A DNA stretch of 38,221 bases. It comes from a virus. Below are positions 1 to 38,221 of the stretch, in pieces. A program made the translations under genes and the position numbers. Below the pieces are notes generated by a model. That model worked only from the letters and a program-made list of their open reading frames with translations. It was not told the DNA's origin and made no database searches. Each line of letters opens with the position of its first letter. The stretch's first letter is position 1. The stretch covers positions 1 to 38,221 of IMG/VR virus record IMGVR_UViG_3300023171_000027; one strand, given 5' to 3'.

Positions 1-69
1 ATTGCAGAAAAACGCTAATTCAATTAATGTTTCAAATACTTCTTTGTTGTAATTTTCTGTTTCTTTCAT
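1..69 (-). CDS. Small unknown protein, 5' part only (cut by window edge)
   Basis: An ATG at 69 opens a frame that runs off the left edge with no stop (23 codons, beginning MKETENYNKE). It follows directly after the 46-bp leader repeat at 63-108. I do not recognise the protein. If the window ends are joined, the frame stops after five more codons. With one base fewer at the junction it would continue into the fragment at 38155-38221 and give a protein of about 44 aa. The gene is partial either way. Confidence 0.45.
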   Translation of the reverse strand, partial: MKETENYNKEVFETLIELAFFCN

Positions 70-108
70 AATATATTTTTTTAATGTTATTTAAAATAAG
101 GCTGGTTA
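63..108 (-). repeat. 46-bp direct repeat, copy 1 (gene leader)
   Basis: These 46 bp are identical to 38112-38157. Read on the minus strand, the unit starts at the stop codon of the previous gene, continues through AGCCTTATTTTAAATAAC and an A/T-rich stretch, and ends in ATGAAAG, the start of the next gene. It is therefore a duplicated intercistronic leader. Related but shorter leaders (shared GTTTTCAAATAA on the plus strand) lie at 273-284 and 497-508. Confidence 0.85.
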
Positions 109-252
109 TAGTATTGTTTTGCCGTTTTTATTTATTCTGTACCCAGTAACAGTTGTTGATTCGTGTTTGAAGTTAAGGCAAATATATTTACGTTTACTTC
201 TGCCTGTTAAGAACTCTTTAAGTTTAGTTCTTCTATATCCGTATGGTCTCAT
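106..252 (-). CDS. Small basic protein of unknown function (48 aa)
   Basis: A complete 48-codon frame begins MRPYGYRRTKLKEF and is rich in Arg and Lys. The ATG at 252 follows an A-rich leader containing TTATTTGAAAAC, also seen before the neighbouring gene at 479. Its TAA stop is the first codon of the 46-bp repeat. The size, charge and leader spacing fit a real small phage gene. I recognise no family, and the basic character would suit nucleic-acid binding, but that is only inference. Confidence 0.55.
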   Translation of the reverse strand: MRPYGYRRTKLKEFLTGRSKRKYICLNFKHESTTVTGYRINKNGKTIL

Positions 253-290
253 AATTTCTCTATTTATTTTTAGTTTTCAAATAAAATTGG

Positions 291-479
291 TTATCTAACT
301 GTATTCGCTGTTTGTCTTTCTTTGAATGTAAATGAATTAAACCAAACATCGTACATGTTTCTAATTTTAATCCAATCTGACTTACTGTATTTTGATTTTC
401 TACATTTAGGGTTTCCGGTATGGCACAACATAATGTATCTTAAAATCTTTTTATCTTTTCTTCTTATTCCGTTTCTCAT
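291..479 (-). CDS. Small basic protein of unknown function (62 aa)
   Basis: This 62-aa frame lies between the VRR-NUC gene and the 48-aa gene, with an ATG start at 479 after an A-rich leader (TTATTTGAAAACAAAAACG). It is strongly basic and has two cysteines and two histidines in its first half (CHTGNPKC), but no complete zinc-finger spacing that I can name. The similar leader and co-orientation with its neighbours support it over the overlapping plus-strand frame. Function unknown. Confidence 0.5.
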   Translation of the reverse strand: MRNGIRRKDKKILRYIMLCHTGNPKCRKSKYSKSDWIKIRNMYDVWFNSFTFKERQTANTVR

Positions 480-529
480 TTCATTCGTTCGTTTTTGTTT
501 TCAAATAAGGCTCAATTTTTGGGTAGGGG

Positions 530-600
530 AAGGATTCGAATAAACCGGTATCGAGCCACTTAATGGTAACGGTGTCTTCTGCTATTCCCGACAATCTAAA
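530..600 (-). other. tRNA 3'-end-like sequence (not a foldable tRNA)
   Basis: On the minus strand this stretch contains TTCGAATCCTTCCCC followed by CTACCCA, which resembles the T-loop, 3' T-stem and acceptor end of a tRNA. The matching 5' T-stem is absent and the D-arm does not form, although GTCGGGAA at the 5' side partly pairs with the 3' end. It may be a tRNA relic, an attachment-site-like fragment, or chance. It lies in the gap just downstream of the VRR-NUC stop codon. Confidence 0.2.
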
Positions 601-946
601 TGGTCGGTTGTTCTTTGAGTAAAATGTTTTTAAATTCATTTAGTGATCGTATTAAGTGATATTCAAATCCTAAAAGTTTTACACGTTGTTCAAAATCTTT
701 CTGAACTTCGCTTTGTACTCCTTTTTCAATCTTCAGCTCTATGAACAAAGTTTTGTTTGGCTGTAAAATTATGAGGTCAGAAACACCAGGAAGCAAACCG
801 GTAGCTTTCATTTTTTTTGCTTCTATAACGTTCCGTGATCCTCCATTCGGTACGCTAAAAATGACGTGTCGTGGATTATGGTTTTTCAAACAAAATGTAT
901 TGTTGTACCATGTGTAAATTTGTTGTTGTAATTGATCTTCTGTCAT
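596..946 (-). CDS. VRR-NUC domain nuclease
   Basis: This 116-aa protein is essentially one VRR-NUC domain, a virus-type PD-(D/E)XK nuclease fold. The family signature is clear: FSVPNGG at 30-36, KMKATGLLPGVSDLII at 45-60 with the metal-binding D57, then the ExK of FIELK (E70, K72) and a following GVQS/Q segment (77-82). Stand-alone phage VRR-NUC proteins are thought to act as structure-specific (Holliday-junction-like) nucleases during replication or recombination. It follows the primase-helicase gene after a 210-bp gap rich in AGGTAA hexamers and probably belongs to the same replication unit. The family call is secure; the exact substrate is inference. Confidence 0.9.
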   Translation of the reverse strand: MTEDQLQQQIYTWYNNTFCLKNHNPRHVIFSVPNGGSRNVIEAKKMKATGLLPGVSDLIILQPNKTLFIELKIEKGVQSEVQKDFEQRVKLLGFEYHLIRSLNEFKNILLKEQPTI

Positions 947-1156
947 AAGGTAAGATTTTTAAGGGTAATAATTTTATTTTTGGAGAGCTATAGAAAATAA
1001 TTAAAATTCATTATTATGTATATTTATGTAAAATGAAATGTATATTTAAAAGTTTATAATAAATTTACCTTACCTTCTTACCTTTTAGCTTAAGTATTGA
1101 TTTTGTTAGCCTCAGTAGGTAATGTTTTTTTATTACCTTTTTATTACTTTATTACC
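947..1156. other. AGGTAA/TTACCT hexamer cluster (possible origin or operator)
   Basis: This 210-bp A/T-rich gap holds five plus-strand TTACCT copies (1065, 1070, 1078, 1133, 1152), two inverted AGGTAA copies (948, 1117), and near-copies at 962 (AGGGTAAT) and 1144 (TTACTT). The last TTACCT overlaps the primase stop codon. No gene fits here. Repeated short sites next to the replication primase suggest iterons of an origin or multiple binding sites for a regulator. Neither role is proven. Confidence 0.5.
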
Positions 1157-3334
1157 TTAAAAAGGCACATCTTGTTCGTTTTGAGGCGTTTGTACAAAAA
1201 TAGGTTCTGCAAATAAACGAACACCAAAAATAACTTTTCCCGCTCTCTTGTATGATTTATAAGTAATTTTGTTTTTTGTAAAAATATCTTTCACATCGTA
1301 CTTTGTAATATTTACAGAATGAATAACATTTAGGTATTGCAAAATTTGACCCTGATTTAATATTCGTTCTTCCGTTTTTTTATCTTCTGGCTCGATGGAA
1401 TAAATATTAAAAAACATTTCTTCAACTGGCATAATTTCAATATTTGATCCGGTATTTTCGTTTAAGAAATCAACATCTTCACTATTATAAATTTTCCAAT
1501 CAAAATCATTTCGCCACATATTAAATACTTCTCGCCAAAGATCGTCTGTACTTATTTTAATCATCGAATCATAATCTATAGATTCTACATTTATAGGCAA
1601 AATTCTTCTGTTTCCGGTAACATCTTTTAAAACATCACTCTCATTACTTGTGCCGGCTAATGATGCTTTACGTTTCATTTTTGAGTAAAAAGCCGAGTAA
1701 GGCAATCTTATGTCAATTAGGTTTGCATCTGCTATCTTTTTAAAATCTTTAACGTCCTTTGTCGCTAAACCTCCAAATTCATCATCTAAAACAATCAAAC
1801 CTTTAACCAAGTTGTAAATGCTGTCTTTGTCTTTTGCGTCTATCCTATGCTCAATTAAATACTTTCTTAATTCTTTTGGTAGAAGGTTACGAAAGAAAGA
1901 AGTTTTTCCGGTTCCCTGTTTTTGACCGCAAAGAACTAATGTAAGAGGAGAAACTTTTGTTTCATGTATTGGACTAATCCAATTATGAACAGACCCTACA
2001 AGCCATTTTTTAAACGCCCAACGATTATAATCGCTATTTGGTTTTATACAGTCTACATATTTATCAATGTTTCCTATTTCAAATTCTTTATTACTGAAGA
2101 AATCATTTAACGGATTCATAACCGGTGTTGCTTCAGAATTAATCATATCGCGAACGTCTGATTTATTCACGTTAAAATCTAAACAGTTTTTAGCAGAAAA
2201 GTAAATAGAGTTTAATTTAATATCATCTAAAACTTTACCACTTATAAATATTTCATTTGTAATGTAATCACGCGTTGGGTTGTAATTATCTAGTATAAAG
2301 TTTTTAAGTTGGCTTACTTCGCTATCTTCGCTTTCTACTGAAAAATCAGTTTTAGAATCAATTAAACTTTGTATTAATTCATCTCTAGGGGCTTCTAATT
2401 TTAAAACTTCTGTAACGTGTCTTTTTACGCTCTCTACCGTTGGCGTCCCTTGCGTTTTTTGAAGAGCAACTGTAGAAATAACTTTTTTGGTAAGGTTTGA
2501 ATAAACCTCGATACCTTCTTCTTTTACGTAATGGTAAAAAGTACCAATAGTAATTTGTCCAGGTCGGCAAAAGTTTTTATAATGCTTTTCAATATCCTTT
2601 TCATTATACTTTGATCCGTTTTGGCAAATAGATTTAAAATAATTTAATCCGGCTTCTCCAAACTTTGAACCGATAGCAAAACCTATATCACAATATCTTT
2701 TATAATCATCTTGGCAAATATCAATTGATTTTAATTTTTCTACTATTTCGCCAAAATCATCTTGAACAAAAACAAATTCCTGTTTTTTAGTTTTGGCTAA
2801 CTTTGATTTAGCAATAAACTTATTTGCTTTTTCATTATGGAAAATGTAAGGATCAAAAGAAAGATAACGTAAACGGTTTTTATTTTTACATGATTGGTCA
2901 ATCATTATATTAAAATTATCCCAATAATACTGCCCTAATTCATTAAACGATTCTAAGAATTTATTAGGATTAATTTTAACGAAAATACATAAACCTTCCC
3001 CGCCAAAAGAACGGTGCGAAACGAAAGTATATTTATCTTCATTTATTTTGTTTAGTAATTTTAAATCTACATCATCATCGATATCAATTACAATTAAACC
3101 GTTCAACTCTAAAATATTACTTTCTACTTTTGAACCCTGATTCATTACTGCCGATCCGGTTATTGCCGGCATCATATTTTTAAGTTCTTTGTATCGTGCC
3201 GGTTCTTTTTTAATTGCCCGAGCTGTTAAAACTACATCTTGATACTTACCGTTCTTAATAAGATCAATATATTCATCAAGTGAAATATCTGTTTTATTGG
3301 TGTCTTTAATGTTTTGGTAAAAGCTAAATTTCAT
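1157..3334 (-). CDS. Primase-helicase (BT4734/VirE N-terminal domain plus VirE ATPase)
   Basis: This 725-aa protein resembles the bifunctional replication proteins of Bacteroidota phages and islands. Residues about 70-180 form a BT4734/VirE-N-like primase region with IDIDDD (83-88) and HRSFGGEGLCIFVKI (107-121). Residues about 200-275 look like a PriCT-type linker domain. The C-terminal half is a VirE-type SF3-like ATPase: Walker A GQKQGTGKTS (470-479), Walker B LIVLDDEF (513-520), sensor-like GTSN (561-564) and TGNRR (573-577). It should prime and unwind DNA at phage replication. Its 5' end overlaps the helicase gene by 11 bp, so translation is probably coupled. The protein ends in NEQDVPF, an SSB-tail-like terminus. 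Confidence 0.9.
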   Translation of the reverse strand: MKFSFYQNIKDTNKTDISLDEYIDLIKNGKYQDVVLTARAIKKEPARYKELKNMMPAITGSAVMNQGSKVESNILELNGLIVIDIDDDVDLKLLNKINEDKYTFVSHRSFGGEGLCIFVKINPNKFLESFNELGQYYWDNFNIMIDQSCKNKNRLRYLSFDPYIFHNEKANKFIAKSKLAKTKKQEFVFVQDDFGEIVEKLKSIDICQDDYKRYCDIGFAIGSKFGEAGLNYFKSICQNGSKYNEKDIEKHYKNFCRPGQITIGTFYHYVKEEGIEVYSNLTKKVISTVALQKTQGTPTVESVKRHVTEVLKLEAPRDELIQSLIDSKTDFSVESEDSEVSQLKNFILDNYNPTRDYITNEIFISGKVLDDIKLNSIYFSAKNCLDFNVNKSDVRDMINSEATPVMNPLNDFFSNKEFEIGNIDKYVDCIKPNSDYNRWAFKKWLVGSVHNWISPIHETKVSPLTLVLCGQKQGTGKTSFFRNLLPKELRKYLIEHRIDAKDKDSIYNLVKGLIVLDDEFGGLATKDVKDFKKIADANLIDIRLPYSAFYSKMKRKASLAGTSNESDVLKDVTGNRRILPINVESIDYDSMIKISTDDLWREVFNMWRNDFDWKIYNSEDVDFLNENTGSNIEIMPVEEMFFNIYSIEPEDKKTEERILNQGQILQYLNVIHSVNITKYDVKDIFTKNKITYKSYKRAGKVIFGVRLFAEPIFVQTPQNEQDVPF

Positions 3335-4874
3335 ATTTTTTCTTTTTAGTCTCAGTGATTATTTTTTCAGTGTAAGAGTCGAATTTAACATGCTTGCTAT
3401 CTTTTAGAATAGAGCGCAAAATCTGTAAATATAAAGGTCTCAGATATTTAGTAAACCGGTCTTTGAATGATCCTTTGCGTTCGTGATATTCAAAGTTTTG
3501 CAAAGTGATATCAAATTTACATAAAAAAGTAACCCATTTTTGTTTTAGTATCTTAAATGTTTCAAACTTAGTATGTCCTTTTTCAATGTGAAAATTTATA
3601 TCTAAAGTTGGAATTACCGGAGCCGATTTTTGACCTTTAATTTTAAATTCTTTTACCGGTTTATCATCTTCATCTTCTTCAAATTCTTCTATTTCTGGAA
3701 TAGCTCCGCAATTTGGACAACTTTTATCTCTTTTAGGATATCTAAAACCGCATTCGTTGCAATCTATTTCTTCATTTAAAAAACTTTTACGTTGCCTGTC
3801 AAAAAATATCTTTCTCCAATCCCGATCGAAAGAAAAAATTCCGTGTTCTTCATTATTGTTTCCTCCATCAATTAATACGAAATAAGGCTTTTCTATTTTT
3901 GAAGTTTTACGCGCACCGCGTCCAGCTATCTGAATCCATAAAGAAAGGCTTTTTGTTGCCCTAGCCATTAAAATAACTTCAACATCACAAACATCAAAAC
4001 CTTTTGTAAAACAACCCGTATTTATTAAAACTGCATCCGGAGTATTTTCAAACCATTGAACAACATCTTTTCTATTTTCTCCATCCGTTTTGCTGTCGTA
4101 GGTTTTGATGTTTTTATCTGAAAATAATTCTGCATACAATCTATTAGTTTCAATTGCTGAGGTAAAAATCATTGTCTTTTTACCATCACATAATTTATCA
4201 AAAGTTTTGCGTAATGATTTGGTGTAACTCTCAGATTGAAATACTTTTTTCAAAGATGCTGCTGTAAATTCTCCTGAAGCATCTGTTTTTAACCCGGAAC
4301 TATCAAAATCAATATATTCGTCTTGTTGCCTGATTAAATAACCGTTTTCTATTAACCATGAAATGGGTTTCCCGCAAACAATATCGTCATACCAATCGCA
4401 CATTACTTCAACTTCAGTATGTAAATCATCTACCTTATGACGTGCTAAACGTACCGGTGTAGCTGTAAATCCAATTCTTTTGCATCCTGGTAAATAGGCA
4501 AATATTTTATTGAACTCCCAAATATGGCATTCATCAATAATGCAGTAATCAAACTTAGGCAATTTGCTTCTTCTGTTCCAAAGAGATTTTATCATTGCAA
4601 CAATCACTTTATTTTCAGGAATTTTTGTATTACCGGCTAAAACACACCCTACATCAATACCCTGTTTTGAGAATGTCTTAACAGTTTGCCTTACTAAATC
4701 TTCGCTATCAACTAATATTAATGTTTTAGCGTCTAAAAAGTCTACAAGCTCAGTAAAAATAACTGTCTTACCTCCACCGGTACTAAGTTGCACACACAAA
4801 CTTTCAACAGTGTCAAGTTTATAAATTATTTCGTCTAAAAGTTCTTTCTGGTAAGGGTATAAAGTTTTTTTCAT
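3324..4874 (-). CDS. SF2 DEAD/DEAH-type DNA helicase with C-terminal zinc ribbon
   Basis: This 516-aa superfamily 2 helicase has motif I STGGGKT (31-37), motif II DECH (114-117), motif III FTATP (136-140), motif V NTGCFTKGFD (285-294) and motif VI QIAGRGAR (315-322). A zinc ribbon follows, with CNEC (372-375) and CPNC (386-389), then an acidic linker. It resembles the UvsW/Type-III-Res-like helicases of phage replication modules and probably remodels forks or recombination intermediates. It is the first gene after the leader at 4875-4998, so this module's expression is probably set there. It overlaps the primase-helicase by 11 bp. Confidence 0.9.
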   Translation of the reverse strand: MKKTLYPYQKELLDEIIYKLDTVESLCVQLSTGGGKTVIFTELVDFLDAKTLILVDSEDLVRQTVKTFSKQGIDVGCVLAGNTKIPENKVIVAMIKSLWNRRSKLPKFDYCIIDECHIWEFNKIFAYLPGCKRIGFTATPVRLARHKVDDLHTEVEVMCDWYDDIVCGKPISWLIENGYLIRQQDEYIDFDSSGLKTDASGEFTAASLKKVFQSESYTKSLRKTFDKLCDGKKTMIFTSAIETNRLYAELFSDKNIKTYDSKTDGENRKDVVQWFENTPDAVLINTGCFTKGFDVCDVEVILMARATKSLSLWIQIAGRGARKTSKIEKPYFVLIDGGNNNEEHGIFSFDRDWRKIFFDRQRKSFLNEEIDCNECGFRYPKRDKSCPNCGAIPEIEEFEEDEDDKPVKEFKIKGQKSAPVIPTLDINFHIEKGHTKFETFKILKQKWVTFLCKFDITLQNFEYHERKGSFKDRFTKYLRPLYLQILRSILKDSKHVKFDSYTEKIITETKKKKYEI

Positions 4875-4983
4875 AACATATTATAAAAGTAAAATTCCAT
4901 TAAGTCGGCAGTAATGTGAGACGTGCCTTCCTAATGGAACCTTTATAATATTTTCGTGATGTATGTATCGCGTCTCACTTCAA
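4875..4983 (-). promoter_or_regulatory. Structured 5' leader of helicase operon, possible pseudoknot
   Basis: Two perfect 8-bp inverted repeats lie in the leader. Pair A is GTGAGACG (minus strand 4978-4971) with CGTCTCAC (4923-4916). Pair B is TTCCATTA (4939-4932) with TAATGGAA (4902-4895). They are interleaved in the order A-B-A'-B', the topology of an RNA pseudoknot, with connecting segments of about 31, 8 and 13 nt. The segment between A' and B' carries ACTGCCGACT, also found in the plus-strand attenuator region at 26974-26983. The leader would run about 110 nt from the predicted start to the helicase ATG. Confidence 0.5.
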
Positions 4984-4990
4984 TACACTG

Positions 4991-4998
4991 CAAATATA
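4991..4998 (-). promoter_or_regulatory. Promoter -7 element (TATATTTG) for replication operon
   Basis: TATATTTG on the minus strand is a perfect Bacteroidota -7 element. Unlike the other promoters here it has no TTG 19-20 bp upstream. That place is taken by the tandem AGCC repeats at 5010-5038, which suggests activator-dependent use. Predicted transcription start is near 4984. Confidence 0.6.
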
Positions 4999-5009
4999 CT
5001 TCTTTTTAT

Positions 5010-5038
5010 TTAATTAGCCTAATTTTAACTAGCCTTAA
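5010..5038. repeat. Tandem 11-mer TTAA(T/C)TAGCCT, possible activator site
   Basis: TTAATTAGCCT begins at 5010 and TTAACTAGCCT at 5025, a 15-bp period, directly upstream of the helicase-operon -7 element and covering the expected -33 region. Two near-identical copies beside a promoter with no -33 hexamer are best read as a protein-binding site. The binder is unknown. Confidence 0.45.
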
Positions 5039-5060
5039 TTATTTGTAAAGATAGGGGAAA

Positions 5061-5354
5061 CTACAAATACCCAAATGCAATTGCTGCAACTTCTCCAATA
5101 CTTCCTAAATCACCTTCTGATTCATCAAAATCACAATCGTTTTCTGCATCATAAGTTTCTTCATTATAAAATGCTCCAATTTCATCATCTAATTTATCCC
5201 ATTTATCGGCTTTTGTTTTAAATTGTTCAGCATAGATTTCCATTGCTTTTTCCGTAGCCATCCAATAATCTGAATTTGATAATTCACTTGGTTTGTGATT
5301 CGCAAAACCTAAGTCAATTAATACCTCTTTAAAAATCTCGTTTGTACTTTTCAT
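5061..5354 (-). CDS. Acidic protein of unknown function (97 aa)
   Basis: The frame begins MKSTNEIFKEVLIDLGF with ATG at 5354 and becomes strongly acidic in its second half (many Asp and Glu between residues 60 and 87). No family is recognised, no membrane segment or signal peptide is visible, and it is probably a small soluble helical protein. It is the last gene of the unit read from the promoter at 8358-8387. A weak inverted repeat (ATTTGTA...TACAAAT, 5041-5068) covers its stop codon. Confidence 0.65.
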   Translation of the reverse strand: MKSTNEIFKEVLIDLGFANHKPSELSNSDYWMATEKAMEIYAEQFKTKADKWDKLDDEIGAFYNEETYDAENDCDFDESEGDLGSIGEVAAIAFGYL

Positions 5355-5380
5355 AATCCTAAATTTTATGCCTATTGGCG

Positions 5381-5542
5381 TTAGTGGGTTTTAAATATAG
5401 TGGTTGTCAATTTAATGTCTGTTGGTACAACTTTATAAATATTACCTTTCTCAGATTTTATTATAATTGACCGACTATTCATAGCGGTTATTTTACAAAT
5501 TATACTTCCATAATATACTGTGTCTCCTATTTTAAAATTCAT
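5381..5542 (-). CDS. Small beta-rich protein of unknown function (53 aa)
   Basis: A complete 53-codon frame begins MNFKIGDTVYYGSIICK. The opening KIGDTVYY followed by alternating hydrophobic and polar residues suggests a small beta-barrel (SH3/KOW-like) fold. The start resembles the start of the 85-aa protein at 37226-37483 (YSIDDTVFFMKDN). It fills the gap between the 79-aa and 97-aa genes in the same direction. Fold and function are inference. Confidence 0.55.
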   Translation of the reverse strand: MNFKIGDTVYYGSIICKITAMNSRSIIIKSEKGNIYKVVPTDIKLTTTIFKTH

Positions 5543-5548
5543 CCCAAT

Positions 5549-5788
5549 TTATTTTAAAGTTTCTTTGTTTGTTATTCCGTATGTTTTTTCATAATAATGT
5601 ATAAAATTAATATCAGCATTAGGTTTGTGCGCATCTGCAAACCCATATTTTACAGCGTCTGTAATCTGATCTTTTTCAGTTGTTTCAAAATGCTTCTTAA
5701 GCAACAACATTACTTTTACATGAATTTCTATAGGCATTTCTATATCGTATAAATCGTGAGCCACTTGTTGTATTGCGGTTGTTTTCAT
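5549..5788 (-). CDS. Protein of unknown function (79 aa)
   Basis: A 79-aa frame with ATG at 5788 inside an ATGA overlap with the previous gene's stop, so the two are probably translationally coupled. Charged helical sequence (HVKVMLLLKKHFETTEKDQITDAVKYGFADAH) with no membrane segment. No recognised family. It belongs to the run of small early genes between 8328 and 5061. Confidence 0.65.
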   Translation of the reverse strand: MKTTAIQQVAHDLYDIEMPIEIHVKVMLLLKKHFETTEKDQITDAVKYGFADAHKPNADINFIHYYEKTYGITNKETLK

Positions 5789-6042
5789 ACGTTATAAGTT
5801 TTATCCCAATACTTATTAAATTCATCTTCTAAACTAAATTTACCGCCTTTAGGATTGTCTAACGCATCCATTAAAACGTTTGTAATATTTATTGCGGTTT
5901 GTTCGTGTTGCTGTTTTTCGGTATCTAAAAGTGATTTAGCAACAATAATACAGTTCCTAATAGCTACACGCTCCATTGCGTAATTAGAGTTTTCTTCATC
6001 CTCTTGTAAATACTCGCATATCTGTTCTATAGCTGTTTTCAT
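5785..6042 (-). CDS. Protein of unknown function (85 aa)
   Basis: The frame begins MKTAIEQICEYLQEDEENSN, and its start is similar to that of the next gene (MKTTAIQQVAHDLYD), so the pair may be distant duplicates. Predicted helical, acidic and soluble. The stop overlaps the downstream start by 4 bp. No recognised domain. Confidence 0.65.
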   Translation of the reverse strand: MKTAIEQICEYLQEDEENSNYAMERVAIRNCIIVAKSLLDTEKQQHEQTAINITNVLMDALDNPKGGKFSLEDEFNKYWDKTYNV

Positions 6043-6073
6043 AATTTTAATTTAAGTTAGTTTTTGTGTTGGG

Positions 6074-6322
6074 TTAATAAAAATATTCTACATTTACTGA
6101 TTTTGCCAAATATTGAAATATCTTTTCGCCTTCAAAGTTATATCCTACATAATATTCTACAAACTCTTTGTCATAAACGCCTTCTAAATACTCTAATTTA
6201 ATTTCTTTTATTAGATTTTCTCCGATGCATTTTGATCCATAATATTGATCGTCATTTAATTTATAAACTTCAAAAATTTGAGGCTGCATACTGAATGCTT
6301 CTTTTATAGATTTTATTCTCAT
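6074..6322 (-). CDS. Protein of unknown function (82 aa)
   Basis: A complete frame begins MRIKSIKEAFSMQPQIFEVY. It is rich in Tyr, Glu and Lys with no membrane segment. It sits 13 bp after the 113-aa gene's stop in the same small-gene run. Function unknown. Confidence 0.6.
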   Translation of the reverse strand: MRIKSIKEAFSMQPQIFEVYKLNDDQYYGSKCIGENLIKEIKLEYLEGVYDKEFVEYYVGYNFEGEKIFQYLAKSVNVEYFY

Positions 6323-6335
6323 TTCCGTTTAGGTT

Positions 6336-6677
6336 TTAATTAATTTTTTGATGGGTTAGTTCTTTGCCTGTAAGGGCGAAATACAGGTTTTGTAGTTGGT
6401 TAACTGATGATAAAATAATATTTCCACAATTTATGTGAGTATAAAAACCTGATTCATTTACAAAAACATCAAACTCATTGTCTATTGTGAAATATTCTCT
6501 TATTTTCTCAAACCCTAAATTTAAAAGCCATTCTTCTGTTAATGGTATTGGTCTAGAGCATAATATATTAACATCAATGCAACTGAACCAAGAACTTGAT
6601 ACAGTAAAAATATCGTCTGAAGTTAATTCCATTAAATAATTACCTATACAAATTTCATTTTCTTTCAATTCAGACAT
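6336..6677 (-). CDS. Conserved Bacteroidota-phage protein of unknown function (113 aa)
   Basis: The segments RPIPLTEEWLLNLGFEK (residues about 43-59) and VNQLQNLYFALTGKEL (near the C-terminus) match my memory of a small family common in Bacteroidota phages and prophages, where the end often reads VHQLQNLYFALTG. Its role is not known to me. The start at 6677 lies inside the end of the 41-aa gene (13-bp overlap), which suggests coupled translation. Confidence 0.75.
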   Translation of the reverse strand: MSELKENEICIGNYLMELTSDDIFTVSSSWFSCIDVNILCSRPIPLTEEWLLNLGFEKIREYFTIDNEFDVFVNESGFYTHINCGNIILSSVNQLQNLYFALTGKELTHQKIN

Positions 6678-6790
6678 AAACCGTATTTTTTAGTTATACA
6701 TTGCAACACTTCTCTATTTGTCGGTTCCGTCAACAATCGTTTTTTAAGTAGCGTGTTGAGGTTTGCGAATATTTTATCGGTTGGTTTCAT
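6665..6790 (-). CDS. Small protein of unknown function (41 aa)
   Basis: A 41-codon frame begins MKPTDKIFANLNTLLKKR. Its start overlaps the previous gene's stop (TAATG) and its end overlaps the next gene by 13 bp, so it is locked between two genes in a way typical of translated phage genes. Basic and helical, with no recognised domain. Confidence 0.55.
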   Translation of the reverse strand: MKPTDKIFANLNTLLKKRLLTEPTNREVLQCITKKYGLCLN

Positions 6791-7203
6791 TAGTATTTAT
6801 TTTTAAAATGTTGTTTAAATGTAATTCCCATTTCTTGTAAAATTAAATTTGATTTGCCTCTTTTTAATTCTGAATTTTTATACCCGTATTTTTTACGCAA
6901 TATCATTTTTAATTTATCGGAAGTAGCATTTTCAACAAATGTACCGTCTGTTAATGTTGCATCACGTGAAACAACAATTAATGGATTTTCTATTTTAGAA
7001 TAAAATTCTTCATCAATATCAAATAATTCAAACAACTTTTCTTTGTCAGCTTCTAAAATATGCTTTGAAAAACTATTAGTTACCGACCAACCGTTGTCAT
7101 GATTTGCATTGTAAAAAGGGAAATTAAAACTTCCAAAATCAGAATGTATCTTAAACAACAACCATGCATCATGGTCTGTCATTTCGCTTAGTTTCTTTTT
7201 CAT
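6790..7203 (-). CDS. Protein of unknown function (137 aa)
   Basis: The 137-aa frame begins MKKKLSEMTDHDAWLLFKIH. The N-terminal two thirds is mixed and aromatic-rich. The last 35 residues are very basic (RKKYGYKNSELKRGKSNL), which would suit contact with nucleic acid. No family recognised. Its stop overlaps the next ATG by one base (TAATG). Confidence 0.65.
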   Translation of the reverse strand: MKKKLSEMTDHDAWLLFKIHSDFGSFNFPFYNANHDNGWSVTNSFSKHILEADKEKLFELFDIDEEFYSKIENPLIVVSRDATLTDGTFVENATSDKLKMILRKKYGYKNSELKRGKSNLILQEMGITFKQHFKNKY

Positions 7204-7246
7204 AATTCTATTTTTAGTGATTTTATTTATCTGTTGGTTTTACTCG

Positions 7247-7447
7247 CTATTGTCGATTGTAACGTTCGGTTAAGTATGACTTAATTAGTTCATACCTATT
7301 AATCTGATTATTCGCATTTTCCATAACTAAACCGTATGTGTGTATGTCGTTAAGGAATCTTTCCCATCCTGATTTATATTCTTCACACAACTCAATCATT
7401 TCAATAATTGCTAATTTTCTCTGGTGGTATTTTTTCTGTTCTTGCAT
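7247..7447 (-). CDS. Helical protein of unknown function (66 aa)
   Basis: The frame begins MQEQKKYHQRKLAIIEMIEL and is almost entirely charged helix (ELCEEYKSGWERFLNDI), compatible with a small helical or coiled-coil protein. ATG at 7447, 11 bp after the preceding gene. No domain recognised. Confidence 0.6.
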   Translation of the reverse strand: MQEQKKYHQRKLAIIEMIELCEEYKSGWERFLNDIHTYGLVMENANNQINRYELIKSYLTERYNRQ

Positions 7448-7458
7448 TGTTGGTTATT

Positions 7459-7731
7459 TTAAACAGTTGTAGCTTCAGCTATTAAATCGTTAACTTGCTT
7501 TATATCAAATGACAATAAGTTTCCGTTTTGTTTATAAAAAGATACTATTTTATGCATCATATTAAGCATTTCAGGAGCTAAGGAAATCAATTTAGCATCT
7601 TCTAATACATGAACTACCTCTGCCACACATTCGCCGTCAATTCCATAATTTACTTCATAGGCTTTATTCCCGTTATAATAATTCGGATCTTTGTTTACTG
7701 ACCATTTACCGGCTGTTACATTGAATTTCAT
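7459..7731 (-). CDS. Small phage protein of the AKLI-APEML family (90 aa)
   Basis: I chose the ATG at 7731 (MKFNVTAGKWSVNK) over the longer frame from 7809, because the extra N-terminus overlaps the GIY-YIG gene and the shorter form matches the paralogue at 35756-36025 in length and layout. Both proteins have a G(K/D)W(S/E) start, a central AKLI-(S/A)-x-APEMLxM segment and a DIxxxxxLIxxAT end. Small proteins with this AKLIxxAPE core are very common in tailed phages. Their function is unknown to me. Confidence 0.75.
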   Translation of the reverse strand: MKFNVTAGKWSVNKDPNYYNGNKAYEVNYGIDGECVAEVVHVLEDAKLISLAPEMLNMMHKIVSFYKQNGNLLSFDIKQVNDLIAEATTV

Positions 7732-7750
7732 AATATTTATTTTTAAGTGG

Positions 7751-8032
7751 TTAATTAATCGTTTGTTTAGGTCTTCTATTTGGATCGTTAAATAATACAG
7801 AATTAGCATAGTGTACTTTAACGTATTCTGATTCTTTCGTATTTAATTCAGAAGCTTCACATTCGCATAATATTTCTACTTTGTGATTATCCCACCCATG
7901 AATTGCAATTGAATTTTTTAAGCCTTTATTTTTAGCATAAAGTTTATGCTGAATTAGTCTTTTTTCAATATCTCTAGATTGACCGATATAAATTTCGTTT
8001 TCAGGATTTGTTATTTTATAAATACCTATCAT
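7751..8032 (-). CDS. GIY-YIG family endonuclease
   Basis: This 93-aa protein is a single GIY-YIG nuclease domain: GIYKI at 3-7, YIGQS at 15-19, a conserved Arg nearby (R20 or R25) and a C-terminal acidic residue in NTKESEY (E67 or E69). The size is that of the bare catalytic domain with no attached DNA-binding module, as in small homing-type or host-takeover nucleases of phages. Its start overlaps the stop of the 99-aa gene (ATGA). Target and role (mobile selfish gene, repair, or host DNA breakdown) cannot be told from sequence. Confidence 0.88.
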   Translation of the reverse strand: MIGIYKITNPENEIYIGQSRDIEKRLIQHKLYAKNKGLKNSIAIHGWDNHKVEILCECEASELNTKESEYVKVHYANSVLFNDPNRRPKQTIN

Positions 8033-8328
8033 ACAAATTCAAATTTAAAAGGAATTACTGATTTTGTTTTAAAGTGTTCTTCTGTTACATTTGATTTTGC
8101 ATGCTCAGAAGTGTAAGCATTTGTGTAAAAAGTATCAAAATCTTGCTCCTGTTCTCCGTTTGAAATATATCTAAACCAAACTAGCACTTTGAATTTTTTG
8201 AGCTTTAAACCTGATTCTTTTGCGATCTCTATTTCTGTTTCTTTCTCTGCAAATTCTCTAACCTTATCAATTGTGTTTGGGTGTGTTCTAACTGAGAACT
8301 GCTCTGTGTTTTTCTTTGGTCTAGGCAT
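8029..8328 (-). CDS. Protein with N-terminal RHH-like segment (99 aa)
   Basis: The start MPRPKKNTEQFSVRTHPNTI, followed by a basic helix, looks like the N-terminal part of a ribbon-helix-helix DNA-binding domain and is clearly similar to the 44-aa protein at 37105-37239 (MGRTKKETKQFAVRAYKETI). The remaining 60 residues are beta-rich (KFKVLVWFRYISNG) and unknown. It is the first gene after the promoter at 8358-8387, a usual place for a regulator. DNA binding is inference. Confidence 0.65.
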   Translation of the reverse strand: MPRPKKNTEQFSVRTHPNTIDKVREFAEKETEIEIAKESGLKLKKFKVLVWFRYISNGEQEQDFDTFYTNAYTSEHAKSNVTEEHFKTKSVIPFKFEFV

Positions 8329-8357
8329 TGTGATTATTATTTGTTGTTATCTGATAG

Positions 8358-8387
8358 CAAATATATAACTTTATTTACAATAAACAA
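8358..8387 (-). promoter_or_regulatory. Promoter TTG-N19-TATATTTG
   Basis: On the minus strand TTG (8387-8385) is followed after 19 bp by TATATTTG (8365-8358), a full match to the Bacteroidota sigma-factor consensus. It lies 30 bp upstream of the 99-aa gene start and downstream of the terminator at 8419-8444, so it should start a new transcription unit covering 8328 to 5061. Confidence 0.75.
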
Positions 8388-8418
8388 CTTTATTTATATT
8401 TTATTTCCGCATATCACT

Positions 8419-8444
8419 AAAAAAAGCCGAAGTGAATCGGCTTT
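8419..8444 (-). terminator. Rho-independent terminator
   Basis: On the minus strand AAAGCCGA, a 6-nt loop and TCGGCTTT form a perfect 8-bp hairpin followed by more T residues. It lies 7 bp after the stop codon of the DnaA-like gene and closes the unit that starts at 12377-12406. Confidence 0.85.
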
Positions 8445-8450
8445 GGGTTG

Positions 8451-8750
8451 TTAATAAGTACATAAGTTACAAAATCCAGTTTTTTCAACTGTTGGAGTTT
8501 TTAATCTATCGTATCTTTTTCGATAGTCAGCATCATATTTATAAAGCTGTTTGTGTTCTTTTAAATAGTAAATTACTGTAGCATGATTCATTTTTAAGTA
8601 TCTCGCCATGTCCGTAATTGTAATGAATACATTATCTTTTAGATAATTACAAAATGCCATTCTACCAAATACGTTTACTCTTAATCTGCTTTTCAATTGA
8701 ATATCGCATTCAAAAATACGATTTACTTCTGGTTCTATCAGCTCTTTCAT
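8451..8750 (-). CDS. DnaA C-terminal-domain-like HTH protein
   Basis: This 99-aa protein has the look of DnaA domain IV: a basic segment SRLRVNVFGRMAFCNYLKD (21-39), then the helix-turn-helix ITITDMARYLKMNHATVIYYLKEH (43-66), whose NHATVIY core matches the DnaA signature, and a basic end. It lacks the DnaA AAA+ domain. Such stand-alone domains occur in phages, where they may bind the phage origin or a promoter. It is the last gene before a strong terminator, and its start overlaps the 21-codon ORF by ATGA. Confidence 0.85.
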   Translation of the reverse strand: MKELIEPEVNRIFECDIQLKSRLRVNVFGRMAFCNYLKDNVFITITDMARYLKMNHATVIYYLKEHKQLYKYDADYRKRYDRLKTPTVEKTGFCNLCTY

Positions 8751-8812
8751 GATTTCGGCTCTACTGTTTCAGGGTCTATTACTTCGATGTTGTTTGGGTT
8801 GGTGGTACGCAT
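8747..8812 (-). CDS. Possible 21-aa coupling ORF
   Basis: Between the DUF3127 and DnaA-like genes a 21-codon frame (MRTTNPNNIEVIDPETVEPK...) starts inside the upstream stop (TGATG) and stops inside the downstream start (ATGA). This double overlap suggests it is translated, possibly just to carry ribosomes across. No family, and too short for an independent fold. Confidence 0.4.
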   Translation of the reverse strand: MRTTNPNNIEVIDPETVEPKS

Positions 8813-9180
8813 CAGAACGGAAGATCATCTGGTTCATCTTCATTGTAATTCGTAGCTGGTGCAAATGTTTCTTTTGCGGGCATAGATGGCGTTTGTCTTG
8901 CATCAGCTTGCAACCTTTCAATTTTCCATCCTTCAATTGAATTAAAATAACGTGCTTCGCCTTGTGGGTTAATCCATTCACGACCACGTAAATTTATTCC
9001 AACTTTTACATTTTCTCCAACTTTATAAGAACTAAGCAAATCTGTTTTGTCTTGCTTAAATTCTATAATAATATGTTGCGGGTATTGTTCGTCAGTCGTT
9101 ACAACTAATTCACGCTTTTTAAACGATGCAGATACTACTTGTTCATCGTTTACTAATTTTACTTTTCCTACTACTTCCAT
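8812..9180 (-). CDS. DUF3127 protein, probable ssDNA-binding protein
   Basis: The 122-aa protein matches my memory of DUF3127, an OB-fold-like family of Bacteroidota and their phages. Residues 1-90 are the beta-rich domain (MEVVGKVKLVNDEQVVSASFKKRELVVTTDE and onward, ending NSIEGWKIERL). A low-complexity linker leads to the acidic tip NEDEPDDLPF, very like the C-terminal tail by which SSB recruits partner proteins. It follows the exonuclease gene by 3 bp. Together they look like a phage recombination and replication set. The SSB role is inference from fold, tail and context. Confidence 0.82.
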   Translation of the reverse strand: MEVVGKVKLVNDEQVVSASFKKRELVVTTDEQYPQHIIIEFKQDKTDLLSSYKVGENVKVGINLRGREWINPQGEARYFNSIEGWKIERLQADARQTPSMPAKETFAPATNYNEDEPDDLPF

Positions 9181-9183
9181 AAT

Positions 9184-9864
9184 TTATAAATTTAACATTG
9201 GTATTAATTCATTTTCGATATATTTTCTAGAGGCTAAAACCCTTTGCTTCAATAACTCAATAAAAGCCTCGTCATATTCAAACTCAAAAACTTTAATCCT
9301 TAAGTTATCCGCTAAATGATCGTAACTTAATTGTTGTTCTGCAATATCCCATTCTTCAATATCAGGTTCGTCTTTACCTAAATCACGTGCAATATCCCAA
9401 GACAACCTTTGCATTTGTTCGTCGCTTCCGTTTTCCAGGCAATAACAAAGGCTTGCTTTTTTTAATCCTGTTAAGTTCATATAAATTTGAAGCTGAGCGT
9501 AGTAATCCTTATCTGGTTCTGTAACGAAAAAAGGAAATGTAAACGCATCAAACGGAACTTTAGTATCAATTACTCTTTCAAAGTTTTTAGCGTCATACGT
9601 GCCAGTAAAATACTCGTTTTCTAATTGAATTTCGTTCTTTTCTAATTCGCAACCGTAATACTTAGACGCTCTGACAATTGCATCTAGCTCCATTGACTTA
9701 CCGCGTGCAAAATATTTAGTTTTAATATCCTTTTCTTTGCCTGTTAGTTCTGAAATAACCCATTCTTTTAAATATGATTTTGCGGTTTCTCCCATTGCTT
9801 TTCCACTCCTGTCATTGGTATTTAATTTACCACCGCACGAAGCTCTACACTTAAACTGTTTCAT
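9184..9864 (-). CDS. PD-(D/E)XK exonuclease (YqaJ/lambda-exo-like)
   Basis: This 226-aa protein shows the order of motifs of phage recombination exonucleases: a Glu in RGKSMELDA (E59), FTGTYDAK with D91, the D-x-K core VIDTKV (D100, K102) and the YYAQLQIYM helix (121-129). It would resect linear double-stranded DNA to feed strand annealing or recombination-dependent replication. It overlaps the upstream 172-aa gene by 14 bp and is followed by the DUF3127 gene. No RecT/Bet-type annealing protein is recognisable beside it, so one of the neighbours may fill that role. Confidence 0.82.
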   Translation of the reverse strand: MKQFKCRASCGGKLNTNDRSGKAMGETAKSYLKEWVISELTGKEKDIKTKYFARGKSMELDAIVRASKYYGCELEKNEIQLENEYFTGTYDAKNFERVIDTKVPFDAFTFPFFVTEPDKDYYAQLQIYMNLTGLKKASLCYCLENGSDEQMQRLSWDIARDLGKDEPDIEEWDIAEQQLSYDHLADNLRIKVFEFEYDEAFIELLKQRVLASRKYIENELIPMLNL

Positions 9865-10369
9865 CTTGTAGCGTTTTTAATTGTTCTTCAGTTAAATCAT
9901 ATTTTTCTAAAATAGCTTCTAAAGTTGCTTTTTTGTCCTTTATAGCTTTTTTTGCTCCTGCCAAATCTTTTAATTCTACCAACGGCAAAACATCAATAGT
10001 CATTGGTACACGTTTGTTTTTTGAAGCCGTTACCAAAACACGTGTTGATTCTGTAATATGTGAAGCGTGACTAATTCTGATTCCTCCCGTTTCTACTCCT
10101 GCCCATTTTACTGTATCATCACGGTAAATAGTCAACCTTCTTCCGTGAAATACTGAGCTCTCAGAACCCCATAATTGCACCAAAACTCGACGCATTGATT
10201 TACACGGCTTAAACGGCTTGTTGTTATCTCCATAAAAGTAAATCGATACCGGTTGCGCTTCATCTTCGCCTCCTTTAATATTTCTAATTTTAATTGTTTT
10301 TGATCCTGAAATTAAATCGTCTGCGTTTAATTGATCTGATTTCGGAATAATTGTTTTTGACAAGTCCAT
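9851..10369 (-). CDS. Conserved phage protein beside exonuclease (172 aa)
   Basis: The protein begins MDLSKTIIPKSDQLNADDLI and contains PCKSMRRVLVQLWG (residues about 55-68) and GGIRIS, features I associate with a widespread phage protein usually annotated as hypothetical and often encoded beside recombination nucleases. The C-terminal 40 residues are a charged helix. The 14-bp overlap with the exonuclease suggests joint expression and possibly a shared function. ssDNA annealing is a conjecture only; no catalytic motif is visible. Confidence 0.75.
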   Translation of the reverse strand: MDLSKTIIPKSDQLNADDLISGSKTIKIRNIKGGEDEAQPVSIYFYGDNNKPFKPCKSMRRVLVQLWGSESSVFHGRRLTIYRDDTVKWAGVETGGIRISHASHITESTRVLVTASKNKRVPMTIDVLPLVELKDLAGAKKAIKDKKATLEAILEKYDLTEEQLKTLQDETV

Positions 10370-10391
10370 AATTTTATTTCTATTTTAGGGT

Positions 10392-10541
10392 TTAAATTAT
10401 TTTACTGAATGAATAGGTTGTTGAAAAGAAGCCACGATTTTTATCGGTTAGTGTCCAATTATCACTATTCATTCTTATTATTGTATTTTTCGACTTTAAT
10501 ACCTTTCTGTACGGTATTTTTATGTGGACTGTGATGTACAT
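10392..10541 (-). CDS. Small basic protein of unknown function (49 aa)
   Basis: A complete 49-codon frame begins MYITVHIKIPYRKVLKSKNT, 2 bp after the stop of the 94-aa gene, and fills most of the gap before the 172-aa gene. Basic and aromatic with no membrane segment. Tight packing supports it; there is no family match from memory. Confidence 0.5.
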   Translation of the reverse strand: MYITVHIKIPYRKVLKSKNTIIRMNSDNWTLTDKNRGFFSTTYSFSKII

Positions 10542-10543
10542 GG

Positions 10544-10822
10544 TTATTCAGATAGCCATTTATAAAGTTCTTTAACTGTATCAAATTTATAAACTCCAGA
10601 ATAACCCGGAAATTCTTTAATGTATTTTTGAATAGTTGAAGCGTGCCAATTAGTATCTATTCTGAGTAAATCGTTTCCAAGTCCTGTATAGCCTTCTTTA
10701 CTTTTTATAATAACTAATTTACGAACATCATATTTAATTCCTATGATATCGGAATCTGTTACATCTTCTAAGTAAAATAATTGTTCTGTTGCCGGTTTTT
10801 TATCTGTAATAATCTTTTTCAT
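10544..10822 (-). CDS. Protein of unknown function (92 aa)
   Basis: The start was chosen at the ATG of MKKIITDKKPATEQL (10822). A second ATG two codons upstream (10828) is possible. The gene overlaps the end of the 74-aa gene by 23 bp or more. Mixed alpha/beta sequence ending in TVKELYKWLSE. No domain recognised. Confidence 0.6.
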   Translation of the reverse strand: MKKIITDKKPATEQLFYLEDVTDSDIIGIKYDVRKLVIIKSKEGYTGLGNDLLRIDTNWHASTIQKYIKEFPGYSGVYKFDTVKELYKWLSE

Positions 10823-11024
10823 AATCATATTTATTTATCTGGTTAAAATTCGCTCTAAATACTTTTGCCTGTTGTTTAATTTCTTTTACGTAGTGGGCTG
10901 TTGTTTGAATTGTTGTTATTGCGCCATTTTTAGACACTATCATTATCCGTAACGACTTTCTGTACACTCGCTTTGATTTCTTTCGGATTTGCGTTCCGTA
11001 GTGCTTGAATAGTTCGGGGTTCAT
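10800..11024 (-). CDS. Basic protein of unknown function (74 aa)
   Basis: The frame begins MNPELFKHYGTQIRKKSKRVYRK and is strongly basic, ending in KYDYEKDYYR. Its ATG overlaps the stop of the two-helix membrane protein (ATGA). A soluble nucleic-acid-binding or ribosome-associated role is conceivable but not shown. Confidence 0.55.
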   Translation of the reverse strand: MNPELFKHYGTQIRKKSKRVYRKSLRIMIVSKNGAITTIQTTAHYVKEIKQQAKVFRANFNQINKYDYEKDYYR

Positions 11025-11191
11025 AATCTTGTTACCGATATAATATTGATTACTACATTGTACAAATTCAACCCGATGCTAAAACACCACATCAATTCTA
11101 ATAAAGTTTCATCTGTTTTAAATAGTCTTTTAATTGACCAAAATAATAGCATTGCGCTAAAAATTAGCATTATTCCTGTAAGTGTTTTCAT
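11021..11191 (-). CDS. Small two-helix membrane protein (56 aa)
   Basis: A 56-codon frame begins MKTLTGIMLIFSAMLLFW, with a second hydrophobic segment near residues 34-53. Two membrane helices joined by a short charged loop (KRLFKTDET) predict an inner-membrane protein. The stop overlaps the next start (ATGA). Function unknown; small early membrane proteins of phages often alter the host envelope. Confidence 0.6.
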   Translation of the reverse strand: MKTLTGIMLIFSAMLLFWSIKRLFKTDETLLELMWCFSIGLNLYNVVINIISVTRL

Positions 11192-11205
11192 AATTCTGTT
11201 TTGGT

Positions 11206-11430
11206 TTAATTATTATTTGAAATATTATTCTCAACAGCCTTAATAATCGCATTCACATTCGGCATCTTGACCGAGTTGGACTTATTCACGTAGTCGTTGA
11301 ATTGGTTCTTTAATACATCTTCAATAGTTTGCACTTGGATGAAATTGTCTGATTCTCCGCAACGTTGTTGTTCTAAACGGTGCGTGTTGAAATCTCTGTA
11401 ATTGTTTGTGATAACGGCTATTGTTTTCAT
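11206..11430 (-). CDS. Protein of unknown function (74 aa)
   Basis: The frame begins MKTIAVITNNYRDFNTHRLEQQ and ends in an Asn-rich tail (ENNISNNN). The opening beta-strand followed by NNYRDF suggests a small alpha/beta protein. Its ATG overlaps the stop of the lipoprotein gene (ATGA). No domain recognised. Confidence 0.6.
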   Translation of the reverse strand: MKTIAVITNNYRDFNTHRLEQQRCGESDNFIQVQTIEDVLKNQFNDYVNKSNSVKMPNVNAIIKAVENNISNNN

Positions 11431-11711
11431 GGTTGCAAATCTTTTATTTTGTTAATAAAATTAGATGCCTCAATACTATCTCTTCTTTCTAATTCAGGAG
11501 TTAGTTCCTCAGTTTCAATACTCCAAGATTTTACAATATCTCCTTTGTACCAAATATAAGTTTTAAACATTCCTGAAAAATAACATTGTTCCATTGTGTA
11601 ACCATGATTGTTTTCGTACTCAATCCCTTTATCTAAAGAAACTCTTTTTACAGTAACATCTGTACACGAAATAAATAAAATAATAATTCCGCTTAATAAT
11701 AGTTTTTTCAT
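11427..11711 (-). CDS. Predicted lipoprotein (94 aa)
   Basis: A clear lipoprotein signal opens the protein: a basic MKK, a hydrophobic LLLSGIIILF and the lipobox FISC with the acylated Cys at residue 16. The mature part of about 78 residues is soluble and faces the periplasm or the cell surface. Phage-encoded early lipoproteins often act in superinfection exclusion or envelope protection; that role here is inference. It is coupled to the next gene by a 4-bp overlap. Confidence 0.75.
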   Translation of the reverse strand: MKKLLLSGIIILFISCTDVTVKRVSLDKGIEYENNHGYTMEQCYFSGMFKTYIWYKGDIVKSWSIETEELTPELERRDSIEASNFINKIKDLQP

Positions 11712-11742
11712 AATATCACTTTGTTTTTTGGTTGTTAATAAA

Positions 11743-11934
11743 TTAAGTAAATGTAATTAGACATGTAAACACTATTAATAATAAAATAAAAGCTGCGTGT
11801 CCATAACTTGACGGCATTATTTCTTTAATTATAGTTTTTTGTAAATTCTCTCGTCTAAGTTGTTTAATTTCTTCTTCCATTTTTCTGAATTTGTATAATG
11901 GAATTGTAACGGTTTCTATTAGGTTCTCACTCAT
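11743..11934 (-). CDS. Coiled-coil protein with C-terminal membrane anchor (63 aa)
   Basis: Residues about 15-40 form a charged coiled-coil-like helix (FRKMEEEIKQLRRENLQK) and the last 15 residues are a hydrophobic helix (FILLLIVFTCLITF), giving a tail-anchored, spanin- or regulator-like layout. It lies between the secreted 91-aa protein and the lipoprotein. No family recognised. Confidence 0.6.
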   Translation of the reverse strand: MSENLIETVTIPLYKFRKMEEEIKQLRRENLQKTIIKEIMPSSYGHAAFILLLIVFTCLITFT

Positions 11935-11954
11935 GGTTATAATTTTTTTTGTTG

Positions 11955-12230
11955 TTAATTTCTATTTACCATTTCTATAAACCCTTCGCAATCCCTAGAA
12001 AAAGTAGTTATGTTTTTCCTTTTGTAGTCATAGTGCCAACAGTATTGAATATAACCCTGTTTAATATTAATTATAGTTACTGTAGCTTTGGCTTGCGAGG
12101 CGAACGGATCTTTTTCTTTTATGCCTTTTATTACATAAGTTTTGCCTATTCTTAAATCACTACATCTTACTTGTTGAGCACTACCATTTAAGTAAAATAT
12201 AATTAATAGCGCAATTAGTTTAATTTTCAT
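11955..12230 (-). CDS. Predicted secreted protein (91 aa)
   Basis: A Sec signal peptide is evident (MKIKLIALLIIFYLNGSAQQ, probable cleavage after Ala18). The mature domain of about 73 residues is basic with three Cys (C23, C64, C80), which could form a disulfide in the periplasm. Its start overlaps the end of the ribbon-helix-helix gene by 11 bp. No family recognised. With the lipoprotein and membrane genes downstream it makes an envelope-directed early block. Confidence 0.65.
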   Translation of the reverse strand: MKIKLIALLIIFYLNGSAQQVRCSDLRIGKTYVIKGIKEKDPFASQAKATVTIINIKQGYIQYCWHYDYKRKNITTFSRDCEGFIEMVNRN

Positions 12231-12354
12231 ACTCTTTAGATTTATCGGTTAATATTTTCTGAACCAACTCTTTGAAAGTGGTTTTTTCTTTGACCGCCTT
12301 AATAGTCAAAATCTCGATGACTTTTTCATCTAAGTGAATTTGTTTTGCTTTCAT
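12220..12354 (-). CDS. Ribbon-helix-helix (CopG/Arc-like) regulator (44 aa)
   Basis: This 44-aa protein is the size of a bare ribbon-helix-helix domain: a short beta-strand KQIHLD, helix EKVIEILTIKAVKEK, turn and second helix FKELVQKILTDKSKE. CopG/Arc-type proteins bind operators as dimers. It is the first gene of the unit behind the promoter at 12377-12406, so autoregulation or control of early genes is likely. No toxin partner is obvious downstream, which makes an antitoxin role less likely. Confidence 0.7.
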   Translation of the reverse strand: MKAKQIHLDEKVIEILTIKAVKEKTTFKELVQKILTDKSKEYEN

Positions 12355-12376
12355 ATCTTATATGTTTTATGTATTG

Positions 12377-12406
12377 CAAATATACAAGATATATTTAATT
12401 ACGCAA
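12377..12406 (-). promoter_or_regulatory. Promoter TTG-N19-TATATTTG (early)
   Basis: On the minus strand TTG (12406-12404) and TATATTTG (12384-12377) are separated by 19 bp, a full Bacteroidota consensus. It lies about 23 bp upstream of the regulator gene and just beyond the late terminator, so it should drive the unit down to the terminator at 8419-8444. Confidence 0.78.
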
Positions 12407-12434
12407 TAGCAAAAGTGTTAAAATTTTATAAGCA

Positions 12435-12467
12435 CAAAAAAAGCGACCCAAATAAATGAATCGCTTT
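12435..12467 (-). terminator. Rho-independent terminator of late region
   Basis: On the minus strand AAAGCGA, a loop of about 14 nt and TCGCTTT form a 7-bp hairpin followed by more T residues. It lies between the lysis genes and the early promoter, in the right place to end late transcription. Confidence 0.75.
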
Positions 12468-12716
12468 AATAATAATCCCCAAATTGCGCCCGTAACCACT
12501 CAGGCAAAAACAAACTGTAAAAATAAAATTATGAAAGAATGCAAATATAATTTATCGGATAAGACGCTAATGGTGTGTGTGAGATTATTTGTAACTTATC
12601 TTCTCGTCGGCAATTCTCCGATGCTGTCAATATTAAATTGTTTGCCCATTCAACGTAGCAATAAATTATAGTGTAAAGATAATAATTATTTCGTTACGGC
12701 AACACCTAAAATAAAA
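12468..12716 (-). other. 249-bp non-coding stretch, possible small RNA locus
   Basis: No convincing protein frame is present on the minus strand; the longest ATG frame seen has 17 codons (MGKQFNIDSIGELPTRR). Features seen are a promoter-like TTG (12702-12700) N18 TATCTTTA (12681-12674), a second TATATTTG at 12549-12542 without a clear -33, hairpin-forming TCGG...CCGA and GATAAG...CTTATC pairs, and the terminator at 12435-12467. Together these could make an RNA of about 230 nt. The plus-strand frame at 12456-12671 starts inside the terminator and is probably not real. Confidence 0.35.
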
Positions 12717-12884
12717 CTACTTCTTTTTAGCGACAATTAATTTTAAAAGCATGTCTACTGTTACAAAACGAGAAACAAAGCGTAAAACACGCCCTGCGTT
12801 AGTTGTTGCGGGTGATTCTGAATACTTTCTTTGTAGTTCGTTTAACGCTCCACTAACTACTGGCGGTAATTGTTGTTTTTTCAT
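12717..12884 (-). CDS. Small basic protein after lysis genes (55 aa)
   Basis: A 55-codon frame begins MKKQQLPPVVSGALNELQRK and ends in the basic MLLKLIVAKKK. Its ATG lies inside the upstream stop (ATATGA, 4-bp overlap). It is the last gene of the late transcript. One amphipathic to hydrophobic stretch near residues 33-51 could touch membrane, so a lysis accessory role is possible but unproven. Confidence 0.55.
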   Translation of the reverse strand: MKKQQLPPVVSGALNELQRKYSESPATTNAGRVLRFVSRFVTVDMLLKLIVAKKK

Positions 12885-12973
12885 ATCGTTGTACCTTTTT
12901 CTATTTTGTTTCCATGAACTATATCGCTATATAATCCCTCAATTGTTCCTCCGAATACTGTGTCGTTTTTCAT
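12881..12973 (-). CDS. 30-aa ORF coupled to endolysin
   Basis: A 30-codon frame (MKNDTVFGGTIEGLYSDIVH...) starts in the endolysin stop (AGATGA) and stops in the next start (ATATGA). Two 4-bp overlaps in a row strongly suggest that ribosomes run through all three genes. No signal peptide or membrane segment. Function unknown. Confidence 0.5.
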   Translation of the reverse strand: MKNDTVFGGTIEGLYSDIVHGNKIEKGTTI

Positions 12974-13575
12974 CTTGCTATATTTTTATAATTTAAAATT
13001 GTTTTCCATTTATTCAAACATTCTTTACGATGCGCGTAACCGTTCGAATCTCCTTCTTTATCTGTTAACCTGCCAATATTTATTTTGTCGCTTACAGCGT
13101 CTAAATCATCTAAATCGGCGTATTTGTTTAATCCGTTTTCTTTCCAGAATTCTAAAGCAGCGATAACAGCGTTTGCTTCTTCTAAGATTAAATCAGGATT
13201 ATTAGTAAAGTCAATCCCTGTTTTTAATGTCAGCCATCTGTAACCGTCTTTAAATGTATTCTGAAGCAATCCACCACCGCGATACTTAAAACCATCTCCG
13301 CTCGCCTGATCTCCGTTGCCTCCACGATTAGCGTAAACGTAATTCGCACAATGTTCTGAATTCCGTAAAAATGATTTAACGAATGAATCAGTTTTGTTTT
13401 TGAATGGTGTGTAAAAAGTATTTCTCAACCCATCAATTGATTTAAAATATAATGATTCACGTTTAGGAACTAAACCGCTTTCATGCTCCAATTGAGCCAT
13501 GAGGTGTGCTATTCGTAAAGGCGTGTTTACTTCGTATTTATTGAATAGACTTTTATATTTATCGTTTAGATTCAT
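12970..13575 (-). CDS. GH19-like endolysin
   Basis: This 201-aa protein is a glycoside hydrolase family 19 (chitinase-like) lysozyme, which cuts the peptidoglycan sugar backbone at the end of infection. Signs are MAQLEHESG (26-34) with the candidate catalytic Glu (E30/E32), YANRGGNGDQASGDGFKYRG (81-100) and GGLLQNTF (101-108), corresponding to the family's Y-x-GRG-x-x-Q-x-T loop. No signal peptide is present, so it needs a holin to reach the wall. It overlaps the holin-like gene by 4 bp (ATGA) and is followed by two small coupled genes. Confidence 0.85.
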   Translation of the reverse strand: MNLNDKYKSLFNKYEVNTPLRIAHLMAQLEHESGLVPKRESLYFKSIDGLRNTFYTPFKNKTDSFVKSFLRNSEHCANYVYANRGGNGDQASGDGFKYRGGGLLQNTFKDGYRWLTLKTGIDFTNNPDLILEEANAVIAALEFWKENGLNKYADLDDLDAVSDKINIGRLTDKEGDSNGYAHRKECLNKWKTILNYKNIAR

Positions 13576-13928
13576 TTCTTTCCTTTTAAGTTCAATATAA
13601 AATCAAAAAAACTTTCTGTTGCTGCGGTTAAAAACAAATCTATATTTAGTTTATAGATTAAAAACTCTCCTATTTTATCCGATAGTATCGCTATAATTGC
13701 AATTACAATTGAAACGTTATCAGGGTCAAAATAACCACGCACCCAATCAGAGCAAATGTAAGCACCGCCTACACCGATAACCATCGATAAAAAAACATTT
13801 AATGCTGTAACCTTTGTTTTATTACTTTTCATTTCAATAGCTATTTTAAGCCCAACAGCCAAAAAAGCAGGAAACAATATCTTAATAAAAAACTGATAAA
13901 ACTCACTTTGTATTAATTTTTCCGGCAT
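13572..13928 (-). CDS. Holin-like membrane protein (118 aa)
   Basis: Hydrophobic segments near residues 14-32, 43-60 and 73-86 and a basic end (LNLKGKK), directly upstream of the endolysin with a 4-bp overlap, make this the best holin candidate. The middle (LSMVIGVGGAYICSD) resembles LydA-type holins. It would form pores in the inner membrane to release the endolysin. Family assignment is moderate; the lysis role rests largely on position. Confidence 0.65.
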   Translation of the reverse strand: MPEKLIQSEFYQFFIKILFPAFLAVGLKIAIEMKSNKTKVTALNVFLSMVIGVGGAYICSDWVRGYFDPDNVSIVIAIIAILSDKIGEFLIYKLNIDLFLTAATESFFDFILNLKGKK

Positions 13929-14229
13929 TTCTTTTTTGGATTATAAGCCAAACAATTGGCAGGATTAGAGCTAAAATTATTTCGTTAAGACTTATTTTTG
14001 TGTTATCAAAAAATATCTCGTCTAACAAATTGCTGAAAGATAAACAAATTAACGAAAAAGAAATTACATTTTTATAGGATAATATATAATTTAACACACA
14101 TAAAAGAAAGATAAATAACGCATTTCCGATATAAAAAACTGGAATACCAAACTTTTTAAGAATGATATTCCAGAATAAATATGTTGAAATCCCAACAATT
14201 AAAGCTAATATTTGAAGAAATTTAACCAC
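13903..14229 (-). CDS. Multi-pass membrane protein (108 aa)
   Basis: Four hydrophobic segments (about residues 5-22, 32-50, 55-70 and 84-97) end in a basic tail. The only early start is GTG at 14229, in GTGGTTAA overlapping the previous stop, so translation is probably coupled. It overlaps the holin-like gene by 26 bp. It may be a second holin, an antiholin, or an unrelated late membrane protein. Confidence 0.6.
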   Translation of the reverse strand: MVKFLQILALIVGISTYLFWNIILKKFGIPVFYIGNALFIFLLCVLNYILSYKNVISFSLICLSFSNLLDEIFFDNTKISLNEIILALILPIVWLIIQKRNAGKINTK

Positions 14230-14644
14230 GATCTTTCGGTCTATCTCCTACAATTGGCGCGTCCGGATCAGGTTCTTCTGCAAACGCCTGAATCTTGTCA
14301 TCAGCAATATTTGTTTTCTTATCAACAATATTCATAATGTAAGATTTGGCACGACTGATTAGTGTTTGAATAATCCATGAGCCTAATAAACCTACTGCAA
14401 AAAAACTAACTCTTGTAAATACTAAAATATTTGGTCTTACTTTGCCAACCTCAGGAAATAATAAAAGCCATAAAAAAACAGAACATAAAGACATTGCAAT
14501 TGTCAAAAAATCCTTTTCTAAATAGTCTTTAAATCCGAAAGTTACATTAGCTCTTTTTGCGTAATCAATTAATGATTTAGCCTTTGCTAAACAATGCATT
14601 ATCACGCCACCCAATCCGCACAATACGTATATTACTTGCTCCAT
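14222..14644 (-). CDS. Membrane protein with acidic C-terminus (140 aa)
   Basis: Hydrophobic segments near residues 4-20, 47-64 and 77-97 are followed by a soluble charged end rich in Asp and Pro (AEEPDPDAPIVGDRP). It lies between the tailspike gene and the lysis genes, so a lysis or virion-release role is possible. No family recognised. Confidence 0.55.
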   Translation of the reverse strand: MEQVIYVLCGLGGVIMHCLAKAKSLIDYAKRANVTFGFKDYLEKDFLTIAMSLCSVFLWLLLFPEVGKVRPNILVFTRVSFFAVGLLGSWIIQTLISRAKSYIMNIVDKKTNIADDKIQAFAEEPDPDAPIVGDRPKDRG

Positions 14645-14669
14645 TTTTTATATTTGTTTAATTGTTAAT

Positions 14670-17600
14670 TTATAATGTTACATCATACTGAAAACTATAT
14701 CTGCATGAGGCACCTCCTGTGGTTGTAGTTGTTAGTCTTATTATTGCTGTTGTGGTAGATTCTGAGTTTACTGAAACAGGGATTAAAACGTTACTTGGTG
14801 CTAAATTAGTGCTTCCGAATCCTACAACTAAAGTTGCCCCTGTAGCTCTCGCCAAAGGAAGCGTAATAGTATATTCAGAATTTACTGATCCGGTAGTTAA
14901 AGTAGGCACTGTGTATCCGTAAACCGTAACTATATTGCCCACTTTAGTATAAGTATGCGCGGTTGGCGAAGCTACCGAAGTTACATTTGTACCTGCTACG
15001 GCTGTAGGTGTGTATGTTCCGGAAGTTACAGCAGACGCTAATTGATTACCATTTAGTTTTTGAATAGCTTGTAAAACGGTGTCTGTACTCGAAACCGTTC
15101 CGGCTCCGGAAACATAACCTGTTAATAAATTAGTATTTGTATCGGTTCTGTATGTATTAATTAAATTAGCACCGTTATAATAAAACTCCATGGACAAACG
15201 ACTTGAAGCATCAACAAAGGAAGGAGCGACTCCGTTTAGCCAAATTATTCTACTATCCCAACCCGATAATGTTCTAGTTCCTGTATTCGATTGCAGGACT
15301 AACTTTATAATGTTGCCTTTTATTACATTGGAAAAATTTAAGGTTGTAACGTTCCCAGTCAACAAAACCTCTGCGTTATTTGCAAATTTATAATCAATAT
15401 CTAAAGTAGCGGAATAAGAAAATGATTGTAAGTTATCTACGCATTGACTATACATTTCATCCCATCCGCTCCCGTCATTTGCATATTTCAATAATACAAA
15501 AGATCCTTTTCCTCTTATATATGTTTTACTTAATCTAAATACAGAACTTTTAGGAATAACCGTAAAAGTATCATTAATTAATAGTTTTATAACTTGACCC
15601 ACTTTTCCGTTAGTAATAGTGCTCATTACGGTTCCAGACGTGTTATTTGTTTCTACGTATTCGTTAATCGTAGACGCATCAATATTTGTGGAATTAACCG
15701 TATTTATAGTATTATAAACGGAATTGCCTTGACTAAAGTTATTGTTATTGTTTTGAGCCAACACTAAGTTTTTACAAAAAAGAGGCTGCGCCCTGTTTAC
15801 TAATCCTTTAAAGTTGTTTCCTCCAATATAAACACCGTTACTACGCCCTAATTGAATATTTGAAGTTACGGTATTTTGAATACTTAAACCACCAGAAATA
15901 GAAACGTTTTCCACATCGTTGTAAGTTTGACCCCCAGGAGCAGAGCCAACACTATCACCTAAGTTAATCCCATAAGCCGAGCATGTATCAATGTTACCCC
16001 CTAAAATAGTAAGGTTTCTTAAAAGTATTCCTGCTGTATTTGTAGTAGATGTGTAATCTCTGGAATATATCGCGATTCCGGTATTTGTGTTATACGCTTC
16101 GCATTCTATTAATTTATTATTTAAACAAAAAGAAGGAAACGCCAGTCCTGTTATATTGTCGGAAACCATAGCAAAACCGTCCTGAGAAGCGCTAAATGAT
16201 CTACACTTTAAAAAAGTAGCGTTCTTTGTTTTGCTTACAAATCCGTGTATTCCTCCGTAAGAATCGCAAAACCTAACCGTATTATCTGTTGCAGTTCCTC
16301 CAAATTGCTCCATCACTACACCGTGATTTTGAACATTAAAAATGCAGTATTCTATAATGTTTCTAGAAGCGTTTGTGCTTATAGTGACTCCATTAGTTGT
16401 AGTGTTGTAAAATCCTAAATTTGATATTAAATTATCGCTTCCTACAATATTAAATATTCCGGTTATTTTTGTTCCTCCTGATATAGCAGAGCCGTTCCAA
16501 GAAGGTTTAACTCCTCTAATTACTTTATTACTGAATGAGCTTGCAGAAGTTATCGAAATATTATAATTCCCTTCCGGGAAAAATATTTCATTATGTAATC
16601 CTAAAACCGTAACCACAGCACTCGTGAAGTCGCTTACAGAATTAGCGAAAATTCCATACCATGAAACATTTACCGCTCCTGAGTAAACGCGTTTTATTCT
16701 TTTACCGTCTGCCGTAACTAAAATAGTCCCCGTATTGTCTGCGCTAGTCGTGTCGGACGCGTCATAATACCAATTCCCTTCTTGTCCTAAATCAGTTGTG
16801 TAAAAATTATTACCTGGCAATGTTCCTGTTAACGCGCGAATTTGTGATATTGTTCTTTTATATATTAATCCTCCGTTAAGAGTATTCAAAGCGTCCGTAG
16901 TAGTTATACCGACAACACCTGAAAGGTTTTGTACCGCTGTAGTATTTAACGGAACAGGAACATCTATATACGAATTGTAAGATGTTCCATAATAAACCGA
17001 TTGAGTAATATTAGCTCCAGCTGTACCTACTTTCTCGGCTGAGACATGGTAACGCACTCTTTCACCAGCCGCCATAGACAATCCTGTGCCTCCAAGATTT
17101 CCAGAAACCTGTACGTTAGTTACGCTTCCGTCTACCAAAGTAAGAAGTCCGCTGTCGAGTATTGTAATAACCGTAACACCCAACGACCCTACAGGCGCGC
17201 CAGTAACACCCGAAGCAATCGGAGTTCCCGCGTTATCACATTTGTATAATTCAACTGTCCATCGTTGTTGTGCTGAGTTTGGCGAAGTACTAGCGGATAA
17301 ATTACCCGCGTAAACACCAGGTGGAAACAAAGTAGCGGTTACAAATGGCGTTCCTATCAAATCCTGCGCAAAATATGTTTTAACATTATCGTTATTTACT
17401 ACATTTTGAATCGCGCTCGCTAGCGTTCCTTTGCTCGTTGCGTTTGTAGCATAATAGTTTGTAGCAGAAACTACCGAAACGTCAGCCGTAAACCATACTC
17501 TTGTGGTTATCCCTGCTGTAGTAGCAACTACAGTTCCTAATTTATTATCTATTCCTGTTAAATGCCCTCCTAACGTTGTTGCTGTAGGCATGTAGTTTGT

Positions 17601-17792
17601 CGGAACTATTGGAATAGGAATATTAACAGGTTGCAACCAATTAATTTTTCCGTCAGTTTCCTGTGCTGAAATCCTGTTAGCTGTTGCGCTTTCTGTATTC
17701 GTTTTAGTCGTAACAGTTCCAAATGTAGGATTTTGCAAAGTCTGCCCATATCCGGCAACCGTAAGTAATAATATTAAAATGTATTTTTTCAT
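14670..17792 (-). CDS. Tail fibre/tailspike, beta-helix, with signal-like N-terminus
   Basis: This 1040-aa protein is the likely receptor-binding or polysaccharide-degrading tail fibre. The N-terminus MKKYILILLLTVAGYGQ looks like a Sec signal peptide, unusual for a virion protein. Residues about 320-385 hold a pectate-lyase-like entry region (GNWYYDASDTTSADN...VSWYGIFAN). Residues about 395-680 have beta-helix-like repeats with Asn/Gly turns (NIIEYCIF, NNKLIECEAYNTNTGI). Further on, GYVSGAGTVSSTDTVLQAIQ resembles trimer-forming fibre repeats. The C-terminal domain after GTYTPTAVAG is beta-rich. It follows two adaptor-like genes in the tail-tip block. Enzymatic activity cannot be told from sequence alone. 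Confidence 0.78.
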   Translation of the reverse strand: MKKYILILLLTVAGYGQTLQNPTFGTVTTKTNTESATANRISAQETDGKINWLQPVNIPIPIVPTNYMPTATTLGGHLTGIDNKLGTVVATTAGITTRVWFTADVSVVSATNYYATNATSKGTLASAIQNVVNNDNVKTYFAQDLIGTPFVTATLFPPGVYAGNLSASTSPNSAQQRWTVELYKCDNAGTPIASGVTGAPVGSLGVTVITILDSGLLTLVDGSVTNVQVSGNLGGTGLSMAAGERVRYHVSAEKVGTAGANITQSVYYGTSYNSYIDVPVPLNTTAVQNLSGVVGITTTDALNTLNGGLIYKRTISQIRALTGTLPGNNFYTTDLGQEGNWYYDASDTTSADNTGTILVTADGKRIKRVYSGAVNVSWYGIFANSVSDFTSAVVTVLGLHNEIFFPEGNYNISITSASSFSNKVIRGVKPSWNGSAISGGTKITGIFNIVGSDNLISNLGFYNTTTNGVTISTNASRNIIEYCIFNVQNHGVVMEQFGGTATDNTVRFCDSYGGIHGFVSKTKNATFLKCRSFSASQDGFAMVSDNITGLAFPSFCLNNKLIECEAYNTNTGIAIYSRDYTSTTNTAGILLRNLTILGGNIDTCSAYGINLGDSVGSAPGGQTYNDVENVSISGGLSIQNTVTSNIQLGRSNGVYIGGNNFKGLVNRAQPLFCKNLVLAQNNNNNFSQGNSVYNTINTVNSTNIDASTINEYVETNNTSGTVMSTITNGKVGQVIKLLINDTFTVIPKSSVFRLSKTYIRGKGSFVLLKYANDGSGWDEMYSQCVDNLQSFSYSATLDIDYKFANNAEVLLTGNVTTLNFSNVIKGNIIKLVLQSNTGTRTLSGWDSRIIWLNGVAPSFVDASSRLSMEFYYNGANLINTYRTDTNTNLLTGYVSGAGTVSSTDTVLQAIQKLNGNQLASAVTSGTYTPTAVAGTNVTSVASPTAHTYTKVGNIVTVYGYTVPTLTTGSVNSEYTITLPLARATGATLVVGFGSTNLAPSNVLIPVSVNSESTTTAIIRLTTTTTGGASCRYSFQYDVTL

Positions 17793-17793
17793 G

Positions 17794-18456
17794 TTAAATG
17801 ATTTGAAGTCTTGTTCCTGATTCTGGTATAAATGTAAATGTTATTTCTGTGCCTAATTGCTCCCAGTCAGCCCCAATTAAAGGAGCTCCTTCTAAAAAAA
17901 TAAGTGTAGCAAGAGCGGTGGTTCCAATGTCGATTGTATAGTCTGTGCCGTTTCCGAAACGTTCTAATTTCTTAGGAAATGCTACAGGAATATCGGATGT
18001 ATTCGCTTTTAGTGCTAAGGCTTGAAATACTGCGTTCTCGCTCGGTACTGTAGCAGTGAATCCGCTTCTTATAGTTTGTACAACTCCTGAGAATTCTACA
18101 TCTATAGGTATTTGAACAGATAAGCTCCAATAAGTGCCATTTGATGTTAAAACGTTTAATTCCTCGGTAGTGATTATATCTGATCCACCACCAACATTTA
18201 AAAAGGTGCCTTTACCAACAAACATCCATTCCGTTGTAGTTGTTTCAGGTAGTGTTTCTCCGCTGTTTACTGTTGTAGGGTTAAATGCTAAAGAAGAAAC
18301 AGTTCCAATATAAGCCGAAATTAAATCAGCCAATCCTTGAACTGATCCTTGTCTTAATATTTCATCAACTTCATGTGGTAATAAATCATCCAAACTCCAA
18401 ACAGCCGGAACTAATTCATGTACGCTTACCGTTGTTATTTCTGCCGGATTTATCAT
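17794..18456 (-). CDS. Tail fibre-associated protein (220 aa)
   Basis: The first 45 residues (INPAEITTVSVHELVPAVWSLDDLLPHEVDEIL, then QGSVQGLADLI) match the start of the 193-aa neighbour (IDPTQITTVNAEELPIAPITLDSIIVHSIEGIL, then QGTVSEITALI). The two therefore share a domain, probably the one that docks to the tail tip. The rest is beta-rich and unknown. It lies 1 bp upstream of the tailspike gene and probably connects or assists it. Confidence 0.7.
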   Translation of the reverse strand: MINPAEITTVSVHELVPAVWSLDDLLPHEVDEILRQGSVQGLADLISAYIGTVSSLAFNPTTVNSGETLPETTTTEWMFVGKGTFLNVGGGSDIITTEELNVLTSNGTYWSLSVQIPIDVEFSGVVQTIRSGFTATVPSENAVFQALALKANTSDIPVAFPKKLERFGNGTDYTIDIGTTALATLIFLEGAPLIGADWEQLGTEITFTFIPESGTRLQII

Positions 18457-18457
18457 T

Positions 18458-19039
18458 TTAAGGTAGTTTCATTATGAATAATTGAACTCTTGATTTTTGC
18501 ATTACGCTTATTGGAGTAGCAGGAGATCCATTATTAACCGCTCCCGTAAGCGTATGTGGTCCATTAGAATCTGCTGGAGATGTAATTATTAAATTACCCG
18601 GATCTCCTGTATCGTCATTTGATCCTGTAAAAGTTAAATCTAAAGGAGGAATATTGGCTTTTACTAATGCTTTTGTATTCTCTCCTACTTCGGCTCTCAT
18701 TGCGTTATATTCCGCGCCATAACCTATAAATGTAGCTCCATCGCAATCGAAACCGGTTCCGTTAAGCCCGTTGAAAATTGTCCATCCCGGCCAAAAACCA
18801 TCTGCTTTCCCTAAACCATTAGATTCAAAATTTTGAGTAACGTATAAATCAGTAACGTTTAATTGCTTTACTTCGTAGGGCTTATAGTTTACACTTGGAA
18901 TTAATGCTGTTATTTCTGAAACAGTGCCCTGATATAGAATACCTTCTATCGAATGAACAATAATACTATCTAATGTAATAGGCGCTATAGGCAGTTCTTC
19001 TGCGTTTACCGTTGTTATTTGTGTTGGATCTATTGCCAT
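18458..19039 (-). CDS. Tail fibre protein with collar-like domain (193 aa)
   Basis: The N-terminal 45 residues are shared with the 220-aa neighbour. Residues about 75-130 resemble a phage tail-collar domain: GWTIFNGLNGTGFDCDGATFIGYG, in which a G-W-x-x-x-NG start leads to a Gly-rich loop and an Ala/Glu-rich helix (YNAMRAEVGENT). Collar domains sit in short fibres and receptor-binding proteins. The gene overlaps the tail-tube-like gene by one base. A receptor-contact role is likely. Confidence 0.7.
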   Translation of the reverse strand: MAIDPTQITTVNAEELPIAPITLDSIIVHSIEGILYQGTVSEITALIPSVNYKPYEVKQLNVTDLYVTQNFESNGLGKADGFWPGWTIFNGLNGTGFDCDGATFIGYGAEYNAMRAEVGENTKALVKANIPPLDLTFTGSNDDTGDPGNLIITSPADSNGPHTLTGAVNNGSPATPISVMQKSRVQLFIMKLP

Positions 19040-19545
19040 TATTGTACTTTTATTATTTCGTTAACATCTCCTGTATTCAATAAAACATTTGGATCTCCAT
19101 TATTTAAAACCACGCCTCCTAAATCCTGCACTAAAGGTTTCCCAAAACCTAAAATAGTTCCTGAAAAACTTAAAAACTCTCCTACGGTTTCAGCAGAGCT
19201 TAATTGAATAATAGTTCCCCTTCCATAATCTACAACAGGATAAATAGTTCCTTGAATTTTCCATTCTAAAAGCGTTTTATTTCGCTTTAAAATCTTTAAT
19301 CTATCGTAAGAAGCTACATTGAACTTTCCTCCTGCAACAGTTGTATTAATTTGAAGTCCTGCAAATGGTATAGAGTAATTTTGAACTAATGCTTTATCTG
19401 TTTGCCAACCTTCATTTTCTCGTGTTGTAGTTTCGATAGTTTGGGTATTTTCATCAATTCCATTACTAGTCAAACAAGCAATAGGCATGAAAGCACCATC
19501 TATTTTTACAAATAAAATCCTATCTTCTCCGTTTACGTAATCCAT
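19039..19545 (-). CDS. Tail tube-like protein paralogue in tail-tip block (168 aa)
   Basis: LFVKIDGAFMPIACLTSNGIDENTQTIETTT (residues about 11-41) aligns with LYVWDGALYRPVACLTSNSLNMERAVIETQT in the main tail tube protein at 24396-24848, and the ends also match (VGEFLSFSGTILGFG against GDEFASFSLTIDGNG). It is therefore a second member of the TP901-1-like tail tube family, placed next to the fibre genes. It may form a tube-like ring or adaptor at the tail tip. A TATCTTTG element ends 4 bp before its ATG. Confidence 0.78.
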   Translation of the reverse strand: MDYVNGEDRILFVKIDGAFMPIACLTSNGIDENTQTIETTTRENEGWQTDKALVQNYSIPFAGLQINTTVAGGKFNVASYDRLKILKRNKTLLEWKIQGTIYPVVDYGRGTIIQLSSAETVGEFLSFSGTILGFGKPLVQDLGGVVLNNGDPNVLLNTGDVNEIIKVQ

Positions 19546-19549
19546 ATTT

Positions 19550-19557
19550 CAAAGATA
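19550..19557 (-). promoter_or_regulatory. -7-like TATCTTTG immediately before ATG
   Basis: TATCTTTG on the minus strand is followed by AAAT and the ATG at 19545. The same motif precedes 25284 (TATCTTTG, AAAC, ATG) and 26823. If used as a promoter, the RNA would start at or beside the ATG, giving a leaderless message. No clear -33 TTG is seen. Confidence 0.4.
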
Positions 19558-19564
19558 TAAAATT

Positions 19565-21865
19565 TTATGATACTATTGTAGGTTTAACCGTTTCTCCGTA
19601 ATCGTTTTGCTTCTCGTATCTCATATCGCTTAATTCTTCATAAAATAACTCTAAGCTTTTTATGTTTCCAATATTTGAATAAGTGTCAAATTCAAAAGCA
19701 ATAGGCATGAATACTCCGTTTATTCCATTTATTTTTATAACAGATAAATACCCTAAATAACCAAAAACATCTCCAGAAAACAATACTAAAGGCTTCTGAG
19801 CAATCCTTAATTCATCCTCCGCTAATATTCTAAGAACGGGTTTAACTTCTTGAGATGTTTCTAAAGGGAATAAACCTCTATGCCATTTTTCGGTTAAGTC
19901 CTCACCGTTAGCCATGTAAAAAGCTCCTGTATATAAATAATTATAACTATCTCCGTTTAATTTTGTTTTGTTTTCTTTCACAATAGAACTTGGAGCGATA
20001 GACCTCGTTACATTATGGAATTCTCCAACAACGTTATCTCCTTGATAAGTATTTATTAATTCAATACTTTTTATTTGCGAAAGCGGAGCCAGTCCTAAAT
20101 TGCTTTGCTTATGAGGAACTTTAGCTATTATTTGAACCTCCCCATCTTCAGGAATGGGAGCGGATGATATTATATTTGTTTTCTCGAAAACATCATCAGT
20201 TAATTCTCCTGTTGCGTTTGGATTAATGTCAGCCGTGTTGAACATTATTTCAGCAGGAGAAGATGTCCAAGAACCGTCTTGATTTAAATAATAACTTCCT
20301 ACTATTACTATAAAATAAGTTACAACGGGGAATCCATTTGATATTGCTCTGGTTTTAAAATTAATTGTAGTTCCTGTAAATAATTCAGTAAATCTATTTA
20401 ACCTAAGTGCAATTGGTGGTGTTCCAATCGCGCCTACTCCTGCTTTAAAAGAGATTCCGAATTCAGAAACAGGATCAATAACTAAAAATCCATTAACGGT
20501 ATTTTGTGTCCATGTTTGAACTGTCCACCCGTCATAAACTATAGATCCTGGATTATGTTTTAAGTTTCCGTTACCTGTAATACTGTCAATAAAACCGTAT
20601 TTATAGCCAAGTTTAAAAGATGAAACTGATCCCTGAATCTGAATCATTTGATTTTTATTACAGTGATGCGGATAAACGTTATCAATCTGACTGCCTAGCG
20701 TTCTGTTTAAATTTACTTGTCTTAATCCTATGTATGTATTGTCAATTTCATAACGCTTAAAAAACGGATATGTATTTTTATAAAAATCACTCGGTCTGTA
20801 AATGTGCCACTCTCCTAATTCCTGAGTTACTACAGCGTTTAATAATAAAGATTCCATTACCTCCTTACAACTCATTATCGTATTATCATCAGCTTTTATA
20901 AATCTATCGGTATTAATCATTATGTCAGCTAATGGATCTGATTCAACAGTTTCAACCATGCCATAATAAAATAAATTTACATAGGTATTTATTTTTAATT
21001 GCAGTCCTGTTCTGTTTAAACAATTATACAAAACATCTAATATTGACATTTTTCCAGTAAAACGAGATCCGTTGCTTTTTGTAAAAGCCAAATTTTCTAA
21101 AAAACCCAGTCCATCAACGCACTGTAAATTAATATTCCAAATGCTGTCCGTAAATGATTCAAATATACCGTCAGCTTTAACAAAACCCTGAAATATTAAC
21201 TGTAAATCCCTATACATTCTAACTTGAAAATCCCTCTCGTCTGTAGAATATAAATCAGAAAAAGTAAGTCCGTTACTGGCTTCTAACTGCAAGTTTAAAC
21301 CCGTTCCTCTTATTGGGTCAAAGTGGTTTTTTACCTCGCCTTTTATTATTGTGGCACGACCTGAAATTTCAGTTGTTGTTCCTGTAAAGTTGTTTTGATA
21401 TATTTCAACTTTGTATTCCTCGTTTACAATGTTTTTGTACTGAAAAAAATATTTAGGAGCTGTTGTTGGAATAGGATTACTAAAGTACGCAACCATAGAA
21501 ATATTGGTTCCATCCATTGTCATATCAAAATATATAACATCATCCGTTCCGAATACACTTTCTACATTCCAAATAGTACCACTAAAAAACACTCTGTAAG
21601 ATACCGGTATTGAAGAAACTGTATATCCGTTATTTTCAAAAAAGTACTTAACATTTATTGCTGTTTGTTCAGCATCAGTACCTATTTTTACTCTATGCAA
21701 AGGATCAGCCAAAATTTCTGCATCGCTATTTGTAAATTCAAAATCAACCGCGCCTAACCCGTTATTATAAACGATAGGCAACGATCCAATATAAGATGTA
21801 TATTGAACTCGTTCGCCTTCTGAAGCATTATTTAAAAAACTTATTCTAACTCCTTGTTCTGCCAT
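19565..21865 (-). CDS. Large tail-tip protein (766 aa)
   Basis: The gene follows the tape measure gene directly and begins MAEQGVRISFLNNASEGER. Size, position and beta-rich composition fit a distal-tail or tail-associated hub protein that closes the tube and carries the fibres. The C-terminal part (VIKINGINGVFMPIAFEFDTYSNIGN) has a G-x-FMPI segment like that of the tube-like paralogue encoded next. No peptidase or lysozyme motif is recognised. The structural role is supported mainly by context. Confidence 0.72.
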   Translation of the reverse strand: MAEQGVRISFLNNASEGERVQYTSYIGSLPIVYNNGLGAVDFEFTNSDAEILADPLHRVKIGTDAEQTAINVKYFFENNGYTVSSIPVSYRVFFSGTIWNVESVFGTDDVIYFDMTMDGTNISMVAYFSNPIPTTAPKYFFQYKNIVNEEYKVEIYQNNFTGTTTEISGRATIIKGEVKNHFDPIRGTGLNLQLEASNGLTFSDLYSTDERDFQVRMYRDLQLIFQGFVKADGIFESFTDSIWNINLQCVDGLGFLENLAFTKSNGSRFTGKMSILDVLYNCLNRTGLQLKINTYVNLFYYGMVETVESDPLADIMINTDRFIKADDNTIMSCKEVMESLLLNAVVTQELGEWHIYRPSDFYKNTYPFFKRYEIDNTYIGLRQVNLNRTLGSQIDNVYPHHCNKNQMIQIQGSVSSFKLGYKYGFIDSITGNGNLKHNPGSIVYDGWTVQTWTQNTVNGFLVIDPVSEFGISFKAGVGAIGTPPIALRLNRFTELFTGTTINFKTRAISNGFPVVTYFIVIVGSYYLNQDGSWTSSPAEIMFNTADINPNATGELTDDVFEKTNIISSAPIPEDGEVQIIAKVPHKQSNLGLAPLSQIKSIELINTYQGDNVVGEFHNVTRSIAPSSIVKENKTKLNGDSYNYLYTGAFYMANGEDLTEKWHRGLFPLETSQEVKPVLRILAEDELRIAQKPLVLFSGDVFGYLGYLSVIKINGINGVFMPIAFEFDTYSNIGNIKSLELFYEELSDMRYEKQNDYGETVKPTIVS

Positions 21866-23727
21866 TATCCTAGCGACCCTCCAAGTCTATTATTTTGTTC
21901 CACAGTATTATTCAATACTCCTAGTAATTTTGTTCCTGCAATCTCAAAAACAACCGTTCCACTACCAAAAGATGATGATCCGCCTCCTGAACTTACGCTT
22001 CTAGATCCGGGAGAACTATAATTCGCTCCTGAACTATACGCCCCCGCTTCTGATCCGCCTCCACTCGCTCTGGCTGATATCGCCCCGCCAACTCCTTTTA
22101 AAGCAACTCCTACGGCAATTGCAGCAACTCCGGCTGCAACTGTTACAACAGGATTTCCAGAGGTTAAAGCCTTGTCTATAACTCCTTTTGCAACCGCTAA
22201 AGTACCGTATTTAATTAATAAAGAACCCATGTCAGAAATAAAAGCTCCTAAAGAATTTATTAATGATTTTCCAATTGCACCAAATACATTTTGTCCTTTT
22301 GCTAATGCCTCACCTATAGATGTTCCTAAATTTTCAAAAGTACTTACTATTGTTCCGGTTATTAATGTAGACGCTTCGTTGTTGAAATCATTAAGCAACT
22401 TAAGCATGTCTACAGTGCCCTGATTAACACTTTGTACAATGCTTTTCATAGATGTTTTTATGCCATCTTCCAAAACATAAACTCCTTCTCCTAAATCTTT
22501 AAATTGTTGTGCGGTTTCTACGAGTCCGGCACTATCTAATTCTGTTTCAAAAGGAATTATAGGAGCACTTCTTTCTAAGGCTTTTTTACCTGCTTTAGGT
22601 TTAGTTTCCTCTAATTTAATTTGACCCGCTACAGCGTTGTTTAATTTGTCTGTATATTTATCTATTTGTGAATTAACCGCGTTTAACTCTTTGCTTATGT
22701 CTTGAAAAGTATTTATAGCACTAACGGCTCTGTTTCCTGCAAAACCTTCATTACCTTTTAAAAACTTAGAAAAAGCCTCGAAAATATCGCCACCTTCTTT
22801 GCCTACCTCATTTAATGTTTTAGCAAATCTAAAAGCTTCAGCATTATTTAATTTTAATAATCTGGCGGATGCAGCAATAGCGTTATTTGCTTTATTTTGA
22901 AGTTCTTCTTGCTGTGCTGTAAGTTCAACAACTTTATTACTATATGCAGCCGCTTTTGCTTTATCTATTAATGCTTTTGCAACTTCTCTAACGGCTCCGG
23001 CTACATTGCCATTTAATATCTGTTCTTTTGTTAAGTTTCCGAAATATGCAGGATATTCATCTTGTAATTTTTTAACCGCAATTAATCTTTCCTCCATTGA
23101 AAGATTAATATTTTTTGCTGCGTAAACATAAGCTCCTACACTTGAAATTTCCGCTTGTGCGTTTTTAGAAATCTCAACATTCATTTTTTGCATTTCTGCT
23201 CTTGCATCGTCAAAATCTCCGGTAAGTTTATTTAGCACATCGCCTAATGTAAGCCCTTTTTGAGACATTATAGTAAATCCTGTAGTAACTAAAGATAAGG
23301 CAAAAAAGACCCCTCCACCCCCTAATAAGCTACCTGCCAAAGCGCTCATGGCTCCCCTAACGGAACCTGTTTGAGCAACAAGAGCAATAAGAGATCTTCC
23401 TGCTTCTGTTACGTTGTTCTGAACAGCTATAAAACCAAAAGGTGCATCTTGGGCAATTCTTGACAATCCGGTTAATGTAGTAGAAGCTCCTCCGGCAGAT
23501 CTATTAAATGCATCAGAAGCTCTAGAAGTTTGATCCATGCTTGATCTCAATCTAGTTAAATTAGCCGTTGTTTGAGTTATACGCCTGTCTAAATCTCCAG
23601 TATCAGCACCGACCCTAACACGCGCTTCTCGCCTTCTTTCTAAGGTTTGCAGTTGTCTTTCGGTGTTTTGAATACCTCTTTCAACCTGAGAATCATCCCA
23701 ACCAACCTGTATTTCTAATCCTGCCAT
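21865..23727 (-). CDS. Tape measure protein (620 aa)
   Basis: The protein begins with a long basic coiled-coil region (QVERGIQNTERQLQTLERRREARVRVG and onward), then has hydrophobic Gly/Ala segments near residues 130-155 and 520-550 (TVAAGVAAIAVGVALKGVGG) and a Ser/Gly-rich tail. The position between the tail chaperones and tail-tip genes is diagnostic. At about 0.15 nm per residue, 620 aa predicts a tail near 90 nm. The ATG at 23727 overlaps the upstream stop by one base. Confidence 0.88.
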   Translation of the reverse strand: MAGLEIQVGWDDSQVERGIQNTERQLQTLERRREARVRVGADTGDLDRRITQTTANLTRLRSSMDQTSRASDAFNRSAGGASTTLTGLSRIAQDAPFGFIAVQNNVTEAGRSLIALVAQTGSVRGAMSALAGSLLGGGGVFFALSLVTTGFTIMSQKGLTLGDVLNKLTGDFDDARAEMQKMNVEISKNAQAEISSVGAYVYAAKNINLSMEERLIAVKKLQDEYPAYFGNLTKEQILNGNVAGAVREVAKALIDKAKAAAYSNKVVELTAQQEELQNKANNAIAASARLLKLNNAEAFRFAKTLNEVGKEGGDIFEAFSKFLKGNEGFAGNRAVSAINTFQDISKELNAVNSQIDKYTDKLNNAVAGQIKLEETKPKAGKKALERSAPIIPFETELDSAGLVETAQQFKDLGEGVYVLEDGIKTSMKSIVQSVNQGTVDMLKLLNDFNNEASTLITGTIVSTFENLGTSIGEALAKGQNVFGAIGKSLINSLGAFISDMGSLLIKYGTLAVAKGVIDKALTSGNPVVTVAAGVAAIAVGVALKGVGGAISARASGGGSEAGAYSSGANYSSPGSRSVSSGGGSSSFGSGTVVFEIAGTKLLGVLNNTVEQNNRLGGSLG

Positions 23728-24071
23728 TATTTACCGTTTAATTGTTTGTAGTATTCCGCGCTAACATCTCTAAATCTTTGTATTTGAGCCTCAGATAATC
23801 CGTTAGTTTCTTTCTTGTCAATCCCTAAAGGCATAAACTGTTGTATTGAAGGCATTTTCTTTGGCCTATGAAAAGAAGAAGCTGCAATATTATATGCTAA
23901 GGTACGAACTTTTTCCCATTCTCGTTCCTGCATTCTTGACCAAGCAAAAAGGCGAATTTGAAACTCTGCAAATGACATGTCATAAACACGCTTCAATGTA
24001 GGAATTCCAAGTTCGCCTATTGCAAATGAAATAACGTCTTTGTGAAAATCTATTTTTTCACTGCTATTGCT
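23727..24071 (-). CDS. Tail assembly chaperone T extension, made by -1 frameshift
   Basis: This frame has no good independent start; the only early candidate is a TTG at 23996. It is continuously open in the -1 frame from the nine-A run at 24071-24079. After slippage it reads SNSSEKIDFHKDVISFAIG, then GIPTLKRVYDMSFAEFQIRL. Joined to codons 1-107 of the upstream gene it gives a G-T fusion of about 221 aa, as in lambda-like phages. Together the two chaperones coat the tape measure protein before tube polymerisation. Confidence 0.8.
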   Translation of the reverse strand, partial: SNSSEKIDFHKDVISFAIGELGIPTLKRVYDMSFAEFQIRLFAWSRMQEREWEKVRTLAYNIAASSFHRPKKMPSIQQFMPLGIDKKETNGLSEAQIQRFRDVSAEYYKQLNGK

Positions 24072-24391
24072 TTTTTTTTATTTTCGTCTACCGGAACATC
24101 TTTAGTCATTGCGGAAATGTAAGCAGTGTAAATTTCTTGATAAAAATCCCCGTGAACACCGCCATTATCATCAATGTAATATATAATGTCTTTTTTGGTA
24201 AATGTAACCGGAATATTATCTCTTTCACATGCATAAACTCGAGCGTAAAAAAGAACCAAAGGCATTAAAAGAACCTCGTCTAAAACGGATAATTCATTTA
24301 AACTTTTGTTTTCTCCTTCAATTAATAAATTCAGGAATCCCATCCCGAAATTATATTTTATTCCTGATATTTCTATTTTTGTTTTATGCAT
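24050..24391 (-). CDS. Tail assembly chaperone G
   Basis: A 113-aa protein between the tail tube and tape measure genes, the fixed place of the G chaperone. It is helical and acidic in the middle and ends DENKKKAIAVKK. The KKK codons are the nine-A slippery run, 18 bp before the TAG stop. Unshifted ribosomes give G; shifted ones give the longer G-T form. Confidence 0.82.
   Translation of the reverse strand: MHKTKIEISGIKYNFGMGFLNLLIEGENKSLNELSVLDEVLLMPLVLFYARVYACERDNIPVTFTKKDIIYYIDDNGGVHGDFYQEIYTAYISAMTKDVPVDENKKKAIAVKK
24071..24079 (-). other. Programmed -1 frameshift slippery site (nine A)
   Basis: On the minus strand the zero frame reads AAT AAA AAA AAA GCA. Any A-AAA-AAA heptamer within the run permits tandem -1 slippage, after which the next codon is AGC and the frame stays open to 23727. 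A second six-A run just before the TAG lies in the same area but has a G in the first heptamer position. No obvious strong downstream hairpin was seen. Confidence 0.75.
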
Positions 24392-24395
24392 AAGT

Positions 24396-24848
24396 TTAAA
24401 CGCTTGGAGCTAATGGATCAGTTTTTGAAATAGATCCGTTGCCGTCTATTGTTAGTGAAAAAGAAGCAAATTCATCACCCGCAGGAGCTTCAAATCCTAA
24501 AGAAGTAATAATTCCGTTTCCATAGTAAGTTAACGCGCCAGATCCTGAATCCATTTTCCAATCAGAATTTAAACCTGATTGCATAACATCGAAAAAGAAA
24601 TCGTGAGAAGCTTTTGTATCATCACCTGTTAAATCTGTTGTATCGATTGCTACTGCATCCGCTTCAACTGTATAACTAAACGCTCCTGATTGTTTTTCAA
24701 CAACTCCTGGATTACATTTGGTTTGAGTTTCGATAACCGCTCGCTCCATGTTCAATGAGTTGGAAGTCAAGCACGCAACAGGACGGTAAAGTGCGCCATC
24801 CCAAACATAGAGAATTAAATTTTCCCCTTTTATTTTATCATTCGCCAT
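24396..24848 (-). CDS. Major tail tube protein
   Basis: A 150-aa protein of the TP901-1-like tube family, encoded between the tail terminator-like and chaperone genes. It begins MANDKIKGENLILYVWDG and contains PVACLTSNSLNMERAVIETQT and a C-terminal FASFSLTIDGNGSISK, both typical of the two-sheet tube fold. It polymerises around the tape measure to form the tail. A second tube-like protein is encoded at 19039-19545. Confidence 0.85.
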   Translation of the reverse strand: MANDKIKGENLILYVWDGALYRPVACLTSNSLNMERAVIETQTKCNPGVVEKQSGAFSYTVEADAVAIDTTDLTGDDTKASHDFFFDVMQSGLNSDWKMDSGSGALTYYGNGIITSLGFEAPAGDEFASFSLTIDGNGSISKTDPLAPSV

Positions 24849-24855
24849 TGTATTT

Positions 24856-25284
24856 TTATTTTAGAATTAAATTAAGCCTCAAAAATGATCTATAAATATT
24901 ATCTGTATCAGTAACCGTTTCTAATGATGTTTCGTATGTAATGTTTTGCGTAACATTAGTAAATCCTTGTATCGTTAATTTTGGATTTAAAACGTCTATT
25001 ACTGCCTGTTCAATATCATTTAACAATAAACGACTCCCTGTATTCCCTACACTTGAATATCGTGTGTATATCTCAATTAACAAACTCGCTTCCCACTCAT
25101 ACTCACATTTAGTATTTTTCAATACATCTTTATCCTGAGCGGTCATCAAAATATATTCAGTTAAGTTTGCGTTTCCAGTTAAACGGCTATCGAAAGTTTT
25201 AATAGTTTTTCCTGAAACCACAATGTTATTTGTAGCGTCAAAAACTGCTTTACGGATAAATTTATCAGGATTCGTTGTAACCAT
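24856..25284 (-). CDS. Tail terminator/completion-like protein (142 aa)
   Basis: Position between the HK97 gp10-like and tail tube genes, length, and the alternation of a helical middle (NDIEQAVIDVLNPK) with beta-strands (YRSFLRLNLILK) fit the tail terminator, which caps the tube and joins it to the connector. The sequence match is weak, so the call relies on gene order. A TATCTTTG element (25289-25296) ends 4 bp before its ATG. Confidence 0.65.
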   Translation of the reverse strand: MVTTNPDKFIRKAVFDATNNIVVSGKTIKTFDSRLTGNANLTEYILMTAQDKDVLKNTKCEYEWEASLLIEIYTRYSSVGNTGSRLLLNDIEQAVIDVLNPKLTIQGFTNVTQNITYETSLETVTDTDNIYRSFLRLNLILK

Positions 25285-25288
25285 GTTT

Positions 25289-25296
25289 CAAAGATA
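25289..25296 (-). promoter_or_regulatory. -7-like TATCTTTG immediately before ATG
   Basis: The minus strand reads TATCTTTG, AAAC, then the ATG at 25284, almost identical to the arrangement before the gene at 19545. It may be an internal late promoter giving a leaderless message. No -33 TTG at the usual distance. Confidence 0.4.
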
Positions 25297-25306
25297 CTAA
25301 AAATAA

Positions 25307-25825
25307 TTATACACGTGCATTCAATCTTCTTAATAATGCTTTTAGGTTTTTTTCATAGTCCTTTTTACCTTTCATATATGCAGGATATAAAAAAGGCTTT
25401 GGATTAATTCCGGCTCCCAATATTTTAGCGAAAATAGCATAAGCGTATTTTTCATCTATTCCTTTTGAACGGCACCATATTTTAATACTTTCTAATCCTT
25501 GTCTAAAATTTCCGCGTCTTTGTCCTCGGAATGAATTAGCCATATCTTTAAATTCGTTTGGAACATTTACTTTTGTCCCAGTTCCGAATTCCATATAAGC
25601 TCCATAATATTCATTTACAGTAACCGCCCATTTAGACGGCTTTATTTTTCTTCTGGATATAGACTGTCTTAGTTTACCAAAGTTAGCCGGAGCGCGTTGT
25701 TTTGCATCACCTTCAATCTGCATTGCACTAGCTTCTGTTTCGGCATTTATTTGCCTAATCGCATCAGCTCCGAAAGCTTTAATTTTGCGTATAGTTTCAT
25801 TAACACCTCTTACACCGCTAGCCAT
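25307..25825 (-). CDS. HK97 gp10-like head-tail joining protein (172 aa)
   Basis: The ATG at 25825 is preferred to the TTG two codons upstream. The N-terminus is helical (RGVNETIRKIKAFGADAIRQI). The family core appears as APANFGKLRQSI, then YYGAYMEFGTGTKV (residues about 74-87) and the ending PKPFLYPAYMKGKK. Proteins of this HK97 gp10 type act at the head-tail interface. The basic C-terminus and overlap with the preceding adaptor gene fit the connector block. Confidence 0.85.
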   Translation of the reverse strand: MASGVRGVNETIRKIKAFGADAIRQINAETEASAMQIEGDAKQRAPANFGKLRQSISRRKIKPSKWAVTVNEYYGAYMEFGTGTKVNVPNEFKDMANSFRGQRRGNFRQGLESIKIWCRSKGIDEKYAYAIFAKILGAGINPKPFLYPAYMKGKKDYEKNLKALLRRLNARV

Positions 25826-26141
25826 TAGCAATAATATTTAATTCTCTGAATAATTCATCGTTGTAACGGATATCATTTACAACCCTTTTAACGCCTTTGT
25901 ATTCAATCGTTAAATTATCAATGTTATCCGGTGTAATTTTAGGTGTAGCACGAATATTGAACGACCAATTGTCTTTAATATCTGATTTGCCTATGCTATA
26001 ATCACGATATGCAGAATTTTGCTTTAATTCAGCCCAAAACGAGCCGATTAAAACAGTATCTACAGTATTGCCTCCGTAACCATCCGGTACGTTTGTTGTA
26101 CTGTAAATTTTAATTCTTTTATCATATTGTCTACTAATCAC
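25818..26141 (-). CDS. Head-tail adaptor protein (SPP1 gp16-like)
   Basis: A 107-aa beta-rich protein beginning MISRQYDKRIKIYSTTNVPDGYGG, with the pattern of the phage head-tail joining family: D-x-R-I-x-I near the start, a D-G-(Y/F)-G-G turn, FWAELK, and DNLTIEYKGVKRVV near the end. It would form the ring that completes the connector after packaging. The start is GTG at 26141, overlapping the upstream stop (GTGA). Confidence 0.82.
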   Translation of the reverse strand: MISRQYDKRIKIYSTTNVPDGYGGNTVDTVLIGSFWAELKQNSAYRDYSIGKSDIKDNWSFNIRATPKITPDNIDNLTIEYKGVKRVVNDIRYNDELFRELNIIANG

Positions 26142-26584
26142 AGGAATCTTTTGTTTACATCGAGCATTTCTTTTACTGACTCGGGAATTAATGTACTATT
26201 AAACTGCTTCTCACTCTCGTAATAAAACACTTTCAACATTTGCATAATAGGCTGAATTAAATCATCAGGGCATTCATTAGCCAAATAGCCAACATTTATT
26301 TCGACTGTTTTTACATCTGGAAATATAATGTACATTGTACGTGTTAAACTCCACGGCGCCGGATCTGTTTTTATTGAATTTACAGGATAATCGTAAATCT
26401 TAACTTGGCATGAACCCGTGTAAACTTTATCTCTTGCATATAATAAATGATTAGTACGCTTTTCAACATACATACAGCACGCATTAATCATCGAAGTTAT
26501 TTCCGCATCATCCTCTGTTAAATCAGGGTCAATACGTAAATAGTTTTTAGCTCTTGCAAGTGGTATAACGTCGATGTAAGCCAT
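26138..26584 (-). CDS. Head-tail connector (HK97 gp6-like)
   Basis: A 148-aa helical protein beginning MAYIDVIPLARAKNYLRIDPDLTEDDAEI, a classic opening of gp6-like connectors (LARAKNYLRID followed by D-D-A-x-I). It would form the ring directly under the portal. It abuts the 79-aa gene (one-base overlap) and precedes the adaptor gene. Confidence 0.85.
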   Translation of the reverse strand: MAYIDVIPLARAKNYLRIDPDLTEDDAEITSMINACCMYVEKRTNHLLYARDKVYTGSCQVKIYDYPVNSIKTDPAPWSLTRTMYIIFPDVKTVEINVGYLANECPDDLIQPIMQMLKVFYYESEKQFNSTLIPESVKEMLDVNKRFL

Positions 26585-26823
26585 TATAAGTCTTTGTTTA
26601 AATGCTTAATGTGTTTGTCGTGTTCTTCTGGTGTAAAAACAGTAGTAACTCCGTCTTTGCGTGGCTTCTGTAATTTCTTTCCTTTTGGATCTTTATAAGG
26701 GCTGGATTCTTTTACAAGTTCGCCTACTGCGGTACGAATTAAATAATTACCACGCTTATTTGTAACCTCAATAGTTTGAGTTGCTTTATTATCCAAATGA
26801 TCTTTTAATAATTTGATTTTCAT
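26584..26823 (-). CDS. Small capsid-region protein (79 aa)
   Basis: The first 38 residues (MKIKLLKDHLDNKATQTIEV, then NKRGNYLIRTAVGELV) match a small beta-rich domain often encoded beside head genes. It also resembles the C-terminal 41 residues of the glycosyltransferase at 27940-29052 (TIKIISVVQKYKIGEIVDLP, then ERALSAIKRGLAVLVE). The basic tail is variable. A TATCTTTG element lies upstream (26844-26851). The role is unknown but is probably linked to head assembly. Confidence 0.65.
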   Translation of the reverse strand: MKIKLLKDHLDNKATQTIEVTNKRGNYLIRTAVGELVKESSPYKDPKGKKLQKPRKDGVTTVFTPEEHDKHIKHLNKDL

Positions 26824-26843
26824 AACTATTAGTTTTATAGTTT

Positions 26844-26851
26844 CAAAGATA
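26844..26851 (-). promoter_or_regulatory. -7-like TATCTTTG upstream of connector genes
   Basis: The minus strand reads TATCTTTGAAAC, followed 16 bp later by the ATG at 26823. Without a clear -33 element, it could restart transcription of the connector and tail genes downstream of the oppositely oriented cassette. It faces away from the plus-strand promoter at 26864-26893. Confidence 0.45.
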
Positions 26852-26863
26852 ATAAAAATATTG

Positions 26864-26893
26864 TTGCGTATTTAAAAATAATTATTACATTTA
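26864..26893 (+). promoter_or_regulatory. Plus-strand promoter TTG-N19-TACATTTA
   Basis: TTG at 26864-26866 is followed after 19 bp by TACATTTA (26886-26893), matching the Bacteroidota promoter except for the last base. Predicted start is near 26899, giving a leader of about 118 nt before the gene at 27018. Confidence 0.6.
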
Positions 26894-26898
26894 CAATC

Positions 26899-27017
26899 TG
26901 AAATAAGAACACATAAATATTTACCAGAAGTCGGAAGCTGATAAATATAAAAACACAAACAAGACTCTTTAGAACTGCCGACTCAGTTTTATTGGGTCTT
27001 TTTTAATTTATATAGTT
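26899..27017 (+). promoter_or_regulatory. Putative transcription attenuator or small RNA leader
   Basis: Downstream of the plus-strand promoter, AGTCGG (26929-26934) can pair with CCGACT (26978-26983). This pairing uses the 5' arm of the terminator stem at 26980-26998, so the two structures exclude each other, as in attenuators. A third option pairs AAGACTC (26961-26967) with GGGTCTT (26994-27000). It could equally be a stable RNA of about 105 nt that ends at the terminator. Confidence 0.5.
26980..27004 (+). terminator. Rho-independent terminator ahead of plus-strand genes
   Basis: GACTCA, a 7-nt loop and TGGGTC form a 6-bp stem with one G-T pair, followed by six T. It lies between the predicted promoter and the first gene of the cassette, only 13 bp before the ATG. 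That is the position of an attenuator rather than of a gene-end terminator. Confidence 0.65.
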
Positions 27018-27263
27018 ATGAAATTAATAAATGTACAATACATAACCGAAAGTAGCGAAGCTTGCTTTTTCAATGTAACATTCGAAATTAAGCCTTTATT
27101 CAGACAAGCGATACAATTAACCAAAAGAGCTTATTTAGATAAGTATAGAAACAATGGTTACTCTCCATTTTATTATTGGTGTGAAGATGGAGAAAGAGGT
27201 GATAATTATGAATCAGTAGTTAACGAAATGATATTGCAACATGAACTAAATAAAAATAAATAA
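27018..27263 (+). CDS. Cassette protein 1, unknown function (81 aa)
   Basis: First of three plus-strand genes inside the minus-strand head module. It begins MKLINVQYITESSEACFFNV; residues 1-30 are beta-rich and the C-terminal half is acidic and aromatic (SPFYYWCEDGERGDNYES). No family recognised. The start lies 13 bp after a terminator, so expression probably depends on read-through. Its stop is 2 bp before the next ATG. Confidence 0.65.
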   Translation: MKLINVQYITESSEACFFNVTFEIKPLFRQAIQLTKRAYLDKYRNNGYSPFYYWCEDGERGDNYESVVNEMILQHELNKNK

Positions 27264-27265
27264 TC

Positions 27266-27658
27266 ATGAAAAATAAATCAAAAATACACAAGCTAACCTT
27301 TTGTGGCGAATTTATCAGAGAAATTGAATTTGATAAAGAAGAAGATTGTCCGTTACTAAACGCTAAAAGATTTTATCTAGGTGAAAAATTAGTTGGACTT
27401 ATGCCTCACGATGCTTCTTTCTTTGCGTATAAAGGCGAAATAATTCAATTATTAGGAGAAAATATGGATAATGAAGATTATTTTAAATTGTTGACAACTC
27501 CAATTCCTAAGGTTAAAAAAGAAGAATGTAATCACGGCACGCTTAAAAAATGCGTTTCAATGGACATGAAGGCACAGTATTTTCCAAGTGTGTTTTTTTA
27601 TTTTAAACCGGTTTATTTTTACAGATGTGATAAATGCCAAAAAGAATTTAATCTATAA
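27266..27658 (+). CDS. Cassette protein 2 with C-terminal zinc-ribbon-like cysteines (130 aa)
   Basis: The protein begins MKNKSKIHKLTFCGEFIREI. Near the C-terminus CNHGTLKKC (residues about 93-101) and YRCDKCQKEF (119-128) give two Cys pairs that could bind zinc. Phage moron genes with such ribbons may bind nucleic acid or proteins. No family recognised. A perfect 10-bp hairpin follows its stop codon. Confidence 0.65.
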   Translation: MKNKSKIHKLTFCGEFIREIEFDKEEDCPLLNAKRFYLGEKLVGLMPHDASFFAYKGEIIQLLGENMDNEDYFKLLTTPIPKVKKEECNHGTLKKCVSMDMKAQYFPSVFFYFKPVYFYRCDKCQKEFNL

Positions 27659-27662
27659 CCAA

Positions 27663-27688
27663 AAAGCCTGTACTAATCTACAGGCTTT
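27663..27688. terminator. Perfect 10-bp hairpin between cassette genes 2 and 3
   Basis: AAAGCCTGTA, loop CTAATC and TACAGGCTTT form a perfect stem just after the second cassette gene. On the minus strand it is followed by two further T residues, continuing a five-T run, and may act as a terminator. On the plus strand the T tract is short, so it may be a processing or partial-stop site. Confidence 0.55.
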
Positions 27689-27702
27689 AAAATAACAATA
27701 TC

Positions 27703-27960
27703 ATGAATAGATACGAAGGACTAAACGAACCACAATATAGAAGAATATCATACTTTGATGGTAATGATATTAAATATTATATAGAGAAGAAAAAAGGCAA
27801 TAAATGGGTTTTCTGCTTTGGTGGTTTAGATTACAAAGAAGCAACTGATTTATTAAGTAATCCAATAGAAATACAAAGACAAATAAAAACATTTAAAATT
27901 ACAGGATGTTGTTTTTTGGTGTTTGTAATTATTTCAGCGTTATACTTTATCTTCAACTAA
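27703..27960 (+). CDS. Cassette protein 3 with C-terminal membrane anchor (85 aa)
   Basis: An N-terminal soluble part (MNRYEGLNEPQYRRISYFDG and onward, with a charged YYIEKKKGNKWVF) is followed by one hydrophobic helix at residues about 65-84 (GCCFLVFVIISALYFIF). This predicts a tail-anchored inner-membrane protein. Its 3' end overlaps the end of the convergent glycosyltransferase gene by 21 bp. A superinfection-exclusion or host-interaction role is only a possibility. Confidence 0.6.
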   Translation: MNRYEGLNEPQYRRISYFDGNDIKYYIEKKKGNKWVFCFGGLDYKEATDLLSNPIEIQRQIKTFKITGCCFLVFVIISALYFIFN

Positions 27961-29052
27961 CACCGCCAACCCTCTTTTAATAGCCGATAAAGCACGTTCT
28001 TTTGGCAAATCTACTATTTCTCCTATTTTGTATTTTTGTACGACTGAGATTATTTTAATAGTCATTACATTTTCTTTATACCACTCTAAACACGAATCAA
28101 AAAAGCTTATCCAATGTTCCTCTTTGCCTAATTCCTCAAATTCAGGCACTTTTAAATCCCTTCGTAAAATATCTTCAAACGGGATATTATCCATTTCAAA
28201 AGGAACAATGTAACCGTTGATGCCGTTTGTAATTTGCTCTTTACCGGATGCAAAAGGAGTTATTATGCATGGCGTTTTTACCTGCATTGCTTCATAAACT
28301 GAGTATGCGAATCCTTCTGTATCGGATAACTGAACTAAATAATCAGCTTTGTTAATTTCTTTGTGGGGTTCTGTTGTGATTCCTTTGAAATGTACTTTAG
28401 GACAATTAACAAACTGCTTCATTAAAGTAATAGCATATTGGCTTGATGTATCACCCCAAACATTCCAAATGTATTCAATACCCTTTTCATCCAATTGCTG
28501 TGCCAATTGCTTCATTCGTTTAAACCCTTTTTCTCCAGACAATCTAGAGCAAGTGATCAGCGTTAAAACTTTATTTTTAGGCTTTTTGGCATGCTTTATT
28601 GTATTATCTAATAGATTATATATAATCGCATCGCTTTTTAATTTAGTAACGTGTTCGAATCCTATTTTAACAGTTTCTCCAACGCAAACATGATGTGTTG
28701 TTAATGGATGCTTTTTGTAATTAAATGCCCATCCTTCGATTATGTGTCTATAGTCAGCATGAACCATTTGAATGTAACATTTAGCCTTAATACAATCAAA
28801 GGCGCTCTTTCCCCATGCAGAGCTTGATATAAATAAATCAAACGAATATGTTTGTTTAAAATTAACCTTTACAACTTCGCAATAGTACTGCATTTCATCT
28901 ACTAATGATTGACTTGCAACATTATCATAAAGCAAAGTAACATTGTAGTAAACCGACATTCTTTTGCAGAAATTCTTTGTCATGGTCTCAACTCCGCCTA
29001 GCATATTCCAATTGCTTAAATATATTCCGATAGTTTCTTTTCGTTTTTCCAT
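27940..29052 (-). CDS. Glycosyltransferase (GT4-like) with capsid-region C-terminal domain
   Basis: Residues 1-325 form a GT-B fold glycosyltransferase of family-4 type: LGGVE (18-22) in the N-terminal domain, SRLSGEKG (169-176) at the nucleotide-sugar site, and the EX7E motif in DTEGFAYSVYEAM (E246 and E254). No signal peptide is seen. The last 41 residues (from MTIKIISVVQKYKIGE) resemble the small head-associated domain encoded at 26584-26823. Encoded between the capsid and connector genes, it may glycosylate a virion protein during assembly, or act on a host glycan. The position after a terminator-like hairpin suggests lower expression than the capsid gene. Confidence 0.85.
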   Translation of the reverse strand: MEKRKETIGIYLSNWNMLGGVETMTKNFCKRMSVYYNVTLLYDNVASQSLVDEMQYYCEVVKVNFKQTYSFDLFISSSAWGKSAFDCIKAKCYIQMVHADYRHIIEGWAFNYKKHPLTTHHVCVGETVKIGFEHVTKLKSDAIIYNLLDNTIKHAKKPKNKVLTLITCSRLSGEKGFKRMKQLAQQLDEKGIEYIWNVWGDTSSQYAITLMKQFVNCPKVHFKGITTEPHKEINKADYLVQLSDTEGFAYSVYEAMQVKTPCIITPFASGKEQITNGINGYIVPFEMDNIPFEDILRRDLKVPEFEELGKEEHWISFFDSCLEWYKENVMTIKIISVVQKYKIGEIVDLPKERALSAIKRGLAVLVEDKV

Positions 29053-29066
29053 AAAGTAAATTTAAT

Positions 29067-29097
29067 AAAAAACCTCCAATCTTTCGAAAGGAGGTTT
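29067..29097 (-). terminator. Terminator-like hairpin after major capsid gene
   Basis: On the minus strand AAACCTCC, an inner CTTTCGAAAG and GGAGGTTT form a hairpin followed by a few T. It lies 28 bp beyond the capsid stop codon and before the glycosyltransferase. It probably reduces rather than stops transcription, since essential connector and tail genes follow. Confidence 0.65.
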
Positions 29098-29124
29098 AAA
29101 TTTATAATTCAATTCAGTTACTTA

Positions 29125-30360
29125 CTAAACCGATGGTGTCGCAAGACTTCCTTTTACAACTGCACTATTATTGAAAATAGCCAAAGTAATTCTTTCCTCG
29201 ATTCTGAACATTACTTTGTTTTGTTTTGCCAATGCAGCATCTTCAAACATTCTCAATTCAGGTGCTAATCTGTTGATAAGCAAAGTAGCTGTTCTATCGA
29301 AAGCTAAGAAGTTATCAGCTCCTAATTGAGTAGTGGTCGCAATGTTTAAACCTGCAACTCTTAATCTTCCGTTTTCGAAAGCAACGGTTCCTGGAGGTAA
29401 ATCGTATTCGCCAGATCCTTCAGCTTTGTTCAATCCGATTTTAACACCATCACGAACGTTTAAAATAGCTGTGTTTCCTTGATAGAACTCGAAAGTATCT
29501 TCTGGAATTTGACCATAAGCAGCGTCAACAATTTTATCAACTGCAGCAGTAAACGTACCATCGTAAGCCGTAGCAACATCAAGTAATCCTTGTACAGGAT
29601 TAGTATCTGCTGTACCGTTTAAGATAAAATCATTCTCAGCAACTTTCAAGCTGATAAGCATTTGTGATTGAATGTAAGAAGTCATAAACTCCAAATCATC
29701 AAGCATTTCACGATCAACAATAACAAAACCTGCAATCCATTTAACGAAAGCTGATTGGCTTGTTAAATCATAATCCATTTGTGGCTTATTACCTGATCCT
29801 GTTACCCATGTGCCAGCAGCACCTTCACCACCGTTTTGTTTTGGATAGATAACACTTCCTTTTGTTGTGCTTCCTTGTGGCAAGTAATCAGACAACCAAA
29901 CTCTATCGTAAGGTTTCGGAATCATCATTTCTCGCACATCCTGATTCCATGGAGTTGATCCTGGGAAGTTAGCAGCGATAGACATATCACCAACCGCTTT
30001 TAGCTCTAAACTTAAAACCTCTCCTTTACGGTGGTTTTGAATAGCTTCAGCATTTTCTTTGATTACTTCGGCAATGATTTGATTGAAAGTTTTTACTTCA
30101 TGTGAGGTTTCTCCTTTTGCTTGTTTCAAACGGATGTCTAAAGCGTCAAGATGATCTTGTTGCAGTTTAGATTTTGTTTGAAAATCAGCTTTTAACGCTT
30201 CTGCTTCTTTCTCAAAGAAAGCTTTCATGTCTTTCTCTACTACTTCTTTTGATTTTTTCTCAAACTCTTCTAAAGCAGTTTGAATGTCTAATTTAGATTT
30301 TGTTTCAAATCCTGTTGAAAGGTCGTTCTTTAACGCCTCTAATTGTTCTTTTAATTCCAT
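29125..30360 (-). CDS. Major capsid protein (HK97 fold)
   Basis: A 411-aa protein. Residues 1-100 are a charged coiled coil (ELKEQLEALKNDLSTGFETKS and onward), the delta or scaffold domain that the protease removes. The HK97-fold part follows (GSTPWNQDVREMMIPKPYDRVWLSDYLPQG), with typical later segments LNGTADTNPVQGLLD and LAFDRTATLLINRLAPELRMFED. It lies 2 bp after the protease gene, the expected order. It forms the icosahedral shell. Confidence 0.9.
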   Translation of the reverse strand: MELKEQLEALKNDLSTGFETKSKLDIQTALEEFEKKSKEVVEKDMKAFFEKEAEALKADFQTKSKLQQDHLDALDIRLKQAKGETSHEVKTFNQIIAEVIKENAEAIQNHRKGEVLSLELKAVGDMSIAANFPGSTPWNQDVREMMIPKPYDRVWLSDYLPQGSTTKGSVIYPKQNGGEGAAGTWVTGSGNKPQMDYDLTSQSAFVKWIAGFVIVDREMLDDLEFMTSYIQSQMLISLKVAENDFILNGTADTNPVQGLLDVATAYDGTFTAAVDKIVDAAYGQIPEDTFEFYQGNTAILNVRDGVKIGLNKAEGSGEYDLPPGTVAFENGRLRVAGLNIATTTQLGADNFLAFDRTATLLINRLAPELRMFEDAALAKQNKVMFRIEERITLAIFNNSAVVKGSLATPSV

Positions 30361-30362
30361 CT

Positions 30363-31058
30363 TTAAATAATTAATGATTTTCTAAATTGTTCGATTGTCT
30401 CTATAATTAGCGGCTCATTATTTGGAGTGGAATCATCCGGCTCGTCGAGTGCTTTTTTTCCTAATTCATAGCTTTCTAATTGAAGCTGTTTTAATGCTAT
30501 TTCTAATTGTAAGAATGTATCATCGGTAAAATTACCGTTTCTCATTGCTTTAATTATAATTGAAACTTGATCGTTTAACTCTCCAATGGTTCTATTTTTA
30601 AAACCCATAAAAGGAGTACTTGGGTGCATTCCTAACGTAACGTTTGACCCTTCAAACAATTTAACTTCTCTTAAAATACGTCCACCATCGTTTTGTTTAA
30701 CGGCTTTAACGGCTTGATAACCGTAAGAGTGTTCGTTTACAATTCCTAACGCATATAACTCTAATGCATCGTTTGAATACGTAGTGTTTGGCAAAGGTTC
30801 GCTTTCAAAATACAATCCTTTTGAATCTTCCTGCAATACAGAGAATTTACCGTGAGGCTGATCCCATTTGTGTTGATTCAAAAAGAAAATACTATTCTTT
30901 CTTTCGTTAATAGATTTTTGGAACGCTCCTTTTTCGGTAACATCTTTTTGATAATCCTTTGTTTGAGTTTCAGATAAATAACCCGTTACAACACGGCTTT
31001 TTTTATCCACATCCTTAACGGTTCCGAAAACACTTTTGTATTCTAACAATCCATCCAT
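30363..31058 (-). CDS. Prohead protease (HK97 family)
   Basis: A 231-aa serine protease of the HK97 prohead family. The start KSVFGTVKDVDKKSRVVTGYLSE is typical (strand, then V-x-G-Y). Catalytic candidates are H63 in FLNQHKW and S111 in NEHSYGY. An acidic, helical C-terminal part follows (residues about 160-231). It should cleave the coiled-coil arm of the capsid protein during head maturation. Its start overlaps the end of the MuF gene. Confidence 0.88.
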   Translation of the reverse strand: MDGLLEYKSVFGTVKDVDKKSRVVTGYLSETQTKDYQKDVTEKGAFQKSINERKNSIFFLNQHKWDQPHGKFSVLQEDSKGLYFESEPLPNTTYSNDALELYALGIVNEHSYGYQAVKAVKQNDGGRILREVKLFEGSNVTLGMHPSTPFMGFKNRTIGELNDQVSIIIKAMRNGNFTDDTFLQLEIALKQLQLESYELGKKALDEPDDSTPNNEPLIIETIEQFRKSLII

Positions 31059-31828
31059 TAGATTCTATTTTTTAATATTAAATTTCCTTGAGCATCACGC
31101 TTCGGAATAAATGACATTGTACACCTGCAATTAATAACCTCGTTAGCAGGTGCTCCAGTATCACCCGGATATTGTAAAACCGCTCCACTTGCCATTATAA
31201 AAGGCTGTTCTAAATCGATTAATTGATTATCTTCTAATCTATGATCTAAACGCGTTCTATTGTCTAAAACTGAAATCCATTGTTTTTGCAAAACTAAATC
31301 GCTTTGTTCTGCTGTTTTAAAAGATGCAAAATTACTTGCGCTCGTTGTTTCAGTTCTTGCAATCCTTAAAGCCTGATATTTATAAAACGTTTGGCTCTTT
31401 GAAATAATTGCGTACAATGCATTTCGTAAATCTACAACCGTTGCATTTTCTCCGAGTCCATCTTTAATGCTTTTTATAACATCTTGAATCAAAGTATCTC
31501 TAACGCTCGTAATCTTTACACCTCCTTCATTAGACAAAAATAGTAAAATTTCTTTTAACAAATAGTTATTGAATAAAGTATTTGCTTTTGTAACCTTTTC
31601 TAAGTCTTTATTTACTCTGTTTCCGTAATCTGTACCGATTGTATTGTATATCTCTAAAAACATCTTAAACACGTCCTCACGATGAATATTCAGCTCTATT
31701 ATAATCTCGTAATTATTCAAATTGGTATTATCTACAGGAATACGATCCAGAATCAATTTAATATGTTTCTGAACGATTCTATACGCTTTCTTTTCGTATC
31801 GTGGTTGTAGTTTGTTCCAATTTGTCAT
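31058..31828 (-). CDS. MuF-like head morphogenesis protein
   Basis: A 256-aa protein with the Phage_Mu_F signature in its C-terminal half: ALRIARTET (153-161), WISVLDNRTRLDHRLEDNQLI (184-204) and PGDTGAPANEVINCRC (221-236). MuF proteins are minor head components bound near the portal. It lacks any attached toxin domain. It starts directly after the small membrane protein and overlaps the protease gene by one base. Confidence 0.88.
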   Translation of the reverse strand: MTNWNKLQPRYEKKAYRIVQKHIKLILDRIPVDNTNLNNYEIIIELNIHREDVFKMFLEIYNTIGTDYGNRVNKDLEKVTKANTLFNNYLLKEILLFLSNEGGVKITSVRDTLIQDVIKSIKDGLGENATVVDLRNALYAIISKSQTFYKYQALRIARTETTSASNFASFKTAEQSDLVLQKQWISVLDNRTRLDHRLEDNQLIDLEQPFIMASGAVLQYPGDTGAPANEVINCRCTMSFIPKRDAQGNLILKNRI

Positions 31829-31996
31829 TTATCTTTTTCTCTCCGATATTAAAATAATAATGCTAACAATTGAATACATTATAGATACTACTGACAACAA
31901 ATAAAAGAATAAGTTATCAGACGGCTTTAAATCAGGGTATTTAATTAACGTAAATAAAGACCATGCAATAATTATAAAAAAGGATAAAATTCTCAT
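31829..31996 (-). CDS. Small two-helix membrane protein between portal and MuF (55 aa)
   Basis: A 55-codon frame begins MRILSFFIIIAWSLFTLIKY, with a second hydrophobic helix near residues 29-50 and a basic end SERKR. It exactly fills the gap between the portal stop and the MuF start. A two-helix membrane protein in the head module is unexpected; a role in DNA entry, superinfection control or membrane-linked assembly is conjecture. Confidence 0.6.
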   Translation of the reverse strand: MRILSFFIIIAWSLFTLIKYPDLKPSDNLFFYLLSVVSIMYSIVSIIILISERKR

Positions 31997-31999
31997 AAC

Positions 32000-33391
32000 C
32001 TACAAATTAGCATTATTAATCATTTCCGCACTCACATCATCAATTCTTTGCATTCCGGCACGCATCCAAACAACATCCATTCCTTCGTCTGGCAAAGTTT
32101 CATATTTGAATACGGTTCTTTTTTCGTTTGGTGTCAAGTCAATTAAATTCAATGCTTCGGCTTGCTTTTTCATATCTTCCTGCATTTCAGGTAATTCCGT
32201 GCAATCCCATTCAACAACACAGTTTTCATATCCTTTAAATTTAGGTATGAATGATTTATTCCAAGCTGATTGCAATAGTATTAAGTCTGGCTGTATATCA
32301 TCTGTAATAAGTGATTTTCTTGCTTCTGATGTATCTGTGCTTCCAAGTGATGCTTTACCATCAGCATTTAATAGTTCATCTGGAAAGTTAAGAACATTAC
32401 AAATAGTTTTCTGATCCCAATTAAGATAATCAAAAGGTTTAAGTTCATCAGTTGTCAATGAAATCCTTTGAAATCCTACTTCTCCACTTGCTCCTGCAAT
32501 TTTACCAAGTCTATGAGGGTTTCTATCCATTTCGACTAAACGTTCTTTCATGGACTCGGCTTGTTCAGGTGTCCATGGCGTTCCTTTACCATAAATAAAC
32601 CCAAATGCTCCTGCTGATTGAAGCGTTTTTATGTTGGTATCTATTGCGCTATTTTGAGAGTTAATGTTTCTTAATCCTGCTCTTAATGGAGATTGTCCGT
32701 ATAAATGAGATCCAGAACGGTCATAGTTTGGATTAACATACTTTACATGAATAACATCTTCTACAGGAAACTGCATATATCCATCACCATCAATAAGCAT
32801 GTAATAATCAATAGGATTTTCATCGTACAACAGATTAGCATCTTTTTTAAGTACTATTTGCATTAAATGACTTGGCAAAGCATAAACCAATTTTGGTACA
32901 CCTTTATTGATTCCATCTTCTGCAGATAAATTATATTGATAATAGTTTCCGGTTATTTTTAAGTAAGTCTTGAATAATCCAATAATATCAGACCAAGTTT
33001 GGTTTGGATTTGGATCATCTAATGGGAAAGGCTTTTCCTCTGATTTATATGCTTTAGTTTGTAGTTTTATACGTTTGATAAATTGTTGCAAAGAAAACAA
33101 TCCTTTCGTTGCTAAATCCATTTGATTTAACTTTGAGTAGCTTTGTTTATCTTCTACTTCTTTTATCGAGTAAGGAACTGAAACAGTCTTAACTGTTTGT
33201 TTATTTATAATAGAATAAACAGTTGGATTTTCATTATATCCTTTTTCTAAATACGTTTTATTTTTAGCATCGTATTTAACCATACCCGTGCCGATCCACT
33301 CATAGAAAGCCTGATTATAAGCATTTCTTGTCTTTTTATCTGTAAGATAATCAAAACCAACTCTTAACGCACCTAATATATTTCCTGCCAT
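32000..33391 (-). CDS. Portal protein
   Basis: A 463-aa HK97-type portal, between the large terminase and MuF genes. Typical elements are NPTVYSIINKQTVKTVSVPY (residues about 55-74), LPSHLMQIVLKKD, DVIHVKYVNPNYD followed by a YGQSPLRAGLRNI helix, and NFPDELLNADGKASLGS in the late part. It forms the dodecameric ring at the packaging vertex. Start at ATG 33391, 24 bp after the terminase stop. Confidence 0.9.
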   Translation of the reverse strand: MAGNILGALRVGFDYLTDKKTRNAYNQAFYEWIGTGMVKYDAKNKTYLEKGYNENPTVYSIINKQTVKTVSVPYSIKEVEDKQSYSKLNQMDLATKGLFSLQQFIKRIKLQTKAYKSEEKPFPLDDPNPNQTWSDIIGLFKTYLKITGNYYQYNLSAEDGINKGVPKLVYALPSHLMQIVLKKDANLLYDENPIDYYMLIDGDGYMQFPVEDVIHVKYVNPNYDRSGSHLYGQSPLRAGLRNINSQNSAIDTNIKTLQSAGAFGFIYGKGTPWTPEQAESMKERLVEMDRNPHRLGKIAGASGEVGFQRISLTTDELKPFDYLNWDQKTICNVLNFPDELLNADGKASLGSTDTSEARKSLITDDIQPDLILLQSAWNKSFIPKFKGYENCVVEWDCTELPEMQEDMKKQAEALNLIDLTPNEKRTVFKYETLPDEGMDVVWMRAGMQRIDDVSAEMINNANL

Positions 33392-33415
33392 GTGTGTAAA
33401 ATTAGTAAAAAAGTA

Positions 33416-34807
33416 TTAGAAAAAGAAAAAACCATTCTCAATAAGATTTCGTTCTATTCCATAACATGTTAAATCTATGTGTTCATCATGTTTTCCGTTT
33501 GGAAATATCGCAACCTGATGTAAAAAATTCTCATTCCAAGCGCCTTTAACAAGTATTACGCGACCTCCTTCAATGAAGTGCGAACATGCTCTTGCGTTTT
33601 CAATCTTAGAACTATTAACAAAAGTAGTTTTTATTTCTGAAATATTAAGCTTTGTTTGCTGTCTAATTATCTGAATCAAAGATTTTCCGCTTGCTTTTGG
33701 CTCTACAAGTGATAAATTTACCTTAACTCCTGATGTAGATATATGATTAGGTACGAATTTTAATAACTCTGGCATTTCTAAGTATTTATCAATGCTAGAC
33801 CAAATCACGTAATCATTATTCCATTTGGCACCAATTTGAAAACCGCTAGGATCGTTCTTAGTGTCTTTTGTGTATGCTCCATCAATAAACAGTTCCCAAT
33901 TTAGTTTTTCAAATGGTATTTCTGATTTGTCTTTTATCTGAAACCAATCTTTTCGCCACTCTCCACCTTCAGCAGGCGAGGGGGTTTGCATGTATTGACC
34001 TGCGAAGTTATATCTGTTTGCTTGGCGAATTTGCTCCAATTCTTCAAACGAGTGCTTTTCTTTCCATAACGGGTTGTTTTCTTCATCGAGTGCAGGTAAG
34101 CATAAGTGATCCCATTTTTCCCCAGAACCATGGTTTAAAAGAAAACCAGATAAATCTTCTTCATGCAATCGTTGCATAATTACAATAATTGGCGTTTCCC
34201 TGTCGTTTACACGGCTTCTTATTGTTGAATTATATCTTTCATTAACTGAACCTCTTTTAGCGTCTGAATTAGCATCATCTGGCTTTAATGGATCATCGAT
34301 TATAATTGCTCCTGCAAATTGTGTTGATTCCGCTACACCCGCTCCAAAACCCGTAATGGCTCCACCGGATGCAGTGGCGTAAACACCACCACCTAATTCA
34401 TTAAACCATTTCTTTTTACCCTGAGCATCTTTTTTAAGCTTCATTTGCCAAAGTTCTTGGAATGATTCGCTTTCAATATATTCTTTTGTTTGGGAACTGT
34501 TATCTAATGCTAAATCGTCTGAATATGACAAATGAATAAATTTTGATGCAGGATTTTTTGCAAGGCACCAACTAATAAAACATTTAACGGCTAATTCTGT
34601 TTTTCCGTAGCGGGGTGGAATGTTTATAATAGCTCTTTTAATTTCTCCGTTATAAACTTTAGTCAAGAACTCAGCTATTAAAACGAAATGAGGCGCAACT
34701 ATAAAATTACGCCTGTGATTTTCTTTATAAATATATCTAGTGAAAAACAATAAATCATTCTCACATTTTACTTTTAGTACTTTTTGATAATTAGTAAGAT
34801 TGCTCAA
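33416..34807 (-). CDS. terL: Terminase large subunit
   Basis: A 463-aa packaging motor. The ATPase part has Walker A IPPRYGKTE (63-71), Walker B AIIIDDP (167-173) and the MQRLHEEDLSG coupling motif (211-221). The RNase H-like nuclease part has LFIDG (D309), LVEPKASG (E369) and DEHIDL (D441/D445). The only suitable early start is TTG at 34807, inside the end of the small terminase gene (17-bp overlap), so it is probably translated by coupling. It cuts and pumps DNA into the prohead. Confidence 0.92.
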   Translation of the reverse strand: MSNLTNYQKVLKVKCENDLLFFTRYIYKENHRRNFIVAPHFVLIAEFLTKVYNGEIKRAIINIPPRYGKTELAVKCFISWCLAKNPASKFIHLSYSDDLALDNSSQTKEYIESESFQELWQMKLKKDAQGKKKWFNELGGGVYATASGGAITGFGAGVAESTQFAGAIIIDDPLKPDDANSDAKRGSVNERYNSTIRSRVNDRETPIIVIMQRLHEEDLSGFLLNHGSGEKWDHLCLPALDEENNPLWKEKHSFEELEQIRQANRYNFAGQYMQTPSPAEGGEWRKDWFQIKDKSEIPFEKLNWELFIDGAYTKDTKNDPSGFQIGAKWNNDYVIWSSIDKYLEMPELLKFVPNHISTSGVKVNLSLVEPKASGKSLIQIIRQQTKLNISEIKTTFVNSSKIENARACSHFIEGGRVILVKGAWNENFLHQVAIFPNGKHDEHIDLTCYGIERNLIENGFFFF

Positions 34808-35093
34808 GGTTTGAACTGATTTTCTTTATTTCCTCTTCTGTTAACTTTCCTGCATCTATGTTTATATTCTCGATAGTTTCTTTAGGCTTCCCTAACAAGT
34901 GTTCAGCAATAAACATTATTCCTCTTTCAAATCCTAATAGCTCGTGAATAAGCTTTTCCTTGCCTTCTTCGTCTACATCTGTTTTATAGTAAACATTAAC
35001 AGCCTTTTGAATCAAAGCATTTTTAGTTAATTCATCTATAACAGGCTTTCTACCTGCTCCCTTTCTTGCTCCTCCGTGAGTTATTTCTGACAT
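34791..35093 (-). CDS. terS: Terminase small subunit
   Basis: The ATG at 35093 (MSEITHGGARKGAGRKPVID) is chosen because the longer frame from a TTG at 35132 would include the late promoter. The GGARKGAGRKP N-terminus is typical of phage small terminases. The remaining 80 residues are helical with an acidic C-terminus. It should recognise the packaging site and recruit TerL. It is the first gene of the late unit. Confidence 0.85.
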   Translation of the reverse strand: MSEITHGGARKGAGRKPVIDELTKNALIQKAVNVYYKTDVDEEGKEKLIHELLGFERGIMFIAEHLLGKPKETIENINIDAGKLTEEEIKKISSNLEQSY

Positions 35094-35114
35094 GTTGAAA
35101 AACGTTTGATTATT

Positions 35115-35145
35115 CAAAATTAAACATTCCAATCGTAAAAAGCAA
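35115..35145 (-). promoter_or_regulatory. Late promoter TTG-N20-TAATTTTG
   Basis: On the minus strand TTG (35145-35143) is followed after 20 bp by TAATTTTG (35122-35115), 21 bp before the small terminase ATG. The -33 region lies in the T-tract of the terminator at 35144-35169, so one unit ends exactly where the late unit starts. Confidence 0.75.
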
Positions 35146-35169
35146 AAAACACGTAACTAAACGTGTTTT
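35144..35169 (-). terminator. Rho-independent terminator
   Basis: On the minus strand AAAACACGT, a 6-nt loop and ACGTGTTTT form a perfect 9-bp hairpin, with the T run continuing for two more bases. It lies 5 bp beyond the stop of the 80-aa gene and closes the unit that starts at 37516-37545. Confidence 0.82.
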
Positions 35170-35174
35170 AGGTG

Positions 35175-35417
35175 TTAACCCTTGCTTGGAATTTCTCTTT
35201 TTACATGGTCTTTTTTAGGAAATTTAATAAGCGATTCTTTTAAATACTCAGCAGTAAAAATAACATCATCTTCTTTGTCTGAATAGTTTATTAAAGGATA
35301 TTCTAAAGGTAAGTTAATGCAGTTTTGAATTGCTTTTTTCATTTCCTCTCTTTCAGGTTCAGTTAAGAATGTTAGCGTTGTAGTTTGGTTTCTATTGTAT
35401 ATTATCACTTCTTTCAT
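35175..35417 (-). CDS. Protein of unknown function (80 aa)
   Basis: The frame begins MKEVIIYNRNQTTTLTFLTEPE, with a beta-strand opening, then helix and a basic end (KKDHVKREIPSKG). It is the last gene before the terminator. No family recognised, no membrane segment. Confidence 0.6.
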   Translation of the reverse strand: MKEVIIYNRNQTTTLTFLTEPEREEMKKAIQNCINLPLEYPLINYSDKEDDVIFTAEYLKESLIKFPKKDHVKREIPSKG

Positions 35418-35425
35418 AATCTACT

Positions 35426-35737
35426 TTATTTGTAATTCGTATTTAGGTTTAGCCTTGGTATTTCTCGTTTATTCATTTCCATTGTTAATAGAAGATGTAG
35501 GAATTGTATATTTTCTTTATCAATAAACAATTCAGTATGTAGTAAGCCTTTATTAAAATCACTAAAACACGCTGTAGGTTCTTTGTGTTTTTGAATTTCA
35601 TTATCTTCTAACAACCTTTTAAAAATTATGATAAAACTATCGTCTTTGTTTTCATTTAATTCAATAGATATTCGTTTATTTTTACGCTTAATTTCTAAAG
35701 CGTTTGGATAGTCTATTATTTTTAACGTTCCTTCCAT
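35426..35737 (-). CDS. Protein of unknown function (103 aa)
   Basis: The frame begins MEGTLKIIDYPNALEIKRKN, with several short beta-strands followed by a helix (NIQFLHLLLTMEMNKREI). Charged and soluble. It lies in the accessory run upstream of the terminase. No domain recognised. Confidence 0.6.
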   Translation of the reverse strand: MEGTLKIIDYPNALEIKRKNKRISIELNENKDDSFIIIFKRLLEDNEIQKHKEPTACFSDFNKGLLHTELFIDKENIQFLHLLLTMEMNKREIPRLNLNTNYK

Positions 35738-35755
35738 CCCTAATAATTTACTTGG

Positions 35756-36025
35756 TTAAATTGTTGTTGCTTTTTTAATTAATGCTTCAATATCGAATAC
35801 ACTTACTTTATCGTTAAAGTGTTCAAACCTGTTTTTTAATTCGGCTAACATTTCCAACATTTCAGGTGCACATGCAATTAGTTTTGCGTTGGCATTAGAT
35901 TCTGATTTTTTCGTATGAGGATGTATATCAAATATTGGCTTTTTATTTTCAACAGAATAAATCTCTATTAAATCATCTGATATTCCGTAAATTTCCCAAT
36001 CTCCTTTTGTCCCTTTAAATTCCAT
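35756..36025 (-). CDS. Small phage protein of the AKLI-APEML family (89 aa)
   Basis: Paralogue of the protein at 7459-7731. Shared features are KGDWE near the start (GKWSV in the other), NANAKLIACAPEMLEMLAEL in the middle, and FDIEALIKKATTI at the end. The family is frequent in tailed phages and has no function known to me. Two copies in separate transcription units suggest an old duplication or two acquisitions. Confidence 0.75.
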   Translation of the reverse strand: MEFKGTKGDWEIYGISDDLIEIYSVENKKPIFDIHPHTKKSESNANAKLIACAPEMLEMLAELKNRFEHFNDKVSVFDIEALIKKATTI

Positions 36026-36027
36026 AA

Positions 36028-36153
36028 TTACAGTTTATTTGATTTAAATATTAGTGAATAAATAACCAATCCTATAGCCGACAAATAACAGCAACTAACA
36101 ATTACCATTATAAAAGTCAAGAAAGGAATCTGTATGTGTGTTGTTGGTTTCAT
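36028..36153 (-). CDS. Single-pass membrane protein (41 aa)
   Basis: A 41-codon frame begins MKPTTHIQIPFLTFIMVIVS, with one long hydrophobic stretch (residues about 11-35) and a short basic tail. It starts in the upstream stop (ATGA), which supports translation. Function unknown. Confidence 0.5.
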   Translation of the reverse strand: MKPTTHIQIPFLTFIMVIVSCCYLSAIGLVIYSLIFKSNKL

Positions 36154-36494
36154 AATGTTTCTTTATATCTGTTTTTTAGTGTACCGTCTTTTTTAAAATA
36201 TTCTTTATAAAAAGCATTTTTATTAAATATCCATCTATCACTAAGCGAGATCCAAAATAATTTCCATTTAAGATTTTCTTGTATTTCATATTCAGTTAGT
36301 GGTTTTGGATTTTTATAGAATACAAGCCAAACGTAATATAATATTAGCAAAACAGAAAAAAATGCTAGCCCATCACTTTGAATCGATACACTCGGCATTA
36401 AACTTTGACAATGCGGGTTATTTATTCTACTTGGCACGGCTTCACACCAACACTTAGTAAAAGGCGTTTGGCATTCTGAGTATTTTTCCTTCAT
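36150..36494 (-). CDS. Membrane protein with N-terminal cysteines (114 aa)
   Basis: The N-terminus holds four Cys (C8, C15, C17, C29) before one membrane helix at residues about 45-60 (FSVLLILYYVWLVFY). The C-terminal 50 residues are charged and aromatic, probably cytoplasmic. No signal peptide or lipobox. It is coupled by 4-bp overlaps to both neighbours. Confidence 0.6.
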   Translation of the reverse strand: MKEKYSECQTPFTKCWCEAVPSRINNPHCQSLMPSVSIQSDGLAFFSVLLILYYVWLVFYKNPKPLTEYEIQENLKWKLFWISLSDRWIFNKNAFYKEYFKKDGTLKNRYKETL

Positions 36495-36964
36495 AATCCG
36501 ATTTGTTTTTGTGCGGTTGGGGTTAGTTTTAATTTGTATTTTACAAGATTTTCAATTGTTTCTAAATACTCAGTACCTCCTTCAAAATATGCTTCACAAA
36601 ATCTTTGTCCAAAATGAATATAAAGCCCTTTTTTATCATTTAATTGATTTGTTTGTTTATTATATTCAACACCCTCAAACAAACAACGCTCTTTTGATTC
36701 TTGGTATATTCTACAATCCAAGTCTAAAGAATAACCTCCTTTTTTTTGTAGTTCCAACCAAGCCTTATATTGTTCAGGCTCTTCCAAAACAACCCAAACA
36801 CCGTCAACTAACTTGCAAGGAACAAACATCCAAAGCTCTATTTTTTGTGAAAGGAATTTAGCATAATTACTAACTACGTTATAAAATTCTGATTCGCTTT
36901 GAATAGTATAATTTATTTCGCTGTTTATCAAAACAAAATATACCATTGAAATTAACTTATCCAT
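36491..36964 (-). CDS. Protein of unknown function (157 aa)
   Basis: The largest gene of the accessory block right of the terminase. It begins MDKLISMVYFVLINSEINYT and has a mixed alpha/beta composition with FVPCKLVDGVWVVLEEPEQY in the middle and GLYIHFGQRFCEAYFEGG later. No domain recognised. Its stop overlaps the next start (ATGA). Confidence 0.65.
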   Translation of the reverse strand: MDKLISMVYFVLINSEINYTIQSESEFYNVVSNYAKFLSQKIELWMFVPCKLVDGVWVVLEEPEQYKAWLELQKKGGYSLDLDCRIYQESKERCLFEGVEYNKQTNQLNDKKGLYIHFGQRFCEAYFEGGTEYLETIENLVKYKLKLTPTAQKQIGL

Positions 36965-36965
36965 C

Positions 36966-37103
36966 TTAATAACTAATTCGTCTTAAAGTATCTGAATAAT
37001 CAGCACCTAAAAGCCATGTTGTTAAAATATACGCTACAATTACTCCTGCTACTATTAAAAGAGAGGTTTTAGTACTCAATCTTTTTTGTTCTGTTGTTTT
37101 CAT
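36966..37103 (-). CDS. Single-pass membrane protein (45 aa)
   Basis: A 45-codon frame begins MKTTEQKRLSTKTSLLIVAG, with one hydrophobic helix at residues about 13-32 and a short polar tail. It starts one base after the upstream stop. Function unknown. Confidence 0.5.
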   Translation of the reverse strand: MKTTEQKRLSTKTSLLIVAGVIVAYILTTWLLGADYSDTLRRISY

Positions 37104-37104
37104 A

Positions 37105-37239
37105 TTACTTTTGTTTTATTGGTTTTAAATTCAGTTCGTGCTGTTGGTTTATTATTACAGCTTGTTTTCTAATTTCGGCTATTGTTTCTTTGTAAGCTCT
37201 GACGGCAAACTGTTTTGTTTCTTTTTTAGTTCTTCCCAT
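37105..37239 (-). CDS. Small RHH-like basic protein (44 aa)
   Basis: The 44-codon frame MGRTKKETKQFAVRAYKETI, followed by a basic helix, resembles the N-terminus of the 99-aa protein at 8029-8328 and the beta-strand plus first helix of ribbon-helix-helix proteins. It overlaps the preceding gene by 14 bp. A DNA-binding role is plausible, but the second helix is poorly formed. Confidence 0.5.
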   Translation of the reverse strand: MGRTKKETKQFAVRAYKETIAEIRKQAVIINQQHELNLKPIKQK

Positions 37240-37483
37240 CTTTTTTTATTTTTGATTTTAAACTATTGAATAATAAATCTACATCTTTAAACAATAAAAG
37301 TCCTAAAATAAAATCGCCTCTGCCATAAATGTCTGCCGAGTAGCTTTCTATTTGTTTAGCCATGTTATTATCATAATAATCTGTTATTCCAACATTAATA
37401 GATTTTACAACAAAAGATTCTACATGATTATCTTTCATAAAAAATACAGTGTCGTCAATTGAGTATTTAGTTTCTATTTTCAT
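37226..37483 (-). CDS. Conserved small phage protein (85 aa)
   Basis: It begins MKIETKYSIDDTVFFMKDNH. The KY-x-I-x-D-T-V-x-FM-x-x-N opening reminds me of a small protein common in Bacteroidota phages, predicted as a compact beta-barrel with a helical tail (FNSLKSKIKKDGKN). It is the first gene after the promoter at 37516-37545. Role unknown. Confidence 0.65.
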   Translation of the reverse strand: MKIETKYSIDDTVFFMKDNHVESFVVKSINVGITDYYDNNMAKQIESYSADIYGRGDFILGLLLFKDVDLLFNSLKSKIKKDGKN

Positions 37484-37515
37484 AATAAATATTTTTACTT
37501 GGTTAAATTGTTTGA

Positions 37516-37545
37516 CAAATATACGATACTTTTTATTATAAACAA
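37516..37545 (-). promoter_or_regulatory. Promoter TTG-N19-TATATTTG
   Basis: On the minus strand TTG (37545-37543) is followed after exactly 19 bp by TATATTTG (37523-37516). It lies 32 bp before the 85-aa gene and should drive the accessory block down to the terminator at 35144-35169. Confidence 0.78.
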
Positions 37546-37558
37546 TACTTTTTATTTT

Positions 37559-37630
37559 TTATTTCCCCCTTTCAGCGTAAACCGTTTTGATATCGCTGTA
37601 TGTGATCGATGTTATGGACTTGGATTTCAT
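37559..37630 (-). CDS. Possible 23-aa ORF
   Basis: A short frame (MKSKSITSITYSDIKTVYAE...) occupies the gap between the 79-aa gene and the promoter at 37516-37545. CTCCCCC (37662-37656) before it and GGGGGAAA (37571-37564) at its end can pair, bracketing the ORF in a long-range stem. It may be a remnant of a longer gene or a leader peptide. Low confidence as a gene. Confidence 0.3.
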   Translation of the reverse strand: MKSKSITSITYSDIKTVYAERGK

Positions 37631-37679
37631 GATTTGTTTTTTATCCGATTGGGGGAGATTGCGCCACCAGAGTAAATAC

Positions 37680-37919
37680 TTATGCATAAAAGAAAGGAAC
37701 TTTATTTGTGATGTATTCCATAAACCCGCATGGAGTATAAGAAATAAACTTTGTCCTTTGATCTGAATCTTTAAACTTAGATAAATAAGTAAATCTTGCT
37801 ATTCTGCAATTGACTGCAATAGTAGAATTATCTCTTGAATATCTTAATATTAAAAACCTGTGATTCATACAGGCATTGTATAATTGTTGTGCGGTTAAAT
37901 TCTTTTTTCCTGTTTTCAT
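37680..37919 (-). CDS. Basic protein of unknown function (79 aa)
   Basis: The frame begins MKTGKKNLTAQQLYNACMNHR and is basic and aromatic throughout (FLILRYSRDNSTIAVNCRIARF). The start follows the 55-aa gene after a 31-bp gap. No family recognised. A soluble single-domain protein is likely. Confidence 0.55.
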   Translation of the reverse strand: MKTGKKNLTAQQLYNACMNHRFLILRYSRDNSTIAVNCRIARFTYLSKFKDSDQRTKFISYTPCGFMEYITNKVPFFYA

Positions 37920-37950
37920 ATTCCGATTCCGTTAATAGTTAATAGCTGTT

Positions 37951-38118
37951 TTATGGGTTAGTGCTTAAATCATCCATCTTTTTAAATACAAATAATTCTA
38001 AGTTGTATAAATCTGTATCGGTATCTTCTAATGATTGTCCGGAATAAACACGAACTCTTATTTTTGTAATTTCTTCACGAATATCATCGAGTGATTTTTT
38101 TACGTCTTTCGCTTTCAT
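37951..38118 (-). CDS. Small acidic protein after 46-bp leader repeat (55 aa)
   Basis: A 55-codon frame begins MKAKDVKKSLDDIREEITKI, with a helical N-terminal half and acidic C-terminal part (LEDTDTDLYNLELFVFKK). Its ATG is the end of the leader repeat copy at 38112-38157, the same arrangement as the gene at 69. No family recognised. Confidence 0.55.
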   Translation of the reverse strand: MKAKDVKKSLDDIREEITKIRVRVYSGQSLEDTDTDLYNLELFVFKKMDDLSTNP

Positions 38119-38157
38119 AATATATTTTTTTAATGTTATTTAAAATAAGGCTGGTTA
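38112..38157 (-). repeat. 46-bp direct repeat, copy 2 (gene leader)
   Basis: Identical over 46 bp to 63-108, including a seven-T run, and in the same functional place: from the stop codon of one gene to the ATGAAAG of the next. With the ends joined, the two copies would lie 172 bp apart around a single small gene. Confidence 0.85.
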
Positions 38158-38221
38158 GTAGGTGCAAGAAATAACATCTTCTATTTTTGCAAGCTCTCCG
38201 TTATTATAGAATAATTTTGTT
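38155..38221 (-). CDS. Unknown protein, 3' end only (cut by window edge)
   Basis: A frame enters from the right edge and ends at the TAA that begins the leader repeat, giving TKLFYNNGELAKIEDVISCT as part of its 21 C-terminal residues. It may be the end of the gene that starts at 69 if the molecule is circular, but the reading frames differ by one base at the junction as given. Confidence 0.4.
   Translation of the reverse strand, partial: TKLFYNNGELAKIEDVISCTY

Follow-up and report, generated by a model that had tools for sequence, protein, structure and literature searches.

Kissing-loop leaders with intrinsic terminators, a putative attenuator family in phages of Flavobacteriia

The leader preceding a three-gene plus-strand cassette in the 38,221-base virus record analysed here (the window, G000) probably belongs to a cis-acting attenuator family of phages of Flavobacteriia, in which the loop of a small 5' hairpin, P1, would kiss the apical loop of an intrinsic terminator. 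At the level of sequence, comparison establishes the architecture of these leaders, their covariation, their spread and their link to cargo genes, and the existence of a kissing-loop leader family is well supported. An attenuating effect on transcription, and the sign that the kiss gives it, are inferred. The leaders look like an apparently undescribed, widespread regulatory RNA of phages infecting Flavobacteriia.

The minus strand of the window carries the late operon of a tailed phage, with genes for the terminase, portal, Mu-F-like protein, protease, capsid, glycosyltransferase and connector. Judged by sequence similarity its host is likely flavobacterial, since a 766-residue tail-region protein has matches in only 12 named phage records, all of them Flavobacterium or Cellulophaga phages. 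The cassette (26864-27960, plus strand) is flanked by the glycosyltransferase gene and a small ORF preceding the connector gene. It holds the three ORFs of 81, 130 and 85 residues that had been predicted. The first (27018-27263) has no assigned function; neither Pfam nor PHROGs gave a match below an E-value of 0.1, and a search of viral contigs returned zero relatives. The second (27266-27658) has a C-terminal zinc-ribbon-like stretch, CNHGTLKKC...CDKCQKEFN, with a Pfam match to Zn_ribbon_8 (E = 0.02) that does not reach the cut-off; by eye, a cassette ORF of the related locus L012 has a similar CNHGTLKKC...CDKC stretch. The third (27703-27960) has a probable C-terminal membrane segment and matches phrog_33755 (E = 0.0035), a PHROG of unknown function. 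A sequence scan revealed the hairpin AAAGCCTGTACTAATCTACAGGCTTT (27663-27688) separating the second and third ORFs; near-identical copies in L010 and L012 each precede other cassette ORFs, and it is perhaps a second module boundary or terminator.

The plus-strand promoter-like element of the original prediction is present at 26864-26893 and is of Bacteroidetes type, with TTG at 26864-26866, a spacer of 19 nucleotides and the -7 box TACATTTA at 26886-26893. This box differs at one base from the Bacteroidetes consensus TANNTTTG, as given in PMC6847099, and it recurs, with its upstream sequence, in the leader-bearing relatives examined. In the computed fold, P1 (26917-26948) reads ATATTTA-C-CAG-(AAGTCGGAAG)-CTG-A-TAAATAT, with AAGUCGGAAG as its loop and the kissing segment AGTCGG at 26929-26934. 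The terminator hairpin (26961-27000), whose start lies 32 nucleotides from that of the loop 1 segment, is 40 nucleotides long and consists of seven base pairs, a UU/UU internal loop, eight base pairs and the hexaloop CCGACU; its sequence is AAGACTC-TT-TAGAACTG-(CCGACT)-CAGTTTTA-TT-GGGTCTT, with a folding energy of -16.2 kcal/mol. Both fold and comparison identify this apical loop (26978-26983) as the second kissing segment. Six T follow at 26999-27004, ending, as predicted, 13 nucleotides short of the first ATG (27018). A promoter, a leader and a GC-containing hairpin with a T-run thus lie ahead of the first ORF. This supports the view that a plus-strand accessory cassette, set in a minus-strand head module, is preceded by a regulatory leader that ends in an intrinsic terminator. 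Of 200 dinucleotide shuffles of the leader, 198 fold less stably than the leader itself (z = -2.95). Generic scans for promoters and terminators in this region gave no clear excess over shuffles, so the case for the window leader rests on comparison.

Relatives of this genomic site were gathered by a capsid-protein search, which gave 17 loci, and by a connector-alignment search, which gave 73; leaders free of any loop constraint came from a scan with the promoter sequence only and from the locus search. In L003, the stretch aligned to 26832-27023 (192 bases) shows 99% identity, whereas the aligned flanks are mostly at about 69-87% and the cargo ORFs are different. The leaders can be classified by their loops. 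Class A has AGTCGG/CCGACT (window, L003, L006, L021, L044, L067 and L069), class B GGTCTG/CAGACC (L007, L025 and L057), class C GTCCGAC/GTCGGAC (L008), class D TCGCTACAA/TTGTAGCGA (L010, L035 and L043) and class E, in other phages, ACCGCCAA/TTGGCGGT (L034, L039 and L040). Class F (L012, L047 and L058) has no visible loop pairing. In classes B to E, loop 1 has been swapped jointly with its partner, giving loops that are unrelated yet complementary: the P1 loop complements the apical loop of the terminator, with compensation.

Leader and cargo co-occur at the site. Among 58 records that span it, 16 have a leader (seven of class A, three of B, one of C, three of D and two of F), 41 are empty, with neither cargo nor leader, and one, L086, has plus-strand ORFs with no recognised leader. 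The cargo varies: in L003, for example, it includes a probable lipoprotein, and at other loci it consists of ORFs of unknown function. The two class F leaders at the site are those of L058 and L065; the class is also found in L047/L050, where the site is not spanned. Its terminator is present, but no loop pairing of at least six nucleotides was found where tested (L058 and L012). In L012, L047 and L058 this terminator is AAAGCACC...GGTGCTTT, accompanied by a separate hairpin with a GAAGT loop, the stem of which has changed on both sides. Class F without loop pairing, the cargo of L086 without a leader and a weak T-run in a second leader of the window (see below) count against the attenuator family.

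Across 13 distinct class-A leaders, 81 of 91 P1 cells are paired and six of the seven pairs have changed on both sides. For the terminator, 192 of 195 cells are paired once the UU/UU positions (2 of 26 paired) are set aside, and 6 of its 15 pairs have both-side changes. The pattern used to find class A fixed both loops, and loop identity within that set is no evidence. For ten leaders picked by promoter, locus or P1 framework rather than by loops, the 5' region matches the leader's own terminator loop over at least six nucleotides in eight cases, against 3 of 90 when loops are swapped. A scan with the P1 stem fixed and the seven nucleotides of loop 1 free returned 16 distinct leaders, every one with a full seven-nucleotide complement in the terminator loop, 17-18 nucleotides past the end of the pattern; they contain three distinct loops, which match in 3/3 own and 0/6 swapped combinations.

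The converse scan (framework G) fixed the internal loop and upper stem of the terminator (TGATAAAG, eight free nucleotides, CTTTTGAT), leaving loop 2 free, and matched at least 120 IMG/VR stretches, chance matches included. Among the matches listed, 98 are distinct, and all 48 that are terminator-like (a lower stem of at least five base pairs and a T-run) have a perfect seven-nucleotide partner within 90 nucleotides upstream. Such a partner also occurs in 11 of the 50 listed matches that have no clear terminator, which are either shortened members or noise. The 48 terminator-like matches comprise nine loop types, with 9/9 own and 5/72 swapped combinations matching. Given the eight of ten own against three of 90 swapped matches, and the 48 of 48 of the second scan, the complementarity of AGTCGG and CCGACT is more than chance. 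From the start of loop 1 to that of the terminator, 30-32 nucleotides are found in 46/48 framework-G and 14/15 class-A leaders, the class-A exception being L129 with 36. The distance from the end of the -7 box to loop 1 is 9-11 nucleotides in all 48 framework-G leaders and ranges from 10 to 87 in class A. The geometry is thus constant despite unrelated sequences across leaders.

A second leader of the same kind is present on the minus strand of the window (4875-4998), with its -7 box at 4998-4991, P1 at 4988-4963 and a second hairpin at 4939-4895; the P1 loop is GTGAGACG (4978-4971) and the loop of the second hairpin CGTCTCAC (4923-4916). Its T-run, TTTTACTTTT, is weak, and 3' of it lies a helicase gene (3324-4874, minus strand; PHROG 16 DNA helicase, E = 2e-64). 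A match to CTGCCGACT near 4900, considered as a class-A copy, turned out to be part of the other hairpin of this leader. The cultured phage mumin6-1 contains its counterpart with a double change, GTGGAACG/CGTTCCAC; between the helicase-side leaders of hattifnatt9-1 and mumin6-1, GTGAGACG/CGTCTCAC changes to GTGGAACG/CGTTCCAC in a coupled manner within an almost identical framework. Among cultured Baltic Flavobacterium phages, 34 records have a match that covers 80% or more of a framework-G query, and in the two examined the leader ends where an annotated endonuclease gene starts. Scanning of named phages gave convincing members in FCL-2 (37483) and phi10:1 (10247, with a wider -7 box), a doubtful one in FPSV-F7 and none in 11b. 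Against named phages, a DNA similarity search with 26401-28500 and a GGACTAG-type query each gave zero matches and the class-A query only weak ones (E of about 3). Neither the connector profile nor the class-A pattern found bacterial or prophage copies in genome contigs.

Framework leaders often lie directly 5' of HNH or GIY-YIG ORFs, that is, of homing endonucleases. Ten downstream ORFs were searched against Pfam: five contain NUMOD4 and/or HNH_3 (L003, L012, L014, L026 and L043), two GIY-YIG (L007 and L048) and gp54 of phage FCL-2 Phg_2220_C, while the L008 ORF has no Pfam match. The tenth, which follows the class-A leader of L119, is PAPS-reductase-like by Pfam; the class-A leader of L125 is followed by a similar ORF and that of L120 by a pentapeptide-repeat-like ORF. 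In L187, L226 and L256 the ORF after the leader, of about 515 residues, resembles the window helicase by eye. The leader is thus not confined to late modules, the same type also standing ahead of homing endonucleases and a helicase gene.

Transposing these features to a mechanism, a sigma-A-type promoter would start the RNA, after which P1, a linker and then the terminator hairpin would form; the apical loop of the latter would pair with the P1 loop, the first ORF beginning a few nucleotides past the T-run. Most transcripts would stop there, giving a terminated RNA about 100 nucleotides long, and the kiss, forming co-transcriptionally, may set the share of polymerases that read through. In the guanidine-IV riboswitch of mepA, a kissing loop involving the hairpin that is to become the terminator reportedly hinders completion of its stem, leading to read-through (PMC11611296), and it is on this account that a kissing-loop attenuator is proposed here. 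By that analogy, we favour a kiss that hinders closure of the lower terminator stem and allows limited read-through, although the opposite sign, with the kiss locking the terminator, may also apply. Either way, read-through would be low and adjustable, suiting genes that are costly when over-expressed, such as homing endonucleases, accessory genes and early replication genes. The element may simply give basal low expression, or it may respond to the speed or state of the polymerase or to a protein.

The likeness to guanidine-IV lies in the two-hairpin leader and in a kissing loop that meets the hairpin becoming the terminator. Guanidine-IV senses guanidine, whereas the loops and internal loops of the phage leaders are unrelated between classes, and we do not find its conserved ligand-binding loop nucleotides in them. 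Since no loop or internal-loop sequence is common to the classes, we read the element as a device of RNA topology rather than a ligand aptamer, and the hypervariability of the loops makes a ligand riboswitch, which had also been considered, unlikely. Unlike guanidine-IV, the leaders occur in phages of Flavobacteriia and have no Rfam match: none reaches the gathering threshold in the window, and in 17 relatives only a tRNA and two DUF805b matches were obtained, all outside the leaders. The DUF805b RNAs lie near the small ORF in L008 (7040-7071) and L044 (261-292) and are absent from the window. A permissive search of the leader gave VR-RNA as the best match, at 24.6 bits far below its gathering score of 100. 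Our searches of open-access PMC papers gave no description of such a leader; the type has probably been missed so far because the loop sequences vary freely and the contact defining it is a pseudoknot.

The terminated RNA of about 100 nucleotides could itself be the product, a stable small RNA acting in trans as a decoy, an antisense RNA or a protein-binding RNA, its 5' end closed to its 3' end by the kissing fold and the ORFs riding on read-through. The compact fold and the fixed spacing would suit such a role, as would a class-A terminator stem that is nearly invariant while the P1 stem drifts. In L067, L069 and L083 a tRNA-like stretch (TTTAGTTTAATGGTAAAACG...CAAGTTCGACCCTTGCAGCACAGC) lies between the -7 box and P1 of the class-A leader, also in line with a trans-acting RNA, although ARAGORN called no tRNA in L067 or L069. 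We nevertheless regard this role as unlikely: the leader lies a few nucleotides from the start codon in nearly every case, the 41 empty sites have no leader and no conserved sequence fit to be a common target is apparent. A packaging-RNA-like role was rejected, the element being absent from 42 of the 58 spanned sites. Type III toxin-antitoxin systems are characterised by tandem antitoxin-RNA repeats before a terminator and a ToxN/AbiQ-type endoribonuclease downstream; a ToxIN-like system was likewise rejected, as there are no direct repeats within 26824-27960, the three ORFs have no ToxN/AbiQ-type match in Pfam or PHROGs and the cargo differs between relatives.

A further possibility, to which we give somewhat less credence still, is that the hypervariable loop pairs are addresses. 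Each leader RNA would recognise itself and siblings with the same loops but no others, so that terminated RNA from one copy or from a resident phage would act in trans on any nascent leader of its own type. In the genomes examined that have two loop-pairing leaders, for example the window, L003, L007, L043, L067, L119, L216, hattifnatt9-1 and mumin6-1, the two loop pairs differ, which is compatible with such addresses. Mobile and early phage genes would then be under an RNA-based control of dosage or superinfection, with incompatibility groups like those of plasmids. In the antisense attenuation of pT181 and pIP501 and in RNAI/RNAII of ColE1, short fully paired loops start the RNA-RNA contact that decides on termination or maturation. 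There, two RNAs come from opposite strands; in the phage leaders, both loops are in one RNA.

It is improbable that the structure acts mainly on translation or RNA stability, through 5'-end protection or spacing from the start codon, with a secondary role for the T-run. The hairpin does end close to the start codon, initiation in F. johnsoniae is tuned by structure near that codon (PMC6847099) and, in phage T4, hairpins in the RNA hold back the translation of homing endonucleases (PMC2988022). Against this, a T-run comes after the stem in the class-A leaders examined and in framework G (where a T-run was required), and the AU-rich stretch 5' of the ATG stays unpaired.

The original prediction of a classic attenuator, in which pairing of AGTCGG with CCGACT and a GACTCA/TGGGTC terminator exclude each other, has very little left in its favour. 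The two segments are complementary and their interaction is conserved in relatives, and the short hairpin does overlap the helix they form. But that hairpin has just -6.4 kcal/mol in the window, against -16.2 for the 40-nucleotide one, and across the 13 class-A leaders it never exceeds -6.4 in stability, while the long hairpin ranges from -15.3 to -17.7. It shows no changes on both sides in the 13 relatives and has lost a pair in three (L120, L124 and L129). Of the two helices expected to be conserved in related phages, the loop-loop helix is and the short terminator helix is not. Moreover, the conserved pairing sits in the apical loop of the larger hairpin alone, in classes A to E and in both framework-scan sets, where the full terminator stem is kept and is compatible with it. 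Chance complementarity combined with shared ancestry of a few leaders is refuted for the family by the tests of own against swapped loops and the free-loop scans, even though six-nucleotide matches near a terminator loop are not rare in AT-rich DNA (a permissive whole-locus scan gave 44/427, modestly above a null mean of 26.6, and a first, too crude promoter-anchored scan 3/44 against 0.8) and single weak members may possibly have arisen by chance.

For the favoured kissing-loop attenuator, the homing endonucleases of phage T4 provide an independent precedent by analogy: RNA structure and a promoter of their own limit expression of I-TevI, SegB and MobE (PMC2988022). What is alike is an RNA structure and an own promoter ahead of mobile phage nucleases. 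The T4 structures hide the ribosome-binding site and a late promoter cuts them out; in the leaders described here the structure is instead a terminator with the promoter on its 5' side, and its loop would be kissed by a second hairpin. The leader family offers naturally orthogonal kissing-loop terminator parts and a testable handle on the timing of early, accessory and homing-endonuclease genes in phages of an under-studied phylum, and its members in mumin6-1 and hattifnatt9-1 are in cultured phages with known laboratory hosts.

The cassette is akin to morons, accessory genes that sit inside a late operon and have a promoter and a terminator of their own. It likewise places accessory genes under a separate promoter amid late genes, but its terminator precedes the genes instead of following them and carries the kissing loop. 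Class-A leaders with a cassette were also observed in seemingly other surroundings (L119, L120, L121-L125 and L129). In L121/L122 and L123, the sequence just 5' of the leader resembles, by eye, the last part of a same-strand gene of capsid type, so that the terminator would sit there in sense orientation within a late operon.
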